Program-made: the position numbers and the translations under genes
The notes under the pieces: model-generated
Database searches by the model: none
Told to the model about the DNA's origin: nothing
Seen by the model: the letters and a program-made list of their open reading frames with translations, nothing else
DNA from: Pseudoroseicyclus tamaricis
GTDB lineage: Bacteria > Pseudomonadota > Alphaproteobacteria > Rhodobacterales > Rhodobacteraceae
NCBI RefSeq assembly: GCF_012070395.1
Contig: NZ_JAAFYS010000001.1
Location: 784,001-848,000, forward strand
Length of the DNA stretch: 64,000 nt
Direction: 5' to 3'
Shown here: one piece after another, positions 1 through 64,000 of the stretch
Position numbering within the stretch: position 1 is the first letter of the stretch
Layout of the letters: each line of letters begins with the position of its first letter

Positions 1-1
1 G

Positions 2-805
2 CTGGTCAACGAATTCGGCGACCTGCCCATCGACGCCGACCTCATCGAGGCGGAGGAGGACGGGCTGATCTCCATCTCCGGCGGCTGCGTCTGCTGCGCC
101 TTCGGCAGCGACCTCATCGGCGCGCTGGAAGACGTGCTGGCGATGGACCCGCGCCCCGACCACCTCTTGATCGAGGCCTCCGGCGTCGCGCTGCCGGCCT
201 CCATCGCGACCACGACGGGGCTGATGGCCGGGATGCGCAGCGATGCCATGCTCGTCCTCGCCGATGCCGACCAGATCCGCCGCAACGCCGCCAACCCCTA
301 CCTCGCCGACACGATCGAGCGCCAGCTCGGGCAGGCGGACATGGTGCTTCTGACCAAGCTCGACCTCGTGACGGAGGACGAGCGGGCCGATGTCACCGCC
401 TGGCTGAAGGAGCGGGCGCCCCGCACCCGCCTCCTCCCCGTGACCCGCGGCGAGGTGCCGATCACCGCCGTCCTCGGGTCCATCCCCCTACCAGCCCGCG
501 GCCACCGCCCCGGCGGCGGCGCCCACGGCCTGTTCGAGAGCCTCGTCATGGAGCCGGGCCACCCCCTCGACGCCGCCGCCCTGGCGGAGGCCCTGGCGAA
601 GGAGCCGGGCGTGACGAGAGCGAAGGGGTTCGTTCCGACGTCGGAGGGCATGATGTTGATCCACGTGGTGGGCAACCGCTGCCAGACAGAGCCGGCCTCG
701 GAGGTCCGCGCGCCCGCCGTCGTCTGCATCGGCCTGAAGGGCGAGTTCGATGCGGACCGGGTGAGGGAGGCGTTCGACCGGTGCGCTTTGGCCAGACAGG
801 CGTGA
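2..805 (+). CDS. CobW/CobN-P47K family GTP-binding metallochaperone (5' truncated)
   Basis: The gene runs in from the left edge, so its start and the Walker A loop are missing; 267 residues remain. The first visible residues LVNEFGDLPIDADL are followed by SGGCVCCAF, which carries the CXCC metal-binding motif of the COG0523/CobW G3E GTPases. A 'LLIEASGVALP' strand and 'LLTKLDLV', the T/NKxD guanine-specificity motif, follow, and the C-terminal half resembles the CobW_C domain. These proteins hydrolyse GTP to deliver zinc, cobalt or iron to target enzymes in the cytoplasm. The metal and client cannot be read from the sequence; no zinc-uptake or cobalamin gene is adjacent. Family call is secure, specific role is not. 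Confidence 0.9.
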   Translation: MVNEFGDLPIDADLIEAEEDGLISISGGCVCCAFGSDLIGALEDVLAMDPRPDHLLIEASGVALPASIATTTGLMAGMRSDAMLVLADADQIRRNAANPYLADTIERQLGQADMVLLTKLDLVTEDERADVTAWLKERAPRTRLLPVTRGEVPITAVLGSIPLPARGHRPGGGAHGLFESLVMEPGHPLDAAALAEALAKEPGVTRAKGFVPTSEGMMLIHVVGNRCQTEPASEVRAPAVVCIGLKGEFDADRVREAFDRCALARQA

Positions 806-1001
806 GGGATGGATGTGCTGGTCGCGCCGGCTGGTTGCGAAGTAGGCTGAGATTGTTGCTTGGCTTCGCGGTCGCAGAACAACTCCTCGAGAAGGCCTGA
901 AACGACGCAGCGAAGACGTTTCTGTCGCCGCATAACAAGCCCGACGGCTCGGTCGGTCGACTTTGCCGCCCGCGAACGGCATGCCGTTCGAGCGATCTGC
1001 G

Positions 1002-1529
1002 CTATAGAACGCGGCTGCAGCCGAGGCACCCCAACGCAGCGGGCGGCCCGCTCGAGCCGCCCGCCGAAGTGCCTCCGTCCAGCTCAGCGGCGGGCGCGGG
1101 CGTCTTCGGAGAGACCATGTAGGCTTCCTTGGCCTCAATATCGCGGGCCACGCCGATGATCATCATGTCCAGCGGCTCGTCCCCGGTCGCGGAGAAGGCG
1201 CGGGACTCGCCGAGGGCGGCGGGGATGGCCCGCCCGGCCATGATCTCCACCGTCTCGTCGTCGATGGTCGCCTCTCCGGTGCCGGAGATCACGTAGAATA
1301 CCTCGCTCATGTCCTCCTTGCTCACCGGGCCGATGGTGGCCTCGCCTTCGAGCGCCACGCGGTCGACGTAGGACCAGGCGGTGAAGAAGGAGCAGGGGGC
1401 GATGGCGCGGTTGTAGATCACCGTGCCGGTGCCGCCGTCGAAGCTCTCGAACTCGCTCTGGGCCGTCGCGATGCTGGTGGAGGCCATGAGCGCGGCCACG
1501 GCGCCAAGCGCCATCAAGCGGGTTGTCAT
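1002..1529 (-). CDS. secreted cupin-domain protein
   Basis: A 175-residue protein. The ATG at 1529 was chosen because GGGAGGAG lies just upstream and the protein then begins with a good Sec signal peptide (MTTRLMALGAVAALMASTS..AQ). An in-frame start 11 codons earlier would put residues in front of the signal. The mature part has a cupin barrel: 'SEVFYVISGTGEATI' and a downstream 'GRAIPAALGE' strand correspond to the two cupin motifs, although the metal-binding histidines are largely absent. A periplasmic sensing or binding role is inferred; no substrate is evident. The C-terminal tail is Gly/Ala-rich and ends in a short Cys-containing stretch, which may be a degenerate end. It is convergent with the CobW gene. 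Confidence 0.7.
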   Translation of the reverse strand: MTTRLMALGAVAALMASTSIATAQSEFESFDGGTGTVIYNRAIAPCSFFTAWSYVDRVALEGEATIGPVSKEDMSEVFYVISGTGEATIDDETVEIMAGRAIPAALGESRAFSATGDEPLDMMIIGVARDIEAKEAYMVSPKTPAPAAELDGGTSAGGSSGPPAALGCLGCSRVL

Positions 1530-1802
1530 CGTCGTCTCCTCCCTGAGAACTGATGGCCGCATCCTCTCAGGCCCCCCGTGGCCCGGCTACGCGACATTCC
1601 GCAGGCGATGTGCGCCAAGCCACAGGGCGGGGCGCAGGTCCCGTGGGACTGTGGGAATCGACACAGGCGCGGGGCGAGCAGACGTTGACGCCTCGCGGCG
1701 CGGCGTGCCTCATTGCGGGGCAATGGCCTGCCGGGGAGGAGGGGTCTGTCGCGCGAGACGGAATCGGGGCTTTGGGAGAGGCGCCACGATGGGTTTGACG
1801 GA

Positions 1803-2360
1803 GACTTCGATTCACAATTGCAGGCACTCTCGGGGCACACCGACCCGGGCGAGGCCTTTCGCGCGACGGCCGCGTAAATCGCCGAGCTGATCTACTACGA
1901 TCACTTTGACATCGCGATCATGCTGCCGGACCAGGCGGAGCACGTCTTCTACGAGGTCGGCCCGCGCACCAGCTGGAGCGACCTGCTCCGCAATCCGCTC
2001 GCCACCGACCGCAGCCCGGCGCGGCTGCTGATGCTGCGCAAGGTGCCCAACCTGCTGACGGCCGACGCCATGGTGGACCCGCGCTTTCACTGCCGAGTAC
2101 CAGGCGCTGATGGATATCGCGCTAGGCCTGACGGACAAGTTCATCGCCGAGGTGCGGGGCCACTCGATCCGCGGCGTGCAGAACCGGCTGACGCATCTCT
2201 GCGAGACGCTCGACATCATCCAGCAGGATGACGCCCCCGGCCCGCAGAGCTACAATTCCCGCGCGCGCCATCAATCTGGCCGTGCAGCGCGATCACCTAC
2301 AAGATCCTCAGCGTCGAACAGGACAAGTTCGAGGCCTGGTTCGAGACCCGCAAAGCATGA
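1803..2360 (+). pseudogene. degraded gene of unknown function, nonsense plus frameshifts
   Basis: Protein-like sequence can be read here only by changing frame. The first frame runs from 1803 (DFDSQLQALSGHTD) through an in-frame TAA at 1875-1877, then continues as AELIYYDHFDIAIML, HVFYEVGPRTSWSDLL and LMLRKVPNLLTADAM to about 2090. The sense then shifts by one to EYQALMDIALGLTDKF and VQNRLTHLCETLDIIQQ up to about 2255. It shifts back to give ITYKILSVEQDKFEAWFE, ending at the TGA at 2358-2360. The mixed helical, non-repetitive composition argues for former coding sequence. I do not recognise the family. No transposase or repeat flanks it. Confidence 0.6.
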
Positions 2361-2409
2361 CATCCTGCGAAGGTCGGAGGACCGGCTGGCGCAGGCCAAG
2401 GAGAGAGAC

Positions 2410-3591
2410 ATGACCCAGTCGCTGCTGAATGCCGACACCCTGCTGCCCACCGATGCCGGGGAGGCGGCCCTCGTCGGGCGCGTCTGGCTGCCCGGGGTGG
2501 AGGGGCCCGCCGTCGTGCGGCTGGAGGGCGACCGGCTCATCGACATCACCGCGAGCTTCCCCACAATCTCCGCCCTCTGCGACAGCCCGCAGCCGGCGGA
2601 GGCCGCACGGCAGGCCCCGGGGGAGCCGGTGGGGACACTGGCGGACGTGCTTTCCAACACCGGGCCGGACGGCGCGCTGGGCGAGGGGCCGCACCTGCTG
2701 GCGCCGGTCGACCTGCAGGCGATCAAGGCGGCGGGGGTGACCTTCGCCGCCTCGATGCTGGAGCGGGTCATCGAGGAGAGGGCCCGCGGCGCGGCCGAGG
2801 CGGCGCAGAGCTTCCGGGCGGAGATCGACGCGCTGATCGGCAATGACCTGCGGGCGCTGAAGCCGGGCAGCGAGCAGGCCGAGGCGCTTAAGGCGATGCT
2901 GGTCGAGCGCGGTGCCTGGAGCCAGTACCTCGAGGTCGGCATCGGGCCGGACGCGGAGATCTTCACCAAGTCTCAGCCCATGTCCGCCATCGGCGCCGGG
3001 GCCGCCGCCGGGCTGCACCCCAAATCCGCCTGGAACAACCCGGAGCCCGAGGTGGTGCTGGCGGTCTCCTCCTTCGGCGCCATCGTCGGCGCGACGCTCG
3101 GCAACGACGTGAACCTGCGTGACGTCGAGGGCCGCTCGGCGCTGCTCCTCGGCAAGGCCAAGGACAACAACGCCTCCTGCGCCATCGGGCCGTTCCTGCG
3201 GCTTTTCGACGGGGGCTTCTCGCTGGACGACGTGCGCAGCATGGAGATCGCGCTGCATATCGAGGGCGAGGACGGCTTCGAGCTGACGGGCAGCTCCTCG
3301 ATGGGCGAGATCAGCCGCGACCCGGAGGATCTGGTGGGCCAGATGATCGGCCCGCAGCACCAGTACCCGGACGGCGCGGTGCTCTTCCTCGGCACGATGT
3401 TCGCGCCGGTGAAGGACCGCAAGTCCGAGGGCGGCGGCTTCACGCATGACTACGGCGATGTCGTCACGGTCTCGACACCGAAGCTGGGGCGGCTCGTCAA
3501 CGTCATGCGCGCGAGCAGCGATTGCCCGGCGTGGACGTTCGGGGCAGGGGCGTTGATGCGTAATCTGGCGGGGCGGGGGGTGTTGGGGTAG
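2410..3591 (+). CDS. fumarylacetoacetate hydrolase family protein
   Basis: A 393-residue member of the FAH superfamily, whose members hydrolyse, hydrate or dehydrate 2-keto acids in sugar-acid and aromatic catabolism using a divalent metal. The ATG at 2410 follows AAGGAGAGA. The conserved C-terminal domain is clear: 'KSAWNNPEPEVVLAVSS' (metal-binding E-x-E), 'GATLGNDVNLRDVEGRSA', 'KAKDNNASCAIGPF', 'GTMFAPVKDRKSEGGGF' and a terminal 'HDYGDVVTVSTPKLG'. Members of this long subtype (about 390 residues with an N-terminal extension) tend to lie in sugar-acid clusters. It stands alone between a pseudogene and the next operon. It could supply the missing terminal hydrolase of the fucose-type locus near 40-49 kb, but length and distance make that uncertain. 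Confidence 0.85.
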   Translation: MTQSLLNADTLLPTDAGEAALVGRVWLPGVEGPAVVRLEGDRLIDITASFPTISALCDSPQPAEAARQAPGEPVGTLADVLSNTGPDGALGEGPHLLAPVDLQAIKAAGVTFAASMLERVIEERARGAAEAAQSFRAEIDALIGNDLRALKPGSEQAEALKAMLVERGAWSQYLEVGIGPDAEIFTKSQPMSAIGAGAAAGLHPKSAWNNPEPEVVLAVSSFGAIVGATLGNDVNLRDVEGRSALLLGKAKDNNASCAIGPFLRLFDGGFSLDDVRSMEIALHIEGEDGFELTGSSSMGEISRDPEDLVGQMIGPQHQYPDGAVLFLGTMFAPVKDRKSEGGGFTHDYGDVVTVSTPKLGRLVNVMRASSDCPAWTFGAGALMRNLAGRGVLG

Positions 3592-3621
3592 GGGGCGGCG
3601 CTTACACCTCGGCTGGGTAAA

Positions 3622-3782
3622 GGTGGGTTACGAACCCACACTACGTCGCCCGGAGGATGGGTTTGTAACCCTCCTTCCAAGGGCTCCGCTCCTTCTTGCC
3701 CATGCGGCAACAAGGCCGCCGACCAACGTGCGAGGCGGTCGTGTGGGGCGGAGGGCGCGGTGGGTTATAAACCCACCCTACG
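3622..3782. repeat. cluster of three GGTGGGTT-N-AACCCACC palindromic repeats
   Basis: Three copies of a short palindrome lie close together: GGTGGGTTACGAACCCACAC at 3622, a degenerate GATGGGTTTGTAACCC at 3656, and GGTGGGTTATAAACCCACCC at 3759, the outer two followed by CTACG. A fourth copy in inverted context lies at 57124-57149. They occupy the gap between the convergent FAH gene and the frameshifted cytochrome gene; the last copy overlaps the cytochrome stop codon. The form suits a small dispersed intergenic element able to fold into a hairpin. Function is unknown. Confidence 0.75.
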
Positions 3783-4135
3783 AGTGCCACCGGCCCCCGC
3801 GCCGGCAGCGGCCTGCGGCGACGGCGTTGTCGGTCACCGGGGGGTAGTCGCTGCCCCAGTTGCTGCGGATGAAGGTCATCACGGCCGCGACGGTGTCATC
3901 GGAGAGGACGTCGCCGAGGGGCGGCATGCAGCTGTAGCCGTTGACGATGGTCTCGGCGACGTCCCGCGTCTGGCCGAAGAGCGGGTTGTCCTGGAGCGAC
4001 GGGCCGACGTCGCCGGAGCCGTCGATGGCGTGGCAGCTCGTAGCAGGTGGACATGTAGACGCCGCGAATGGCGTCATGGATGAAGCTCCGGTAGACCGGG
4101 TCGCCTTCCGCGATCAGAATGTACTTCTTTGCCAT
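3778..4135 (-). pseudogene. small c-type cytochrome interrupted by a one-base frameshift
   Basis: The ATG at 4135 has AAGGCGGAG upstream and reads MAKKYILIAEGDPVYRSF..GVYMSTCYE. The frame then breaks exactly inside the haem motif. Dropping the single base at 4036 restores C-Y-E-C-H followed by AIDGSGDVGPSL and the methionine ligand region NGYSCMPPLGD, giving a 118-residue class I mono-haem cytochrome. No export signal is visible at the N terminus, which is odd for a c-type cytochrome and suggests loss there too. It is last in the minus-strand sugar ABC operon, after a 212-base gap. It is either a true pseudogene or a sequencing error; the missing signal peptide favours decay. Confidence 0.75.
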
Positions 4136-4347
4136 CTCCGCCTTCTTTGTGGAGCCCCGGCCGCTTGCAGGCAGTTGGGCCGAATAGCAACGGCTCTGGT
4201 GGTTGGGCTGCTCGTCGGGGGAGCCAGTAATTGGCCCTGTCGCCACCGGGGAAGGTGGACAGACTGCTATCGCAGCCATTTGCAGCCGGTCTGGCTGACA
4301 TTTGCAGCCGCCTGGTCTTCCGGGCGGCTGCAACTCTACTCAGCTTC

Positions 4348-4941
4348 TCAGCTGTGGCGGATCTCGGTGCCCAGCACCTTCAGGCATTCGCGCATGAAGG
4401 CGGCCAGCGCCGTCCAGCCCTTGGCGGAAACCATGTTGCCGTCGACATAGGCCTCCTTGGGGTCGGCGTCGTAATAGGTGCCGCCGACGGCGACCACCTC
4501 GGGCGCGCAGGCGCCGAGGCCGGCGACCGTGCGGCCCTTGAGCACGCCGGGGACGGCCATGAGGATCTGCACGCCGTGGCAGATGGTGAAGATCGGCTTC
4601 CCGGTGTCGTGGAAGTGCTTCACGATGGCCTGCACGCGCGGATCGGTGCGGATGTATTCCGGCCCGCGCCCGCCGGCGGCGTAGACGGCATCGTAGCTGT
4701 CGAGCTCGGCCTCGGCCTCGGAGAAGGTCTTGTTGATCTCGGCGTTGTGGCCGGGCTTTTCCGTGTAGGTCTGGTGGCCTTCGAAATCGTGCAACGAGGT
4801 GGCGATGACCTCGCCGGCACTCTTGTCGGGGCAGACGACGTGAACCGTGTGGCCCACGGCCTCCATCCCCTGCTGGTAGACGTAGATCTCGTATTCCTCG
4901 GTGAACTCACCGCACAGCATGAGGATTTTCTTGCCGCTCAT
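4348..4941 (-). CDS. DJ-1/PfpI family protein (glutamine amidotransferase-like)
   Basis: A 197-residue protein starting at the ATG at 4941 behind CAGGAGAGAG. It has the DJ-1/PfpI flavodoxin-like fold: N-terminal 'KKILMLCGEFTEEYEIYV' with the conserved acidic residue, 'YDAVYAAGGRGPEYIR', and the nucleophile elbow 'PIFTICHGVQIL' with the reactive cysteine. The tail 'VDGNMVSAKGWTALAAFMREC' is typical. Relatives act as deglycases/glyoxalases, chaperones or proteases on carbonyl-damaged molecules. It lies 64 bases after the sugar-binding protein gene in the same direction, so it may detoxify reactive sugar carbonyls, but that is inference. Confidence 0.85.
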   Translation of the reverse strand: MSGKKILMLCGEFTEEYEIYVYQQGMEAVGHTVHVVCPDKSAGEVIATSLHDFEGHQTYTEKPGHNAEINKTFSEAEAELDSYDAVYAAGGRGPEYIRTDPRVQAIVKHFHDTGKPIFTICHGVQILMAVPGVLKGRTVAGLGACAPEVVAVGGTYYDADPKEAYVDGNMVSAKGWTALAAFMRECLKVLGTEIRHS

Positions 4942-5005
4942 CTGCTCTCTCCTGAATTGGGTCGCGGGGTCGCCCGGCCGCATGCCGGCCGGGCGAGAGG
5001 TGGGC

Positions 5006-5977
5006 TCAGAACGGCGAGTCGGGGAAGTAGAACTGCTCGGCGTTCTCGGGCGTGATCAGCGGCGCATCCAGCAGGAAGGAGCCGCGCATCGGCGCCTGGC
5101 CGGCGAATTGCGCCGCGGTCATGAACATGGCCGAGGCGATCATCGACGGCGGGTAGGGGGTGGAGATGGGCGTGCGCTCGTCGCCGTCCATCACCATCTC
5201 GATCACCTGCTTCATGCCGTTGCCGCCGAGGGCATATTGCACATCCGTCCGCTCGGCCTGGTCGACGGCTTCAAGGACGCCGAGGAGCATGTCGTCATCG
5301 TTGGCCCAGACGGCGTCGATGTTGGGGTAGCGGGCGAGGTAGTCCTGCATCAGCGTGAAGGCTTCGTCCTGGTTCCAGTTGGCGTACTGGATGTCGAGGA
5401 TCTCGATGTTCGACTGGTCGATCACCTCGGTGAAGCCCTGGATGCGCTCGTCGTCGATGACGGTGGGGATGCCGCGCAGGACGACGATCTCGCCCTCGCC
5501 GCCGAGCTGCTCGACGAGCCATTCGGCGGTGTTCGCGCCGACGGCGATGTTGTCGCCGGCGACGTAGAGATCCTGGATCGACGGATCGGAGAGGCCGCGG
5601 TCCACCACGGTGATGAAGGTGCCGCCCTGGGCGACCGTTTCCACCGGGCCGGTCAGCTCTTCAGAGGTGAAGGGCAGGATGACCAGCGCGTCGAGATCGT
5701 TGGTGGCCGACAGATCTTCCAGCGCCGAGACCTGCGCCGTGGCGGAGGAGGCGGTGGAGACGATCACGTCGATGTTCGGGAAAGCCGCTTCGATCTGCTG
5801 CTCGGCCTGCTCGGCGTGGTAGACGACGCCGCCGGTCCAGCCGTGGGTGGCGGCGGGGATCGACACGGCGATGGTGTACTCGATGTTCTGCGCGTGTACG
5901 GCGGCGCCGGTGGCGGCCCCCGCCACGAGCGTGGCGGCGGACAGCAGCATGCGTGCCCTTGTCGTGTGGATAGTCAT
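5006..5977 (-). CDS. CUT2-family sugar ABC transporter substrate-binding protein
   Basis: A 323-residue periplasmic binding protein of the RbsB type (Peripla_BP_4). The ATG at 5977 follows AGGGAGGAAACG and begins a Sec signal (MLLSAATLVAGAATGAAVHAQ). Family landmarks are 'EYTIAVSIPAATHGWTGG', 'DLDALVILPFTSEEL', 'FITVVDRGLSDPSI', 'GEGEIVVLRGIPTV' and 'IDAVWANDDDMLLGVLEAVD'. It captures a monosaccharide or small polyol in the periplasm and hands it to the permease encoded 36 bases upstream. The gene order is regulator, ATPase, permease, binding protein; the binding protein gene is usually first in such operons. The substrate is not identifiable. Confidence 0.92.
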   Translation of the reverse strand: MTIHTTRARMLLSAATLVAGAATGAAVHAQNIEYTIAVSIPAATHGWTGGVVYHAEQAEQQIEAAFPNIDVIVSTASSATAQVSALEDLSATNDLDALVILPFTSEELTGPVETVAQGGTFITVVDRGLSDPSIQDLYVAGDNIAVGANTAEWLVEQLGGEGEIVVLRGIPTVIDDERIQGFTEVIDQSNIEILDIQYANWNQDEAFTLMQDYLARYPNIDAVWANDDDMLLGVLEAVDQAERTDVQYALGGNGMKQVIEMVMDGDERTPISTPYPPSMIASAMFMTAAQFAGQAPMRGSFLLDAPLITPENAEQFYFPDSPF

Positions 5978-6013
5978 GTTTCGTTTCCTCCCTGTTGAAA
6001 TCGTCACCCGCAC

Positions 6014-7012
6014 TCAGCGGGCGTTCGTGAAGCGGTGCGCAAGCATGGCGATGATGATGATCGCGCCCTGCACCGCGGCCACGAGGTACTCAGACACCAT
6101 GTCCGACAGGACCATGACGTTCGCGATGACCTCGAGGATGAGTGCGCCGGCGACGGAGCCCAGGATGCGGCCCTTGCCGCCGCGCAGGAGCGTTCCGCCG
6201 ATGACGACAGCCGTGATGACCTGAAGCTCCCAGAGCTGGCCGGTGGTCGGCGTGGCGGCGCCGAGCCGCGGCACGTAGCAGATGGCGGCGACGGCCACGC
6301 AGAAGCCCTGGATGACGAAGGCCATCGTGCGCACGCGGCCCACATGCACGCCCGAGAAGCGGGCGACATCGTCGCTGGATCCGGCGGCGGTGACGCGGCG
6401 CCCGTACTTCGTGCGGTAGAGCAGGAAGCTGCCGACCGCGATGACGACGATTGTCATCAGGACGGGGTAGGGGATGCCGAGGAAATCGCCGAAGTAGACG
6501 GGCCGGTAGGCCTCGCGCAGCGACCGGTCGATGGGGATCGAGCCGCCGTCGGAGAGAAAGGTGATGAAGGCCCGGAAGATGCCCATCGTGCCGAGCGTGA
6601 CGATGAAGGGTTCTATCTTCCCGACCGTCACGATCACGCCGTTGAGCAGCCCGCAAAGCGAGCCCACCACCAGCGCCACCCCGGCGCCGGCGAGGATGGC
6701 CCAGTTGCCCAAGGCGGGCACCATGGCGTTCATCGACATGATCATGATGCCGGTGACGAAGGCCATCATCGAGCCGACCGACAGGTCGAGCCCGCCCGAG
6801 GCGATCACGAAGGTGGCGCCGACAGCGATGATTGCGATGAAGGCGCTGCGCGTGACGACATTGAGCAGGTTGTTCGCCGACAGGAAGTTGCTGTTGATCA
6901 GCGCGCCGAGGATCACGATGACCGCCAGCGCGATGAAGGGCGCCAGTTCTCCCCAGCGGATGCCCTGACGGCGCTTCTCCGGCGCCGCTGTGATGTCTGC
7001 CGTGCTGCTCAT
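6014..7012 (-). CDS. CUT2-family sugar ABC transporter permease
   Basis: A 332-residue RbsC/AraH-type inner-membrane permease with about eight to ten hydrophobic segments beginning at 'LAPFIALAVIVILGALI'. Hallmarks include 'GATFVIASGGLDLSVGSMMAF' near residue 65, 'KIEPFIVTLGTMGIFRAF' (the cytoplasmic loop that docks the ATPase) and 'ITAVVIGGTLLRGGKGRILGS' near the C terminus. Its start overlaps the stop of the ATPase gene by four bases (ATGA), so the two are translationally coupled. It forms the homodimeric channel for the sugar bound by the downstream-encoded periplasmic protein. Confidence 0.93.
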   Translation of the reverse strand: MSSTADITAAPEKRRQGIRWGELAPFIALAVIVILGALINSNFLSANNLLNVVTRSAFIAIIAVGATFVIASGGLDLSVGSMMAFVTGIMIMSMNAMVPALGNWAILAGAGVALVVGSLCGLLNGVIVTVGKIEPFIVTLGTMGIFRAFITFLSDGGSIPIDRSLREAYRPVYFGDFLGIPYPVLMTIVVIAVGSFLLYRTKYGRRVTAAGSSDDVARFSGVHVGRVRTMAFVIQGFCVAVAAICYVPRLGAATPTTGQLWELQVITAVVIGGTLLRGGKGRILGSVAGALILEVIANVMVLSDMVSEYLVAAVQGAIIIIAMLAHRFTNAR

Positions 7013-8559
7013 GCGATTGCTCTCCCCCCGGTCCGGTCGCGGCTGCTGGCCGCGGCGTAGACCACCTTCTGTTCCGTGATCTCCTCGCCCGTCAGCTCCG
7101 CCACGAAGCGGCCGCCGCGCATCACGAGCACCCGGTCGGCGAGGCCGACCAGCTCGGGCAGTTCCGACGAGATGACCACGCAGGCCTTGCCCGCCTGCAC
7201 CAGCGCGTCGATGAACTTGTAGATCTCGCTCTTGTTGCCGATATCGATGCCGCGCGTCGGCTCATCGATGATGACGACCGACGGGTCGGTCATCATGACC
7301 TTGGCGAGCAGCAGCTTCTGCTGGTTGCCGCCGGAAAGCTGCCCCGCCTCAAGCGTCAGGGCGCGCACGCGGATGTCGTATTCCTCGACGGCCTCGCGCA
7401 GGGCGCGGGTCTCGCCCGCGCGGTCGAGCATGATGCCGGGACTGACGCTATCCAGCGCCTGCAGGGTGAGGTTCGGCGCCAGCCGCTCGCGCAGCAGCAG
7501 GCCTTTGCCCTTGCGATCCTCGGTCAGGTACACGAGCCCGGCATGCATCATGGCTTCGACGCTGGGCCGCGCGATGGTGGTGCCGTTCACTTGAATCGAG
7601 CCGGCGTGGCTCGGCCGTAGCCCCATCAGCCCCTCGATCAGCTCGGTCCGCCCGGCGCCGATCATGCCGCCGATGCCCAGCACTTCGCCGGGGCGCACCT
7701 CGAACGAGGCCTCGACCTTGCCGTGATCGACCGAAAGGTCCTTCACGACGAGAAGGGGGGCCGCGGAGGAGAGGCCGCGCTTGGGCGGGTAGAGCATCGA
7801 GAGCTCGCGCCCGACCATCAGCTCGGCCATCTGGCGCTGGTCCAGCTCCGATGCCGGCCATGTGCCGATCATCTCGCCATCGCGCAGCACCGTCACCCGG
7901 TCGGCCAGCTGCTCGACCTCTTCCAGCCGGTGCGAGATGTAGAGGACGGCGACACCCTGGCTGCGCAGCGTGTCGACCACGCCGATCAGCGCCTCGACCT
8001 CTTCATTCGCCAGCATGGCGGTGGGCTCGTCGAGGATCACCACCTTGCGGTCGTCGAGCAGGGCGCGGGCGATCTGGATGAGCTGCTGCTGGGCGAGCGG
8101 CATGTCGGAGACGATGTCGGCCGGGTGCGCATTGGCGCCGACGCGGGCCAGCACCTCGGCGGTGCGGCGGTTCATGGCGCGGTCGTCCACCATCAGCCCG
8201 CGGGTCAGCTCGCGGCCGAGAAAGAGGTTCTGCGCCACGGTCAGATCGGGGGCGAGCAGGATCTCCTGGTGCACCAGCACCACGCCCGCGGCCTCGGCCT
8301 GCACGGAATCGGCGAAGTCGACACGGGTGCCGTCCATCTCCAGATGGCCTGCCGTGGGGCGGGCATGGCCGGAGAGCAGGCGCATCAGCGTCGACTTGCC
8401 GGCGCCGTTCTCGCCGATGATGGCATGCACCTCGCCGGGGCGGATATCGAGGGTGACATCCTTCAGCACGGTGATCGGCCCATAGGCCTTCGCCAGCCCC
8501 TCGGCCCGCAGAACGGGCAGGGCGGTGGTTTCAGCCAGGGCGTGCACGGCGGCGTTCAT
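7009..8559 (-). CDS. CUT2-family sugar ABC transporter ATP-binding protein
   Basis: A 516-residue protein with two tandem ABC domains, as in RbsA/MglA. The first half has Walker A 'GENGAGKSTLMR', 'PLAQQQLIQIARALL' and Walker B 'VVILDEPTA'. The second half has the degenerate Walker A 'GGMIGAGRTELIEG' usual for CUT2 C-terminal domains, the signature 'LSGGNQQKLLLAKVMM' and 'VVIIDEPTRGIDIG'. It energises sugar import at the cytoplasmic face. It overlaps both neighbours by four bases: GntR upstream and the permease downstream. No internal disruption is seen. Confidence 0.94.
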   Translation of the reverse strand: MNAAVHALAETTALPVLRAEGLAKAYGPITVLKDVTLDIRPGEVHAIIGENGAGKSTLMRLLSGHARPTAGHLEMDGTRVDFADSVQAEAAGVVLVHQEILLAPDLTVAQNLFLGRELTRGLMVDDRAMNRRTAEVLARVGANAHPADIVSDMPLAQQQLIQIARALLDDRKVVILDEPTAMLANEEVEALIGVVDTLRSQGVAVLYISHRLEEVEQLADRVTVLRDGEMIGTWPASELDQRQMAELMVGRELSMLYPPKRGLSSAAPLLVVKDLSVDHGKVEASFEVRPGEVLGIGGMIGAGRTELIEGLMGLRPSHAGSIQVNGTTIARPSVEAMMHAGLVYLTEDRKGKGLLLRERLAPNLTLQALDSVSPGIMLDRAGETRALREAVEEYDIRVRALTLEAGQLSGGNQQKLLLAKVMMTDPSVVIIDEPTRGIDIGNKSEIYKFIDALVQAGKACVVISSELPELVGLADRVLVMRGGRFVAELTGEEITEQKVVYAAASSRDRTGGRAIA

Positions 8560-9242
8560 TCGAAGGCCGCCGCCAGCCGGTCGCGCGAGCGCGCGATATG
8601 ATCGTGCATCGCCGCATGGGCGGCATCGGCATCGCCGGCGCGGAAGGCTTCGAGCAGGCGCTCGTGCTCTTCCAGCGCCTCCTGCGTGACGCGGGAGTGG
8701 AACATCAGGCGGAAGATGTGCAGGTGCACATGCTGATCGGTCAGCGCCTGCCGGACGGTCTCGTTGTCTGCGATCTTCAGGATCTCTTCGTGAAACTGCG
8801 CGTCCGCCCGGGCGAAGCGCGAATAACGGCTGTTGCGGTCGACCGGCTGCTCGCCCTTCTCCATGTCGGCGGCGGAAAGCTCGAGGCGATGCAGCAGCTC
8901 GGGCGTGAGGTTCAGGCAGGCCTGGCGCGCGCTCTCCGGCTCTACCATCAGGCGGAACTTGTAGAGATCGTCGAACTGCTTGTGGGTCAGCTGCGGGGCG
9001 GCGGAATAGCCGATGAGATGCGCCTTGCGCACCAGCCCCTCCCGCTCCAGCCGGGCCAGCGCCTCACGGACGGGTGTTTGAGAGACGTCAAGTTCGCGAG
9101 CCAGCCCGTCGATGGGCAGGCGGGCGCCGGGCGGAATCTCCAGCGACATCAGCCGCTCGTAGATCCGCTCATGCACGCCGTCGACGATGCTCGCCGGGCG
9201 CACGAGGCTGCCTCTTCCTGCTCTCTCCGTAGCGACTGCCAC
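8556..9242 (-). CDS. GntR family transcriptional regulator (FCD domain)
   Basis: A 228-residue regulator. The GTG at 9242 is taken as start because GGGAGGAG lies six bases upstream and the winged-helix domain begins soon after ('GVHERIYERLMSLEIPPGARL', 'LDVSQTPVREALARLEREGLV'). Residues from about 90 onward form the all-helical FCD ligand-binding domain with metal-ligand candidates in 'RADAQFHEEILKIAD' and 'EHERLLEAFRAGD'. It is the first gene of the sugar ABC operon and overlaps the ATPase gene by four bases, so it probably controls its own operon and perhaps the divergent dehydrogenase genes from the shared upstream region. Confidence 0.9.
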   Translation of the reverse strand: MAVATERAGRGSLVRPASIVDGVHERIYERLMSLEIPPGARLPIDGLARELDVSQTPVREALARLEREGLVRKAHLIGYSAAPQLTHKQFDDLYKFRLMVEPESARQACLNLTPELLHRLELSAADMEKGEQPVDRNSRYSRFARADAQFHEEILKIADNETVRQALTDQHVHLHIFRLMFHSRVTQEALEEHERLLEAFRAGDADAAHAAMHDHIARSRDRLAAAFE

Positions 9243-9316
9243 CCCGGTTCTCCTCCCGATCAGCGTCCTTGACAGGCCAGAGGTTAACACCGATAGGATA
9301 TCGAATGTCAAATGCA

Positions 9317-9332
9317 ATATCATATACGATAT
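9317..9332. promoter_or_regulatory. candidate GntR operator in divergent control region
   Basis: The 262-base gap between the GntR gene and the Fe-alcohol dehydrogenase gene holds an AT-rich patch unlike its surroundings (about 9290-9340). Within it ATATCATATACGATAT is an imperfect 16-base palindrome (two mismatched positions) of the kind bound by FCD-type GntR regulators. A second AT-rich half, GGATATCGAATGTC, lies just to its left. Placement between divergent units supports an operator role; there is no experimental support. Confidence 0.45.
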
Positions 9333-9504
9333 GGTCTTGCGGCGATTTGGTGGGGTCGAACGCCTGACGGATCGCGGTGTAGCGCTTTGATATGAAGCGG
9401 GATTTCTGGCGCATCGCCGTGCCGGCGAGACCCGCAGGAATTGGAGAAGCCAGCCCGGGGGGAGCCATCGGGCGGGCGTCAGACGCGAAGGCGGAGGAGT
9501 TACC

Positions 9505-10707
9505 ATGGCGATATTCGGCACGATCAGAGCCCCCAGAGAGCTGATCTTCGGGGCAGGCCAGCGCCGGGCCCTCGGGCGCATCGCGGCAGGCCTGGGGAAG
9601 CGGGCGCTGATCGTCACCGACGAGAGGCTCGCCGGCGATGCCGACTTCCGCCAGATGGTCGCCGATCTGGAAGAGGCGGGCCTCGCTACGCAGGTCGATG
9701 CCTCCACGCTGCCCGACGTACCCGTCGCCACCGCCATTGCCAGCGCCGAGGCGGCGAAGAGCTTCTCCCCCGATCTGGTCATCGGCGTCGGCGGCGGCTC
9801 CTGCCTCGACATGGCCAAATGCGTGGCGCTGCTGCTCAGCCACGGTGGCAAGCCGCAGGATTACTACGGTGAGTTCATGGTGCCCGGCCCCGTGCTGCCG
9901 CTGATCGCCATTCCCACCACCGCCGGCACGGGATCGGAGGTGACGCCCGTGGCCGTTCTCTCCGACGATGCGCGCCAGCTGAAGGTCGGCATCTCCTCGC
10001 CGCATCTCATCCCCACCGCCTCGATCTGTGACCCCGAGCTGACGGCGACCTGCCCGCCGGGCCTCACCGCCATCGCCGGGGCCGATGCGCTGACCCATGC
10101 CATCGAGGCCTTCACCGCCATCCGCCGCGAGCCGGTTGCGGGGCTGGCGCAGGAGCGGGTGTTCGTCGGTAAGAACACCACCTCCGACCATTTCGCCCTG
10201 CAGGCCATCGGCCTGCTCTGGGAGGGGCTGGAGCGCGCGGTGACCGACGGCAGCGACGCCGAGGCCCGCGCCCAGGTGATGCTCGGCGCCACCAATGCCG
10301 GGCTGGCCTTCGGCGTGGCCGGCACGGCCGCTGCCCATGCCATCCAGTACCCCGTCGGCGCGCTCACCCACACGGCGCATGGCGCCGGGGTGGCCTGCCT
10401 CATGCCCTATGTCATGGCGTGGAACGCGCCGAAGATCGCGCCGGAGCTGGAGCAGATGGCTGGGGTGATGGGCCTCGGCGGCGGCGCGGATGTCATCCCC
10501 GCCATCGCCGCGCTCTTCGCCCGCATCGGCATCCCCGCCACGCTTGCCGATCTCGGCCTCGCCGAAGACAAGCTCGACTGGGTGGCCGAGCAGAGCTGCG
10601 GCATCGCCCGGCTCATCCAGAACAACCCAAACCCGCTGCCGCCGGAAGACATGCGCCGCCTCGTCGGCGCCGCCTATCACGGCGAGACCGCCGCCCTGAC
10701 TGCCTGA
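9505..10707 (+). CDS. iron-containing alcohol dehydrogenase
   Basis: A 400-residue group III (Fe-type) NAD(P)-dependent alcohol dehydrogenase. The ATG follows GGCGGAGGAG. The nucleotide-binding motif is 'VIGVGGGSCLDMAKCVALL' near residue 90, followed by 'PLIAIPTTAGTGSEVTPVAV'. Metal ligands are visible in 'ADALTHAIEAF' (Asp/His) and 'GALTHTAHGAGVACLMPYVM' (His). Substrates of the family include 1,3-propanediol, 4-hydroxybutyrate and maleylacetate. It starts a three-gene operon with an SSADH-like dehydrogenase 13 bases later and a hydrolase, which makes an omega-hydroxy-acid or alcohol substrate plausible. Confidence 0.9.
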   Translation: MAIFGTIRAPRELIFGAGQRRALGRIAAGLGKRALIVTDERLAGDADFRQMVADLEEAGLATQVDASTLPDVPVATAIASAEAAKSFSPDLVIGVGGGSCLDMAKCVALLLSHGGKPQDYYGEFMVPGPVLPLIAIPTTAGTGSEVTPVAVLSDDARQLKVGISSPHLIPTASICDPELTATCPPGLTAIAGADALTHAIEAFTAIRREPVAGLAQERVFVGKNTTSDHFALQAIGLLWEGLERAVTDGSDAEARAQVMLGATNAGLAFGVAGTAAAHAIQYPVGALTHTAHGAGVACLMPYVMAWNAPKIAPELEQMAGVMGLGGGADVIPAIAALFARIGIPATLADLGLAEDKLDWVAEQSCGIARLIQNNPNPLPPEDMRRLVGAAYHGETAALTA

Positions 10708-10719
10708 TCGGAGACCAAT

Positions 10720-12183
10720 ATGACGCTCGATACCCCGCACAAAGGCTATGCCGACCCCGCCCTGCATGCGCAGGGGCTCTATATCGGCGGCGAATGGCGC
10801 GCCGGCGGCGGCATCCCGGTCACCGACCCCTCCACCGGCGAGACGCTCGCCGAGGTGGCCGATGCCGGCGAGGCCGAGGCCGCCAGCGCCGTCGAGGCTG
10901 CCGCTGCCGCCGCGCCGGGCTGGCGCAAGACGCCGCCGCGCCAGCGCTCGGAGATCCTGCGCCGCTGGTTCACGCTGATGACCGAGCATGCCGAAGAGCT
11001 GGCGCTGCTCATCAGCCTCGAGAACGGCAAGGCGCTGCCCGATGCGCGCGGCGAGGTGGCCTATGCCGCCGAATTCTTCCGCTGGTATGCCGAAGAGGCG
11101 ACGCGCATCGGCGGCGAGTTCCGCCACACGCCCTCGGGCGCGCATAACATCCTCGTCGATCATGAGCCCATCGGCATCGCGGTGCTGATCACGCCGTGGA
11201 ACTTCCCCGCCGCCATGGCCACCCGCAAGATCGGCCCGGCGTTGGCGGCCGGCTGCACGGTGATCCTGAAGCCCGCCTCCGAGACGCCGCTGACCGCCTA
11301 TGCCATGGCGCGGCTGGGGGAGGAGGCGGGCGTGCCGCCGGGCGTGGTGAACGTGCTGACGACGAGCAACCCCGGCCCGGTGACCAGCGCCATGCTGGCC
11401 GACCCGCGAGTGCGCAAGCTCTCCTTCACCGGCTCCACCGGCGTCGGGCGGACCCTGCTGGCCGAGGCGGCGAAGACGGTTGTGAGCTGCTCGATGGAGC
11501 TCGGCGGCAACGCGCCCTTCCTCGTCTTCGACGATGCCGATCTGGAGGCGGCACTGGACGGCGCCATGGTCGCCAAGATGCGCAACGGCGGCGAGGCCTG
11601 CACGGCGGCCAACCGCTTCTACGTGCAGGCGGGCATCCACGACGCCTTCGTCGCAGGGCTGACGGAGCGGATGGCAGGCCTGACCCTCGGCGCCGGCTAC
11701 GAGGACGGCGTGCAATGCGGGCCGATGATCACCGACAAGGCGGTGGAGAAGATCGACCGGCTGGTCCGCGACGCGGTAGAGCAGGGCGCAAAGGCCACCA
11801 CCGGCGGCGCCCCGCTGGACCGCGCCGGACACTACTACCCGCCGACCGTGCTGCAAAACGTGCCCGCCGGCCTCACCATCTCGCGGGAGGAGATCTTTGG
11901 CCCCGTCGCCGCCATCAGCCGTTTCGAGACGGAGGAGGAGGCGGTGAGCCTCGCCAACGACACCGAATACGGGCTGGCCGCTTACGTCTATTCCCGCGAC
12001 ATCATGCGCGCGATGCGGGTGGGCCGCGCCATCGAGACGGGTATGGTGGGCATCAACCGTGGCCTCATGTCCGATCCGGCGGCGCCCTTCGGCGGCGTCA
12101 AGCAGAGCGGGCTCGGCCGCGAAGGGGGCGTGACCGGCATTCTGGAATTCATGGAGCCGAAATACTTCGCCGTGGAGTTCTGA
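10720..12183 (+). CDS. NAD(P)-dependent succinate-semialdehyde dehydrogenase-like aldehyde dehydrogenase
   Basis: A 487-residue aldehyde dehydrogenase starting behind CGGAGACCAAT. Conserved elements occur in order: 'PWNFPAAMATRKIGPALAAG' (oxyanion Asn and cofactor contacts), 'SFTGSTGVGRTLL', the general-base Glu in 'CSMELGGNAPFLVFDD', and catalytic Cys294 in 'NGGEACTAANRFYVQ'. The C-terminal 'GMVGINRGLMSDPAAPFGGVKQSGLGREGG' pattern matches the GabD/SSADH class, which oxidises succinate semialdehyde and related short semialdehydes. Paired with the Fe-ADH, it would complete alcohol to acid oxidation. Exact substrate is inferred, not shown. Confidence 0.88.
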   Translation: MTLDTPHKGYADPALHAQGLYIGGEWRAGGGIPVTDPSTGETLAEVADAGEAEAASAVEAAAAAAPGWRKTPPRQRSEILRRWFTLMTEHAEELALLISLENGKALPDARGEVAYAAEFFRWYAEEATRIGGEFRHTPSGAHNILVDHEPIGIAVLITPWNFPAAMATRKIGPALAAGCTVILKPASETPLTAYAMARLGEEAGVPPGVVNVLTTSNPGPVTSAMLADPRVRKLSFTGSTGVGRTLLAEAAKTVVSCSMELGGNAPFLVFDDADLEAALDGAMVAKMRNGGEACTAANRFYVQAGIHDAFVAGLTERMAGLTLGAGYEDGVQCGPMITDKAVEKIDRLVRDAVEQGAKATTGGAPLDRAGHYYPPTVLQNVPAGLTISREEIFGPVAAISRFETEEEAVSLANDTEYGLAAYVYSRDIMRAMRVGRAIETGMVGINRGLMSDPAAPFGGVKQSGLGREGGVTGILEFMEPKYFAVEF

Positions 12184-12184
12184 C

Positions 12185-13033
12185 ATGACGGCGCCGGACG
12201 GCCCGGATCTCTACCGCAACCGGGATTTCATCCCCGATTTCGATGCCATCATGGCGGAGACCGAGGCGCGCAGCCGCGCTCTTGCCGCCAGGGTGCGCAT
12301 CGAGCGCGATGTCAGCTACGGGCCGGGGCCGCGGCAGACCCTCGATCTGGTCTTCCCGCCCGGGCTCTGCGAGGGCGCGCCGCTGCACATGTTTATCCAT
12401 GGCGGCTATTGGCGGGGGGGCAGCAAGGAGGCGCATACGCTCGTCGCGGCTCCTGTCATCGAGGCGGGCGGCATCGCGGCCATCGTCAGCTACGACCTCA
12501 TGCCCCGCACCCGCCTCGCCGCCATCGTGGCGCAGGTGCGCGAGGCGGCCCGCCATCTTGTCTGGATGGCGCCGGAGCTCGGGGCCGACCCGACCCGCTT
12601 CACGGTGAGCGGCCATTCGGCGGGCGCCCACCTCGCCTCGCTGCTCGCGGCGAAGGCGCCGGGAGAGGAGGCGATGCCCGAGCTGCCGCCGATCAAGTCC
12701 ATGCTGCTGGCGAGCGGCATCTACGACCTCACCGGCATCCCCGGCAGCTTCCTGAAGGACGAGGCGGAGATGCGCGACGACGAGGCGGCGGCCTGGTCGC
12801 CACTTTCCGCCGAGCACAGGGCTGGACCGCTGCGCATCCTCACACGAGGCGAGGCGGAGACGGCGCCGTTTCAGGATCAGGCTGGGGCGCTGGCGGCGCG
12901 GCTGACGGCCGAGGGCCAGCCGGTGGAGCTCCGGCAGGAGGCCGGCCACAACCACCTGACCATCGTGCTGGGCCTCGCCGACCCGGATGCCCCGCTGGGC
13001 GCGCGGCTGGCGGAGATGGTGGCGGCGAGCTGA
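12185..13033 (+). CDS. alpha/beta hydrolase (esterase/arylformamidase-like)
   Basis: A 282-residue alpha/beta-hydrolase that begins one base after the stop of the aldehyde dehydrogenase gene, so it is in the same operon. It has the oxyanion motif 'MFIHGGYWRGGSKEAHT', the nucleophile elbow 'FTVSGHSAGAHLASLL' with catalytic Ser, and a C-terminal 'EAGHNHLTIVLGL' supplying His. The HGGxW plus GHSAG combination is seen in kynurenine formamidase-like and carboxylesterase proteins. In this operon it may release the alcohol or hydroxy acid oxidised by the two dehydrogenases from an ester or lactone. Confidence 0.85.
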   Translation: MTAPDGPDLYRNRDFIPDFDAIMAETEARSRALAARVRIERDVSYGPGPRQTLDLVFPPGLCEGAPLHMFIHGGYWRGGSKEAHTLVAAPVIEAGGIAAIVSYDLMPRTRLAAIVAQVREAARHLVWMAPELGADPTRFTVSGHSAGAHLASLLAAKAPGEEAMPELPPIKSMLLASGIYDLTGIPGSFLKDEAEMRDDEAAAWSPLSAEHRAGPLRILTRGEAETAPFQDQAGALAARLTAEGQPVELRQEAGHNHLTIVLGLADPDAPLGARLAEMVAAS

Positions 13034-13070
13034 TCCTCCAAGTTCGCGGACGGCGTGACATGCAGTTGCG

Positions 13071-13637
13071 CAGAGCGGGCGCCAGATCCTCTATGGCGGC
13101 GTCCCCTTCTCGCACCTCGCTGCCGAGGAGGGCGCCTTCGAGCGCACGTTTACGCTGCTCGGCCCCAGCAAGACCGAGTTGCTGACCGGCTACCGCGTAG
13201 GCGTCGTCGTCGGCTCGGCTGCGGCGATGCGGGCGGTGGAGAACGTCTTCTCCGTCACGTCCCTCCGCGCCCCGGCCTACGGGCAGCATGTGCTGAAAGG
13301 CTGGCTCGGCCCCGACGAGGCCTGGATCGCCGAGCGGATAGCGGCCTTCGCCGCCCTGAGAAAGCAGACGACGGACCGGCTGGCGCGGGTGCCCTGGCTG
13401 AAGGTGCACCCTCAGGACGGAACGGCCTACCTCTGGGGCGACGTGTGCGAGCTCGGCCTGCCGGACATCGAGATTGGCCGCACGCTGGCGCGCGACGCGG
13501 CGGTGCTGGTCAGCATGGGCTACCAGTTCGGCCCGTCCTCGAACGGCTTCATCCGGATCTGCTACGCCCGCGGGCCGGTCGGCTGGGCCGCAGCGCTGGG
13601 CCGGATGATCGAGGCGCTTGAGGCGCGGGCCCGCTAG
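13071..13637 (+). pseudogene. class I aminotransferase, C-terminal remnant
   Basis: The readable protein is only the C-terminal part of a fold-type I aminotransferase: 'ILYGGVPFSHLAAEEG', then 'LLGPSKTELLTGYRVGVVVG', where SKT holds the PLP-binding Lys. It continues through the small domain ('VSMGYQFGPSSNGFIRICYARG') to a TAG at 13635-13637. The N-terminal half (about 230 residues in the family) is absent; the hydrolase gene ends at 13033 and no aminotransferase-like sequence precedes 13059. An ATG at 13179 could start translation, but the product would lack the PLP lysine. This is best read as a deletion remnant. Confidence 0.75.
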
Positions 13638-13904
13638 GGGCCGGGTCCGGCCCACGGATCGGGGAGGTGTCTGCTCAAGCAGTCATCACCTGCCGCCGAG
13701 CGGCGCCTCCGCCCCCGGGGAAACCTTTCTCCTGCAGCCTCCCGGATGTACCTTCCCCCCGATCCATAGAATGACGGTCCCGGGGGATAGACATGCGCGC
13801 CACGACATCCATGCGTGCGAACCGGGACTCCCGCTCCCTTGCTGCGATGCGGCAGACCCTGTTACCCGGGCAGCCCATCCTCGATCCGTGCGGAGACAGC
13901 GCCA

Positions 13905-16900
13905 GTGCATGACTTGCCCCAACCGGGCGGCGCCGCCGCGCCGCGCATCCGCCTCGTCTCCTGCGTCGGGGTGGGGCTGGATCTGGCGTTCCTGCCGCAT
14001 TTCCTCCGCCACTACGCGGGGCTGGGGATAGAGCCGGCCCACATGCACTTCATCCTCAACGCGGGGGAGGAAGAGGGCGCGGCGCTGGAGCGGGCCGAGG
14101 CGATGCTGGCCGAGTTCGGCGCCGCGCCGCCGCGCCTCTGGCGGGGCACCTACAGCAGCGAAGCCATGTGGGCCGAGCGCCGCGCCCTGCAGAGGGAGGT
14201 GGCGGCGCCGGAGGAGTGGATCGTCAATTCCGACGTCGACGAGCACTACAGCTTCCCCGCGCCGCTCCCCGAGATCGTGGAGCACTGCCGGCAGGTCGGC
14301 GCGACCTGCGTCCAGGGTCTGCAGATCGACCGCTTCGCTGCCGATGGCACGCTCGCCCCGGTGGCCGACGCGCCGGCGCTGGCGGAGCAGTTCCCGAGCG
14401 AAGGGGAGGCCTCCTTCCACATCTTCGGCGGCGGCAAGCATCAGGGAATCTCGGGCACCACCAAGATCATGCTGCACCGGGCCGATGTCTTCCCCCGGCG
14501 GGGCGGGCACAATCCCGAGGGGCTGACGAAGGATTCCCGGGGGGCGGCGAGCGCCGACGGCCCGCGCTTCCTCGCCGGGCGGCCGCTGCACACGTTCCGC
14601 GAGATCGCGGACCCGGCGTTCCGCTTTGCCTTCCCCTTCCAGAGCGCCCACTACAAGTGGACCGCCGCGCGCCTGCCGAGCATCGAGCGCCGGCTCTCGG
14701 CGGCGGAGGTCAGCCCCGCGGGGCGGGAGTTCGGCGGCAAGGTGCAGGACTACATGGCGCAGAACGGCCGCATCCGGCTGGACGACGTGGCCCTCCGCGC
14801 CCCCGGCGACCGGCCCGAACCGAACTGGCGCGGCGCCATGGCCGCCCTGCGCCACGGGATGAGCGACGTCTTCGTCGTCATCCGCGCCGCCGGAGAGCGG
14901 ACGGAGGATCTCTGCCGCGAGCTGGTGCGCGCCGAGCTGCCCGATGCGCAGATCGCCCTGATCCGCGAGGTGCCCTTCGCCGCCGCCGTGCGCCGCGCCT
15001 TCGAGCTCGGCGTGGCGGCGGGGCGGGACTGGACGCTCTGCCTCGACGCCGACGTCCTCCTCCGCCCCGGCGCCCTTGCCGAGCTGCTCGCTGCCGCCCG
15101 CGCCCAGCCGGAGAACACCTTCGGCGTCTGCGGCCGCGTCGCCGATCCTCTGCTCGGGCAGTGGCGCGTCGCCGGCCAGCACCTCTATCGCACGAAGTGG
15201 CTGGGCAAGGCGCTGGAGGAGGTCCGCTTCGATCCCGAGCAGCGCCGCCCCGAGAGCCACGTGAAGCGGCAGATGAAGGGCAGGGGGCACGACTGGGCGG
15301 ATGTGGACGTGGCCATGGGCCTGCATGACGCCGAGCAGTCCTTCGCCGACATCTTTCGCAAGGTCGTCGTCCACACGCGCAAGCATGACCGCTTCATGGG
15401 CTATGCCCGCCGCTACTGGGAGCGGCTCGGTGGCGGAGACGCCGATCTGCGCGTCGCGCTCTGGGCGCTGGAGGCGCCGGAGCGCATCGCCGACGTGCGC
15501 CCCCCGCAGGGCGAGGGTGCCCGCAACGTCCAGATCGACCGCCGGCACTTCCCCGAACGGATCGACGCCTTCCTCGGCGAGGTCGGGCTGCAGGAAAAAC
15601 CGCCCCTCGTCGCCGATGCCTTCGGGCCGGAGGAGATCTCCCGGCGGCTGGAGGCTTTCGCCGAGGCGCCGGAATGGCTGGAGGACCGCGAGCAGATCGA
15701 GGCCGATCACGCGCGGGAGGTGACGCGCCGCGCGCAGCGGCCCCGGCTGATCTCCTGCATCGGGGTGGACGGGCCGGGCGATGGCGACCTGCCTTTGCTG
15801 CCGCATTTCCTGAAGCACTACCTTCGCCTCGGCATCTCCAGGGGCCGCATCCACCTGATCCTCAACGCCGCCAGCGCCGACAGCCCGAACCTCGCGCGCG
15901 CCCGCGAGATCGTGGGGCGCTTCGGCACGGCGCCCCCGGAGGTCTGGGTCGGCCCCTATACCAGCGGCGACATGTGGGATCGCCGCCGCGCCCTGCAGCA
16001 GAAGGTCGCCGGCCCCGACGACTGGATCGTCAACGCCGATGCCGACGAGTTCCACGCCTATCCCGCCCCGCTCGACGAGGTCACCGAAGTCTGCGCCGAG
16101 CTCGGCGTGCGCTGCGTGCAGGGGCCCTTCGTGGACCGGATCGCCTCTGACGGCAGGCTGGCGCCGGTGGAGGAGGGCCGGCCGCTCTTCGCGCAATTCC
16201 CCCTCGCCGCCGACGTGGGCGGCGCCATCGGCAAGCGCCCCGGCGCCGAGGATGCCACGGGCACCGTCAAGCTGATGCTGCACCGGGGGGATGTGGTGCC
16301 GGGCCTCGGCGGGCACAGCGTGCAGAACGTGCGCCCCGCGGCGCTGGTCTACAACCTGCCGCTCCAGCAGTTCCCGCGCATCAAGGCACCCGAGTGGCGC
16401 TTCCGCCTGCCGTTCCTTGTCTGGCACTTCAAGTGGACGGCCGGCCTCGCGGAGGGGCTGGAGGCGCGGCGGAGCACCGCCGGCGCCAGCGCCGCGGGGT
16501 CGAGCTATGGCGGGCGCATCCTCGACTACCTCCACGAGACCGGCGGCCGGATCGTGCCGGAGCATGTGCGGCTGGCGCCCGAGGGGATCGGAGAGGCCCA
16601 CGAGGGCTGGCGGGACGAGGTCACCGCCCTCGCCGAGGCGGGGGCGCGGCTGCGGCCCGTCCGGACGCGCGCCGTCCGGCAGCGCAAGGCGGCGGAGGCC
16701 ACCGCGGCCTCCCTCGCGCCCGGCTGGCGGGTGCGCCAGCTCACCTTCGGCAGCGCCGGGGGCGCCTTTCATGCGCACAGCTACTACGACATCCCTGTCC
16801 TGAGCGATGACGCCAGCCGCGTCGCCGCCTACCGCATGGGCATCGAGGGGCGCTGGATGACACCGCGAGACGCGGTCGAGATCGGCATCGTCGATGTCGA

Positions 16901-17921
16901 GCGCGGCGGCTTCGCGCCCGTCGGCACCAGCCATGCGTGGAGCTGGCAGCAGGGGCCGATGGCGCAATGGCTGCCGGGGGACAGGGGCCTCGTCTGGAAC
17001 GACCGCGCCAGCGTCGGCGCAGAGGGGGGCGATGCTTTCGTCGCCCGGCTCTACGACACGGCAACGGGGGAGACGTGCACGCTGCCGAGGCCGGTCTACT
17101 GCCTCGCGGCCGGCGGGCAGGTGGGCCTGTCGCTCAATATGGCCCGGCTCGACAAGGTGCGCCCCGGCTACGGCTATCCCGGCGGCGCGGGCACCGGGCT
17201 GGACGAGGGCGCGCCGGAGGGCGACGGCATCTGGGCCGTCAGCCTCGTCAATCCCGACGCGCCGCCCCGCCTCCTCCTGCCGCTGTCGCGCGCGGTGCAG
17301 GTTCTGGCCGCCTGGCTGCCGGAGGCGGAGCGGGAGGAGCACCTCTCCGGCGCGCTCGTCCACTGGTTCAACCACGCCAAGGTCTCTCCCGACGGCAGGC
17401 GCTTCACGGCGAAGCTGCGCTGGCGCGCCGCCGATCTGAAGAGCCGCTGGACCGGGCTGATGGGGGTGAGCATCACCTGCGGCATGGATGGCGAGGACAT
17501 GGCCATCCTCGCCCGCGGCACCAGCCACGTCATGTGGGACGGGCCGGACAGGCTCTACTTCTGGCACCAGGCGGAGAAGAGGTTCGTCACCATGACCGAT
17601 GCTGTGCCTGAGGGCACGAACGGCGCCGTGCCGCACCCCGATCTCATCACCGCCAACGTCCACTTCCGCCATATTCCGGATGCGCCGATGTTTGCTGTCT
17701 ACGACACCCCCTACGAGCCGGAGATCGACGTGATGTGGCTGGACCGCCAGACGGGCGAGGCCGAGCGGCTGGCCCGCTTCCATAACCACCAGCCCCCGCA
17801 CGGCCCCTACCGCTGCGACCTGCACCCCGTCCCCTCCCGCGACGGGCGGCGGATCATCGTCACCTCGCTGCAGGATGGCGGCCGACAGATCTATGTGCTG
17901 GAGCGGGAGGCGAGCGCGTGA
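13905..17921 (+). CDS. giant multi-domain glycosyltransferase with C-terminal beta-propeller-like region
   Basis: A 1338-residue protein. I place the start at the GTG at 13905, nine bases after GGAG. Region 1 (about 13-300) is a glycosyltransferase-like domain opening 'RIRLVSCVGVGLDLAFLPHF' with the acidic motif 'IVNSDVDEHYSFPA' near residue 108. Region 2 (about 305-600) is a second GT-A-like fold with 'TLCLDADVLLRPGALAELL' near 380. Region 3 (about 611-930) repeats region 1: 'RLISCIGVDG', 'HFLKHYLRLGI', 'DDWIVNADADEFHAYPAP', 'WHFKWTAGLAEGL'. Region 4 (about 940-1338) resembles a TolB/WD-type propeller ('HAKVSPDGRRFTAK', 'VPSRDGRRIIVTSLQDG'). No signal peptide or membrane segment is seen. It overlaps the next glycosyltransferase gene by four bases. 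The acceptor is unknown; surface glycan or glycoprotein synthesis is inferred. Confidence 0.8.
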   Translation: MHDLPQPGGAAAPRIRLVSCVGVGLDLAFLPHFLRHYAGLGIEPAHMHFILNAGEEEGAALERAEAMLAEFGAAPPRLWRGTYSSEAMWAERRALQREVAAPEEWIVNSDVDEHYSFPAPLPEIVEHCRQVGATCVQGLQIDRFAADGTLAPVADAPALAEQFPSEGEASFHIFGGGKHQGISGTTKIMLHRADVFPRRGGHNPEGLTKDSRGAASADGPRFLAGRPLHTFREIADPAFRFAFPFQSAHYKWTAARLPSIERRLSAAEVSPAGREFGGKVQDYMAQNGRIRLDDVALRAPGDRPEPNWRGAMAALRHGMSDVFVVIRAAGERTEDLCRELVRAELPDAQIALIREVPFAAAVRRAFELGVAAGRDWTLCLDADVLLRPGALAELLAAARAQPENTFGVCGRVADPLLGQWRVAGQHLYRTKWLGKALEEVRFDPEQRRPESHVKRQMKGRGHDWADVDVAMGLHDAEQSFADIFRKVVVHTRKHDRFMGYARRYWERLGGGDADLRVALWALEAPERIADVRPPQGEGARNVQIDRRHFPERIDAFLGEVGLQEKPPLVADAFGPEEISRRLEAFAEAPEWLEDREQIEADHAREVTRRAQRPRLISCIGVDGPGDGDLPLLPHFLKHYLRLGISRGRIHLILNAASADSPNLARAREIVGRFGTAPPEVWVGPYTSGDMWDRRRALQQKVAGPDDWIVNADADEFHAYPAPLDEVTEVCAELGVRCVQGPFVDRIASDGRLAPVEEGRPLFAQFPLAADVGGAIGKRPGAEDATGTVKLMLHRGDVVPGLGGHSVQNVRPAALVYNLPLQQFPRIKAPEWRFRLPFLVWHFKWTAGLAEGLEARRSTAGASAAGSSYGGRILDYLHETGGRIVPEHVRLAPEGIGEAHEGWRDEVTALAEAGARLRPVRTRAVRQRKAAEATAASLAPGWRVRQLTFGSAGGAFHAHSYYDIPVLSDDASRVAAYRMGIEGRWMTPRDAVEIGIVDVERGGFAPVGTSHAWSWQQGPMAQWLPGDRGLVWNDRASVGAEGGDAFVARLYDTATGETCTLPRPVYCLAAGGQVGLSLNMARLDKVRPGYGYPGGAGTGLDEGAPEGDGIWAVSLVNPDAPPRLLLPLSRAVQVLAAWLPEAEREEHLSGALVHWFNHAKVSPDGRRFTAKLRWRAADLKSRWTGLMGVSITCGMDGEDMAILARGTSHVMWDGPDRLYFWHQAEKRFVTMTDAVPEGTNGAVPHPDLITANVHFRHIPDAPMFAVYDTPYEPEIDVMWLDRQTGEAERLARFHNHQPPHGPYRCDLHPVPSRDGRRIIVTSLQDGGRQIYVLEREASA

Positions 17922-20155
17922 GCCGCCCGCGCCTCATCCTGACGATCCTCGTGCGAGACGAGGCCGACATCATCGCGCAGAACGTCGCCTGGCACCTCTC
18001 GCAGGGCGTCGACCACGTGATCGTCACCGACAACGGCTCGAGTGACGGCACCTCCGATGCACTGCGCCCCTTCCTGCAGGGCGGCGCACTGACGCTCCTC
18101 CACGAGCCGTCCGATGCCTACCTGCAGGACGCCTGGACGACCCGGATGGCCCTTATGGCACGGGACGAGCTCGGCGCCGACTGGATCATCTGCAGCGATG
18201 CCGACGAGTTCTGGCGCGCGCCTTCGGGGAATCTTAAGGACGCCCTGCCGGAGGGCGAGGACGCCCCGGCCATGCTCACCTGCCACCGCCACAACATGAT
18301 CTGCCCGCGCGACGCGCTGGAGACGGGGCCATGGGCGGACCGGCTGGTCTACCGGGCGGTGGACCCGCCGGCGATGGTCGCCCCGCCGCAGACGATGGAA
18401 GAACTGCACGCGATCCGCTTCGAGCACCCCTACTTCCAGTACCGCCTGCCGCCGAAGATGCTGTTCCGCGCCCGGGGCCTGACATCCATCGCCCGCGGCG
18501 CGCATGGCGGGGGCTATGCCGGCGAGGCGACGAAGGCGGACAGCGCGGTGGAGATCCTCCACTATCCCATCCGCTCGCGGCGCGCCTTCGAAGCCTCCGT
18601 CCGCCAGATCGGCGGGGCGATGCGGCGCAACGCGGGTACGGCGCTGCAGACCTCGTGGAAGTACCGCCGCTGGCTGGCGATGACGGAGGCCTCCGGCAGC
18701 ATCTGGCCCGCCTTCGCCGAGGCGCTGCCAGACCGCCAGCGCCTCGCCCGCGACGTGGAGGCCGGGCGGCTGGTGCGCGACCTGTCGATGAGCGAGGCGC
18801 TGGCGCAGCTCGACGTGCCGGCCCCGATGGTGGAGGGCGAAGCGCCTGCGGTGCCGGCGCAGCGGGTGGAGCCGGGCCACATGGGCTCGCTCCTCCTCGT
18901 CACCGGCCCCGACGCAGGGGTGGATGCGGCGCTCGCCGAGCTGCTCATTGCCCGGGGCGCGACGCCGCCCCTCGCCCCGCCGCGCCGGCTGAAGAGCCTG
19001 GGCGAGGCGATCCTCGTCGAGATGGGGCGAGGGGGGCGCGATCTGCGCGCGGCCCCGAAGGGCTGGTTCGACCGGCCCATCGCCCGGCAATACCAGCAGA
19101 CGCTCTTCGAGGCGCTGGTCGAGAGCTTCGCCGACCTCAACGACGCCGTCGTCCACGGTCCCGAGCTCGCCGCGCTCCTGCCCCTCTGGGAGGGCATTGC
19201 CCGCGACTGGCAGCTGGGCCTGCGCACCGTGCTCGCCATCGGCAACCCCTCGCAGGAGGTCCGCGCCTGGCACAGGGCGACCGGCCTCCCCCTGCCCATC
19301 GGCGCGCTGATCTGGGCGCGCCGCGCGCTGGACGCCGAGCGCCACAGCCGCGGCCTGCCGCGGGTGATCGTTCTGCACGATGACCTCTTGGGCGACTGGC
19401 GTGCCTGCGCCGGTGCGCTCGAGGGGCAGCTCGGCCTGACGGCCCCCGCGCCTCACCGGGCCCCGGATGACCAGATCGAGGCCCTGATCTCCCGCCTGAA
19501 GGCGCCAAGCGCCGCCACGGTCAACGACGCGCTCGCCGATCCAGCGCTGCCCGATTTCGTCAAGGAGGTCTTCGAGACCCTCCGCGCCCTCGCGGCCTCT
19601 CCTGAGACCGACCATTCCACCACCCTCGACCGCCTCGGCGCCACGCTGGATCAGGCCTGCGCCCTCCTCGGCCCCGCGCTGGCCTCTTCCGGAGAGGTAG
19701 AGGCCGAGCCCGCATTGCAGGGCCAGCCCGACGCCACGGAGACGAGCCAAGCGCTGGAGGCCAGCCAGACGCAGAATGCCCGCCTGACCCTCCTCCTGCG
19801 CTGCCGTGCCCGGCTCGTCGCCCCCTCGCGCCCCGGTCTCCGGCAGCGCGCCCGCGACCGGCTCTCCGGCAGCGACGCCGACGTGCGCGCGGTCCGCGAG
19901 GCGCCCGAGTTCGACGCGGAGTGGTATCGCAGCACCTATCCCGATGTCTCGGCGCACGGCATCGACCCGGCCCAGCACTTCCTGCGCTTCGGCGCGCGCG
20001 AGGGCCGCAACCCCGGCCCGGGCTTCGATACGCTGCGCTATTACGAGGCCAATCCGGATGTGCTGGAGTGCGGCGCGCTCGCCTTCCTCCACTACATTCG
20101 CCACGGGCGGGAGGAAGGCCGCGCGATCTTTCCGGCGGAGCCTCTGCCGGTGTAG
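17918..20155 (+). CDS. glycosyltransferase family 2-like / sulfotransferase-like / YPDV-repeat fusion protein
   Basis: A 745-residue protein starting at a GTG that overlaps the preceding stop (GTGA). Residues 1-290 form a glycosyltransferase of the Glyco_tranf_2_4 type: 'LILTILVRDEADIIAQNVAWH', 'HVIVTDNGSSDGTSD' and the metal/sugar motif 'WIICSDADEFWRA'. Residues about 320-550 look like a divergent P-loop sulfotransferase-like module ('GSLLLVTGPDAGVDAALAELL', 'LPRVIVLHDDLLGDW'). The tail from about 657 has two repeats of the type 'EFDAEWYRSTYPDVSAHGIDP..HFLRFGAREGRNPG', seen in many alphaproteobacterial polysaccharide enzymes. With the upstream giant protein and downstream epimerase it forms a small surface-glycan island. 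Confidence 0.82.
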   Translation: MSRPRLILTILVRDEADIIAQNVAWHLSQGVDHVIVTDNGSSDGTSDALRPFLQGGALTLLHEPSDAYLQDAWTTRMALMARDELGADWIICSDADEFWRAPSGNLKDALPEGEDAPAMLTCHRHNMICPRDALETGPWADRLVYRAVDPPAMVAPPQTMEELHAIRFEHPYFQYRLPPKMLFRARGLTSIARGAHGGGYAGEATKADSAVEILHYPIRSRRAFEASVRQIGGAMRRNAGTALQTSWKYRRWLAMTEASGSIWPAFAEALPDRQRLARDVEAGRLVRDLSMSEALAQLDVPAPMVEGEAPAVPAQRVEPGHMGSLLLVTGPDAGVDAALAELLIARGATPPLAPPRRLKSLGEAILVEMGRGGRDLRAAPKGWFDRPIARQYQQTLFEALVESFADLNDAVVHGPELAALLPLWEGIARDWQLGLRTVLAIGNPSQEVRAWHRATGLPLPIGALIWARRALDAERHSRGLPRVIVLHDDLLGDWRACAGALEGQLGLTAPAPHRAPDDQIEALISRLKAPSAATVNDALADPALPDFVKEVFETLRALAASPETDHSTTLDRLGATLDQACALLGPALASSGEVEAEPALQGQPDATETSQALEASQTQNARLTLLLRCRARLVAPSRPGLRQRARDRLSGSDADVRAVREAPEFDAEWYRSTYPDVSAHGIDPAQHFLRFGAREGRNPGPGFDTLRYYEANPDVLECGALAFLHYIRHGREEGRAIFPAEPLPV

Positions 20156-20180
20156 CAATAGCGCCCTCGACGCCCCCCGC

Positions 20181-21188
20181 TCAGCGAGGGACGTCGTAAT
20201 ACTCGCAATACCAGTCGACGAAGGCGGCCACGCCAGCCGCCACGCCCGTCTTCGGCGAATAGCCCGTCAGGCTGTTCAGCAGCCGCGCATCGGCCCATGT
20301 CGCCGGGACATCTCCGGGCTGCAGCGGCATAAGGTTTCGCTTCGCTTCGCGCCCGGTGGCCGCCTCGATTGTCTGGATGAAGTCATCCAGCCGAATTGAC
20401 GTCGAATTGCCGATATTCACCACCCGCCATGGCGCGACCGGCGAGAGGCTGTCGCCCTCGAACTCCTCGCCAATTCGAGGGGGTGCGTCCATCAGCAGGC
20501 GAATGCCTTCGACGAGATCGTCGATATAAGTAAAGTCACGTCGCATGTCCCCGAAATTGTAGACGTCGATCGGCCGCCCCTCGAGGATCGCTTTCGTGAA
20601 GCGGAACAGGGCCATATCGGGCCGGCCCCAGGGGCCGTAGACGGTGAAGAAGCGGAAGATGGTCGTCGGCAGATTGTGCAGATGCGCGTAGGAATGCGAC
20701 ATCGCCTCGGTCGACTTCTTCGTCGCCGCGTAAAAGGACATCTGGTGATCGGACGCCTTCGTCTCCGCATGCGGCATGCCGGTATTGGGCCCGAAGACGG
20801 ACGAGGTCGACGCCAGCAGCATGTGCTTCGGCGGATGGGCGCGGGCGGCTTCCAGAAGCTCGAATGTGCCGATGACGTTGGTTTCCAGATAGGACCGGGG
20901 GTCTTCGATGGAATGGCGCACGCCCGCCTGCGCGGCGAGGTGGAAGACGACATCGGGCGCCACCTCCTCGAATAGATCCCGCAGCAGCCCCGGATCTTCA
21001 ATTCGGCCATTCACCACCCGGAAGCCGCCCCGCTCCAGCAGCATCTCCTGCCGGCGCCGTTTCAGGCTGACGTCGTAATAATCCGACAGGGAGTCGACAC
21101 CGACCACCTCGAATCCATCGGCCAGGAGCCGCTTGCAGAGGTGATAGCCGATAAAGCCGGAGGAGCCGGTGACGAGAATGGTAGAGAT
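20181..21188 (-). CDS. NAD-dependent epimerase, UDP-glucuronate 4-epimerase-like, with apparent ATC start codon
   Basis: An extended short-chain dehydrogenase of about 335 residues. Homology clearly begins upstream of any ordinary start: the frame reads STILVTGSSGFIGYHLCKRL, containing the NAD-binding GxxGxxG. The codon before it, at 21186-21188, is ATC, seven bases after AGGAAG. The first in-frame GTG (21107) would delete the whole NAD motif. Further landmarks are 'FHLAAQAGVRHSIEDP', 'LLASTSSVFGPN' (catalytic Ser), 'SFYAATKKSTEAM' (Tyr-x-x-x-Lys) and 'RDFTYIDDLVEG'. The family interconverts UDP-glucuronate and UDP-galacturonate for capsule or O-antigen. It is convergent with the glycosyltransferases. 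The gene is either silenced, uses a rare start, or has a sequence error. Confidence 0.85.
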   Translation of the reverse strand: MSTILVTGSSGFIGYHLCKRLLADGFEVVGVDSLSDYYDVSLKRRRQEMLLERGGFRVVNGRIEDPGLLRDLFEEVAPDVVFHLAAQAGVRHSIEDPRSYLETNVIGTFELLEAARAHPPKHMLLASTSSVFGPNTGMPHAETKASDHQMSFYAATKKSTEAMSHSYAHLHNLPTTIFRFFTVYGPWGRPDMALFRFTKAILEGRPIDVYNFGDMRRDFTYIDDLVEGIRLLMDAPPRIGEEFEGDSLSPVAPWRVVNIGNSTSIRLDDFIQTIEAATGREAKRNLMPLQPGDVPATWADARLLNSLTGYSPKTGVAAGVAAFVDWYCEYYDVPR

Positions 21189-21440
21189 GGTCGTGCTTCC
21201 TGAAGAGGGCCGTACGTCTGGCTCAGTGTCATTTGTCCCGGGCGGCGCGGCACCGTTTTTGCTCCGGTGGCTACAGGTAGTCTACCTTTCCCCCGCGACA
21301 CCATGAATTGCGCGGCTCCGGGCCTTTCCGCTGAGTGGCAAGGTGAAGGGGCGCGGTCAATCGCGGGCCCGGCCGCGATCGAGCGGTCGCCGGCGGGCGG
21401 GGGCAAGTTCTGGATGTGGGCGAACGCCGCCCGGCCGACC

Positions 21441-22193
21441 CTAGCGCCCCTGCGCCCGGTTCCCGGTCACGGCGCTGGAAATGCGCTCCCAGCCCAGCGT
21501 GATGACGGAGCGCATGGCCTCGCGGGCAGCCTCCTCGTCTCGGGCGGCGATGGCATCGACAATCCGCTCGTGGCGGGCGGCGATGTCGGCGCGGCGGCGG
21601 TTGTTGGCGGCCGGGGAGGAGAGGCGGAGGGCGGAAAGGAGCGCCGCCTCGATCAAGGCGCCGACGGAGTGGAAGAAGGCGTTGCCCGTCGCCTCCAGCA
21701 CCGTGCGGTGGAAGTTGAGATCGGCGAGGGCGAAGGCCATCTCGTCCTCCGCCTCCGCCATCCGGGAGACCTGCGCGCGCATGCCGGCGATCCGCTCCGG
21801 CTCTGCGCGGGTGGCGGCGAGGCCGGCGGCGAAGGGCTCGAAGGACAGGCGCATCTCGGAGAGCTGCTGGAAGAAGGCGTCGTTGCCCTCGACCGAGAGA
21901 TGCCAGCGCAGCACCTCGGCGTCGAACATGTTCCAGTGCTGCGCGGGGCGGACGGTGGTGCCCACCCGGGCGCGTGCCTCGATCATGCCCTTGGCGGCCA
22001 GCGTCTTCATCGCCTCGCGCAGCACGGTGCGCGAGACGCCGAAGCGATCCATCAGCTCTTCGTCGCGTGGCAAGTGGGCGCCTTCGGCATAGCTGCCGTC
22101 GACGATCTCGCTCCCCAGCGCTTCGACCACCTGGCCATGGCTGCCGCGCACGACGGGGGAGAGCAGTTGGTGGGGGCGCGAGGCCCGTGTCAT
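21441..22193 (-). CDS. GntR family transcriptional regulator (FadR-type, FCD domain)
   Basis: A 250-residue regulator starting at the ATG at 22193, which overlaps the stop of the yjfF-like permease gene (ATGA). The N-terminal winged helix reads 'VVEALGSEIVDGSYAEGAHLP', 'LMDRFGVSRTVLREAMKTLAAKGM'. The FCD domain follows, with ligand-site patterns 'SEMRLSFEPFAAGLAA', 'ADLNFHRTVLEATGNAFF' and 'ARHERIVDAIAARD'. As the last gene of the YtfQRT-YjfF type operon it is likely the local sugar-responsive repressor for that operon and the divergent arabinose-type enzyme operon. The inducer is unknown. Confidence 0.9.
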   Translation of the reverse strand: MTRASRPHQLLSPVVRGSHGQVVEALGSEIVDGSYAEGAHLPRDEELMDRFGVSRTVLREAMKTLAAKGMIEARARVGTTVRPAQHWNMFDAEVLRWHLSVEGNDAFFQQLSEMRLSFEPFAAGLAATRAEPERIAGMRAQVSRMAEAEDEMAFALADLNFHRTVLEATGNAFFHSVGALIEAALLSALRLSSPAANNRRRADIAARHERIVDAIAARDEEAAREAMRSVITLGWERISSAVTGNRAQGR

Positions 22194-23167
22194 GTCTGCG
22201 CTGTCCCCGCGAATTGCTGCCGCCCGAGCGCGAGCAGCCCTTTCTGGAGCAGGATGAACATCAATAGCAAGGCGCCAATGGCAATCTTCGTCCACCAGGA
22301 GGAGAGGGAGCCGTCGAAGACGATGTAGGTCTGGATCAGACCCATCGTCAGCACGCCGATCAGCGTGCCGACCACCCAGCCCGAGCCGCCCGTGAGCAGC
22401 GTGCCGCCGATGACGACGGCGGCGATGGCGTTCAGCTCCACCCCCACGGTGGCCAGCGGGTAGCCCGAGGCGGTGTAGATGGAGAAGACGATGCCGGCGA
22501 GGCCCGCCATGAAGCCGGAGAAGGCGTAGATCAGCACCGTGGTGCGCCCCACCGCCACGCCCATCAGCCGCGCCGTGTGCGCGCCGCCGCCGAGGGCGAA
22601 GACGGAGGTGCCGAAGCGGGTGCGGTGGGCGAGGATCATGCCGACGACGACGGAGAGCAGCATGACGATGCCGAGCAGCGTCAGCCGCCCCTTGCCGGGC
22701 ATCAGCCAGTAGAGCCGGCGGAGCGTGTCGTAGAACTCGTGGTCGATCGGCACGCTGTCGATCGTCAGCATGTAGGCGGCGCCGCGGGCGAGGAACATGC
22801 CGGCCAGCGTCACGATGAAGGGCGGCATGCCGAGCCCGTGGATCAGCCCGCCCATCGCCGCGCCGAAGAGCGTCGTCACGGCGAGGAGGAGGGGGAAGAC
22901 CACCAGCGGATGCAGGCTGGTGTCGCGCAGCACGACGGAGATGAAGACGCCGGAGAAGGCGATGACGGAGCCGACAGAGAGGTCGATGCCGCCGGAGATG
23001 ATGACCACCGTCATGCCGACGGCGACGATGCCGAGGTAGGCGTTGTCCGTCAGCAGGTTGCCGATGACGCGGGTGGAGAGCATCGCCGGGAACTGGATCC
23101 AGCAGATCAGGTAGGCGACGAGGAAGATCGCGATGGTGGCATAGAGCGGCAGGGCGCGCGTGTTCAT
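22190..23167 (-). CDS. yjfF: galactofuranose/arabinose-type ABC transporter permease YjfF
   Basis: A 325-residue inner-membrane permease. The similarity to E. coli YjfF, as I recall that sequence, runs end to end: 'STRVIGNLLTDNAYLGIVAVG', 'VIISGGIDLSVGSVIAFSG', 'GMPPFIVTLAGMFLARG', 'MILAHRTRFGTSVFALGG' and 'GLIQTYIVFDGSLSSWWTKI'. In E. coli YtfQ-YtfR-YtfT-YjfF imports furanose forms of galactose and arabinose. YjfF pairs with YtfT as the heterodimeric channel. Its start overlaps the ytfT stop by four bases, and its stop overlaps the GntR start. Confidence 0.92.
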   Translation of the reverse strand: MNTRALPLYATIAIFLVAYLICWIQFPAMLSTRVIGNLLTDNAYLGIVAVGMTVVIISGGIDLSVGSVIAFSGVFISVVLRDTSLHPLVVFPLLLAVTTLFGAAMGGLIHGLGMPPFIVTLAGMFLARGAAYMLTIDSVPIDHEFYDTLRRLYWLMPGKGRLTLLGIVMLLSVVVGMILAHRTRFGTSVFALGGGAHTARLMGVAVGRTTVLIYAFSGFMAGLAGIVFSIYTASGYPLATVGVELNAIAAVVIGGTLLTGGSGWVVGTLIGVLTMGLIQTYIVFDGSLSSWWTKIAIGALLLMFILLQKGLLALGRQQFAGTAQT

Positions 23168-24189
23168 TCCCGGGCCTCCGTGGCCGAGCCGGCCGGGGCC
23201 GGCTCCTTGCGCCGCCGCGAGAGGGCGGCGGAGATCCGGGGCGACAGGCGCGGCGATTGCAGCACGAGGATGATGACCACCAGCCCGGCCTTGATGACGA
23301 GGTTGTATTCCGACGGGAAGCCCGCCAGCAGGATGCCGGTGTCGATGGCCTGGATGATCATGGCGCCGATCAGCGAGGCGATGATCGAGAAGCGCCCGCC
23401 GAGGAGCGAGGTGCCGCCAATGACCACCGCGAGGATCGCGTCGAGCTCCAGCCATAGGCCGGCGTTGTTGGCGTCCGCCCCGCGGATGTCGGCGGTGGCG
23501 ACGATGCCCGCGACGGCGGCGCAGATGCCCGAGGCCATGTAGACGAAGACCAGCAGCACCGTGGCGTTGACGCCCGAGAGGGCGCTGGCGCGCCTGTTGA
23601 TGCCGACGCTCTCGATCAGCAGGCCGAGCGCGGTGCGCCGGACCAGCAGCGTGAAGAGGATACCGACGGCGAGCCACAGGATCACCGGCGTCGGCACGCC
23701 GAAGATGGTGCCTGAGCCGAAGAAGGCGAAGCCGTCATGGCTGAAGGTGAGGATGCGCCCCTCGGTGATCATCTGGGCGATGCCGCGCCCGGCGACCATG
23801 AGGATCAGGGTCGCCACGATGGGCTGGATGCCAACCAGCGCCACCAGCACACCGTTCCACAGCCCGCAGGCGAGGCCGGCGGCCAGCGCGATGAGCAGCG
23901 CCGCGACGAGCGGGTAATCGTTGCTGATCGCCCAGGCCCCGGCCGCGCCGCAGATGGCCATGACGGCCCCGACGGAGAGGTCGATGCCGCCCGTGGCGAT
24001 GACCAGCGTCATGCCGACAGCGAGGAGGGCGACGGGGGCGCCGCGCTTGAGCACGTCGATGGCGCTGCCGACGAGGCGGCCGTCCACCATCTCCACCGAC
24101 AGGAAGCTGGGGAAGAAGGCGGTGATCAGCGCCACCACGGCCAGCAGCGTCAGAAGCTGCGGCAGGATACGGCGGATCCCGGCGCTCAT
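23164..24189 (-). CDS. ytfT: galactofuranose/arabinose-type ABC transporter permease YtfT
   Basis: A 341-residue CUT2 permease with about ten hydrophobic segments: 'LLTLLAVVALITAFFPSFLSV', 'LLAVGMTLVIATGGIDLSVGAV', 'GIQPIVATLILMVAGRGIAQM' and 'LDAILAVVIGGTSLLGGRFSI'. It occupies the YtfT position between the ATPase and YjfF genes and overlaps both by four bases. The C-terminal tail is basic and Ala/Pro-rich and lies in the cytoplasm. Transport of a furanose sugar is inferred from the whole set rather than from this protein alone. Confidence 0.92.
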   Translation of the reverse strand: MSAGIRRILPQLLTLLAVVALITAFFPSFLSVEMVDGRLVGSAIDVLKRGAPVALLAVGMTLVIATGGIDLSVGAVMAICGAAGAWAISNDYPLVAALLIALAAGLACGLWNGVLVALVGIQPIVATLILMVAGRGIAQMITEGRILTFSHDGFAFFGSGTIFGVPTPVILWLAVGILFTLLVRRTALGLLIESVGINRRASALSGVNATVLLVFVYMASGICAAVAGIVATADIRGADANNAGLWLELDAILAVVIGGTSLLGGRFSIIASLIGAMIIQAIDTGILLAGFPSEYNLVIKAGLVVIILVLQSPRLSPRISAALSRRRKEPAPAGSATEARE

Positions 24190-25709
24190 CGGGCCACCTC
24201 CGCGGCCGGCGCCGCTGCCGGCGCATCGCTCGCGGCGATGGCGCGGACGATGGCGTCCGTCTCGATGTCTTCGCCGACGAGTTCGGCGACGTGCTCGCGG
24301 TCGCGCACCACGATGATCCGGTCCGAGGCGGCGACGAGCTCGTCGAGCTCGGAGGAGATGAGCAGGATGGACATGCCGCTCTCCACCACCTCGCCGATCA
24401 GGCGCAGGATCTCGGCATGGGCGCCGACATCAATGCCGCGCGTCGGCTCGTCGAGGATGAGGAAGCGCGGGTTCATCGCCAGCCAGCGGGCGAGGACGAC
24501 CTTCTGCTGGTTGCCGCCGGAGAGCTCGCCGACCGGCTTCTCGGCGCCGGAGGTGCGGATGTCGAGCCGCTCGATGTAGCGCTCCGCCAGCTCGCGCTGC
24601 TCGGCGCGGGGCAGGGGGCGCCACCAGCCGCGGCGGGCCTGCAGGGCGAGGGCAATGTTCTCGCGGACGGAGAGCTCGCCGATGATGCCGTCTGTCTTGC
24701 GATCCTCCGGCGCGTAGCCGAAGCCGGCGGCGATGGCTTCGCGCGGATTGCGCAGGCTGACGGGGCCGTCGTCGTCATGTGCCTTGCCGCTGTCGGGCGG
24801 CGTGCGGCCGAAGAGCATGTCCGCCGTCTCGGTGCGGCCGGAGCCGAGGAGGCCGGCCATACCGATCACTTCCCCGCGGCTGACGGTGAGGTCGAAGGGG
24901 GCGATCTTGCCGCGCCGGCCGGTGCCGTCGAAGGTCAGCACGCTCTGCTGCGCGGTCTTCGTCGCGTGGCGGCGATGCTCCGCCTCCTCCAGCTCGTGGC
25001 CGAGCATGTGGTGGATGAGGTCGAGCCGGCTCACCTCCGCCGTCTCGGCGGTGACGATGTGCTGGCCGTTGCGCAGCACCGTCAGCCGGTCGGTGAGGGA
25101 GAAGACCTGGTCGAGGAAATGGCTCACGAAGATGATGCCGAGCCCCCGCTCGCGCAGGTCGCGCACGACGGAGAAGAGCATCTCCGTCTCGGCGGAATCG
25201 AGGCTGGCGGTCGGCTCGTCGAGGATCAGCACCTTGCCGGAGAGGGCGACCGCCCGCGCGATGGCGACGATCTGCTGCACCGCGACGGAATAGGCGCCGA
25301 GCGACTGGGCGACGTTCACATGGTCCAGCCCGTAGCCGGAGAGCATCTCCTCCGCCTGCGCCCGCATCTTGCGGGTCTGCACGAGGCCGGCGCGCGAGGG
25401 CTGGCGCCCGAAGGTCAGGTTCTCGGCGACCGAGAGGTTCGGCAGCAGGTTCACCTCCTGGTAGACCGTGCCGATGCCGAGCGTCTGCGCGTCATGGGTG
25501 GATTGCGGAGCGACGGGGCGACCGTCGAGCAGGATCTCGCCCGCGTCGCGCTCATAGACGCCGGTCAGGCACTTGATGAGCGTCGACTTTCCGGCGCCGT
25601 TCTCTCCGAGCAGGGCGTGGATCTCCCCCGCCCGCAGATCGAAGCTCACGCCGTCGAGGGCGCGGGTGCCGGGAAAGCTCTTCGTCAGGCCGCGAATGGA
25701 TAGAAGCAT
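24186..25709 (-). CDS. ytfR: galactofuranose/arabinose-type ABC transporter ATP-binding protein YtfR
   Basis: A 507-residue two-domain ABC ATPase beginning MLLSIRGLTKSFPGTRALDGV. Domain 1 has Walker A 'LLGENGAGKSTLIKCLTG', 'SLGAYSVAVQQIVAIARAV' and Walker B 'VLILDEPTASLD'. Domain 2 has 'GMAGLLGSGRTETADMLFG', 'GELSGGNQQKVVLARWLA' and 'FLILDEPTRGIDVGA'. The substitution of the usual LSGG-type signature in domain 1 by 'YSVAVQQ' is normal for this family. It is the energy-coupling subunit for the YtfT/YjfF channel. A stable hairpin separates it from the binding-protein gene. Confidence 0.93.
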   Translation of the reverse strand: MLLSIRGLTKSFPGTRALDGVSFDLRAGEIHALLGENGAGKSTLIKCLTGVYERDAGEILLDGRPVAPQSTHDAQTLGIGTVYQEVNLLPNLSVAENLTFGRQPSRAGLVQTRKMRAQAEEMLSGYGLDHVNVAQSLGAYSVAVQQIVAIARAVALSGKVLILDEPTASLDSAETEMLFSVVRDLRERGLGIIFVSHFLDQVFSLTDRLTVLRNGQHIVTAETAEVSRLDLIHHMLGHELEEAEHRRHATKTAQQSVLTFDGTGRRGKIAPFDLTVSRGEVIGMAGLLGSGRTETADMLFGRTPPDSGKAHDDDGPVSLRNPREAIAAGFGYAPEDRKTDGIIGELSVRENIALALQARRGWWRPLPRAEQRELAERYIERLDIRTSGAEKPVGELSGGNQQKVVLARWLAMNPRFLILDEPTRGIDVGAHAEILRLIGEVVESGMSILLISSELDELVAASDRIIVVRDREHVAELVGEDIETDAIVRAIAASDAPAAAPAAEVAR

Positions 25710-25736
25710 GGGGCAGGCTCTCGCGTGAGGACAGGG

Positions 25737-25763
25737 GGGGGCGCGGAATGATCCCGCGCCCCC
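25737..25763 (-). terminator. intercistronic hairpin between binding-protein and ATPase genes
   Basis: A perfect 10-base-pair stem, GGGGGCGCGG / CCGCGCCCCC, with a 7-base loop lies between the ytfQ stop and the ytfR start. There is no U-tract, so it is more likely a transcript-stabilising or attenuating structure that lets the binding protein exceed the membrane subunits than a full terminator. A similar hairpin lies at 45968-45996 after another binding-protein gene. Confidence 0.7.
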
Positions 25764-25777
25764 ACCCCTTGTCCTGA

Positions 25778-26728
25778 TCAGTAGCCGAGGTCCTTGCGGC
25801 GCTCGTACTCGCCCATCGGGTCATCCTCGGGCGTGTAGAGCTGGCTGTCCGTCTGGATGAACTTCTCCGGCATCGTGCCGTCGGCCATGTAGGCTTCCAG
25901 CGCGTCGAAGGCCGGGCCGGCCATGTTCGGCGTCAACTCGACGGTGGCGTTGGCATCGCCCTCGGACATGGCGAGGAAGATGTCCGGCACCGCGTCGATG
26001 GAGACGATGAGGATGTCCTCGCCCGGGTTGAGGCCGGCCTCGTTGATCGCCTGGATCGCGCCCAGCGCCATGTCGTCGTTATGGGCGTAGAGCGCGCAGA
26101 TGTCGGCGCCGCCGCCTTCGGCCTGCAGGAAGCTCTCCATCACTTCCTTGCCGCCGGAGCGGGTGAAGTCACCCGTCTGGGAGCGCACGATCTCGATGTT
26201 GTCCGCGCCCTCGATGGCGTTGCGGAAGCCCGTTGCCCGGTCGATGGCGGGCGACGAGCCGGTGGTGCCCTGAAGCTCGACCACGCGGCACTCTTCGCCG
26301 CCCACTTCATCAACCAGCCACTGGCCGGCCACTTCGCCCTCGTGGACGAGGTCGGAGCCGACGGCGGTGAGGTAGAGCGAGGGGTCGCTGTCGACCATGC
26401 GGTCGAGCAGGATCACGGGGATCTCGGCCTCGGCGGCCTCTTCCAGCACGCTGTCCCAGCCGGTGGCGACGACGGGCGCGACGAAGATCGCATCCACGCC
26501 CTGCGCGACGAAGGAGCGGATGGCGGCGATCTGGTTCTCCTGGCGCTGCTGCGCGTCGGAGAAGCGCAGATCGATCCCGCGGGCCTCCGCTTCCTGCTGG
26601 GTGACGGTGGTCTCGGCGGCGCGCCATCCGGATTCAGAGCCGATCTGCGAAAAGCCGACAGTCTGGGCAGAGGCTGCCGTGCCCAGCGCCGCGAATGCGA
26701 CGCCGGCCATAAGTGCCTTGGCGGTCAT
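25778..26728 (-). CDS. ytfQ: galactofuranose/arabinose-type ABC transporter substrate-binding protein YtfQ
   Basis: A 316-residue periplasmic binding protein with Sec signal MTAKALMAGVAFAALGTAASA. Against E. coli YtfQ as remembered, the match is strong along the full length: 'QTVGFSQIGSESGWRAAETTV', 'RQENQIAAIRSFVAQGVDAIF', 'APVVATGWDSVLEEA', 'VVELQGTTGSSPAIDRATGF', 'RSQTGDFTRSGGKEVMESFL', 'ALYAHNDDMALGAIQAI' and 'ATVELTPNMAGPAFDALEAY'. YtfQ binds galactofuranose, with related proteins binding arabinofuranose. Being first in its operon and divergent from arabinose-oxidising enzymes points to L-arabinose or galactose as the natural load. Confidence 0.94.
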   Translation of the reverse strand: MTAKALMAGVAFAALGTAASAQTVGFSQIGSESGWRAAETTVTQQEAEARGIDLRFSDAQQRQENQIAAIRSFVAQGVDAIFVAPVVATGWDSVLEEAAEAEIPVILLDRMVDSDPSLYLTAVGSDLVHEGEVAGQWLVDEVGGEECRVVELQGTTGSSPAIDRATGFRNAIEGADNIEIVRSQTGDFTRSGGKEVMESFLQAEGGGADICALYAHNDDMALGAIQAINEAGLNPGEDILIVSIDAVPDIFLAMSEGDANATVELTPNMAGPAFDALEAYMADGTMPEKFIQTDSQLYTPEDDPMGEYERRKDLGY

Positions 26729-26946
26729 ATGTTCCTCCCTGGAATCATTCGCTCCGAAGAGCTATTGCTAAAAAGTCATATAGTAGTATTTTTGGCAAGC
26801 CTTTTATGAAGACACGCCCCGCGGCCCGGAGGAAAGTACTTGTATATCAATGAGAATCCCCGATCCTTGGCGGGTGGGGCCCAAAGGCCGAAGGCCGCGG
26901 AAACCGCGATGAAACCCCTGATGAAACCCCTGCGGAGGACCCGGTC
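26729..26946. promoter_or_regulatory. divergent control region of the arabinose-type transporter and enzyme operons
   Basis: This 218-base gap separates the oppositely transcribed ytfQ and sugar-acid dehydratase genes and is the AT-richest part of the neighbourhood (26760-26812). On the plus strand TTGCTA (26765) and TATTTT (26787) with a 16-base spacer could be a promoter. TTGTATATCAA (26840-26850) is a partly dyad-symmetric candidate regulator half-site pair. The ribosome-binding GGAGGA and AGGGAGGAA sequences near each gene are clear. Promoter and operator assignments are tentative. Confidence 0.45.
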
Positions 26947-28689
26947 ATGACCTTCACGCCCGCCCCCTGGCCCCGGCACCTGCGCTCGTCCGAATGGTAC
27001 TCCGGCACCGGCCGGGACACGATCTATCACCGCGGCTGGCTGAAGAATCAGGGCTATCCGCATGACCTGTTCGACGGCCGCCCGGTCATCGGCATCCTCA
27101 ACACCTGGTCGGACCTGACGCCCTGCAACGGCCACCTGCGCGAGCTGGCCGAGAAGGTGAAGGCCGGCGTCTGGGAGGCAGGGGGCTTCCCCGTCGAGGT
27201 GCCCGTCTTCAGCGCCTCGGAGAACACCTATCGCCCGACGGCGATGATGTTCCGCAACCTCGCCGCCATGGCGGTGGAGGAAACCATCAGGGGCCAGCCC
27301 ATCGACGGCGTCGTGCTGATGGTCGGCTGCGACAAGACGACGCCGAGCCTGATGATGGGCGCCGCCTCCTGCGACCTGCCGTCCATCGTCATCTCCGGCG
27401 GGCCGATGCTGAACGGCTGGTTCCGCGGCAAGCGCGTCGGCTCCGGCACGGCGCTCTGGCAGATGAGCGAGGCGATCAAGGCCGGCGAGATGAGCGAGGC
27501 CGATTTCCTCGAGGCGGAGCAGGCGATGAGCCGCTCGACCGGCACCTGCAATACGATGGGCACCGCCTCCACCATGGCCAGCATGGCCGAGGCGCTGGGC
27601 ATGGCGCTCTCCGGCAACGCCGCCATTCCGGCGGTCGATTCCCGCCGCCGCGTCATGGCGCAGCTGACGGGCCGGCGCATCGTGCAGATGGTGAAAGACG
27701 ACCTGAAGCCCTCCGACGTGCTGACGCGGCAGGCCTTCGAGAACGCCGTGCGCACCAATGCCGCCATCGGCGGCTCCACCAACGCTGTCATCCACCTCCT
27801 CGCCCTCGCGGGCCGCGTCGGCATCGACCTGACGCTGGAGGATTGGGACAGGCTGGGCCGCGACGTGCCCACGATCGTCAACCTCATGCCCTCCGGCGAG
27901 TACCTGATGGAGGAGTTCTTCTATGCCGGCGGCCTGCCGGCGGTGCTGCGCCGCCTCGGCGAGGCGGGGCTCCTCCACCGCGAGGCGCTGACGGTCTCCG
28001 GCGGGCCGGTCTGGGACGAGGTCTCGGGCGCCGAGTGCATCGGCGACGAGGTGATCCTGCCGGCCGAGAAGGCGCTGACGGCCTCGGGCGGCATCGCGGT
28101 GCTCAAGGGCAACCTCGCGCCGCAGGGCGCCGTGCTGAAGCCCTCCGCCGCCAGCCCGCACCTCTTGGTGCACCGGGGCAGGGCGGTCGTCTTCGAGGAT
28201 ATCGACGATTACAAGGCGAAGATCACCGACGAGGCGCTCGACATCGACGAGACCTGCGTGATGGTGCTCAAGAACTGCGGGCCGAAGGGCTACCCGGGCA
28301 TGGCGGAGGTGGGCAACATGGGCCTGCCGCCCAAGGTGCTGCGCAAGGGGATCACCGACATGGTGCGCATCTCTGATGCCCGCATGTCCGGCACGGCCTA
28401 CGGCACCGTCATCCTCCACGCCGCGCCCGAGGCGGCGGCCGGCGGGCCGCTCGCCGTGGTGCGGACGGGCGACATGATCGAGGTCGACGTGCCGAACCGG
28501 CGCCTGCATCTCGACATCGCCGACGAGGAGCTCTCCCGCCGTCTCGCCGCGTGGCAGGCGCCGGCGACGGCCGTCTCCGGCGGCTACGCGCAGCTCCACC
28601 ATCGCCACGTGATGGGGGCGGACACGGGCGCCGACCTCGACTTCCTCGTTGGGTGCCGCGGAGCGCCTGTGGGGAGGGACTCGCATTGA
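26947..28689 (+). CDS. IlvD/Edd-family sugar-acid dehydratase, L-arabinonate dehydratase-like
   Basis: A 580-residue iron-sulfur dehydratase of the IlvD/Edd family, close in length and motifs to pentonate dehydratases. The three cluster cysteines are present: Cys60 in 'WSDLTPCNGHLREL', Cys128 in 'MVGCDKTTPSLMMGAASCD' and Cys201 in 'STGTCNTMGTASTM'. The C terminus has 'NCGPKGYPGMAEVGNMGLPP' and 'RISDARMSGTAYGTVILH'. It should convert L-arabinonate to 2-keto-3-deoxy-L-arabinonate in the cytoplasm, step 3 of the oxidative arabinose route. It heads a four-gene operon with the other route enzymes and starts behind GGAGGACCCGG. Activity on D-fuconate or galactonate is also possible. Confidence 0.88.
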   Translation: MTFTPAPWPRHLRSSEWYSGTGRDTIYHRGWLKNQGYPHDLFDGRPVIGILNTWSDLTPCNGHLRELAEKVKAGVWEAGGFPVEVPVFSASENTYRPTAMMFRNLAAMAVEETIRGQPIDGVVLMVGCDKTTPSLMMGAASCDLPSIVISGGPMLNGWFRGKRVGSGTALWQMSEAIKAGEMSEADFLEAEQAMSRSTGTCNTMGTASTMASMAEALGMALSGNAAIPAVDSRRRVMAQLTGRRIVQMVKDDLKPSDVLTRQAFENAVRTNAAIGGSTNAVIHLLALAGRVGIDLTLEDWDRLGRDVPTIVNLMPSGEYLMEEFFYAGGLPAVLRRLGEAGLLHREALTVSGGPVWDEVSGAECIGDEVILPAEKALTASGGIAVLKGNLAPQGAVLKPSAASPHLLVHRGRAVVFEDIDDYKAKITDEALDIDETCVMVLKNCGPKGYPGMAEVGNMGLPPKVLRKGITDMVRISDARMSGTAYGTVILHAAPEAAAGGPLAVVRTGDMIEVDVPNRRLHLDIADEELSRRLAAWQAPATAVSGGYAQLHHRHVMGADTGADLDFLVGCRGAPVGRDSH

Positions 28690-28718
28690 GCGGGACTTGC
28701 GGTTGTGAGTCCGGGTGG

Positions 28719-28790
28719 AGGGGGGCTGTCTGCCCCCCGCTGCCTGCGGCAGCCCCCCCGAGGATTTTGTCGGACCAAAGACAGGGGCGC
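28719..28790. repeat. dispersed GGGGGCTGTCTGCCCCC / CCCCGAGG-ATTTT intergenic repeat, copy 1
   Basis: The gap between the dehydratase and the sugar dehydrogenase genes holds GGGGGCTGTCTGCCCCCC, which folds as a hairpin, then CCCCCCCGAGGATTTTG. The same two-part pattern recurs at 52273-52376 and, on the other strand, at 62408-62447. Such elements are common between genes in Rhodobacteraceae. Here it lies inside an apparent operon and might attenuate downstream transcription. Confidence 0.65.
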
Positions 28791-28837
28791 CGGGGCGCGG
28801 GCTCGGGTGAGGAGAGACCGGGAAAGGGAGGAGGCGC

Positions 28838-29758
28838 ATGAGCCAGAAGGTGGGCCTCGTGGGGATCGGCAAGATCGCCCGCGACCAGCATATCCCGGCC
28901 ATTGCCGGCAGCGAGGAGTTCGAGCTGGCGGCGACGGCCAGCCGCAACGCGGGCGTCGATGGCGTGGCCGGCTACGGCTCCCTCGCCGAGCTGCTGGAGG
29001 CGGAGCCGGACGTCGGCTGCATCTCGCTCTGCACCCCGCCGCAGGTGCGCTACGCCGATGCCCGCGCGGCGCTGGAGGCGGGACGCCACGTGATGCTGGA
29101 GAAGCCTCCGGGCGCGACGCTCAGCGAGGTGCATGACCTTCAGGCGCTCGCGGCCCACAAGGGCGTGACGCTCTTCGCCAGCTGGCATTCGCGGATGGCG
29201 GCGGCCGTGCTGCCCGCCCGCGCCTGGCTGTCGCAGCGCGACGTCACCGCCATCCGCGTCAGCTGGCGCGAGGATGTGCGCCAGTGGCATCCGGGGCAGG
29301 ACTGGGTGTGGCAGGCCGGCGGGCTCGGCGTGTTCGATCCCGGGATCAACGCGCTCTCGGTGCTCACCGCCATTATGCCGCGCGCCATCCACCTCGCCGA
29401 GGCGACGCTGGACTTCCCCGAGAACCGCGACACCCCCGTTGCCGCCGATCTCACCTTCCGCGACCCGCTGGGCGCGGAGGTCACCGCCCGCTTCGACTGG
29501 CTCCACGAGGGGCCGCCGGAATGGGACATTCACATCGAGGCGGGCGAGAGCGCGCTCCTCTCGCACGGCGGGGCGCGGTTCTCCGTCGCCGGCGAGGAGA
29601 TCGCCGGCGGGGAGGACAGGGAGTATCCCGGTCTCTACGCGCGCTTCGCGGAGCTCATCGCGGCGGGCGAGAGCGAGGTCGACCTGTCGCCGCTCACCCA
29701 TGTCGCCGATGCCTTCACGCTCGGCCAGCGGCGCAGAGCCGCCCCCTTTCACTGGTAA
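28838..29758 (+). CDS. Gfo/Idh/MocA-family L-arabinose / D-galactose 1-dehydrogenase
   Basis: A 306-residue NAD(P)-dependent dehydrogenase starting after GGGAGGAGGCGC. It opens with the Rossmann motif 'VGLVGIGKIARDQHIPAIAG', then 'CISLCTPPQVRYADARAALE' and 'GRHVMLEKPPGATLSEV' (catalytic EKP Lys), 'FASWHSRMAAAVLPAR', 'WHPGQDWVWQAGGLGVFDPG'. These match L-arabinose 1-dehydrogenase of Azospirillum brasilense as I remember it, and related D-galactose 1-dehydrogenases. It oxidises the sugar to its lactone, step 1 of the route whose later enzymes flank it. Which sugar is preferred cannot be decided from sequence. Confidence 0.88.
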   Translation: MSQKVGLVGIGKIARDQHIPAIAGSEEFELAATASRNAGVDGVAGYGSLAELLEAEPDVGCISLCTPPQVRYADARAALEAGRHVMLEKPPGATLSEVHDLQALAAHKGVTLFASWHSRMAAAVLPARAWLSQRDVTAIRVSWREDVRQWHPGQDWVWQAGGLGVFDPGINALSVLTAIMPRAIHLAEATLDFPENRDTPVAADLTFRDPLGAEVTARFDWLHEGPPEWDIHIEAGESALLSHGGARFSVAGEEIAGGEDREYPGLYARFAELIAAGESEVDLSPLTHVADAFTLGQRRRAAPFHW

Positions 29759-29770
29759 GATGAGGCCCCA

Positions 29771-30694
29771 ATGGACCTGACACAGCCCCTGACCGGCATC
29801 CTGCCCGTCGCGCCGACGCCCTTTCTCGACGACGGCAGCCTCGATGAGCCGGGCATGCGCAACGTGCTCGACTGCCTGATCGACCAGGGCTCGGATGCCA
29901 TCTGCATCCTCGCCAACTACTCCGAGCAGTTCGTCCTCTCCGACGAGGAGCGCGCCCGCCTCGCCCGGCTGTCGCTGGAGCATGTGGCCGGCCGGGTGCC
30001 GGTGATCGTGACCATCAGCCACTTCTCCACTGCCATCGCCGCCGCCCGCGCGGCGGAGGCCGAGGCGATGGGTGCCGCGATGGTCATGATGATGCCGCCC
30101 TACCACGGCGCCACCCTGCGCGCGGCGGAGGAGGATCTCTTCGACCACTTCGCGCGCGTGAGCGACGCCGTCTCCATCCCCATCATGGTGCAGGATGCCC
30201 CGCTCTCAGGCGTGGCGCTCTCGGTGCCGCTGCTGGCGCGGATGGCGCGGGAGATCGAGCATGTCAGCTACTTCAAGATCGAGACGCCCTTCGCCGCCGA
30301 CAAGCTCGCCGCCTTGCGAAAAGCAGGCGGCGACGATATCGTCGGCCCCTTCGATGGCGAGGAGGCGGTGACGCTGCTGGCCGATCTCGATGCCGGCTGC
30401 ACGGGCACGATGACCTCCGGCCTGCTGCCGGAGCATATCCGCCCCATCGTCATGGCCCACCGGGCCGGCGAGGCGGAGGAGGCGCTCCGCCTGTGGACGC
30501 GGGCCCTGCCGCTCATCAACCACGAGAACCGCCAGTGCGGGCTGCGCGCCTGCAAGACGGTCTACGCCGCCGGCGGTGTCATCCGCTCCGACCATGTGCG
30601 CCATCCGCAGGCGCCGCTGCCGGAGCGCACGAAGGCGCGGCTTCTCGCGCTTGCCGCCGATCTCGACCTCATCGCCCTGCGCTGGGGCAAGTAG
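29771..30694 (+). CDS. DapA-superfamily L-2-keto-3-deoxyarabonate dehydratase
   Basis: A 307-residue TIM-barrel protein of the dihydrodipicolinate synthase superfamily. Landmarks are 'GILPVAPTPFLDDGSLDE', 'GSDAICILANYSEQFVLSDEE', 'VPVIVTISHFSTAIAAARA', 'MMMPPYHGATLRAAEEDLF' (catalytic Tyr region) and 'HVSYFKIETPFAADKL', with the Schiff-base Lys in FKIET. These features fit the L-KDA dehydratase (Azospirillum AraD type), which gives 2-oxoglutarate semialdehyde. It lies 12 bases after the sugar dehydrogenase gene and 20 bases before the semialdehyde dehydrogenase, so the four enzymes are one operon. Confidence in the specific reaction is good because of the gene set. Confidence 0.88.
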   Translation: MDLTQPLTGILPVAPTPFLDDGSLDEPGMRNVLDCLIDQGSDAICILANYSEQFVLSDEERARLARLSLEHVAGRVPVIVTISHFSTAIAAARAAEAEAMGAAMVMMMPPYHGATLRAAEEDLFDHFARVSDAVSIPIMVQDAPLSGVALSVPLLARMAREIEHVSYFKIETPFAADKLAALRKAGGDDIVGPFDGEEAVTLLADLDAGCTGTMTSGLLPEHIRPIVMAHRAGEAEEALRLWTRALPLINHENRQCGLRACKTVYAAGGVIRSDHVRHPQAPLPERTKARLLALAADLDLIALRWGK

Positions 30695-30714
30695 AACAGC
30701 AAAGGACAGCAGAC

Positions 30715-32229
30715 ATGACATATTCTCCCCACGGCCATCACCTGATCGCCGGCGAGCGCGTCGGCTCGGACGAGCACTTCTCCTCCCAGCCCGCCTCCGG
30801 CGAGGCGCACCAGTTCAGCACCGGCACGGTGGAGCTGGTGGACCGCGCGGCGAAGGCCGCCGAGGCCGCCTTCTCCAGCTATGCCGCCACCACCCGTGCC
30901 CAGCGGGCGAAGCTGCTGCGCCGCATTGCCGACGAGATCGAGGCACGGGGCGAGGACATCACCGCGATCGGCACCAGCGAGACCGGCCTGCCGGCCGCCC
31001 GGCTCGAGGGGGAGCGGGGGCGCACCACGGGCCAGCTGCGCCTGTTCGCCGATCACATCGAGGACGGCGCCTATCTCGACCGTCGCCACGACACCGCGCT
31101 GCCGGATCGCAAGCCGCTGCCCCGGCCCGACCTGCGCACGATCCAGCGGCCCATCGGCCCCGTTGCCGTCTTCGGCGCCTCCAACTTCCCGCTCGCCTTC
31201 TCCACCGCCGGCGGTGACACCGCCGCGGCGCTGGCGGCCGGCTGCCCGGTCGTCGTGAAGGGCCACGGCGCCCACCCCGGCACGGGGGAGATCGTGGCCG
31301 ACGCCGTCGTCGCCGCGATCCGCGCCGAGGGGCTCGACCCGGGCATCTTCTCGCTCGTGCAGGGCGGCACGCGGAAGGTCGGCGAGGCGCTGGTGCAGCA
31401 CCCGCTGATCAAGGCCGTCGGCTTCACCGGCTCGCTCACCGGCGGGCGGGCGCTCTACAACCTCTGCGCCGCGCGGCCCGAGCCGATCCCCTTCTTCGGG
31501 GAGCTGGGCTCGGTCAATCCGATGTTCGTCCTGCCCGAGGCCGCCAAGGCGCGCGGCGAGGAGATCGGCAAGGGCTGGGCCGCCTCGCTCACCATGGGGG
31601 CCGGCCAGTTCTGCACCAACCCCGGCATCGCCGTGGTGGAGCGGGGCCCGGCGGGGGACGCCTTCGTCGGCGCCGCCAAGGCCGCGCTGGAGGAGACGGG
31701 CCCGCAGGTGATGCTGACCGAAGGCATCGCGAAGGCCTACAGCGAGGGCAAGGAGCGCTTCGAGAGCCGCAATTCCGTGCGCCCGGTCTTCACCACCCCG
31801 CAGGAGGGGCGCACCGCCACGCCGAACCTCTACGAGACGGACGCCTCCGTCTACCTGCAGGATCACGCGCTGGGCGAGGAGGTCTTCGGGCCGCTCGGCC
31901 TCGTCATCCGCACCGAGAGCGCCGATGACATGGCGCGCCTCGCCGAGGGGCTCGAAGGGCAGCTGACGACGACGCTGCACCTCGACGCCGGCGATAGCGA
32001 GGTCGCGGGCAAGCTGCTGCCGATCCTCGAGCGGAAGGCCGGGCGCATCCTCGCCAACGGCTTCCCGACGGGCGTGGAGGTGGCCGACGCCATGGTGCAC
32101 GGCGGGCCATACCCGGCCTCGACCAACTTCGGCGCGACGTCGGTGGGCACCCTCTCCATCCGCCGCTTCCTGCGCCCGGTCTGCTACCAGAACATCCCCG
32201 AAGCGCTGCTGCCCGACGACTTGAAGTGA
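30715..32229 (+). CDS. 2-oxoglutarate semialdehyde dehydrogenase
   Basis: A 504-residue aldehyde dehydrogenase of the KGSADH class, starting at the ATG at 30715 (MTYSPHGHHLIAGERVGSD) behind AAAGGACAGC. It has 'PVAVFGASNFPLAFSTAGGD', 'GCPVVVKGHGAHPGTGEI', 'AVGFTGSLTGGRALYNL', the Glu of 'PFFGELGSVNPMFVLPEA' and catalytic Cys300 in 'TMGAGQFCTNPGIAVVE'. The class oxidises 2-oxoglutarate semialdehyde to 2-oxoglutarate, the last step of oxidative pentose and related sugar-acid pathways. It is the last gene of the operon and is followed by a strong hairpin. Confidence 0.9.
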   Translation: MTYSPHGHHLIAGERVGSDEHFSSQPASGEAHQFSTGTVELVDRAAKAAEAAFSSYAATTRAQRAKLLRRIADEIEARGEDITAIGTSETGLPAARLEGERGRTTGQLRLFADHIEDGAYLDRRHDTALPDRKPLPRPDLRTIQRPIGPVAVFGASNFPLAFSTAGGDTAAALAAGCPVVVKGHGAHPGTGEIVADAVVAAIRAEGLDPGIFSLVQGGTRKVGEALVQHPLIKAVGFTGSLTGGRALYNLCAARPEPIPFFGELGSVNPMFVLPEAAKARGEEIGKGWAASLTMGAGQFCTNPGIAVVERGPAGDAFVGAAKAALEETGPQVMLTEGIAKAYSEGKERFESRNSVRPVFTTPQEGRTATPNLYETDASVYLQDHALGEEVFGPLGLVIRTESADDMARLAEGLEGQLTTTLHLDAGDSEVAGKLLPILERKAGRILANGFPTGVEVADAMVHGGPYPASTNFGATSVGTLSIRRFLRPVCYQNIPEALLPDDLK

Positions 32230-32260
32230 TCCAAAGGCCCGCGGGCCGCTGACCAACGCA

Positions 32261-32292
32261 GAACGCCCGGCGCAACCAAGCGCCGGGCGTTC
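32261..32292. terminator. bidirectional hairpin terminator between convergent operons
   Basis: A perfect 13-base-pair stem GAACGCCCGGCGC / GCGCCGGGCGTTC with loop AACCAA sits between the stops of the semialdehyde dehydrogenase (plus) and the NMT1-type binding protein (minus). No long U-tract is present, but position and stability support termination from both sides. Confidence 0.85.
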
Positions 32293-32322
32293 CTGTGTCT
32301 CGGGGGGGGGGCGCCGCCGCGA

Positions 32323-33360
32323 TTACATCCGCGCGTCGAGCCCCTCGCCGCCCTGGGTGCCGAGGTTCTCCAGCGCCCGCTCGGTGTAGCTGGTGTCGAC
32401 CAGCTGATCGGCGGAGAGGACGGGGACGTCCGCGAAATCGGGGTTGGCGTAGATGAAATCGACCGAGGTTTGCAGCTCGGCCGGATCGAAGCAGCCGTTG
32501 ATGCACCAGCGGGTCGTCAGGAACTCCGCGTTGCGCTCGATGCTCTCGGGCGCGAGGTCCGGCCGGGCCGCGACGGCGGCCTCGACCCAGCGCTCTGGGT
32601 GGGCCTCCATCTCGCGGGCGGTGTCGATCAGCGCCTCCGTCAGCCGCAGGAGCGCCTCGTCCTTCTCGGCGATCGTGTCCTCGTGCACGGCGAGGAACTT
32701 CGACATCGGCGGCGCGAAGGCGGAGAAGCGGTCGGCATCCATCAGGACATGGATGCCCTCCGTCCCCTCGATGGAGCCGTAGGTGCCGAAGGAGACGGTC
32801 GTCGCATCCACCTGCCCGACGGCCAGCGCCTGCACGCGCACGGCCGGGGCGCCGATGGCGACGTAGGAGGGCGCGTCCTGCGAGACACCCATGCCGCGCA
32901 GGGCGGATTGGGTGAGGTTGTGATCGAGGCTGCCGTTGTCGGCGATGGCGTAGGTGCGGCCCTCCAGATCCTCGACGGACTGGATGTCGTCCTTGGCGGC
33001 GATCAGGAAGGGGCTGCCGGTGGAGGTGGCGACGATGCCGCGGATCGGGAAGTCGTTCTGCGCGACGAGGCGGATGGCGGCATCCATGCCGATGTCGGCG
33101 GCGTCCACGTCACCCGATTGCAGCGCGGCGGCGGCCTGCGGCGTGCCGTCGAGGGCGACATAGGTGACGTCCAGCCCATGCTCCTCGTAGAAGCCGAACT
33201 CCTCCGCGAGGCGGAAGACGGAGCCGGTGGTGACGTTGAAGTTGGCGTCATCGACGGCCAGCGCGATGGTCAGCTCCAAAACGTCATCCTCCTGGGCGAC
33301 GGCCATGCTGGCCGCGACGGCAGCGAGGGTGGAGGCGAGGAAGAGGCGGCGCGGGATCAT
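32323..33360 (-). CDS. NMT1/ThiY-type ABC transporter substrate-binding protein
   Basis: A 345-residue periplasmic binding protein with signal MIPRRLFLASTLAAVAASMAVA. It has the nitrate/sulfonate/taurine-type fold: 'RLAEEFGFYEEHGLDVTYVAL', 'AAALQSGDVDAADIGMDAAIRL', 'SVEDLEGRTYAIADNGSLDH', 'VRVQALAVGQVDATTVSFGTY' and 'ERWVEAAVAARPDLAPESIE'. It is the last gene of a five-gene operon with its permease, ATPase and the DUF1800/DUF1501 pair. The substrate (sulfonate, pyrimidine precursor, aromatic acid) cannot be decided. Confidence 0.88.
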   Translation of the reverse strand: MIPRRLFLASTLAAVAASMAVAQEDDVLELTIALAVDDANFNVTTGSVFRLAEEFGFYEEHGLDVTYVALDGTPQAAAALQSGDVDAADIGMDAAIRLVAQNDFPIRGIVATSTGSPFLIAAKDDIQSVEDLEGRTYAIADNGSLDHNLTQSALRGMGVSQDAPSYVAIGAPAVRVQALAVGQVDATTVSFGTYGSIEGTEGIHVLMDADRFSAFAPPMSKFLAVHEDTIAEKDEALLRLTEALIDTAREMEAHPERWVEAAVAARPDLAPESIERNAEFLTTRWCINGCFDPAELQTSVDFIYANPDFADVPVLSADQLVDTSYTERALENLGTQGGEGLDARM

Positions 33361-33384
33361 GTGGTGTCCTTCCGGGAAGCGGGG

Positions 33385-34626
33385 TCAGGCGGCGCGGCGG
33401 AACACCGGCAGCGGATCGAAATCGTCCTTGAGGACGGCGGAGACATCCTCCTGCCCCATCCAGCCCCGGATGAGGGTGGAGTAGATGCGGCGGAAGTCGG
33501 TGGTGTAGCGGAGGTTGCCTTCCTCGAGGTCGGTGAGGCTGGGCATGCCGCCGTAGTGGCCGCCCTCGATGGGCTTGCCGAGGATGAAGGCGGGGCCGGC
33601 GGTGCCGTGGTCGGTGCCGAGCGAGGTGTTCTCGGCGACCCTGCGGCCGAACTCGCTGAAGGCCATCAGCACCACGTCGTCGGCGCGGCCCAGCCGCTCC
33701 ATGTCGCGCATGAAGGCGGCGATATGATCGGCGGTATAGGACCAGAGCCGCGAGTGCAGGTCGCCCTGGTAGACATGCGTGTCGAAGGCGTTGTTGCGGT
33801 AGGGCACGTAGTAGACGCGGGTGGGGAAGTCGGCGGCGATCAGCGCCGCCACCCGCTCCAGCCCCCAGGGGACGAGGCCGTAATCGACCGGCGTCTGGTA
33901 GGCGCTCCATGCATCGCGCACGAGCCGTTCGGACTTGCTGGCCGAAGCGGCGATCTCGAAGAGAAAGTCGAGCGAGGCATTGCCGCCGCCATTCCCCCGC
34001 CGATCGACCGCCGCCATCGCCTCCGCCTCGGCCTCGAAGGCGCGGCGGGTGAACTTCTGCGGGTCGTCGAAGACGAGGGGCACATGGTTCATCGCGCGCA
34101 CGGCGAGCGACTGGTGGTCGTCGATATTGACGAGGAAGTTGCTGCGGTGGCCGAGCGGGTCGATGGCATCCGCCATGCGCCCGAGCCAGCCGTTGGCCTC
34201 GCCGCTGTTGGGCGCGCCAGTCTGCCAGAAGGCCATCGACGAGAAATGCGAGAAGGACGGCTGGTCGTAGCCGACGCCGTGAACGATGGCCATCTGGCCA
34301 TCTTTCCACAGCCGTTCGAAGCCGCTCATCGTCTTCTGGAAGGCGAAATGATCGTCGATGGCGATGGATTTCTCGGGCCGGATGCCGAGGTTCGGGCGGG
34401 CGCGGTAATAGGCATCGTCGGCATAGGGGATGACGGTGTTCAGCCCGTCATTGCCGCCGGAGAGCTCGACGATCACGAGGATGCGCTCGCCGGCCGCCTT
34501 CTCGGTCGTCTTTGACCAGACGGGCGAGGTGGTGATGCCGCCCGCGCCCTCCATGACCATGCTGCCATAGCCGGAGCGGAGCAGGCCATCTTTCTCGTCG
34601 CGGGTGAGTTTCGGTGTCTTTGCCAT
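33385..34626 (-). CDS. DUF1501 domain-containing protein (sulfatase-like fold)
   Basis: A 413-residue DUF1501 protein starting at the ATG at 34626 behind GGGAGGACCCG. Characteristic stretches are 'ILVIVELSGGNDGLNTVIPY', 'QMAIVHGVGYDQPSFSHFSS', 'DTHVYQGDLHSRLWSYTADHI', 'DDVVLMAFSEFGRRVAENTS' and 'GTDHGTAGPAFILGKPIEGG'. The family has an alkaline phosphatase/sulfatase-like metal-binding core. Members normally carry a Tat signal; here the N terminus (MAKTPKLTRDEKDGLL) shows no twin-arginine or hydrophobic segment. It lies 14 bases after its usual partner DUF1800, inside an ABC operon, which suggests involvement with the imported compound. Confidence 0.88.
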   Translation of the reverse strand: MAKTPKLTRDEKDGLLRSGYGSMVMEGAGGITTSPVWSKTTEKAAGERILVIVELSGGNDGLNTVIPYADDAYYRARPNLGIRPEKSIAIDDHFAFQKTMSGFERLWKDGQMAIVHGVGYDQPSFSHFSSMAFWQTGAPNSGEANGWLGRMADAIDPLGHRSNFLVNIDDHQSLAVRAMNHVPLVFDDPQKFTRRAFEAEAEAMAAVDRRGNGGGNASLDFLFEIAASASKSERLVRDAWSAYQTPVDYGLVPWGLERVAALIAADFPTRVYYVPYRNNAFDTHVYQGDLHSRLWSYTADHIAAFMRDMERLGRADDVVLMAFSEFGRRVAENTSLGTDHGTAGPAFILGKPIEGGHYGGMPSLTDLEEGNLRYTTDFRRIYSTLIRGWMGQEDVSAVLKDDFDPLPVFRRAA

Positions 34627-34640
34627 CGGGTCCTCCCGGG

Positions 34641-36356
34641 TCAGGCGAGCTGATACTGGGGGGCGCACATGATGCCGTGCGCGACCAGTCTCAGGCCGAA
34701 TTCCATGTAGCCTTCCGCCTCGGCGAGGTCGGAGGTGCCGAGCTCCTCCTCCAGCATCTCCACCAGCGCGGCGCGGGCGGCGCCATCGAGCGGGATGGGC
34801 AGGAAGCGGGCGCAGAGCGCGTCGACCGCCTCTTCCGCCGTGGTCGCGCCAGCCGCTTCGACCATTTCGGTCAGCGAGAATTGCGCGGGCCGGCGGGGAA
34901 TGGGCTTGAGCTTTCGCATCGCCTCCTGCCAGCCCATGACGCTGGCATAGCGGGTGTTGAACGTCTCCCGGATGCCGTCGGCAGAGCTGGGGGCCGCGCC
35001 CTCTTCCAGCGTCGCCCCGGTGATCTCCATCCCCTCGTTGAGGTTGCGGTTGACGCGCCGCACCTCGCCGCCGGGGTTCAGGTTGGGGTCGCGGAAGGAG
35101 ATCATGTCGGGGAACATGACGTCCTTCGCGAAGTTGCCGCGCTCGAAGAGCAGGCCCGGCGTGATCCACGCGCGCCCCTCGCTCCACCCCGCCACGGTCG
35201 GCGGCACCAGCAGCACCTGGCCCAGCGTCTCGCCGACGCTGGAAGGGTCGGGCACACCGGGCAGCTCGCTCAGCCCCAGCTTGCGGTAGGTGGTGATGAT
35301 CAGCTCCGTAGGGGAGTGGATATGCGTCGCCACCGAAGGCTCGGCATAGAAATCCTCCGACAGGAACAGCCTGCGCAGAAAGGGGCGGATCTCGTAATCG
35401 CCGTCGCGCAGGAGCGCGCCGAGGCGCTGGGCAAAGGCCGGCGCGATCTCCTCACGCACGAAGAAGCGGTAGATCTTCGAGGCGATGTAGATCGCCGTCT
35501 GTTCCTGCTGGAGGATGATGCGCAGGATGTCGTCGCCATTGAAGCGCCCGCGCTGGCCGAGGAAGCGCTTCTCGCCGTCGTCGTGCAGGGCTTCATCGAA
35601 GGCGAAGGCCAGATCGTCATTCGTCCAGCCCGTGAAGGCGCGGGCGGCCTCGCGGATGTCATCCTCGGTGTAATTGCCGACGCCCATGGTAAAGAGCTCC
35701 ATCACCTCGCGGCCGAAGTTCTCGTTGGGCGCGCCCTTCACGTTGTGGGTGGCGTCGAGGAAGACGAGCATCGCCGGGTCTTTCGACACCGCCTCCAGGA
35801 GGTCACGGAAGGAGCCGAGGGCGCCGGCGCGCAGCGTCTCCAGCTGCTGGTGGATCTTGCGGTAATCGCGGAGCTTTTCCTCGCTGGTGGCGAAATGGCC
35901 GTGCCAGAAGAGGGTCATCTTCTCTTCCAGCGGGTGGGGCGAGGTCAGCATCCGCTCCATCCACCAGAAGGCGAGGCGGCGGGTTTCGAGCTTCGTCGCG
36001 CGCAGCCAGTAGAAGAAGCGGTTCGTCACCGGCTGCAGGGGGCGGTTGCCGCCGGGCTTCACCTTTACGCCGAGCGCCGCACCCTCACGCTCGGCCGCCT
36101 CGGTGGCGGCGGGGCGAGAGGGCGGGAAGTCGGCGAAGCTCGGCTCCCAGAAACCGGATTCCTCGAAGGCGGGCAGGGGCGATGCGCCCGGTGCGCCGGT
36201 GAGCATATGCTCGACAGCGGCCTCGGGGGTCATCGCGGCGAGGGCATCCACATCGCCCGGCGTGCCGCCGAAGCCGGCGCGGTTCAACAGGTGCAGGGCG
36301 CGCTCGCGCGACCAGTCGTTGGCGCTGACCGGGGCCAGCTCTTCCGTTCTTGGCAT
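34641..36356 (-). CDS. DUF1800 domain-containing protein
   Basis: A 571-residue DUF1800 protein. The start at 36356 is preceded by GGGAGGTCCA. Landmarks are 'ALHLLNRAGFGGTPGDVDAL' at the N terminus, 'AFWWMERMLTSPHPLEEKMT', 'LFWHGHFATSEEKLRDY', 'NENFGREVMELFTMGVGNYTED', 'EAARAFTGWTNDD' and 'VAGWSEGRAWITPGLLFERG'. Family members are always near DUF1501 genes and their biochemical role is unknown. It lies 95 bases after the ABC ATPase gene on the same strand. No export signal is visible. Confidence 0.88.
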   Translation of the reverse strand: MPRTEELAPVSANDWSRERALHLLNRAGFGGTPGDVDALAAMTPEAAVEHMLTGAPGASPLPAFEESGFWEPSFADFPPSRPAATEAAEREGAALGVKVKPGGNRPLQPVTNRFFYWLRATKLETRRLAFWWMERMLTSPHPLEEKMTLFWHGHFATSEEKLRDYRKIHQQLETLRAGALGSFRDLLEAVSKDPAMLVFLDATHNVKGAPNENFGREVMELFTMGVGNYTEDDIREAARAFTGWTNDDLAFAFDEALHDDGEKRFLGQRGRFNGDDILRIILQQEQTAIYIASKIYRFFVREEIAPAFAQRLGALLRDGDYEIRPFLRRLFLSEDFYAEPSVATHIHSPTELIITTYRKLGLSELPGVPDPSSVGETLGQVLLVPPTVAGWSEGRAWITPGLLFERGNFAKDVMFPDMISFRDPNLNPGGEVRRVNRNLNEGMEITGATLEEGAAPSSADGIRETFNTRYASVMGWQEAMRKLKPIPRRPAQFSLTEMVEAAGATTAEEAVDALCARFLPIPLDGAARAALVEMLEEELGTSDLAEAEGYMEFGLRLVAHGIMCAPQYQLA

Positions 36357-36451
36357 TGGACCTCCCAGCACCGCCCTCCCGCGGTGCGTCTTGGAGGACA
36401 AGCTAGGGCAACCGGGCAGATCCGGCGCTCTATCAATGCCATAGAAAAGCG

Positions 36452-37297
36452 TTATCGGCTTTGGTCGTCCCCGTCCGCGCCCATGCCGGAGAGGGCGCCG
36501 GCCAGCTCTTCCAGCGCCGCGCCATCGCGCGCCATGGCGTGGATACGCTCCCACAGGGCCTGGCGCAGCGCGGCAAAGGCGGGCTGGCCGCGGGGGTCAT
36601 GCTCCCAGCGCGGCTCGGGCAGATCGACCGGCATGATCGTGTCCATCCGGCCGGGGCGCGGGCGCAGCACGATCACCCGCTGCGAGAGGATCACCGCCTC
36701 GTCGATGTCATGCGTGACGAAGACAATTGCCATCTTCCGGCGCGACCACAGGCGCAGCAGCTCTTCGCGCAGCGTCTCGCGCGTCATGGCGTCGAGGGCG
36801 GCAAAGGGCTCGTCCATCAGCAAAACCTCGGGCTCCACCGCCAGCGCCCGGGCGAGGCCGACACGCTGCTGCATGCCGCCCGACAGCTGGTGCGGATAGG
36901 CCTCGGCAAAGTCGCGCAGGCCCACGGCGCCGAGGAGGGAGCGGGCGCGTGTCTGCCGCTCGGCCTTGGGCAACCCGCGCAGGCTAAGGACGAATTCGAT
37001 ATTGCCCGCGATGGTCCGCCACGGCAGCAGGCGGGCGGACTGGAAGACCATGGCGATGTCGGTGCTCGGCCCCGGCGGGCGGCCCTTGACCAGCACCTCG
37101 CCCTCGTCCGCCTCCGTCAGCCCGTCGATGAGGCGCAGCAGCGTGGTCTTGCCGCAGCCCGAGGGGCCGACAAGGCTCACGAACTCGCCGGGCGCCACGT
37201 CGAAGGAGATGTCCTCCAGCGCCCGGACACGGCCGTCGCCGAAGCTCTTGCTGACCCCCTTGAGGGAGATCAGCGGCTGCCGCCCGCCCTCACTCAC
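36452..37297 (-). CDS. nitrate/sulfonate/taurine-type ABC transporter ATP-binding protein
   Basis: A 281-residue single-domain ATPase of the SsuB/TauB/NrtD type. The GTG at 37297 is the likely start because it overlaps the permease stop (GTGA) and is followed by 'QPLISLKGVSKSFGDGRVRAL'. It has Walker A 'VGPSGCGKTTLLRLIDG', signature 'HQLSGGMQQRVGLARALA', Walker B 'VLLMDEPFAALD' and 'IVFVTHDIDEAVILSQRV'. It powers uptake by the adjacent permease. Confidence 0.92.
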   Translation of the reverse strand: MSEGGRQPLISLKGVSKSFGDGRVRALEDISFDVAPGEFVSLVGPSGCGKTTLLRLIDGLTEADEGEVLVKGRPPGPSTDIAMVFQSARLLPWRTIAGNIEFVLSLRGLPKAERQTRARSLLGAVGLRDFAEAYPHQLSGGMQQRVGLARALAVEPEVLLMDEPFAALDAMTRETLREELLRLWSRRKMAIVFVTHDIDEAVILSQRVIVLRPRPGRMDTIMPVDLPEPRWEHDPRGQPAFAALRQALWERIHAMARDGAALEELAGALSGMGADGDDQSR

Positions 37298-38160
37298 AGC
37301 GACAGGCGCCAGCGCCCGAAGCGCCGCTCCGCCAGGCGCAGGGCGATGGTGATGAGCGAGCCGAGCGCCATCATGACGATGACGACGGCGAAGTAGCGAT
37401 CCATCTGGAAGCGGTTGCCGGCCTTGATCATCTCTCCCCCCAGCCCCGACTGCGCCATCGTCAGCTCGGCGATGACGGTGCCGACGATGCAGACGGCGGC
37501 GCCGATGCGCAGGCCGGAGAGGATCGACGGCATGGCATCGGGCACCATCACCTGCCAGAAGAGCTGCCGCCGCGCGGCGCCGAAGCTTTGCGCCATCTCG
37601 ATGAGATCCTTGTTGGCATTGGCGATGCCGCCCGTCGTGTTGATGAGGATGGGGAAGACGGCGGCGTTCCACACCACCACCACCTTCGCCTCGGTGTAGA
37701 GGCCGAACCAGACGATCACGAGCGGGATGAAGGCAGCCCCGGGCGTGGCGTTGATGGCGTTGACGAAGGGGTCGAACACCCGCCCGATCCGGGGAAAGCC
37801 GCCGAAGAGGATGCCGATGCCGATGCCGGTGCTGGCGGCAAGGATGAAGCCGAGGCCGAGTACGGTGAGCGATTGGCCGAGCGCGCGCAGCATGGTGCCG
37901 TCGCTCCACATGATGATGCTCTCGCGGACGACATCCACCGGGCTCGGCATCACGAGGTTGCCGGAGGTTATGTTGAGCAGCTGCATCCCGGCGATGATCG
38001 CGACGAGAATCGCCACCTGCCAGCCCAGCGTCGCCCGGCGCCCCGAGGCGCGGGGCTTGCGGCGGGCGGGCGGGCGCACGGGGGCGATCGCCGGCGCGGG
38101 CTCCGCCGACGGGGCGCCCGCCGGGGACGCCGTCTGTGTGGCGCGGTCCGGCGCTGCCAT
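37294..38160 (-). CDS. nitrate/sulfonate/taurine-type ABC transporter permease
   Basis: A 288-residue BPD-type permease starting at the ATG at 38160 after GGAAGGGCAGGAC. A basic, Pro/Ala-rich N-terminal tail of about 45 residues precedes the first membrane segment 'WQVAILVAIIAGMQLL'. The TauC/SsuC core includes 'LTVLGLGFILAASTGIGIGIL', 'PGAAFIPLVIVWFGLYTEAKVV', and the EAA loop 'IEMAQSFGAARRQLFWQVMVPDAMPSI'. It is the first gene of the operon and is divergent from a LysR regulator. Confidence 0.92.
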   Translation of the reverse strand: MAAPDRATQTASPAGAPSAEPAPAIAPVRPPARRKPRASGRRATLGWQVAILVAIIAGMQLLNITSGNLVMPSPVDVVRESIIMWSDGTMLRALGQSLTVLGLGFILAASTGIGIGILFGGFPRIGRVFDPFVNAINATPGAAFIPLVIVWFGLYTEAKVVVVWNAAVFPILINTTGGIANANKDLIEMAQSFGAARRQLFWQVMVPDAMPSILSGLRIGAAVCIVGTVIAELTMAQSGLGGEMIKAGNRFQMDRYFAVVIVMMALGSLITIALRLAERRFGRWRLSL

Positions 38161-38344
38161 GTCCTGCCCTTCCTCGATGGTGCCGGCGGCCCTGTCGCGG
38201 GGCCGGCTGGCTTCCGATGTGGCACAAGTGTTAGCCAGCGCAATAAATGAGGCCCATTGGAAAGGCGGATATGCCACATTGCAGACGCCCGCCCCCCGCC
38301 CGCCTATGACGGACCAGCCGGACGAGGAGACGGAGGGCCAAGCC

Positions 38345-39397
38345 ATGAAAGACGCGCCCGAACCAGCGGCCGCCGATCGGGCGGAGAGCGACGCGCCCCG
38401 CGCCCCGCGGTCCGGCAGCGGGCCGACGCTGCACCAGCTGCGCATCTTCCGCGCCGTCGCCCGGGCGGAGACGCTGACGCGGGCCGCCAAGGACCTCGGC
38501 CTCACCCAGCCGACGCTGTCGCTGCAGCTCGGCAAGCTGGAATCCACCGTCGGCACGAGGCTCTTTCACCGCCGCCCCGGGGAGATGGCGCTGACGGAGG
38601 CGGGGGAGTTCCTGCTGCCGCATGTCGAGCAGATGCTGCGCATCCTCACCGAGGCGGAGGACGGCATGGCCCGCTTCCGCGGCGGCTACCAATCCGTCCT
38701 GCGGCTGGCGGGGCTCGATTCCGTCCTTCGCGGCGTGCTCCCCGTGGCGGTGGGGCAAATGCAGGCGGCCTATCCCGACATCAGCTTCGACATCCGCGAG
38801 AGCGCCCCGGCCGAGGTGGTCGAGCTGCTCCATGCGCGGCGCATCAACATCGGCCTCGTCGCCGCGAACTCGCTCGGCGGCGCGGCGGGGGCCTTCGAGC
38901 AGCTGCCGATCATGGAGGACCCCTACGTCCTCGTGGTGCCGGATGGCCTCGATCTCGACGGGGTGCGTGACCCTGACGTTGAGCTGTCGGCCGCGCAGCG
39001 GGCGGTGCTGCGGCGCTCGGTGCACTTCGTCTTCGGCAGCTCTCATGGCACCCGGGTGAGCGACTGGTACGACCGGCTCCTGCCCGGCCACAGCCCCATC
39101 GCCCATTGCCGCAGCTTCGACACCGCGCTCAGCTTCGTGCGGGCGGGGACGGGCGTGTGCATCGCCCCGGCGCTCGCCACGCTCGGCGGCGCCGCCCAGC
39201 TGGAGGGGGTGCGCCGCTACCGCATCGACGTGCCGCCCCGCCGCATCCTCGCGCTGCTCCTCGCCCAGCAGCGGCGGCTGGAGCCGGTGGCGACGCTCGT
39301 CTCGCAGCTGCAGGAGGCAGGCGCCGCCTGGAGCTTCGACGGGGTGCGCCGGGCGCCGCCCTTCCTCTCCACCCCGCTGCCCGGAGGGGCCGGCTAG
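38345..39397 (+). CDS. LysR family transcriptional regulator
   Basis: A 350-residue LysR regulator. The ATG at 38345 has GGAGGG nearby; an in-frame ATG at 38306 is possible but lies before a low-complexity stretch. The helix-turn-helix is 'LHQLRIFRAVARAETLTRAAKDL..TQPTLSLQLGKLESTVGTRLF'. The effector domain runs from about residue 110. It is divergent from the sulfonate-type ABC operon, the classic arrangement for controlling that operon. It also lies 83 bases upstream of the flavin lactate dehydrogenase gene on the same strand, so it could influence that too. Confidence 0.9.
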   Translation: MKDAPEPAAADRAESDAPRAPRSGSGPTLHQLRIFRAVARAETLTRAAKDLGLTQPTLSLQLGKLESTVGTRLFHRRPGEMALTEAGEFLLPHVEQMLRILTEAEDGMARFRGGYQSVLRLAGLDSVLRGVLPVAVGQMQAAYPDISFDIRESAPAEVVELLHARRINIGLVAANSLGGAAGAFEQLPIMEDPYVLVVPDGLDLDGVRDPDVELSAAQRAVLRRSVHFVFGSSHGTRVSDWYDRLLPGHSPIAHCRSFDTALSFVRAGTGVCIAPALATLGGAAQLEGVRRYRIDVPPRRILALLLAQQRRLEPVATLVSQLQEAGAAWSFDGVRRAPPFLSTPLPGGAG

Positions 39398-39480
39398 GCC
39401 CGGGCGCGCGGCTTGCCGCATGGACGGCGCGGCGCCGCGGCGGTAGAGGATGACCCCAGAATGTCGCAGGAGAAACAGGC

Positions 39481-40668
39481 GTGAGACTGGCCGACTGCCA
39501 CAACTTCCATGATTTCCGCCGCCTCGCGAAGCGCCGGCTGCCGAGCCCGATCTTCGACTATATCGACGGCGCGGCGGACGACGAATCCACCTTCGCCCGC
39601 AACCGCGCCGCCTTCGACGAGGTGGACCTCGTGCCCAACATCCTGCGCGGCGTGGATGAGGTGGACCTCTCCACCACCGTCCTAGGCCAGAAGCTCGACC
39701 TGCCGGTCTACTGCTCCCCCACCGCGCTGCAGCGGCTCTTCCACCACGAGGGCGAGCGCGCCGTCGGCGCGGCGGCGGAGACCTACGGCACGATGTTCGG
39801 CGTCTCCTCCCTCGGCACGGTGAGTCTCGAGGAGCTGCGTAAGAAGCACAGCACGCCGCAGGTCTACCAGTTCTACTTCCACCGCGACCGGGGGCTGAAC
39901 CGCGCGATGATGGAGCGGGCGAAGGAGGCGGGCGTCGAGGTGATGATGCTGACGGTGGATTCGATCACCGGCGGCAACCGCGAGCGCGACAAGCGCACCG
40001 GCTTCTCCATCCCCTTCCGCCTCAACGCGCGCGGCCTGACGCAATTCGCCCTCAAGCCGGCCTGGGCGCTCAACTATGTCACTCACGAGAAGTTTGCGCT
40101 GCCCCAGCTCGACGCCCACGTGAAGATGGGCAGCGGCACCGCCTCCATCGGGCAGTACTTCACCGAGATGCTGGACCCCTCGATGACATGGGACGACGCC
40201 GCCGAGATGGTGGACCTCTGGGGCGGGCCCTTCTGCCTGAAGGGCGTCATGGCGCCGGAGGATGCGGTGCGCGCCGCCGAGATCGGCTGCCAAGGCATCG
40301 TCATCTCCAACCACGGCGGCCGGCAGCTGGATGGCTCGCGGGCGCCCTTCGACCAGCTGGACGAGATCGTGCAGGCGGCGGGGGAAAGGCTGGATGTGAT
40401 CCTCGACAGCGGCGTCACGCGGGGGACCCATGTGCTCAAGGCGCTTTCGCTTGGCGCCAAGGCGGTGGGGCTGGGGCGCTACTACCTCTTCCCGCTGGCC
40501 GCCGCCGGCCGCCCGGGGGTGGAGCGGGCGCTGGGCCTGATGCGCGATGAGCTGATCCGGGGCATGCGGCTCATGGGCCGCACGCGGGTGGACCAGCTGA
40601 CCCCCGACAACCTGCGCTTCCGCAGCGGGGCGATGGCGATGGCCCGGGCTGGGCAGACGCCGGGCTGA
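39481..40668 (+). CDS. lldD: FMN-dependent L-lactate / alpha-hydroxy-acid dehydrogenase
   Basis: A 395-residue FMN-dependent alpha-hydroxy-acid dehydrogenase beginning at a GTG after GGAGAAACAGGC. Motifs are 'RRLPSPIFDYIDGAADDE', 'LPVYCSPTALQRLFHHEGERA', 'MFGVSSLGTVSLEEL' and the FMN/substrate core 'GCQGIVISNHGGRQLDGSRA' with catalytic His, then 'DVILDSGVTRGTHVLKALSLG'. It oxidises L-lactate to pyruvate at the membrane, passing electrons to quinone or cytochrome. Its proximity to a fucose-type locus fits, since L-fucose breakdown yields L-lactate, but related enzymes act on other 2-hydroxy acids. Confidence 0.85.
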   Translation: MRLADCHNFHDFRRLAKRRLPSPIFDYIDGAADDESTFARNRAAFDEVDLVPNILRGVDEVDLSTTVLGQKLDLPVYCSPTALQRLFHHEGERAVGAAAETYGTMFGVSSLGTVSLEELRKKHSTPQVYQFYFHRDRGLNRAMMERAKEAGVEVMMLTVDSITGGNRERDKRTGFSIPFRLNARGLTQFALKPAWALNYVTHEKFALPQLDAHVKMGSGTASIGQYFTEMLDPSMTWDDAAEMVDLWGGPFCLKGVMAPEDAVRAAEIGCQGIVISNHGGRQLDGSRAPFDQLDEIVQAAGERLDVILDSGVTRGTHVLKALSLGAKAVGLGRYYLFPLAAAGRPGVERALGLMRDELIRGMRLMGRTRVDQLTPDNLRFRSGAMAMARAGQTPG

Positions 40669-40693
40669 GAGCGCCGGCTGAGGGCGCGCCGCC

Positions 40694-41023
40694 TCAATCG
40701 AGGTGGAAGACCTCCTCCATCGAGGCCCACCACTCCCCCTCCGCCCGGCTGTCGAGCGGGCGCTGCATCGGGCCGCAGACGGCCCACCACTCCCGCGTGA
40801 CAGGGTCGGCGGCGATGGCGGCATTGTCGGCCTCGAAGTCGCTGCCGGTATATTCCCAGTAGCTGAACATCAGGTTCTCCGGCTCGCGCAGGAAGATCGA
40901 GTAATTGGTGATGTGCGAGGCGCGCAGCCGCTCCAGCACCTTTGGCCAGACCTCGGCGTGAAGGCGCTTGTACTCGGCGATGTGCTCCGGCCGGATGCCG
41001 ATGACGAGGCCCATGCGCGTCAT
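40694..41023 (-). CDS. L-rhamnose/L-fucose mutarotase family protein (DUF718)
   Basis: A 109-residue protein starting at the ATG at 41023, which overlaps the stop of the lactonase gene by four bases. It has the small dimeric ferredoxin-like fold of RhaM-type mutarotases: 'MGLVIGIRPEHIAEYKRLHAEVWPKVLERL', 'HITNYSIFLREPENLMFSYWEY' and 'REWWAVCGPMQRPL' are diagnostic. It interconverts anomers of 6-deoxy hexoses, feeding the dehydrogenase that needs one anomer. It is cotranscribed with the sugar lactonase. Confidence 0.9.
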   Translation of the reverse strand: MTRMGLVIGIRPEHIAEYKRLHAEVWPKVLERLRASHITNYSIFLREPENLMFSYWEYTGSDFEADNAAIAADPVTREWWAVCGPMQRPLDSRAEGEWWASMEEVFHLD

Positions 41024-41871
41024 GCCCGCGCCTCCTCGGTCTCGCCCTCGTCCAGCGCGTAGAAGCGCGCCGCCGTTCCGCCGAAAATGGCGTCGCGGTC
41101 GGCGCGGCCGAGGCTGGCGGTGAGCTCCTGCGCCGCCTCCAGCCAGCCGCGATAATCGCCGGCCAGCTCCAGCACCGGCCAGTCGCTGCCCCACATCAGC
41201 CTATCGGGGCCGAAGGCGGCGAGGACATGCTCGAAGACCGGGCGCAGCGTTTCCGCCGTCCAGCCCGGGCCCGCCTCGTTGGCGAGGCCGGAGAGCTTGC
41301 AGCAGACCTGCGGGTGCGCGGCGAGGACGGCCATCCCCGCCCGCCAGTCGGCATCCGGCTCCGCCCCGTCGAAGTCCGGCTTGGCGCAATGGTCGATGAC
41401 GATGGGCAGCTCGGGGATCTCCTCGGCCAGCCGCGCCAGCGCGTCGAGGTGGCGGGGCAGGGCGAGCGCGTCGAGCCGCAGCCCGGCGGCAGCGACCTTG
41501 CGCAGCCCGGCGAGCACCTCCGGCCGGAGGATCCACTCCGTCTCCGCGATGTCCTGCAGCATGGGGCGGATGCCGCGCAGCTTGGGGTGGGCGAGGCGGG
41601 CGAGCTGGCCCTCCACGTCGCCCGTCAGGTCCAGCCAGCCGATGACGGCGCCGATCAGTGGCGTCTCGTCGGCGAGAGAGAGCATGAACAGCGTCTCCTC
41701 GCAGGTCGGCGCCGCCTGGACGAGCACGGTGCGGGAGACGCCGCAGGCTTCGGCGAGGGGAGAGAGGTCCGCCGGCAGGATGTCGCGGCGGATGGGGGCC
41801 ACGCTGTCGTCCATCCAGGAGTAGTCGCCCCGGTCGATCCGCCAGAAGTGCTGGTGCGCGTCGATGATCAT
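41020..41871 (-). CDS. amidohydrolase family sugar lactonase (L-fuconolactonase-like)
   Basis: A 283-residue amidohydrolase-2 protein (COG3618). It has the metal motif 'IIDAHQHFWRIDRGDYSWMDD', 'RGIRPMLQDIAETEWILRPE', 'LPIVIDHCAKPDFDG' with the metal-region His, 'QVCCKLSGLANEAGPGWT' and the catalytic Asp in 'LMWGSDWPVLELAG'. Characterised relatives hydrolyse L-fucono-1,5-lactone and L-rhamnono-lactone. It is divergent from an aldose dehydrogenase that would make the lactone, with a 63-base shared promoter region. Confidence 0.88.
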   Translation of the reverse strand: MIIDAHQHFWRIDRGDYSWMDDSVAPIRRDILPADLSPLAEACGVSRTVLVQAAPTCEETLFMLSLADETPLIGAVIGWLDLTGDVEGQLARLAHPKLRGIRPMLQDIAETEWILRPEVLAGLRKVAAAGLRLDALALPRHLDALARLAEEIPELPIVIDHCAKPDFDGAEPDADWRAGMAVLAAHPQVCCKLSGLANEAGPGWTAETLRPVFEHVLAAFGPDRLMWGSDWPVLELAGDYRGWLEAAQELTASLGRADRDAIFGGTAARFYALDEGETEEARA

Positions 41872-41901
41872 GAAGCCTCCTTGCGAGGCGCCTGTGTACT
41901 G

Positions 41902-41916
41902 AATTATAACAAACCT
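41902..41916. promoter_or_regulatory. candidate operator AATTATAACAAACCT (copy 1)
   Basis: The 63-base divergent region between the lactonase and aldose dehydrogenase genes contains AATTATAACAAACCT, an AT-rich island in GC-rich DNA. A closely similar AATTATAAAAAACAT lies at 43875-43889 in front of the GntR gene of the same locus (12 of 15 bases identical). Two copies at two promoters of one pathway suggest a common regulator site. Confidence 0.5.
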
Positions 41917-41934
41917 AAATCAGCGGAGGAAAGC

Positions 41935-42924
41935 ATGTCAACGACATCCATGGCAGGGCGCCTCGAGGCGCGCCGGGTGGGGCAGACGTCGGTGGAGGTG
42001 ACGGAGGTCTCCTTCGGCTGCGCCAGCATCGGCAACCTCTACCGCGAGGTCTCCGAGGGCGACGCGGCGGCCGTCCTGCAGGCCGCCTGGGACGCCGGCA
42101 TCCGCTATTTCGACACGGCGCCGCACTACGGGCGGGGCCTGTCGGAAATGCGGCTCGGCCAGTTCCTCAAGGGGCGCGAGGGCGTCACCCTCTCCACCAA
42201 GGTCGGCCGCGTCCTGCGCCCCGCCGCCGCGCCGATCGCCGAGGCGGATGGCTACGTGTACCCCGCGCAGAACGACGTGCGCTACGATTACTCCGGCGAT
42301 GGCATCGAGGAGAGCCTCGAGCAGAGCCTCGGCCGGCTTGGCGTGCCGCGGGTCGACATCGTCTATGTCCACGACATCGGCCGCTACACGCATGGCGCCG
42401 CCAATGCGGGGCACATGGAGGCCTTCCTCGGCTCCGGCTACGAGCGGCTCGTCCGCCTGAAGGAGGCGGGGCGGATCGGCGCCTTCGGCCTTGGCGTCAA
42501 CGAATGCGAGGTCTGCCTCGAGGTGATGGACCATGGGCCCATCGACGTCATCCTGCTCGCCGGGCGACTGACCCTGCTCGACCGCTCGGCGGAGGCGGCG
42601 CTCTTGCCGCGCTGCGTGGCGGAAGGGACCAGTCTCGTGCTCGGCGGCGTCTTCAACTCCGGCATCCTCGCCACCGGGCCGGTGGAGGGGGCGACCTACG
42701 ACTACGGCCCCGCCCCGCAGCCGGTGCTGGATCAGGTGGCGGCGCTGCAGGCGCGGGCGGAGGCGGCGGGCCTGCCGCTGGCCACCGCCGCGCTGCACTT
42801 CGCACGCCGGCAGCCGGCGGTGGCGTCGGTGCTGCTGGGGACGGCCAAGGCCTCCACCCTCCAGCGGAACCTCGCGGCGCTGGCGGAGGAGCTGCCAGAA
42901 GGGGCGGAGGCCGCGCTAGCCTAA
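41935..42924 (+). CDS. aldo/keto reductase, D-threo-aldose (L-fucose/L-galactose) 1-dehydrogenase-like
   Basis: A 329-residue AKR starting at the ATG at 41935 after a strong GGAGGAAAGC. The fold and catalytic tetrad are visible: 'VTEVSFGCASIGNLYREV', 'GIRYFDTAPHYGRGLSEMRL' (Asp, Tyr), 'TLSTKVGRVLRP' (Lys) and 'RVDIVYVHDIGRYTHG' (His). This subgroup contains L-fucose dehydrogenase and plant L-galactose dehydrogenase, which oxidise the sugar to a lactone with NAD(P). The last nine bases overlap the convergent GntR gene. With the lactonase and mutarotase it forms the entry part of a non-phosphorylative pathway. Confidence 0.88.
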   Translation: MSTTSMAGRLEARRVGQTSVEVTEVSFGCASIGNLYREVSEGDAAAVLQAAWDAGIRYFDTAPHYGRGLSEMRLGQFLKGREGVTLSTKVGRVLRPAAAPIAEADGYVYPAQNDVRYDYSGDGIEESLEQSLGRLGVPRVDIVYVHDIGRYTHGAANAGHMEAFLGSGYERLVRLKEAGRIGAFGLGVNECEVCLEVMDHGPIDVILLAGRLTLLDRSAEAALLPRCVAEGTSLVLGGVFNSGILATGPVEGATYDYGPAPQPVLDQVAALQARAEAAGLPLATAALHFARRQPAVASVLLGTAKASTLQRNLAALAEELPEGAEAALA

Positions 42925-43818
42925 CTCGTGGTAGCGCAGCGAGGAGAGGAGCGTCGTCTTGGAGGTGCGCAGGTGACGCTCCGCCGCCGTGTGGGCCTCG
43001 GCGGCATCGCGGGCCTCCAGCGCATCGATGATGGCCAGATGCTCCTCGATGGCGGCGGCGTTGCGCACCTTCTCCTCCGCCTTGTCCCACATGTAGTGGT
43101 AGTGGAAGATCAGCGAGATGACCTTCTGAAACTCCTCGACGAAGCGGTTGCGGACGACGGAGTTGATGACCTGGTGGAAGCTCTCGTCGAGCTTCGAGAA
43201 CTCGTGGAAATCCGCGTCGATCCGCTCGCGCAGGTCCTCGTGCGCAGCGCGCAGCCGGGCGAGGCGCGGCCAGATGTGGTGATCCACCGGCATCTCCGCC
43301 GCCACGCGCACGGCGTGCAGCTCCAGCACAGAGCGGAATTCTGAGAGCTCGATGGCGAACTCCTTGGTGAAGCCCCGCAGCGTCCAGCCGCCCTGCCGCC
43401 GCCGGGCGACGAGGCCGAAGCGGCTGAGGCCGGCGAGGAACTCCTTCAGCTCGTGCTGCGGCACGGCGAACATGCGCGACAGCTCTGCGACGGAGAGCGG
43501 CGTGTCGGCGGGGACATCGAAGCGCAGCACCCAGTCGAGGAAGCGCTGCTCCAGATCGTCGGAGGAGGGGCGGGAGTCGGGCACCTCGATCCTGTCCTCC
43601 CGCGTCGGCGGGCGCAGCAGGCGCTTCTCGCGCCCCTCCCATGAGATCACGCCCCGCTCCTGCAGCCGGGCGAGGCAGCGGCGCACCACGGTGCGGCTGA
43701 CATCGGCGACGTCGCCGAGATCCTTCTCCGATGGCACGGAGGCGCCGGGGGGCAGCGCCTCGCAGTAATCCAGGAGCTGGTTGTAGGCCTCCCGGAAGCG
43801 TGTGTCGCTGCGTGCCAA
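42916..43818 (-). CDS. GntR family transcriptional regulator (FadR-type, FCD domain)
   Basis: A 300-residue regulator, somewhat longer than usual. The first winged helix ('LLDYCEALPPGASVPSEKDLGDVADVSRTVVRRCLARLQERGVI') is followed by a second winged-helix-like segment at about 85-150 ('LSVAELSRMFAVPQHELKEFLAGLSRFGLV') and then a helical FCD domain ('FRSVLELHAVRVAAEM', 'DESFHQVINSVVRNRFVEEF', 'EEHLAIIDALEARD'). It is transcribed away from the third CUT2 transporter and likely controls this locus through the AATTATAA motif. Confidence 0.88.
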   Translation of the reverse strand: MARSDTRFREAYNQLLDYCEALPPGASVPSEKDLGDVADVSRTVVRRCLARLQERGVISWEGREKRLLRPPTREDRIEVPDSRPSSDDLEQRFLDWVLRFDVPADTPLSVAELSRMFAVPQHELKEFLAGLSRFGLVARRRQGGWTLRGFTKEFAIELSEFRSVLELHAVRVAAEMPVDHHIWPRLARLRAAHEDLRERIDADFHEFSKLDESFHQVINSVVRNRFVEEFQKVISLIFHYHYMWDKAEEKVRNAAAIEEHLAIIDALEARDAAEAHTAAERHLRTSKTTLLSSLRYHELG

Positions 43819-43874
43819 GGCTGGGGATCTCCTCTCTCCGGGGTTGAACCAGTCGGTTCGGAACGTCCGTCTCC

Positions 43875-43889
43875 AATTATAAAAAACAT
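43875..43889. promoter_or_regulatory. candidate operator AATTATAAAAAACAT (copy 2)
   Basis: Second copy of the motif found at 41902-41916, here 57 bases upstream of the GntR start and 66 bases before the divergent permease gene. It is followed at once by TTGACG (43890-43895), which could serve as a -35 element of the permease promoter, so a bound protein would block transcription. Confidence 0.5.
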
Positions 43890-43906
43890 TTGACGGAGCG
43901 CAACGT

Positions 43907-43937
43907 GGCGCTTAACCGTTCTTAATAATTAAGCGCC
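43907..43937. promoter_or_regulatory. inverted repeat GGCGCTTAA-N13-TTAAGCGCC upstream of the transporter operon
   Basis: A perfect 9-base inverted repeat with a 13-base AT-rich spacer lies 17 bases upstream of the permease start codon, immediately before its ribosome-binding site GGGAGGAGG. It could be an operator dimer site or a leader hairpin controlling translation. It is separate from the AATTATAA motif. Confidence 0.6.
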
Positions 43938-43954
43938 GAACGGGAGGAGGCGTC

Positions 43955-44980
43955 ATGTCAGATGTGAGCAAGCCGGTGGGCCGGCTGCGGGCGCCGGGCG
44001 CCATGGGCGGCTTCGCCCAGCTTCAGCGGCTCTCCGCCATCCTGACCCTGCTGCTGCTGGTCGTGGGCTTCTCCCTCGCCAGCCAGCCCTTCCTGTCGAT
44101 CAACAACGCGCTGACGATCCTGCTGCAGACCTCCGTCATTGGCCTGCTCGGCATCGGCATGACCATGGTCATCATCACCGGCGGCATCGACCTCTCCGTC
44201 GGTTCGGTGCTCGCCCTCTCCGGCGTCGTCAGCGCCTTCGCGGTGAAGGCGGGGCTGCCGGTGGTGCCGGCGATGACGGCCGGCGTGGTGATGGGGGCGG
44301 CTTGCGGCGCCTTCAACGGGCTCGTCATCACCAAGCTGCGCATCCCGCCCTTCGTGGCGACGCTGGGCATGATGCTCATCGCCCGCGGCCTCGCCCTGCA
44401 GCTGACCGGCGCCACGCCGATCTCCGGCCTCGGCGACGCCTTCGGGCAGCTGGGCAACGGCGCGCTCTTCCGCGTGGTGGAGATGCGCGACAACGGCTTC
44501 CCGCGCGTCGTCTTCCCCGGCATCCCTTACCCGGCGATCCTGCTGCTCGTCGTCGCCATCGGCGCCGCCTACCTGCTGCGCCGCCGGCAGATCGGGCGGC
44601 ACATCTATGCCACCGGCTCCAACGAGGAGGCGGCGCGCCTCTCCGGCGTGCGCACCGACCAGACGAAGCTTTACGCCTACACCATGTCGGGCGCGCTGGC
44701 GGGGCTGGCGGGCAACGTGCTGATGTCGCGCCTGGTCACCGCCCAGCCGAGCGAAGGCGTGATGTACGAGCTCGACGCCATCGCCGCGGCCGTGATCGGC
44801 GGCGCCTCGCTCTCCGGCGGGGTGGGGACGATCGCCGGCACCATGATCGGCGCCTTCATCATCGGCATCCTGCGCAACGGCCTCAACATGGCCGGCGTCT
44901 CCGCCTTCATCCAGCAGATCGTGATCGGCCTCGTCGTCATCGGCGCGGTGTGGATCGACCAGATGCGCAACCGGACGTGA
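43955..44980 (+). CDS. CUT2-family sugar ABC transporter permease (FrcC-like)
   Basis: A 341-residue permease starting after GGGAGGAGGCGTC. Typical elements are 'SAILTLLLLVVGFSLASQPFL', 'LGIGMTMVIITGGIDLSVGSV', 'LRIPPFVATLGMMLIARGLAL', 'RRRQIGRHIYATGSNEEAARLSGV' and 'LDAIAAAVIGGASLSGGVGTI'. It is the first gene of an operon containing a binding protein, a single-domain ATPase, a zinc dehydrogenase and a UxaA-type dehydratase. The FrcBCA-like makeup (small ATPase) sets it apart from the other two CUT2 systems here. Confidence 0.93.
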   Translation: MSDVSKPVGRLRAPGAMGGFAQLQRLSAILTLLLLVVGFSLASQPFLSINNALTILLQTSVIGLLGIGMTMVIITGGIDLSVGSVLALSGVVSAFAVKAGLPVVPAMTAGVVMGAACGAFNGLVITKLRIPPFVATLGMMLIARGLALQLTGATPISGLGDAFGQLGNGALFRVVEMRDNGFPRVVFPGIPYPAILLLVVAIGAAYLLRRRQIGRHIYATGSNEEAARLSGVRTDQTKLYAYTMSGALAGLAGNVLMSRLVTAQPSEGVMYELDAIAAAVIGGASLSGGVGTIAGTMIGAFIIGILRNGLNMAGVSAFIQQIVIGLVVIGAVWIDQMRNRT

Positions 44981-45021
44981 CCGGGACCGCAGAACCCAGG
45001 CGTTCATTAGGGAGGAACAAC

Positions 45022-45960
45022 ATGAATAGCCTACGTCTCGCACTCGCCGCCTCGGCGGTCGCCCTCGCGGCCGGCGCCGCCAGCGCGCAGGAGATCGCGG
45101 TCATCGTGAAGACCACGAACTCCAACTTCTGGCAGAACGTGAACAAGGGCGCCCAGGCCGCCATCGAAGGCGCCGACGGCTACACGATGAGCTTCGACGG
45201 CCCCGCCGCCGAGAGCAACATCGCCGACGAGGTGAACCTCGTCGAGAACGCCATCAACCGCGGCGTGGCCGGCATCGTCCTCGCCCCGTCCGACCCCGAG
45301 GCCCTCGGCCCCGTTGTGCAGCGCGCCTTCCAGTCGGCCATCCCGGTCGTCATCATCGACAGCGCGCTGGCCGAAAGCTACCAGGACAGCTACCAGGCCT
45401 TCCTCTCCACCGACAATTGCGCCGCCGGCGAGCAGGTCGCGCAGCGGATGATCGAGGAGGCCGGGACGGAGGGCAAGGTCGCCATCATGTCCTACGTCGC
45501 CGGCGTCGGCTCCGAGATCGGGCGCGTGGGCTGCTTCACCGACTACCTCGCGGAGAATTCGAACCTCGAAATCGTCGGCCCCTACTACTCGCAGAGCCAG
45601 ATGGCGACGGCGCTCAACCAGACGACCGACGTCCTCTCCGCCAACCCCGATCTCGTCGGCATCTTCGGCGCCAACGAGCCGACCGCTGTCGGCATGGGCC
45701 GGGCCATCGTGCAGGCCGGCCGCGCCGGTGATCTCGTGGCGCTCGGCTTCGACGGCAACGAGGATCTGCAGCAGTTCGTCCGCGACGGCGTGTTGGAGGC
45801 GATCGCCGTTCAGGGCTCCTTCGCCATGGGCGAGCTGGGCGTCGAGACGGTGATCGACATCCTCGATGGTGGTGACGTCGAGAGCTTCATCAACACCGGC
45901 GTCGTCATGGTCGATGCCGACAACATCGACACCGACGAGGCGCAGAACGTCCTCTACTGA
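45022..45960 (+). CDS. CUT2-family sugar ABC transporter substrate-binding protein (FrcB-like)
   Basis: A 312-residue periplasmic binding protein with signal MNSLRLALAASAVALAAGAASA, beginning at the ATG at 45022 after AGGGAGGAAC. Landmarks: 'QEIAVIVKTTNSNFWQNVNKG', 'ENAINRGVAGIVLAPSDPEAL', 'IPVVIIDSALAESYQDSYQAF', 'VAGVGSEIGRVGCFTDYLAE', 'DLVGIFGANEPTAVGMGRAI' and 'LVALGFDGNEDLQQFVRDGV'. It feeds the adjacent permease. A strong hairpin follows its stop. Substrate is probably the 6-deoxy- or L-hexose handled by the linked enzymes. Confidence 0.92.
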   Translation: MNSLRLALAASAVALAAGAASAQEIAVIVKTTNSNFWQNVNKGAQAAIEGADGYTMSFDGPAAESNIADEVNLVENAINRGVAGIVLAPSDPEALGPVVQRAFQSAIPVVIIDSALAESYQDSYQAFLSTDNCAAGEQVAQRMIEEAGTEGKVAIMSYVAGVGSEIGRVGCFTDYLAENSNLEIVGPYYSQSQMATALNQTTDVLSANPDLVGIFGANEPTAVGMGRAIVQAGRAGDLVALGFDGNEDLQQFVRDGVLEAIAVQGSFAMGELGVETVIDILDGGDVESFINTGVVMVDADNIDTDEAQNVLY

Positions 45961-45967
45961 GCACTTC

Positions 45968-45996
45968 GGGGGAGGCCGCACGCGGCGGCCTCCCCC
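45968..45996 (+). terminator. intercistronic hairpin after the binding-protein gene
   Basis: A perfect 12-base-pair stem, GGGGGAGGCCGC / GCGGCCTCCCCC, with a 5-base loop lies between the binding-protein stop and the ATPase start. Together with the hairpin at 25737-25763 it shows the same design in two unrelated operons: a barrier to decay or partial terminator giving excess binding protein. Confidence 0.75.
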
Positions 45997-46021
45997 TTCC
46001 ACCCCGCAGAAGGCTGACCCC

Positions 46022-46798
46022 ATGGCGCAGCAGCCGCTCGTCGAGATGATCGACATCGAAAAGCACTTTGGCGGCGTCCGCGCTGTCGACCATGTCTCCA
46101 TCGACCTGCATGCCGGCGAGGTCGTCGGGCTGCTCGGCCATAACGGCGCCGGCAAGTCCTGCCTCATGCGCATCCTCTCGGGGGCCATGGTCCCCAATGG
46201 GGGCGAGATCCGGGTGGCCGGGGAGGCGGTGACCTTCACCGAGCCGACGGATGCCCGCGCCCGCGGGATCGAGACGATCTACCAGACGCTGGCGCTGGCC
46301 GATCACCTCGACGCGCCGGCGAACCTGTTCCTCGGACGCGAGCTGAAGACGCGTTTCGGCAACCTCGACGAGGCGCGGATGCTGGAGGCCGCCCGCGAGG
46401 TGCTGGCCCGGCTGAACCCGAATTTCAAGAACCTGGCGGACCCCGTCTCCAGCCTCTCCGGCGGGCAGCGGCAGGTCATCGCCATCGCGCGCGCGATCTA
46501 CTTCGACACCAAGATCCTGATCATGGACGAGCCGACCGCCGCCCTCGGCCCCTCCGAGACGCGGATGGTGGCCGACCTGATCCTGAAGCTGCGGGAAGAG
46601 GGCATCGGCATCTTCCTTGTCAGCCACGACATGCACGACGTTTTCGATCTCTGCGATCGCGTCGTGGTGATGAACAAGGGCCGCGTCGTCGGCGCCCATG
46701 CCATCGACGAGGTGACGAAGGACGATGTCCTCAGCCTCATCATCAAGGGCGAGCTGCCGGCCGACTGGTCGGCCCGCAACCTGGAGCCCGCATCATGA
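46022..46798 (+). CDS. single-domain sugar ABC transporter ATP-binding protein (FrcA-like)
   Basis: A 258-residue ATPase with one ABC domain, unlike the 500-residue two-domain subunits of the other CUT2 systems in this window. It has '[18 protein letters not shown]' (Walker A with Cys after Ser), '[16 protein letters not shown]', '[12 protein letters not shown]' and '[20 protein letters not shown]'. The fructose transporter FrcA of Sinorhizobium has the same layout. It probably functions as a homodimer. Its stop overlaps the zinc dehydrogenase start (ATGA). Confidence 0.92.
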
Positions 46799-47805
46799 AG
46801 GACGCTGCAACCGGGCAGATGCCCTGTGTCCTCTGTGCCGAACCCGGCCGGATGGAGCTCGCCTCCCGCCCGCTGCCGACGGAGGCGCCGGAGGGCTGGG
46901 TGCTCGTTGACATCGCCGCCATCGGCATCTGCGGGACGGATTACCACATCTACGAGGGCAAGCACCCCTACCTCGCCTATCCGCGCGTCATCGGCCACGA
47001 GCTTTCCGGCCACCTCGTCGAAGGGCCACGGGCGGGGGAGCTGGTGGTGGTGAACCCCTACATCTCCTGCGGCACCTGCCGCGCCTGCCGGCGGGGGAAA
47101 CCCAATTGCTGCGTGCGGATCGAGGTGCTCGGCGTGCACCGCGACGGCGGCATGTGCAGCCGCATCGCGGTGCCGGAGGGCAACGTCTACCCGGCCGAGG
47201 GGCTGACGCCCCTGCAGGCGGCGATGGTGGAGTTCCTCGCCATCGGCGCCCATGCCGTCTCCCGCTCCGGCGTGGGGCAGGGGGATGTCGTCCTCGTCAC
47301 CGGAGCCGGGCCCATCGGCCTCGGCGCCGCCATCTTCGCCCGCCTCGCCGGGGCCGAGGTGCACCTGATGGACCTCTCTCAGGCCCGTCTGGACCTCGCG
47401 CGCGACGCCTTCGGCTTCGCCCTCTCCCACCGCCCGGGGGACGACGTGCTGACGGGCGAGCTGGCCGAGGGGTTCGACGTCGTCTTCGACGCGACGGGCA
47501 ATGCCTCGGCCATCGAGGCCGGCTTCCCGCTTCTCGCCCATGGCGGCACCACGGTGCTCGTCAGCGTGGTGAAGGACGACATCACCTTCTCCGACTCCGA
47601 GTTCCACAAGCGCGAGGCGCGGATCATCGGCTCGCGCAACGCCCTGCAGGCGGATTTCGAGCGGGTGATGGAGGCCATCCGCGCTGGCCATATCCCGACG
47701 GAGGCCATAACATCGCAGGTTCTGACGCTCGGCGACCTGCCCGCGCGCTTTGACGCGTTGACGCGGGATCGCGAGCATCTGGTAAAGGTTCTCGTCACAC
47801 CATGA
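46795..47805 (+). CDS. zinc-dependent sugar-acid dehydrogenase (L-galactonate dehydrogenase/RspB-like)
   Basis: A 336-residue medium-chain dehydrogenase. Catalytic zinc ligands lie in '[18 protein letters not shown]' and '[14 protein letters not shown]'. Four structural-zinc cysteines appear in '[19 protein letters not shown]'. The nucleotide site is '[20 protein letters not shown]'. The ending '[32 protein letters not shown]' resembles E. coli YjjN (LgoD), an L-galactonate 5-dehydrogenase. It overlaps both neighbours by four bases. It could oxidise L-galactonate, or 2-keto-3-deoxy-L-fuconate in a fucose route; the sequence alone does not decide. Confidence 0.85.
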
Positions 47806-49325
47806 CCTCCGCCCCTGCTTCGCCCGTCCTGCGGCTCAACAGCCGCGACAATGTCGCTGTCGCGCTTCGCGACGTCCCCTCCGGCACCGCGCTGCCGGAC
47901 GGTCTGACCGCCGGGGAGGGTATCCCCTCCGGCCACAAGGTTGCGCTGGTGCCCATCGCGCCCGGCGAGCCGGTGCTGAAATACGGGCAGATTATCGGCG
48001 TCGCCACGGCCGAGATCCCGGCGGGCGCGCATGTCCATGTGCAGAACCTCGGCATGGGCGACCATGACCGCGACTATGCCTTCGGCGCCGCCGCCACGCC
48101 CCTGCCGGAGGCCGGTGCGCCCGCCAGCTTCCGCGGCTTTCACCGGCCCTCGGGGCGGGTGGGCACGCGCAACTACATCGGCATCCTGACGTCCGTGAAC
48201 TGCTCGGGCTCCGTCGCCCGCTTCATCGCGCGCGAGGCGGAGCGGTCGGGGCTGCTGGACGCGTTTCCTAACGTCGACGGCATCGTGCCCATCGTCCACG
48301 GCACCGGCTGCGGCATGTCCGGCAAGGGCGAGGGCTACCAGACGCTCTTCCGCACGCTGGCGGGCTACGGTCACAATCCCAACTTCGGGGCCATCCTCAT
48401 GGTGGGTCTGGGCTGCGAAGTCATGCAGATTTCCGACCTCGTGGACCGGCAGGTGCTCAAGGACAGCGCCCGCTTCCGCTACATGACCATCCAGGGCAGC
48501 GGCGGCACGCCGGCCAGCATCGAGCGGGGACTCGCCGTGCTGCGCGAGCTGGCCGCCGAGGCCGACAAGGCGGTGCGCGAGGAGGCGCCGGCCTCCGCCC
48601 TCGTGCTCGGCATGCAATGCGGCGGCTCGGACGGCTACTCGGGCATCACCGCCAATCCCGCGCTCGGCCACGCCTCCGACCTGCTGGTCCGGCAGGGCGG
48701 CATCTCGATCCTTTCCGAGACGTCGGAGATCTACGGCGCCGAGCACCTGCTCACCCGCCGCGCCGTCGACGAGCCGACCGGGCGCAAGCTGATCGACCTC
48801 ATCGACTGGTGGGAGGATTACACCGCCCGCAACTTCGGCGAGATGGACAACAACCCCTCCCCCGGCAACAAGCGGGGCGGGCTGACGACGATCCTCGAGA
48901 AGAGCCTCGGCGCCGTCGCCAAGGGCGGCACGGCACCGCTCGCCGGCGTCTACAAGTACGGCGAGCCGATCGACCGTCCGGGCTTTGTCTTCATGGACAG
49001 CCCCGGCTACGACCCCTGCTCGGTCACGGGGCAGACAGCCTCCGGCGCCAACCTGATCGCCTTCACCACCGGGCGCGGCAGCGTCTCCGGCTACCAGCCG
49101 GTTCCATGCATCAAGATCGCGTCGAACTCCGAGCTCTTTCGCCGGATGGAGCCCGACATGGATGTCGACTGCGGCACCATCCTTGCGGGCGAGACCATCG
49201 AGGGGAAGGGGCAGGAGATCTTCGATCTCATGCTGCGCATCGCCTCGGGCGAGGAATCCAAGAGCGAGGCGCAGGGCTTCGGCGAGGTCGAGTTCGTCCC
49301 TTGGCAGATCGGCGCCGTGATGTAG
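47802..49325 (+). CDS. UxaA/GarD-family sugar-acid dehydratase (altronate/fuconate dehydratase-like)
   Basis: A 507-residue UxaA-family dehydratase. Residues 1-100 form the SAF domain ('[20 protein letters not shown]', '[27 protein letters not shown]'). The main domain has '[22 protein letters not shown]', '[22 protein letters not shown]', '[21 protein letters not shown]' and '[21 protein letters not shown]'. It removes water from an aldonate to give a 2-keto-3-deoxy sugar acid, with iron at the active site. Relatives act on D-altronate, galactarate and, in Campylobacter fucose loci, apparently L-fuconate. Here both domains are in one chain. It is the last gene of the operon. Confidence 0.88.
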
Positions 49326-49432
49326 GCGCTCCGGCCGCTCCGGCGGCCGGTGAATCCCGTTTCGCCGCTCAGCGGGGTAGCCAGCTCGCAACGGGGCGCG
49401 AAGGTCAGCGCGCTCTCGCCCTGCCGCGTCGC

Positions 49433-50347
49433 CTAGGAGCCGGACCTCCGCCCGTCGTCGGGGTGAGGCTCGACCCCCACCGGGTCCTTGTGGATCAGCA
49501 CGTCCGCCTCAGGGTAGATGGCGACGATGGCGCGGCGGAGGGCGGCGCCGATGTCGTGCGCCTGCTCCAGCGTCTGGGCGCCATCGAGCTCGATATGCAG
49601 GTTCACGAAGAGGCGGGAGCCGGAGCGGCGGGTCTTCAGGTCATGGTGCCCGAGCACGCCGGGGAAGCTGCCGGCGAGGCGGGCGATGCGCGACAGCACG
49701 TCCGGGTCCACCCGCCTGTCCATGAGCGCGTCGAAGGCCACGTGCCCGATGCCGATCGCGCCGCGCAGCAGGAACACCGCCGCCCCGATCGCCACCAGTG
49801 GGTCGAGCCATGTCCACCCCCACAGGGCGGAGGCGGCGAGGGCGGCGAGCGCACCGAGCGCCGGGATCAGGTCTCCCGTGTAGTGGAGGGCATCGGCGGC
49901 GACGACGCGGTTGCCCGTCAGGCCGGCCACCCGTCGCTGCCAGAGGACGAGGCCGAGCGTCATCACGATGGAGAGCAGCATGACTGCCAGCCCCACGCCC
50001 TCCGCCTCCAGCTGTGGCGGGTCGCCGGAGGTGAGGCGGGCGAGGGCGGTGACGAGCAGCAGCAGCGCCGAGGCGGTGATGAAGGCGGCCTGCGCGAGGC
50101 CGGCGATATCTTCCACCGCCGAGTGCCCGAAGGCATGGTCCTCGTCCGCCGGGCGGGCGGCGTAGGCGACGGCGAGGAGCCCGCCGCCGGACATCAGCAG
50201 ATCCAGCGCGCTGTCGGCCAGCGAGGCCCCGATGGAAAGGGCGCCCGTCTGCAGCAGCGCCCAGAGTTTGAGCAGCACCAGCAGCCCGGCCGTGCCGACG
50301 GCCACGATGCCGGCGGAAAGGTTCATGCGGTGCGCGCGGGTGGCCAT
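49433..50347 (-). CDS. cation diffusion facilitator family transporter
   Basis: A 304-residue CDF protein with six predicted membrane segments ('AGIVAVGTAGLLVLLKLWALL', 'SGGGLLAVAYAARP', 'LAQAAFITASALLLLVTAL', and others). The metal-binding pattern is 'GASLADSALDLLM' in the second helix and 'ADALHYTGDLIPALGAL' (HxxxD) in the fifth. The cytoplasmic C-terminal domain has 'GVLGHHDLKTRRSGSRLFVNLHIELDG' and His-rich ends. It exports Fe2+, Zn2+ or Mn2+ by proton exchange (FieF-like). It stands alone and is convergent with the UxaA operon. Confidence 0.92.
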   Translation of the reverse strand: MATRAHRMNLSAGIVAVGTAGLLVLLKLWALLQTGALSIGASLADSALDLLMSGGGLLAVAYAARPADEDHAFGHSAVEDIAGLAQAAFITASALLLLVTALARLTSGDPPQLEAEGVGLAVMLLSIVMTLGLVLWQRRVAGLTGNRVVAADALHYTGDLIPALGALAALAASALWGWTWLDPLVAIGAAVFLLRGAIGIGHVAFDALMDRRVDPDVLSRIARLAGSFPGVLGHHDLKTRRSGSRLFVNLHIELDGAQTLEQAHDIGAALRRAIVAIYPEADVLIHKDPVGVEPHPDDGRRSGS

Positions 50348-50446
50348 GGGCGCCTTATCGAGTCTGTCGCGCCGTCCGGCAAGAGCGGCGGCGCGGCGGG
50401 GGATGGAACTGGCGGGAAGAGACGGGGGCGATCGACAGTTGCGCCC

Positions 50447-51133
50447 TCAGTCGAGAACCTCGTCCGGGAAGACGCCCCAGAGCGCCGTCTTCTCCGCCCA
50501 GCCGCGATAGCCGGAGACACTCAGCTGGCACCAGTCGCGCGAGCATTCGTTCAGCCGGGCGACGACGCCCTGCTCCAGCTCGGCCACCACCGGCGCCCCT
50601 TCGTCTCCCCGGCGGCGAAGAATCGTGCGGTCCTGCGCCACCAGCACGTTGCGGGTGCCGGAGATCAGCGCGTAGTGCACCCAGCCGCCGAGCCCCTCGG
50701 CATCCTCCACCCGGCGCCAGTGGCCGAATTCCGCCGTCACCATCAAGGGCATGCCGCGGCGCACGAAGACCCAGTCGATCCGGTGGGAGAGGGAGGGGCC
50801 GCGGCGCACGTTCCCCTCCGACGTCTTCAGCGTCACGAAGCGGGGGAGGGGCAGGTGGGTCACCGGCCCGAGCTGCGCGCCGGGGTCGGCGGAGGCGAGC
50901 TCCGGTGGCGCGGCGGCCTCGGTGAGCTGGTCTTCCGTCACCTCGCCGGCCGGGTCCGGCGCGGCGGCGGGCGTGGCATTCTCGATGGCAGCGACGATGC
51001 TCTCGGGGCGGGCGAGGGGGCGCAGCTCGGCGCCGGCGGCGCCCGGCAGGGCGATGATCGCTGCCGCGACCAGGCCGCTCAGCCGGGGGGCCATTGCGCC
51101 GGGCCAGCTCATCCGCCGCGAAACCGCTCTCAT
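50447..51133 (-). CDS. exported bacterial SH3 domain protein
   Basis: A 228-residue protein with a probable export signal ('LSGLVAAAIIALPGAAGA'), a Pro/Ala-rich linker, then two SH3-type repeats: 'LPRFVTLKTSEGNVRRGPSLSHRIDWVFVRRGMPL' and 'VLVAQDRTILRRRGDEGAPVVAELEQGVVARL', ending 'CQLSVSGYRGWAEKTALWGVFPDE'. Such SH3_4 proteins are periplasmic and bind peptidoglycan or peptides. The start at 51133 has GAGGAG upstream; 51112 is an alternative. It is divergent from the hydroxyacid dehydrogenase gene. Confidence 0.85.
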   Translation of the reverse strand: MRAVSRRMSWPGAMAPRLSGLVAAAIIALPGAAGAELRPLARPESIVAAIENATPAAAPDPAGEVTEDQLTEAAAPPELASADPGAQLGPVTHLPLPRFVTLKTSEGNVRRGPSLSHRIDWVFVRRGMPLMVTAEFGHWRRVEDAEGLGGWVHYALISGTRNVLVAQDRTILRRRGDEGAPVVAELEQGVVARLNECSRDWCQLSVSGYRGWAEKTALWGVFPDEVLD

Positions 51134-51236
51134 GCCACTCCTCGATTCTCGCCTCGCCTCGGGAATTCTTGTGCCCCCGCCGGCTCATCGTGCAATAGAC
51201 CGGGAAGGGGTGCGGGGAAAAGCGGAAGGCGGGGCA

Positions 51237-52226
51237 ATGGCGAACAAAGCGCTGAGTGTGGTCACGACGCGACGGCTGCCCGCGCCCGTGGAGGCGCGGA
51301 TGGGCGACCTCTTCGACGTGCACCTGAGGCAGGATGACGACGGCCCGATGCAGCGCGAGGCGCTGCTTTCCGTCCTCCCCGGCGCCGAGGTGCTGGTGCC
51401 GACGCTCTCCGAGCAGATCGACGCGGGGATGCTCGACGTCGCCGGCGACAGCCTCCGCCTCATCGCCAATTACGGCGCGGGGGTGGATCATATCGACGTC
51501 GCCGCGGCGCGCGAGCGGGGCATCCTCGTCACCAACACGCCGGGCGTGGTGACGGAGGATACCGCCGACATGACCATGGCGCTGATCCTCGCCGTCACCC
51601 GGCGGATGACCGAAGGGCTGGCGATGATGCAGGCCGGGGAGTGGAACGGCTGGTCGCCGATGACGCTGCTCGGCGGGCGCGTCGGTGGACGGGCGCTCGG
51701 CATCCTCGGCATGGGGCGCATCGGGCAGGCGGTGGCGCGGCGGGCGCGGGCCTTCGGCATGTCGATCCACTACCACAACCGCAGCCGCCTGCGGCCGGAG
51801 ATCGAGGAGGCGCTGGGCGCCCGCTACTGGGAGAGCCTCGACCAGATGGTCGCCCATCTCGACGTGCTCTCCATCAACTGCCCGCACACGCCCTCGACCT
51901 ATCACCTGATGAACGCCCGGCGGCTGAAGCTGATGAAGCCGACGGCGGTGATCGTGAATACCTCACGTGGCGAGGTGGTGGACGAGAACGCGCTGACCCG
52001 GGGGCTGCGCGCCGGCGAGCTGGCCGGGGCGGGGCTCGACGTCTACGAGGGCGGCGCCGACATCAATCCGCGCCTGCGCGAGCTGCGGAACGTCGTGCTC
52101 CTCCCCCACATGGGCTCCGCCACCGTCGAGGGCCGCATCGAGATGGGCGAGAAGGTCATCGTCAACATCCGCACCTTCCAGGACGGCCACCGCCCGCCCG
52201 ACCTCGTCATCCCGGCGATGACGTGA
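51237..52226 (+). CDS. D-2-hydroxyacid dehydrogenase (glyoxylate/hydroxypyruvate reductase-like)
   Basis: A 329-residue NAD(P)-dependent D-isomer 2-hydroxyacid dehydrogenase. It has 'LIANYGAGVDHIDVAAARERG', 'TNTPGVVTEDTADMTMALIL', the Rossmann motif 'GGRALGILGMGRIGQAVARRARAFG', the substrate Arg in 'AVIVNTSRGEVVDENALTRGL', the Glu in 'AGLDVYEGGADI' and the catalytic His in 'VVLLPHMGSATVEGR'. It reduces glyoxylate or hydroxypyruvate in the cytoplasm. It is monocistronic and ends in a repeat-rich convergent region. Confidence 0.9.
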   Translation: MANKALSVVTTRRLPAPVEARMGDLFDVHLRQDDDGPMQREALLSVLPGAEVLVPTLSEQIDAGMLDVAGDSLRLIANYGAGVDHIDVAAARERGILVTNTPGVVTEDTADMTMALILAVTRRMTEGLAMMQAGEWNGWSPMTLLGGRVGGRALGILGMGRIGQAVARRARAFGMSIHYHNRSRLRPEIEEALGARYWESLDQMVAHLDVLSINCPHTPSTYHLMNARRLKLMKPTAVIVNTSRGEVVDENALTRGLRAGELAGAGLDVYEGGADINPRLRELRNVVLLPHMGSATVEGRIEMGEKVIVNIRTFQDGHRPPDLVIPAMT

Positions 52227-52272
52227 CGGCGACCCAGCGGAGCGCCTGCGGCGCACACCTTTCAGTGCGATG

Positions 52273-52376
52273 AGGGGGCTGTCTGCCCCCTCAAACTCCC
52301 CCGAGAGGTATTTCGAAAAGGGCGAGACACAGGGGCGGGCTGCTTTCGCCCTTTTTGCAAATACTCCGGGGGTGAG
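52273..52376. repeat. dispersed GGGGGCTGTCTGCCCCC / CCCCCGAGAG-TATTT repeat, copy 2 (inverted pair)
   Basis: Between convergent genes lies GGGGGCTGTCTGCCCCC then CCCCCGAGAGGTATTTCGAAAAGG. About 40 bases later an inverted partner, AAATACTCCGGGGG, closes the element, so the whole can fold back on itself and may terminate both genes. The same units occur at 28719-28790 and 62408-62447. Confidence 0.7.
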
Positions 52377-52402
52377 GCCGCAGGCCGAGGGGGCTGGCCC
52401 AC

Positions 52403-53437
52403 TCAGCCCGGCACCGGCGCCCAGAGCACCGATTCGATATTCGGCGCTCCGGTGGCCAGCACCACCAGCCGGTCGAACCCCAGCGCGATGCCCGAGGCGG
52501 GCGGCATGATCTCCAGCGCCGAGAGGAAGTCCTCGTCGAGCGGGAAGGCGCTGCCGTAGCGGCGGCGGCGCTCCTCCATGTCGGCGGTGAAGCGGGAGCG
52601 CTGCTCGGCGGCGTCGGTCAGCTCCCCGAAGCCGTTGGCCAGCTCGACGCCGCAGGCATAGAGCTCGAACCGCTCGGCATGGGCAGGGTCGCCGGGGGCG
52701 CGGCGGGCGAGGGCGGCCTCGCAGGCGGGGTAGCGGTCGAGGATCGTCGCGCGGCCGAGGCCGAGCCGCGGCTCCACCTTCGCCGTCAGCACCTTGGCGA
52801 AGAGGTCGGCCCAGCTGTCATCCTCTGCCGCGCGGATGTCCTTTGGCAGCTCCGCCGCGAGGGCGGCGCGGTTGCCCAGGCCCTCGGCGTCCAGCGTGGC
52901 GTCCAGGTCGATCCCCGCATGGGCGGCGAAGGCCTCCGCCACCGTCACCCGCTCCGGCGGCAGGGCGGGGTCGCATTCCGCTCCGCGCCAGCGCAGGGGG
53001 CCGCCGCCGACCTCCCCGGCGAGGCGGAGGAGCGCGGCGCAATCCTGCCACAGCGCCTCGTAGGGGGCGCCGGCGCGGTACCATTCGAGCATGGTGAACT
53101 CGGGGTGATGCAGCGGACCCCGCTCGCCGCCGCGCCAGACATGGCCCATCGAGACCAGCCGCTCCTCCCCCGCCGCGATGAGCTTCTTCATCGCGAATTC
53201 CGGCGAGGTGTGCAGGTACATCGCGCGAGACCTGCCGTCAGGCAGGGCAAGCTCCGCCGCCAGCCCGTGCAGGTGCACCTCGTTGCCGGGGCTGGCCTGC
53301 AGCGCCGCCGGGTCCGCCTCGAGGAAGCCCTCGCCTGCGAACCATCCCCGGATGCGCCCCATGAGCGCCGAGCGGGCCCTCAGCAGCGGGGCGCGGGCCT
53401 CGTGCCGGGCGGGATGCCACCAGGGCCTGTCGGTCAT
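52403..53437 (-). CDS. epmA: elongation factor P lysine(34) lysyltransferase EpmA
   Basis: A 344-residue class II lysyl-tRNA synthetase paralogue without the anticodon-binding domain, the right length for EpmA/GenX. Motifs: '[20 protein letters not shown]', '[20 protein letters not shown]', motif 2 '[23 protein letters not shown]', and motif 3 '[22 protein letters not shown]'. It attaches (R)-beta-lysine to a conserved lysine of elongation factor P. It is encoded divergently from efp itself with a 101-base gap, a direct functional pairing. EpmB (lysine 2,3-aminomutase) is not in the window. Confidence 0.93.
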
Positions 53438-53538
53438 CTCGCGCTTCCATCTGGAATTGCCGTCGATATTCGGCTAGGCCCTCGGGCCACGGAGATCAAT
53501 GCCCCGAAAGGCCGCCGGCCGGGGGACGGGAGACCATC

Positions 53539-54105
53539 TTGAAAGTCATCGCCTCGCAGATCCGCAAGGGAAACGTGCTCGACATCGACGGCAAGCTCTA
53601 CGTCGTGCTCACCGCCAACAACTTCCACCCCGGCAAGGGCACGCCCGTCACGCAGGTCGACATGCGCCGCATTTCCGACGGCAACAAGGTGTCGGAGCGG
53701 TGGAAGACCACCGAGGGCGTCGAGCGCGCCCACGTGGAAGAGATGAAGTTCACCTTCCTCTACGAGGACGGGGAGGGCTTCCACTTCATGCAGCCCGACA
53801 CCTACGAGCAGGTGACGGTAACGCCCGACGTGATCGGCGACAGCAAGGTCTTCCTCACCGACGGCATCGAGGTGATCCTCGCCATCCACGAGGAGATCGC
53901 CATCTCCATCGAGCTGCCGCAGAAGGTGGTGGTGGAGATCGAGATGACTGAGCCGGTGGTGAAGGGGCAGACCGCCTCCTCCTCCTACAAGCCGGCCGAG
54001 TGCACCAACGGCCTGCGCATCATGGTGCCGCCGCATATCGATGCCGGCACCCGGGTCGTCATCAATACCGACGACCTCTCCTATGTCGAACGCTCCAAGG
54101 AGTGA
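53539..54105 (+). CDS. efp: elongation factor P
   Basis: A 188-residue EF-P with the usual three beta-barrel domains. It starts at a TTG (53539): [20 protein letters not shown] aligns with the family N terminus and no nearer ATG or GTG fits. The modified lysine is in the loop '[14 protein letters not shown]' (Lys33), which matches the presence of EpmA next door. The signature '[26 protein letters not shown]' is at the C terminus. EF-P relieves ribosome stalling at polyproline. The rare TTG start may hold expression down. Confidence 0.95.
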
Positions 54106-54742
54106 GCCGCCGGGCGGCCGCTTCCGGCGCGCCTCCTACAGCCAGTTCGGAGAGGACCGCTTCGTCCTCGCCTATTTCGGCGAGCGGCGGGGCGGCACCT
54201 ACGTGGATGTCGGCTGCTTCGACGCGTGGAAATTCTCCAACACCGCGCTCCTGCACGTCGATTACGGCTGGCGCGGCCTGAACATCGACGCCAGCCCCCG
54301 CGCCGTCGAGGCGCTGCGGGCGGCGCGGCCGGAGGACCGGACGCTCCTGTGTGGCGTCGGCGAGGCGGCCGACGCGCTGACCTTCCACATCTTCGAGCGC
54401 GGCACCGTCAGCACCTTCGATGCCGAGGCCGCGGCCCGGCTGGAAGCGGCGGGCGAGCCGGTGATCGAGCGGCGCAAGGTGCCGGTGCGGTCGCTGGGCG
54501 ATATCCTCGAAGAGGCGGAGATCGCAGAGATCGACTTCCTCGACGTCGATTGCGAGGGCTGGGACTTCTCCGTCCTGCGCTCGCTCGACTGGCGTCGCTG
54601 GCGGCCGAAGCTCGTCTCCGCCGAGCTGGGCGGCTTCGACATCACCGATCCCTACGGCAGCGGCGCCGCCGGGTTCATGCACCAGCAGGGCTACGAGCTG
54701 GTCTCCTACATCGGCCCCAGCGCCTTCTTCGCGCCCCTCTGA
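54083..54742 (+). CDS. FkbM family methyltransferase
   Basis: A 219-residue SAM-dependent methyltransferase. The likely ATG at 54083 lies inside the end of efp, so the two overlap by 23 bases in different frames. It has '[30 protein letters not shown]' (SAM motif I region), '[20 protein letters not shown]' and '[21 protein letters not shown]', all typical of FkbM proteins, which often methylate sugar hydroxyls in glycans. The link to efp is probably one of packing; the substrate is unknown and could be surface glycan. Confidence 0.88.
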
Positions 54743-54852
54743 CGCGGCCCGCCCGGCCCGATCACATCTGACCGTGAACGGAACCCGGGCCGGAGCGCCG
54801 GCGTTGTCTCATCAAAGCCCCCACACGGGGCTGATGAAAAGGAGGTACCGAT

Positions 54853-55062
54853 ATGAATTGGGACCAGATTCAAGGCAACTGGAAGCAGTTTAGCGGTCGT
54901 GCCCAGGCTGAATGGGGCGATCTGACCAACGATGATCTCGACCGGATCAACGGGGATCGCACCCAGCTCGAAGGGCTGATCCAGGAGCGCTACGGCAAGA
55001 CCAAGGAAGAGGCCAGCAAGGCCGTCGACGATTGGCATGCCCGCCAGGATGCCAAGACCTGA
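54853..55062 (+). CDS. CsbD family stress-response protein
   Basis: A 69-residue hydrophilic helical protein with the CsbD signature 'MNWDQIQGNWKQFSGRAQAEWGDLTNDDL' and 'YGKTKEEASKAVDDW'. It follows an AAAAGGAGGTACCGAT ribosome-binding site, one of the strongest in the window, consistent with high expression under stress. Function is unknown beyond general stress association. A classical terminator follows. Confidence 0.93.
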   Translation: MNWDQIQGNWKQFSGRAQAEWGDLTNDDLDRINGDRTQLEGLIQERYGKTKEEASKAVDDWHARQDAKT

Positions 55063-55091
55063 TCTGACTTGATCCAGGCCTCTATATACAG

Positions 55092-55123
55092 AGCCGGGTC
55101 CCCTAACGGGGGCCCGGCTTTTT
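55092..55123. terminator. rho-independent terminator after csbD-like gene
   Basis: AGCCGGGTCCCC and GGGGGCCCGGCT pair around a TAAC loop and are followed by TTTTT. The hairpin ends the stress gene and also abuts the convergent panB stop, so it may serve both. Confidence 0.9.
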
Positions 55124-55944
55124 CATGTCTTGGGCTTGTAGACATGCTCCGGCCCGGGGAAGCTGCGCTCCCGCACCTCGGCCGCGTAATCCTTCACCGC
55201 CGCCTCGATGGCCTCGCCGAGGGCGCCGTATTGCTTGACGAACTTCGGCACCCAGGGCGTCAGCCCCAGCATGTCCTCGAGCACGAGGATCTGCCCGTCG
55301 CAGGCGGGGGAGGCGCCGATGCCGATGGTGGGGATGTCCACCGCCTTGGTCATCTCCACCGCCAGCGGCTCCACCACGCCTTCGACCACCACCGCGAAGG
55401 CGCCGGCCTCGGCCACGGCCTTGATGTCGTGGATATGGGCGGGCCAGCTGTCCTCGTCGCGCCCTTGGGTCTTGAATCCGCCGAGCGTGTGGGTGCTCTG
55501 CGGCGTCAGGCCGACATGCGCCATCACCGGAATGCCGCGCTGGGTGAGGAAGTGGATCGTCTCCGACATGCGGGCGCCGCCCTCGAGCTTCACGGCGCCG
55601 CATTGCGTTTCCTTCATGATCTCGGCGGCGTTGCGGAAGGCGACGTTCGGGCTCTCCTCGTAGGAGCCGAAGGGCATGTCGACGACGATCAGGGCCCGCT
55701 TGGTGCCGCGCACCACGGCGCGGCCATGCATGATCATCAGGTCCATCGGCACGCCGACGGTGCTCTCCATCCCGTGCATCACCATGCCGAGGCTGTCGCC
55801 GACGAGGATGAAATCGGCGTAGCGGTCGACGATGGCGGCGGTATGCGCGTGGTAGGAGGTCAGGGAGACGATGGGCTCGCCCCCCTTGCGACGCGCGATC
55901 TCGGGCGCCGTGGTGCGGCGGATCTGTTCGGGCTGGACACTCAT
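55123..55944 (-). CDS. panB: 3-methyl-2-oxobutanoate hydroxymethyltransferase
   Basis: A 273-residue PanB, the first committed enzyme of pantothenate synthesis, adding a hydroxymethyl group from methylene-tetrahydrofolate to 2-oxoisovalerate. Markers: '[20 protein letters not shown]', '[18 protein letters not shown]', '[14 protein letters not shown]', '[19 protein letters not shown]', '[17 protein letters not shown]' and '[21 protein letters not shown]'. The ATG at 55944 overlaps the panC stop by four bases (ATGA), so panC-panB is one transcript. Confidence 0.97.
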
Positions 55945-56789
55945 GGGTGGATCTCCCGCTGGTCGATGAGAAGGATGCCGCCGAACTCGGCGGAGATCAT
56001 CAGCCCAAGCGGGCCGGTCACGGCGCCGCTGGCGGGCTCGAAGCTGTCCGGGTGCACGATGTCGAGCCCGGTGAGGCGGGCGCGCGGCTCCTCGGCGACG
56101 ATCTGGCGGACGAGCTCGCCGATGCCCTCCACCGTGGCGCCGCCGCGCGCCACCAGCGCCGCCGCGCCCTCCAGCGCCCGGTGGAGGACGGGGGCGGCGG
56201 CGCGATCCTGGGGGGGCAGGCGGCGGTTGCGGGAGGACATGGCGAGCCCGTCTTTCTCGCGCAGCGTGGCGACGGAGCGGATGTCGACGGGCATGTGCAG
56301 GTCGCGGACCATCCGGCGGATGACCGCGAGCTGCTGGTAATCCTTCTCGCCGAACCACGCGGCATCGGCCTGCACGATGTTGAAGAGCTTGGTGACGACG
56401 GTGGCGACCCCGCGGAAGTGGCCGGGCCGGACGGCGCCATGGAAGACCCGGGCGAGGGCGGTCGTCTCGACGATGGTCTCGTCGCCGGGCGGGTAGATCT
56501 CGCCCACGTCCGGCAGGAAAACGGCATCCACGCCGGCGGCCTCGAGCATCGCCAGATCCTCCGCCTCGGTGCGCGGGTAGGTTTCGAGATCTTTCGGATC
56601 GCCGAACTGGGTGGGGTTCACGAAGATGGTGGCGACGACGCGGTCGGAGGCGCCCCGCGCCTCGGCCACCAGCGCCATGTGGCCGGCATGGAGGGCGCCC
56701 ATCGTGGTGACCAGCCCCACCCGCTGGCCGGCCTGCCGCCATCCGGCGACCTCGGCGCGGATGTCGGCAATGGTGCGGCAGAGTTTCAT
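55941..56789 (-). CDS. panC: pantothenate synthetase
   Basis: A 282-residue PanC that joins pantoate and beta-alanine using ATP. It has the HxGH nucleotide motif in '[21 protein letters not shown]', '[17 protein letters not shown]', '[29 protein letters not shown]' and '[18 protein letters not shown]' (KMSKS equivalent). It is the promoter-proximal gene of the panCB operon; the upstream 555-base gap is repeat-bearing. Confidence 0.97.
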
Positions 56790-56900
56790 GCGGCCTCCCC
56801 CCAGGTCTCGGCGGCGCCAGAGATAGGGCGCCGGCGCACGGGGGGCAACCGCAGTGCGGGGGAGGGGGCGGTGAGACGCCGGCCTGCGGGCGCAGGGCGC

Positions 56901-57257
56901 GCGCCTGCCCGTGGGGTGGCGCAGCGACGCTGCCGCTCCTTGATTTATGCCAGCCTAGCCCCTCCCCGCGGCCCGCTGAGCACCCAGCCCCACCAGAGCG
57001 CCAGCCCGCGGGACGGGCAGGCGCTCGCCCTGCGCCTTTGGCGCGCACCGGGCGGGGACAAGCTCGGGCCGGCCACCATCGTCGACCGACGGGTTGCACC
57101 GACGCGATGACCGGGCACCCTCTACGTAGGGTGGGTTTCCAACCCACCTCTCCCCTCTCCACCGGGCGACTCCTTCACAGGCGCTAGGCGGGCGCCGGCC
57201 CGTGGGGTGGCGCTGCGACCTTGCCGCTGCGCGCTTTATACCAACCCAGCCCACCAC
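56901..57257. repeat. imperfect direct repeat pair plus GGTGGGTT palindrome in a long intergenic region
   Basis: The 555-base stretch 56790-57344 has no convincing gene. It contains two copies of a roughly 70-base unit, 56901-56970 and 57190-57257, sharing CCCGTGGGGTGGCGC, GCGAC, TTGCCGCT/CTGCCGCT, TTTAT and CCAGCC/CCCAGCCC blocks. Between them at 57124-57149 lies GTAGGGTGGGTTTCCAACCC, a copy of the palindromic element found near 3.6-3.8 kb. Downstream of the second unit is the promoter area of the small gene at 57345. Origin (duplicated element) and function are unknown. Confidence 0.6.
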
Positions 57258-57344
57258 CTGCCCCAGGAATGAGCCGGAGCTGCCCCATTTGTGCCGGCCT
57301 TCCCCGGCATTCCCCGGGAGGGGATCGGGAGAGGAGGGACCGGC

Positions 57345-57860
57345 ATGGTGCTCAGAACGCTAAACTACTTTGCGCTCACCGCCGCCGTCACCGTGAACAG
57401 CGGACTGGTCACGGGCGGGGAGTCGCCGCTCAACGCCGTCTTCGGCACCGATATCGGCATCGATCTTTCCTCCGGCGACCTCTACGGCATCGACCTCGAT
57501 TTCCTCGAAGACGTCGCCGCCACGCCCTTCGGGCAGGAGATGTCGAGATACGTCACCGCCATCGTCGGCAACCTCATCAACGACGGCGGCGGCTTCGACG
57601 AGTACAACCGCCTCGTCGCCGAGGGCTCCGTCCCCCAGCTCTTCCCCGAGGAGCTGACCAATCCCGGCGCCGTGCCAGACACCGTCCCCGGCTACGACGC
57701 GTACCTCGCCGAGCTGGAGGCGCAGGACCCCGACGCTGGCGAGGAGCAGCCCACCATCGTCCAGGTCTCCTCCGGCACCCTGCCCGGGCAGAGCACGACG
57801 ACGCCCGCGGGCGCCAGCGGCGGCGAGGTGCGCATCCGCCGTGCCGGCGCGCTGGACTGA
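57345..57860 (+). CDS. hypothetical protein with N-terminal signal-like segment
   Basis: A 171-residue protein that I do not recognise. The ATG at 57345 follows GAGAGGAGGGACCGG. The first 25 residues (MVLRTLNYFALTAAVTVNSG) are weakly hydrophobic and could be an export signal. The rest is acidic ('IGIDLSSGDLYGIDLDFLEDVA', 'DEYNRLVAEGSVPQLFPEEL') with a Thr/Ser/Pro/Gly-rich tail ('TLPGQSTTTPAGASGGE') ending in a basic patch. The codon use is like that of its neighbours. A secreted or surface-associated acidic protein is a guess. Confidence 0.65.
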   Translation: MVLRTLNYFALTAAVTVNSGLVTGGESPLNAVFGTDIGIDLSSGDLYGIDLDFLEDVAATPFGQEMSRYVTAIVGNLINDGGGFDEYNRLVAEGSVPQLFPEELTNPGAVPDTVPGYDAYLAELEAQDPDAGEEQPTIVQVSSGTLPGQSTTTPAGASGGEVRIRRAGALD

Positions 57861-57983
57861 GCCGCCGCCGGCGCGCCGGCCCCCGCGCCCCCCACGTCGC
57901 ATTTCGCCCGCGTTGCGTCGCCGCATCCTGCCCTTCGCGCCCCGATCCGCGCCAGAAAGGCGCCGGCAACCCGGGGAATCCTC

Positions 57984-60482
57984 ATGAAGACGCACGTCAA
58001 AGCTCTTGTGGTCGGCGGCGGCGCCGTCGGCACCTCCATCGCCTATCACCTCGCCCGCGCCGGCTGGGCCGACGTGATGCTGCTGGAACGCGACGAGCTG
58101 ACCTCCGGCTCCACCTGGCATGCCGCGGGCCTCCTGCCGCTCTTCAACATGAGCTACGCGACCACCCACATCCACAAGTACTCCGTCGATTTCTACAAGA
58201 CGCTGGAGGAGGAGACGGGCCTCGACGCCGGCTTCTTCGTCGTCGGCAACCTGCGCATGGCGCAGACCGATGCCCGGATGGACGAGTATCGCCTCTACTC
58301 CGCCACGGCGGAGACGGCGGGTGTGCATCACGAATGGCTGACGCCAGGGGAGATCAAGGAGCGCTGGCCGCTGGTGCGCACCGAGGACCTCAAGGGCGCG
58401 CTCTTCCACCCGCAGGACGGCTACATCAACCCCGCCGACGTGACGATGGCCATGGCCAAGGGCGCCCGCCAGCGCGGCGTGACGATCGAGCGCAAGTGGC
58501 AGGTCGATGGCTACCGCTGGACGGGCTCCGAATGGGAGGTGACCGTCTCCAAGATGGTCGAGAAGGGCGGCAACCTCGTGGTTTCCGACGAGCAACAGGT
58601 GATCCATGCCGAGCATGTGGTCACCGCCACGGGCAACCACGCGCAGCGCACCGCGCGGATGCTGGGCATCAAGATCCCCGCCATCCCGGTCGAGCACCAG
58701 TTCATCGTCACCGAGCCGGACCCCGCGCTGGTGGAGTTCCGCAAGACCAACCCCCAGCACCCGGTGCTGCGCGATGCCGACGCCAAGTGGTACGTCCGCG
58801 AGGAGCGCGGCGGCTGGATCCTCGGCCCCTACGAGGAAGGCGCCCCCTCGCGCTTCTCCTTCGGCGTGCCCGACAGCTTCCGCGCCGACCTCTTCCCCCT
58901 CGATCTGGAGCGGATCGAGGAGGAATACATGTCGATGATCCACCGCATCCCCTCCTCGGAGGAGGTGGGGCTGAAGGACGATTTCAACGGCCCGATCTGC
59001 TACACGCCCGACGGCAACCCGCTCGTCGGCCTGGCGCCGGGCCTGCGCAACATGTGGCTGGCCGAGGGTTTCTCCTTCGGCATCACCGCCGCTGGCGGCA
59101 CCGGCCATTACCTCGCGCAGATGATGGTGGAGGGCGAGGCCGAGATCGACATGGCGTCGCTCGACCCCAAGCGCTTCGGCCCGTGGATGACGACCGAATA
59201 CGCCGAGAAGAAGAACGAGGAGGCCTATTCCCACGTCTTCATCCTGCACCACCCCGACGAGGAGCGCCCGGCGGCGCGCCCCCTGCGCACCTCCCCCGCC
59301 TATGACCGGCAGAAGGCGCGCGGTGCCCAGTTCGGCGCGGTCAACGGCTGGGAGCGGCCGAACTACTTCGGCCTCGTCGAAGCGCCGGAGAGCTTCGACC
59401 ATGACGCCCGCAGCTTCCGCCGCGGCGCGTGGTGGGAATTCGCCGAGAAAGAGGCGAAGGCCGTCCGCGAGACTGCCGGTCTCATCGACGCGACCGCCTT
59501 CACCAAGCACGTGCTGAAGGGCCCCGGTGCCACCGCCTTCCTCGACTGGTTCACGACGAACCGTCTGCCGAAGGTGGGCCGCATCAACCTGACCTACGCG
59601 CTGACGGCGGCGGGCACGACGCGGACGGAGTACACCATCGTCCGGCAGGCCGAGGACACCTACTACCTCGTCTCCGCCGGCGCCTGGCATGCCTACGATC
59701 AGGACTTCCTCATCAAGGCCATCGAGGACAAGACCGCCGAGTTCGGCTCCATGTACCTCGCCGACGTGACGACGCAGTACGGCGTCTTCGCGCTGGCCGG
59801 GCCGAAATCGCGCGACATCCTCGCCAAGCTGATCCGTGACCCCGAGCCTGAGACGGCGCTCTCCAACAAGCGCTTCCCGTGGCTCTCCTCGCGGGGGGTG
59901 GAGCTGGGCATGGTGCCCGTCACCGCCATCCGCGTCGCCTATACCGGCGAGCTGGGATGGGAGCTGCACCACCCGATCGAGATGCAGAACCACCTCTTCG
60001 ACCGCCTGATGGAAGCCGGCGAGCCGGAGGGGATGAAGCTGGTCGGCGCCCGCGCGCAGAACTGGCTGCGGCAGGAGAAGAGCTACCGCGCCTTCGGCAC
60101 CGAGCTCGGCCGTGACGCGACGCCGCTGGAGGCGGGGTTGGACCGCTTCGTGGATCTCTCGAAGGAGTTCCACGGCAAGGCGGCGATGGAGGCCATCGGC
60201 CTGCGCTCCAGATGCGTGACGCTGCTCATCGACGGCCCGGCGGATGCCGACCCGTGGGGGCGCGAGGCGATCCTGCATGACGGGCAGATGGTCGGCCGGT
60301 TGACCTCCGGCGGCTGGTCCGTCGGCTTCGGCAAGCAGATCGGCATGGGCTACGTGCCGCCGGCGCTGGCCGAGCCGGGCACGCGGCTGCAGGTGCGCAT
60401 GTTCCGCGAGCTCTACGAGGCCGAGGTCGCCGAGGATTCCCCCTACGACCCGACCAACGCCCGCATCCGGGCGGACGGGTAG
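57984..60482 (+). CDS. dimethylglycine/sarcosine dehydrogenase-like FAD and folate-binding oxidoreductase
   Basis: An 832-residue two-part enzyme. The N-terminal DAO/FAD domain has 'KALVVGGGAVGTSIAYHLARAG' and 'ELTSGSTWHAAGLLPLF'; the WHAAG His is the covalent FAD site in dimethylglycine dehydrogenase. From about residue 430 the FAO_M and GcvT-type folate domains follow ('RRGAWWEFAEKEAKAVRETAG', 'AGPKSRDILAKLI', 'GELGWELHHPIEMQNHLF', 'GRLTSGGWSVGFGKQIGMGYVPP'). It oxidatively demethylates N-methylated glycines and passes one-carbon units to tetrahydrofolate. The natural substrate (dimethylglycine, sarcosine or other osmolyte product) is not proven. It is transcribed alone. Confidence 0.88.
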   Translation: MKTHVKALVVGGGAVGTSIAYHLARAGWADVMLLERDELTSGSTWHAAGLLPLFNMSYATTHIHKYSVDFYKTLEEETGLDAGFFVVGNLRMAQTDARMDEYRLYSATAETAGVHHEWLTPGEIKERWPLVRTEDLKGALFHPQDGYINPADVTMAMAKGARQRGVTIERKWQVDGYRWTGSEWEVTVSKMVEKGGNLVVSDEQQVIHAEHVVTATGNHAQRTARMLGIKIPAIPVEHQFIVTEPDPALVEFRKTNPQHPVLRDADAKWYVREERGGWILGPYEEGAPSRFSFGVPDSFRADLFPLDLERIEEEYMSMIHRIPSSEEVGLKDDFNGPICYTPDGNPLVGLAPGLRNMWLAEGFSFGITAAGGTGHYLAQMMVEGEAEIDMASLDPKRFGPWMTTEYAEKKNEEAYSHVFILHHPDEERPAARPLRTSPAYDRQKARGAQFGAVNGWERPNYFGLVEAPESFDHDARSFRRGAWWEFAEKEAKAVRETAGLIDATAFTKHVLKGPGATAFLDWFTTNRLPKVGRINLTYALTAAGTTRTEYTIVRQAEDTYYLVSAGAWHAYDQDFLIKAIEDKTAEFGSMYLADVTTQYGVFALAGPKSRDILAKLIRDPEPETALSNKRFPWLSSRGVELGMVPVTAIRVAYTGELGWELHHPIEMQNHLFDRLMEAGEPEGMKLVGARAQNWLRQEKSYRAFGTELGRDATPLEAGLDRFVDLSKEFHGKAAMEAIGLRSRCVTLLIDGPADADPWGREAILHDGQMVGRLTSGGWSVGFGKQIGMGYVPPALAEPGTRLQVRMFRELYEAEVAEDSPYDPTNARIRADG

Positions 60483-60490
60483 GGGGCTCG

Positions 60491-60516
60491 CCCGGCCCCG
60501 CTACAGGGGGGCCGGG
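60491..60516. terminator. GC-rich hairpin between convergent genes
   Basis: CCCGGCCCC and GGGGCCGGG pair around an 8-base loop just after the stop of the dehydrogenase and before the end of trpS. No U-tract follows; a weak or rho-aided terminator is likely. Confidence 0.6.
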
Positions 60517-60561
60517 GCTCATCTCAGGTGCCGCGGGCGGCCGTCAGGAATCGGGGGGCCG

Positions 60562-61581
60562 TCAGGAATATTGCAGGCCGACGATCTCGTAGGTCTCGCG
60601 GAGGATCGGCCGGGCAATCTCCCGTGCGCGCTCGGCGCCCCGCTCCAGCATGCTGTCGATCTCGGCCTTGTCGTCCATCAGGCGGCGCATCTCGCCGGAG
60701 ATCGGCGCCAGCTTCTCGACGGCGAGGTCGGCCAGCGCCGGCTTGAACTTGCCCCAGCCTTCGCCGCCGAACTCCGCCAGCACCGCCTCGGTGCTCTGGT
60801 CGGAGAGGGAGGCGTAGATGGCGACGAGGTTCTTCGCCTCGGGCCGGCCGGCGAGGGCGGAGACCTCTTCGGGCAGCGGCTCGGGATCGCTCTTGGCCTT
60901 CTTGAACTTCTTGGCGATCGTGTCCGCGTCATCGAGCATGTTGATGCGCTCCATGTCGCTCTCGCCCGACTTGCTCATCTTCTTCGTGCCGTCGCGCAGG
61001 TTCATGATGCGCATGCCCGGCCCCTCGATCACCGCCTCGGTGAGGGGGAAGAACTCGCGCCCGAAATCGTGGTTGAACTTGGCGGCGATGTCCCGCGTCA
61101 GCTCGACATGCTGCTTCTGGTCCTCCCCCACGGGGACGTGGGTGGCGTGATAGAGCAGGATGTCGGCGGCCATGAGGCTAGGATAGGCGTAGAGCCCCAG
61201 CGACACCGCTTCGGCGTTCTCGCCGGCCTTGTCCTTGAACTGGGTCATCCGGTTCATCCAGCCGACGCGGGCGACGCAGTTGAAGATCCACGCCAGCTGC
61301 GTGTGCTCGGGCACGCGGGCCTGGTTGAAGAGGATGCTCTTCTCCGGATCGATGCCCGCGGCGAGCATGCCGGCCGCGATCTCCCGCGTGCCGTCCGCCA
61401 GCTCCGCCGGCTCCTGCCAGACGGTGATGGCGTGCAGATCGACGACGCAATAGATCGTCTGGTAGGACGGCCCCTGCATCCCCACCCACGGCTTGATGGC
61501 CCCGAGATAGTTGCCGAGGGTCAGCCCGCCGGAGGGCTTGATCCCGGAAAAGACGCGCGGGGGGAAGGTGGGGGCGGTCAT
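60562..61581 (-). CDS. trpS: tryptophanyl-tRNA synthetase
   Basis: A 339-residue class I synthetase. The HIGH-equivalent is '[19 protein letters not shown]', followed by '[18 protein letters not shown]', '[20 protein letters not shown]', '[27 protein letters not shown]' and the KMSKS loop '[17 protein letters not shown]'. It charges tRNA-Trp in the cytoplasm. Length and motifs are complete. It is divergent from the rhomboid-like gene, a neighbourhood common in Rhodobacteraceae. Confidence 0.97.
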
Positions 61582-61658
61582 GGTTCTGCGCTCGCTGGAA
61601 AAAGGCTGCCGGACCGTTTAGCAGCGCATTTCAAAACAGGTCAACCGGAGCCACCCCC

Positions 61659-62336
61659 ATGGAGCGTGAGAGCGCCATCAATGCCCTGCCCTGGCCCGTG
61701 ATGGCCATCGGCGCCTTGATCGTGGCGGTGGAGCTGGTGCTGAGCCTCGCCCAGTACGGCCTCGTCGGCGGGCCGACGGGGATCGGCTGGCGGGTGGAGG
61801 CGATCCAGCGCTTCGGCTTCTCCCCCGCCGTCTGGGAGCAGGTGGCGCTGCGCGGCAATTTTGCGCCGGACATGCTCTGGCGCTTCCTCACCTACCTCTT
61901 CGTCCACGGCTCGGCGGTGCAGGCGCTCTTCGGCGGCGCGATCCTGCTGGCGCTCGGCAAGTTCGTGGGCGAGGCGCTGGGCTCCGCCCGGCTGCTGGCG
62001 CTGATCGTGGTGACGGGGCTGGCGGGGGCGGTGGCCTTCGGCCTCTTCGTGCCGGGGCAAATGCCGCTCTTCGGCCTCTGGCCGGTCGATTACGGTCTGA
62101 TCGGCGCCTTCACCTACCTCACCTGGCTGCGGCTGAAGATGACCGGCGGCAACCAGCTCACCGCCTTCCGCCTGATCGGCGTGCTCCTCGGCCTGCAGCT
62201 CGTCTTCTCGCTGCTCTTCGGCAACAACCCGACCTGGGTGGCGGAGCTCGGCGGCTTCGTGGCCGGCTTCCTGCTCGCCATCCCGCTCGCCCCTGGCGGC
62301 TGGTCCCGCCTGATCGAGCGCGTCCGCACGCGCTGA
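61659..62336 (+). CDS. rhomboid family membrane protein lacking catalytic residues
   Basis: A 225-residue integral membrane protein with about six hydrophobic segments and rhomboid-like spacing: 'MLWRFLTYLFVHGSAVQALFGGAILLALGKFVGEALG' (the HGxxxHxxxN region), 'GPVDYGLIGAFTYLTWL'-type sequence and 'WVAELGGFVAGFLLAIPL'. The catalytic serine motif GxSG is replaced by GLIGA, the second histidine of the first motif by Gln, and the active-site histidine of the last helix (usually HLGGF) by Glu in ELGGF. It therefore cannot be a serine protease of the usual type. It may bind and sort membrane proteins as iRhoms do, which is inference. Confidence 0.82.
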   Translation: MERESAINALPWPVMAIGALIVAVELVLSLAQYGLVGGPTGIGWRVEAIQRFGFSPAVWEQVALRGNFAPDMLWRFLTYLFVHGSAVQALFGGAILLALGKFVGEALGSARLLALIVVTGLAGAVAFGLFVPGQMPLFGLWPVDYGLIGAFTYLTWLRLKMTGGNQLTAFRLIGVLLGLQLVFSLLFGNNPTWVAELGGFVAGFLLAIPLAPGGWSRLIERVRTR

Positions 62337-62407
62337 CGCCGGCCCCGGCCCGCCTCCCGCCCACCCCGGCGCGCCGGGGCCGGCTCGGGGGGAACCTCAT
62401 TCATCTG

Positions 62408-62447
62408 GCCGAAAATACCTCGGGGGTGTGGGGGCAGAGCCCCCACG
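62408..62447. repeat. dispersed AAATACCTCGGGGG / GGGGGCAGAGCCCCC repeat, copy 3
   Basis: GAAAATACCTCGGGGGTGTG followed by GGGGGCAGAGCCCCC lies between the convergent rhomboid-like gene and murJ. It is the reverse-strand form of the element at 28719 and 52273. The hairpin may act as terminator. Confidence 0.65.
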
Positions 62448-62466
62448 ACGTTTGCGTCCCGGTGCC

Positions 62467-63999
62467 CTACCGCGCCCGCCGGAAATTGCGCCGGAACTCC
62501 GACAGCCGGAACCCGCCGAAGAGGTGGCCGAGCGCGAAATACGCCGCCATCCCCGCCGCCACGAGCCCGGCCAGCGCCACGTAGCGCCAGACAGGGGTGC
62601 CCAATGGCTGGGCGAGGAGCAGGGCGAGCCCGTAGAGCAGGGCCCCCATCCCCAGCGCCGCGGCGAACATGCGCGGCAGGCGGCGGCGGGCGCGGCTGTC
62701 GAGCTCGGCCGCCGCGCCCATGCCCCGGGCCCCGCGCCAGAGAAGGGCGACCATCGCCCAGGCGGCGAGCGTCGTCGCCCAGGCGGCGGCGGAGAAGCCG
62801 ATGACCGGGGCGAGGCCGACGGCGACGGCGGCGTTCACCGCCATGGCGACGAGGGCGTAGTTGAAGGGCGTGCGCGTGTTCTCGCGCGCGTAGTAGAGCG
62901 GCTGCAGCGCCTTCTGGAGCACGAAGGCCGGCAGGCCGAGCCCATAGATCGCCAGCGCCGTGGCGGTGGCGGCGCTGTCCTGCGCGTCGAACGCGCCGCG
63001 CTCGAAGAGCACGGAGATGAGTGGCAGCGGGATCGCCACCAGCGCCACGGCGGCGGGCAGCGTCAGCGCCAGCGACAATTCGACGGCGCGGGAGAAGGCG
63101 TCCTGCCCGCCGGCCTCGTCGCCGGCCGCGAGGCGGCGCGAGAGGTCGGGCAGCAGCACGATGCCGATGGCGATGCCGACGGTGCCGAGCGGCAGCTGGT
63201 AGAGCCGGTCGGCGTAGTTCAGCCAGGCAACGGCGCCGTCGAAGAAGCTCGCCACCTGCCGCCCGACGAGCAGGTTCACCTGCACGACGCCGCCCGCGAG
63301 GGCCGCGGGCACGGCGATGCGGAAGAGGCGCCGCAGGTCCGGCGTCAGCCGCGGCCGGCGCAGCGCGAGGCGAAAGCCGGCGCGGCGCGCCGCGATCCAG
63401 ACGAGGGCGAGCTGCGCGACGCCCCCCACCGGCACCGCCCAGGCGAGGGCGAGGCCGAAGCGCTCCACCGGCGCCTCGCCCACCCGGTCCCCGAAGAGGG
63501 CCCAGCCGATGGCGAGGGCGGCGAGGAAGATCATGTTGAGGAGGGCGGGCGCCGCGGCGGCGGCGAGGAAGCGTCCCGCGGCATTCAGCACGCCGGAGAG
63601 GAGGGCGGCCAGCGAGATGAACAGGATGTAGGGAAAGGCGATGCGCCCGTAGGCGACGGCCAGCGGGAAGCGCTCGTCCTCCAGGAAGCCCGAGGCCATG
63701 GCGATGACGAGGAGCGGCATGAGCAGGATGCCCACCACCGAGAAGAGGGTCAGCAGGAAGGCCATCCCCGCGAAGGCGTCCTGCGCGAAGATCTCCGCCT
63801 CGTCGGCATCCGCCTCCAGCTTCTTGGAGAAGAGCGGCACGAAGGCCATGTTGAAGGCGCCCTCGGCGAAGAACCTCCGGAACATGTTGGGCAGCGAGAA
63901 GGCGACGAGGAATGCCTCCGCCACGGGCCCGGCGCCGAGCGCGGCGGCGATGGCGATGTCACGGACGAAGCCGAAGACGCGCGAGAGCAGCGTCCAGCC
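62467..63999 (-). CDS. murJ: lipid II flippase MurJ (5' truncated by window edge)
   Basis: The gene extends past the right edge; 511 codons are present, reading from WTLLSRVFGFVRDIAIAAALG to the stop at 62467. It is a MATE/MurJ-type protein with about fourteen membrane segments: 'AEAFLVAFSLPNMFRRFFAEGAFNMAFVPLFSKK', 'GRIAFPYILFISLAALLSGVLNA', 'LYQLPLGTVGIAIGIVLLPDLSRR', 'FVLQKALQPLYYARENTRTPF'. The FRR-type arginines and 'EGAF' stretch are conserved in MurJ. It moves lipid-linked peptidoglycan precursor across the inner membrane and is normally essential. Confidence 0.95.
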   Translation of the reverse strand, partial: GWTLLSRVFGFVRDIAIAAALGAGPVAEAFLVAFSLPNMFRRFFAEGAFNMAFVPLFSKKLEADADEAEIFAQDAFAGMAFLLTLFSVVGILLMPLLVIAMASGFLEDERFPLAVAYGRIAFPYILFISLAALLSGVLNAAGRFLAAAAAPALLNMIFLAALAIGWALFGDRVGEAPVERFGLALAWAVPVGGVAQLALVWIAARRAGFRLALRRPRLTPDLRRLFRIAVPAALAGGVVQVNLLVGRQVASFFDGAVAWLNYADRLYQLPLGTVGIAIGIVLLPDLSRRLAAGDEAGGQDAFSRAVELSLALTLPAAVALVAIPLPLISVLFERGAFDAQDSAATATALAIYGLGLPAFVLQKALQPLYYARENTRTPFNYALVAMAVNAAVAVGLAPVIGFSAAAWATTLAAWAMVALLWRGARGMGAAAELDSRARRRLPRMFAAALGMGALLYGLALLLAQPLGTPVWRYVALAGLVAAGMAAYFALGHLFGGFRLSEFRRNFRRAR

Positions 64000-64000
64000 G

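Follow-up and report, generated by a model that had tools for sequence, protein, structure and literature searches.

One gene in the 64,000-nucleotide stretch of Pseudoroseicyclus tamaricis DNA analyzed here (the window) encodes a polypeptide in which three GT-A-type glycosyltransferase modules are followed by a beta-propeller, and we lean towards the view that this cytoplasmic multi-enzyme chain builds a unit of a surface glycan, its propeller binding, and probably acting on, a uronate-containing product. The open reading frame (13905-17921, forward strand) starts with GTG, carries GGAGA 8 bases 5' of this start, has GC contents of 0.75, 0.51 and 0.93 at codon positions 1, 2 and 3, and runs without an internal stop through 1338 amino acids, divided here into R1 (residues 1-318), R2 (319-575), R3 (601-930) and R4 (936-1338). 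The combination of three GT-A-type modules and a propeller, proposed in the first-pass annotation, is borne out by Pfam matches, structural models and the alignment of R1 with R3. The acidic motifs placed there near residues 108, 380 and 711 correspond to DxD-type motifs at 110-112 (DVD), 381-383 (DAD) and 712-714 (DAD), and 19-residue hydropathy means peak at 1.46, so that a membrane segment is not expected, as had likewise been stated. The first-pass annotation also knew of no described enzyme built in this way, and the titles and abstract openings of the literature matches listed contain neither this architecture nor any fusion of a transferase with a PL22 propeller. Sequence searches of the PDB with the whole protein, R4, an R4 profile and an R1/R3 profile returned no meaningful match.

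R1 (13905..14858, forward strand) is a GT-A-type, Glyco_tranf_2_4-like module with the motif W105-I-V-N-S-D110-V-D112-E113, and R3 (15705..16694, forward strand) is a second Glyco_tranf_2_4 module with the motif WIVNADADEF. The Pfam model PF13704 (Glyco_tranf_2_4) matches the whole protein in two stretches with 50.7 bits; R3 alone scores 31.2 bits, above the curated cut-off of 27.5, whereas R1 alone stays below it with 16.7 bits. The residues H36, Y37, W79, W89, R92, W105, D112, E113, D142 and R240 are identical in all 27 aligned R1/R3 rows and D110 is kept in 26 of them, which answers positively, for this module type, the question of whether the acidic motif is conserved; N108 is not conserved. 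In the model of R1 and R2 together (mean pLDDT 81), R1 reaches mostly 81-98 in blocks of ten residues, with one block at 59. The description of R1 and R3 as repeats of each other holds as far as similarity is concerned (BLASTP, 42% identity over 292 residues, E 3e-73), but not as an internal duplication: R3 forms its own clade in the tree, separate from R1, and tree and AU test together reject duplication (p = 0.002, the AU test sharing the model's long-branch pull). One locus, L030, was excluded from this tree on account of a transferase match of only ~130 residues. By this phylogenetic evidence, R1 and R3 are paralogues that were joined through fusion, with no duplication within the gene.

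R2 (14859..15629, forward strand; D381-A-D383) is predicted to be a GT-A module of a different, GT2-like type. All Pfam GT2 models remained below their cut-offs (PF13641, 18.1 of 27 bits; PF00535, 17.7 of 23.3 bits). The model is confident up to residue 470 (pLDDT 74-96 in blocks of ten) and low beyond it, and it matches B4GALNT1 (Z 15.1, 148 residues, 2.3 A), WrtF (Z 14.9, 144 residues, 2.6 A) and SpsA, overall at Z 13-15; the VIA-align rows of the R1-R2 model fall almost wholly on R2. R2 was found in only 3 of 22 related loci (L010, L011 and L026, in the last as a separate gene product with 54.6% identity), and therefore most of the R1/R3-R4 pairs there manage without it. A search of 394 genomes of the family, our own included, gave two matches at E 1e-10, and none was found in plasmids.

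The C-terminal R4 (16710..17918, forward strand) is modelled as a beta-propeller with a mean pLDDT of 91.7. In the structure search, its fold was closest to oligogalacturonate lyases of family PL22, namely 3pe7 (Z 28.4 over 324 residues, 3.5 A) and 3c5m (Z 27.9), with identities in the structural alignments of 14% and 10%, respectively; the next family followed at Z 23.6. The Pfam model of PL22, PF14583, gave no match to R4 at E up to 5 and none among 23 aligned R4 members at E up to 1, and an R4 relative from Halocatena reached 15.6 of 30 bits. Moreover, in comparisons using four PL22 sequences, each of the four R4 profiles matched TolB with a higher probability than PL22 (68 versus 33, 95.0 versus 82.7, 95.1 versus 92.3 and 93.6 versus 91.1), and sequence profiles were therefore not used to claim PL22 membership. 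With no Pfam match, higher TolB scores and active-site residues missing from the alignments, R4 is not assigned to PL22 on present sequence comparisons.

For PL22, we take H242 to be the catalytic base, H287, Q350, H353 and H355 to be metal ligands and R217 to be an active-site residue. These positions were mapped on four R4 profiles by hhalign in local mode at low mact (R4 residues are given in domain numbering). H242 (in THEFW) fell on H273 (in SHVMW) and H355 on H372 in all four profiles; H353 fell on D370 in three and on G365 in one; and H287 fell on H318 in two and on L312 in two, which makes its equivalence uncertain. The side chains of the other two were not kept, Q350 falling on P362 or Y367 (two profiles each) and R217 on V253 (three) or L250 (one). 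W189 and H192 of PL22 aligned with W219 and H222, as read in two profiles. A narrow R4 profile at mact 0.3 aligned with PL22 in the last blades only, and the global mode of hhalign gave a low-scoring, off-register alignment.

Across 34 aligned R4 rows, which extend to Bacteroidota and an archaeon and hold one protein twice (Pacificitalea, L044/L050) as well as the near-identical pairs L020/L022 and L023/L024, the residues H273, W276, H318, D332, R368, D370 and H372 are identical throughout. The near-invariant set consists of H222, H273, H318, D332, R368, D370 and H372. The invariance of the WSWQQGPM peptide is partly built in because it served as a search pattern; H273, H318, D332, R368, D370 and H372 lie outside all six search peptides and are likewise kept in loci recovered by other searches.

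The 22 related loci come from one scan with the six search peptides, with crude gene calls (longest open reading frames by codon GC). A transferase of the R1/R3 type is fused to R4 in 8 of them, L030 with its partial transferase match being counted here, and directly adjoins it in another 12 (20/22 in total); two genes lie between the partners in L025, and no such transferase was found in L031, a 6.4 kb contig. The order R1-R2-R3-R4 recurs in Palleronia aestuarii (L010) and P. rufa (L011) with 61-70% identity per module; from matching coordinates, we take genome G089 to be P. rufa and L074 to be its second copy. L012 is a fusion of two transferases with R4 that lacks R2, and L014 and L017 are fusions of a sulfotransferase (PF13469, 40.6 and 33.4 versus 27 bits), a transferase and R4. 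In L026, R2 is a gene of its own in a locus that also holds a transferase, R4 and an ABC exporter. As judged from these gene orders, the 1338-residue gene is a 'Rosetta stone' fusion of genes that are normally separate, and the occurrence of the same parts as neighboring genes in relatives suggests that they work jointly on a surface sugar chain. No relatives were found in 60 other kin genomes (one per genus) at E 0.001 or in phages, and viral contigs gave a single 22-residue match. Near four distant R4 relatives from the same family, with 15-17 kb inspected around each, no transferase of the R1/R3 type was found; in one of these (L077), a GT2-like frame adjoins R4.

The gene directly downstream (17918..20155, forward strand) overlaps the stop of the fused gene by 4 bases and encodes a protein with an N-terminal Glyco_tranf_2_4 transferase (PF13704, 53.6 bits), whose last 451 residues match nothing in Pfam at E up to 0.1. 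Homologues that cover its first ~290 residues or more directly follow the chain in eight loci (L010-L015, L017 and L049), and this gene is a candidate operon partner. Just beyond it, a nucleotide-sugar epimerase/dehydratase lies on the opposite strand (20181..21107, reverse strand; PF01370, 155 bits; no NCBIfam cut-off reached), 63% identical over 232 residues to a frame at the start of L012; it is possibly a supplier. The split loci contain GT2 transferases, ABC exporters (L018, L021, L025 and L026), FAD oxidoreductases (L021, L025, L026 and L028) and sulfotransferases (L018 and L025). None of the exporter, sulfotransferase or FAD oxidoreductase types seen there was found among the window proteins scanned, and the sole FAD oxidoreductase match in our own genome is weak and covers 65 residues. 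In Palleronia LCG004, a transferase-R4 gene lies within 10 kb of an annotated UDP-galactopyranose mutase, GDP-mannose genes and sulfotransferases. One R4 homologue belongs to a Parabacteroides polysaccharide cluster that also encodes a UDP-sugar dehydrogenase and an epimerase, another, in the archaeon Halocatena, lies beside sulfatases and a GH78, and other distant relatives in Pacificitalea, Thioclava and Bradyrhizobium have catabolic, non-glycan neighborhoods. In public annotation, R4-type proteins are called 'hypothetical protein' or bear a transferase name.

These data can be arranged into a putative pathway. The fused gene joins enzymes that elsewhere are neighbors in surface-glycan clusters of marine proteobacteria, and R1, R2 and R3 would each transfer one sugar in the cytoplasm, in turn, onto a growing and probably lipid-linked oligosaccharide. 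The conserved His/Asp pocket of R4 would then bind, and probably chemically alter, a uronate-containing part of this oligosaccharide by chemistry at the C5 proton, that is, trimming by beta-elimination or C5-epimerization. Sulfation and export would follow.

The key question is what R4 does. The first-pass annotation regarded the propeller as a binding platform, and a non-catalytic carbohydrate-binding or scaffolding domain that keeps the three transferases close to the growing glycan, or to partner proteins, is a possibility that we take seriously while considering it the less probable one: it would suit the general TolB/PD40 similarity, the lack of counterparts to R217 and Q350, and the role of R4 as C-terminal partner of varied transferases, for which it could be an adaptor. 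However, the complete identity of His, Asp and Arg positions across all 34 rows is unexpected for a pure scaffold, and these rows include stand-alone proteins from a degradation cluster in which no transferases are listed. Because part of the conserved set aligns with the PL22 active site and deep R4 relatives occur in degradation clusters as well as in biosynthesis clusters, a pocket that is, or once was, catalytic fits no less well; R4 may thus be more than a platform. A bolder extension of the catalytic reading is that one polypeptide both builds and edits its glycan. R4 would then represent a new, PL22-like propeller family that serves biosynthesis and acts on uronates, as a C5-epimerase or a trimming lyase; its cytoplasmic substrate would be whatever the fused transferases produce, modified before sulfation and export. 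We advance this version tentatively and regard it as rather unlikely in its full form. If it is true, marine alphaproteobacteria would possess a sulfated, glycosaminoglycan-like surface glycan, and this R4 family would include the Bacteroidota homologue from the cluster with the UDP-sugar dehydrogenase.

Another question is whether the transferases act processively, as initially suggested for a repeating oligosaccharide. A polymerase like K4CP, whose modules would take turns in extending a long polysaccharide of repeating units, could be imagined since Foldseek pairs the R1-R2 model with K4CP, heparosan synthase 2 and COLGALT1, and Klebsiella O12 is described as uniting every module that it needs in a single polypeptide (PMC11231755). 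The TM-scores across both modules are, however, ~0.2, and therefore the single folds match while the module arrangement does not; the scarcity of R2 among the related loci also speaks against it. Since R1 and R3 belong to distinct clades and R2 is a third type, sequential single transfers fit at least as well, and we consider a processive polymerase improbable. The occurrence of the parts as neighboring genes in relatives might even recall a sequencing or assembly artefact that fused adjacent genes, but this is refuted by the same four-module order in both Palleronia species and the uninterrupted frame, which leaves it a negligible probability. We thus return to sequential assembly of a surface-glycan unit with a propeller that probably acts on it.

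The repeated fusion and adjacency suggest that a PL22-like propeller works in functional partnership with GT-A transferases and sulfotransferases. If R4 is catalytic, a polysaccharide-lyase fold would have been recruited to cytoplasmic glycan assembly, and the gene would offer a way into the study of those surface glycans of marine Rhodobacteraceae that have yet to be characterised.

Several known systems share parts of this architecture. The W-x-V-x-x-D-x-D-E motif of R1 and R3 is common to Glyco_tranf_2_4 (PF13704) and GT92-like transferases such as GalS1, which Foldseek also lists for the R1-R2 model, its placement on R1 being an assumption. PL22 enzymes are generally stand-alone proteins that break down pectin fragments, whereas R4 is fused to or lies beside glycosyltransferases; they are its best structural match, yet their H353 is probably replaced by D370. 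TolB-type PD40 propellers, favored over PL22 by the profiles, rank below PL22 in structure, with no TolB among the best 50 structural matches listed (lowest Z 20.6). The chondroitin polymerase K4CP and heparosan synthase 2 likewise carry several GT-A modules per chain, but here there are three modules of distinct types and a propeller, in a dissimilar arrangement. In the O12 and O7 O-antigen polymerases of Klebsiella, transferase modules are variably split or combined in one polypeptide, and a chain terminator is accompanied by a coiled-coil molecular ruler (PMC11231755). The variable splitting of modules is alike in our loci, with a PL22-like propeller in the chain described here.

The first-pass annotation had described a long multi-module reading frame at 13905-17921 (+), and this is confirmed: the frame is open, starts with GTG (GGAGA lies 8 bases 5' of it) and encodes 1338 residues, with GC of 0.75/0.51/0.93 at codon positions 1/2/3. 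Modules R1 (residues 1-318) and R3 (601-930) are 42% identical over 292 aligned residues (E 3e-73), R2 (319-575) is a GT-A glycosyltransferase module of another type and R4 (936-1338) is a predicted beta-propeller. In Pfam, R3 exceeds the Glyco_tranf_2_4 cut-off, R1 on its own falls under it, R2 matches GT2 models, all under cut-off, and the sole match of R4 is a weak PD40; the chain protein had no NCBIfam match at E up to 1. Its top 19-residue hydropathy mean is 1.46, and only one full-length copy of the gene was found in its own genome.

The structure of R1+R2, predicted from 24 aligned sequences, had a mean pLDDT of 81, with most R1 blocks at 81-98; the R2 blocks scored 74-96 as far as residue 470, beyond which values were low. 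The R2 model resembles GT-A enzymes (B4GALNT1, Z 15.1; WrtF, Z 14.9). The R4 model, predicted from 23 sequences (pLDDT 91.7), had as its top structural matches two oligogalacturonate lyases of family PL22, 3pe7 (Z 28.4, 324 residues, 3.5 A) and 3c5m (Z 27.9), followed by an S9 peptidase propeller as the next family (Z 23.6).

Another question is how far this likeness extends to the pocket, where R217, H242, H287, Q350, H353 and H355 of PL22 (3PE7 numbering) reportedly have the roles assigned by Abbott et al. in 2010. In local-mode alignments of four R4 profiles to four PL22 sequences, run at low mact, H242 fell on R4 H273 and H355 on H372 in all four profiles, H353 on D370 in three, and H287 on H318 in two and on L312 in the other two; R217 was aligned to V253 or L250 and Q350 to P362 or Y367, and in two profiles W189/H192 stood opposite W219/H222. 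The narrow R4 profile at mact 0.3 aligned to PL22 only over the last blades, and global mode gave a low-scoring, off-register alignment. Across 34 rows, R4 H273, W276, H318, D332, R368, D370 and H372 are invariant, and H222 and R237 are identical in 33. Control TolB profiles, built from eight sequences, outscored PL22 with every R4 profile, so the sequence signal of R4 is a general propeller signal. The PL22 likeness is thus supported by fold ranking and conserved residues, not by sequence profiles.

A single scan over a collection of 84,980 genomes yielded 22 related loci, all with the R4 peptide that served as a search pattern; the scan could therefore also pick up R4 without a transferase. 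Eight loci have R4 fused to an R1/R3-type transferase (L010-L015, L017 and L030, where the match spans just some 130 residues). In 12 the transferase is the neighbouring gene (L016, L018-L024, L026-L029; order reversed in L019 and L029), and in L025 two genes separate it from R4; none was found on the short contig of L031. The order of all four modules recurs in Palleronia aestuarii (L010) and P. rufa (L011). The Limimaricola chain (L012) lacks R2, which is a stand-alone gene in L026, and the L014 and L017 chains carry an N-terminal sulfotransferase. A genome inferred from its coordinates to be P. rufa (G089), which has the fused four-module gene, holds elsewhere a second, split set of ABC exporter, sulfotransferase, transferase and R4 (L074). 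Of 394 genomes in the family, 13 have an R4-like match at E 1e-10 and two have an R2 match, own genome included in both counts. Five of the 13 have distant R4 matches only (E 1e-31 to 1e-15); in the four of these that were fetched, no R1/R3-type transferase was found in 15-17 kb, and in L077 a GT2-like ORF adjoins the distant R4.

In a tree of 26 R1/R3 modules (L030 excluded), fused R1 copies cluster with unfused genes from L018, L019 and L025 (support 100/99), and fused R3 copies form a group apart from them (100/99). Forcing R1 and R3 into one group was rejected (p-AU 0.002).

The chain gene overlaps by 4 bases a downstream transferase gene (17918-20155, +), a homologue of which follows R4 in eight loci. 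Its last 451 residues (18800-20155, +) have no Pfam match; by eye, the C-terminus contains repeat units of the type 'YPDV...HYIRHGREEGR'. Besides the chain, this partner and a sugar epimerase (20181-21190, -) are the only glycan-type genes among the scanned window proteins, the remainder being of ordinary metabolism or transport or without match. By eye, no ATG, GTG or TTG precedes the epimerase Rossmann motif ILVTGSSGFIGYHL, so its start is non-standard or damaged. A short ORF (13179-13637, +) is, by eye, similar to the C-terminal portion of PLP aminotransferases and is possibly a gene remnant.

Split loci hold GT2 genes, ABC exporters (L018, L021, L025, L026), sulfotransferases (L018, L025) and FAD oxidoreductases (L021, L025, L026, L028; PRK07208 group for L021 and L025). 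The L021 exporter, the only one scanned with NCBIfam, is nearest to PglK and MsbA, far under their cut-offs. Nucleotide-sugar enzymes lie upstream in L010, and a Palleronia plasmid carries a transferase-R4 gene within a region annotated with polysaccharide genes. A Cpn60 chaperonin gene stands just upstream of the transferase/R4 pair in two loci (L023:5956-7605, L029:6186-7835).

More distant R4 homologues occur on a Parabacteroides plasmid, in a cluster of transferases, EpsG, UDP-sugar dehydrogenase and epimerase; in the archaeon Halocatena, amid sulfatases, GH78 and xylanase; and in Pacificitalea, Thioclava and Bradyrhizobium, surrounded by transporters and catabolic genes. The R4 family is thus found in degradation and biosynthesis contexts alike. 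Stand-alone R4-like proteins (L050:11920-13209, L052:9971-11221, L079:7836-9107), next to tripartite tricarboxylate transporters or to genes of amino-acid catabolism, possibly represent an unnamed PL22-like enzyme family.

The best reading, which we favour by a modest degree, is that in this chain glycan-assembly enzymes have been fused to a propeller that may itself act on a substrate. We infer uronate as the substrate of R4; that R4 belongs to a new PL22-like family of biosynthetic uronate-active propellers acting on the product of the fused transferases is a bolder proposal, and we consider it rather improbable. Processive action of the chain, as the first-pass annotation suggested, is unproven.

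As a whole, the R1+R2 model retrieved COLGALT1, K4CP and heparosan synthase 2 in Foldseek at a TM of about 0.2, so the likeness lies in the individual folds and not in the layout of the modules. Multi-transferase chains are already described in PMC11231755, and the unusual part of the present chain is its PL22-like end.
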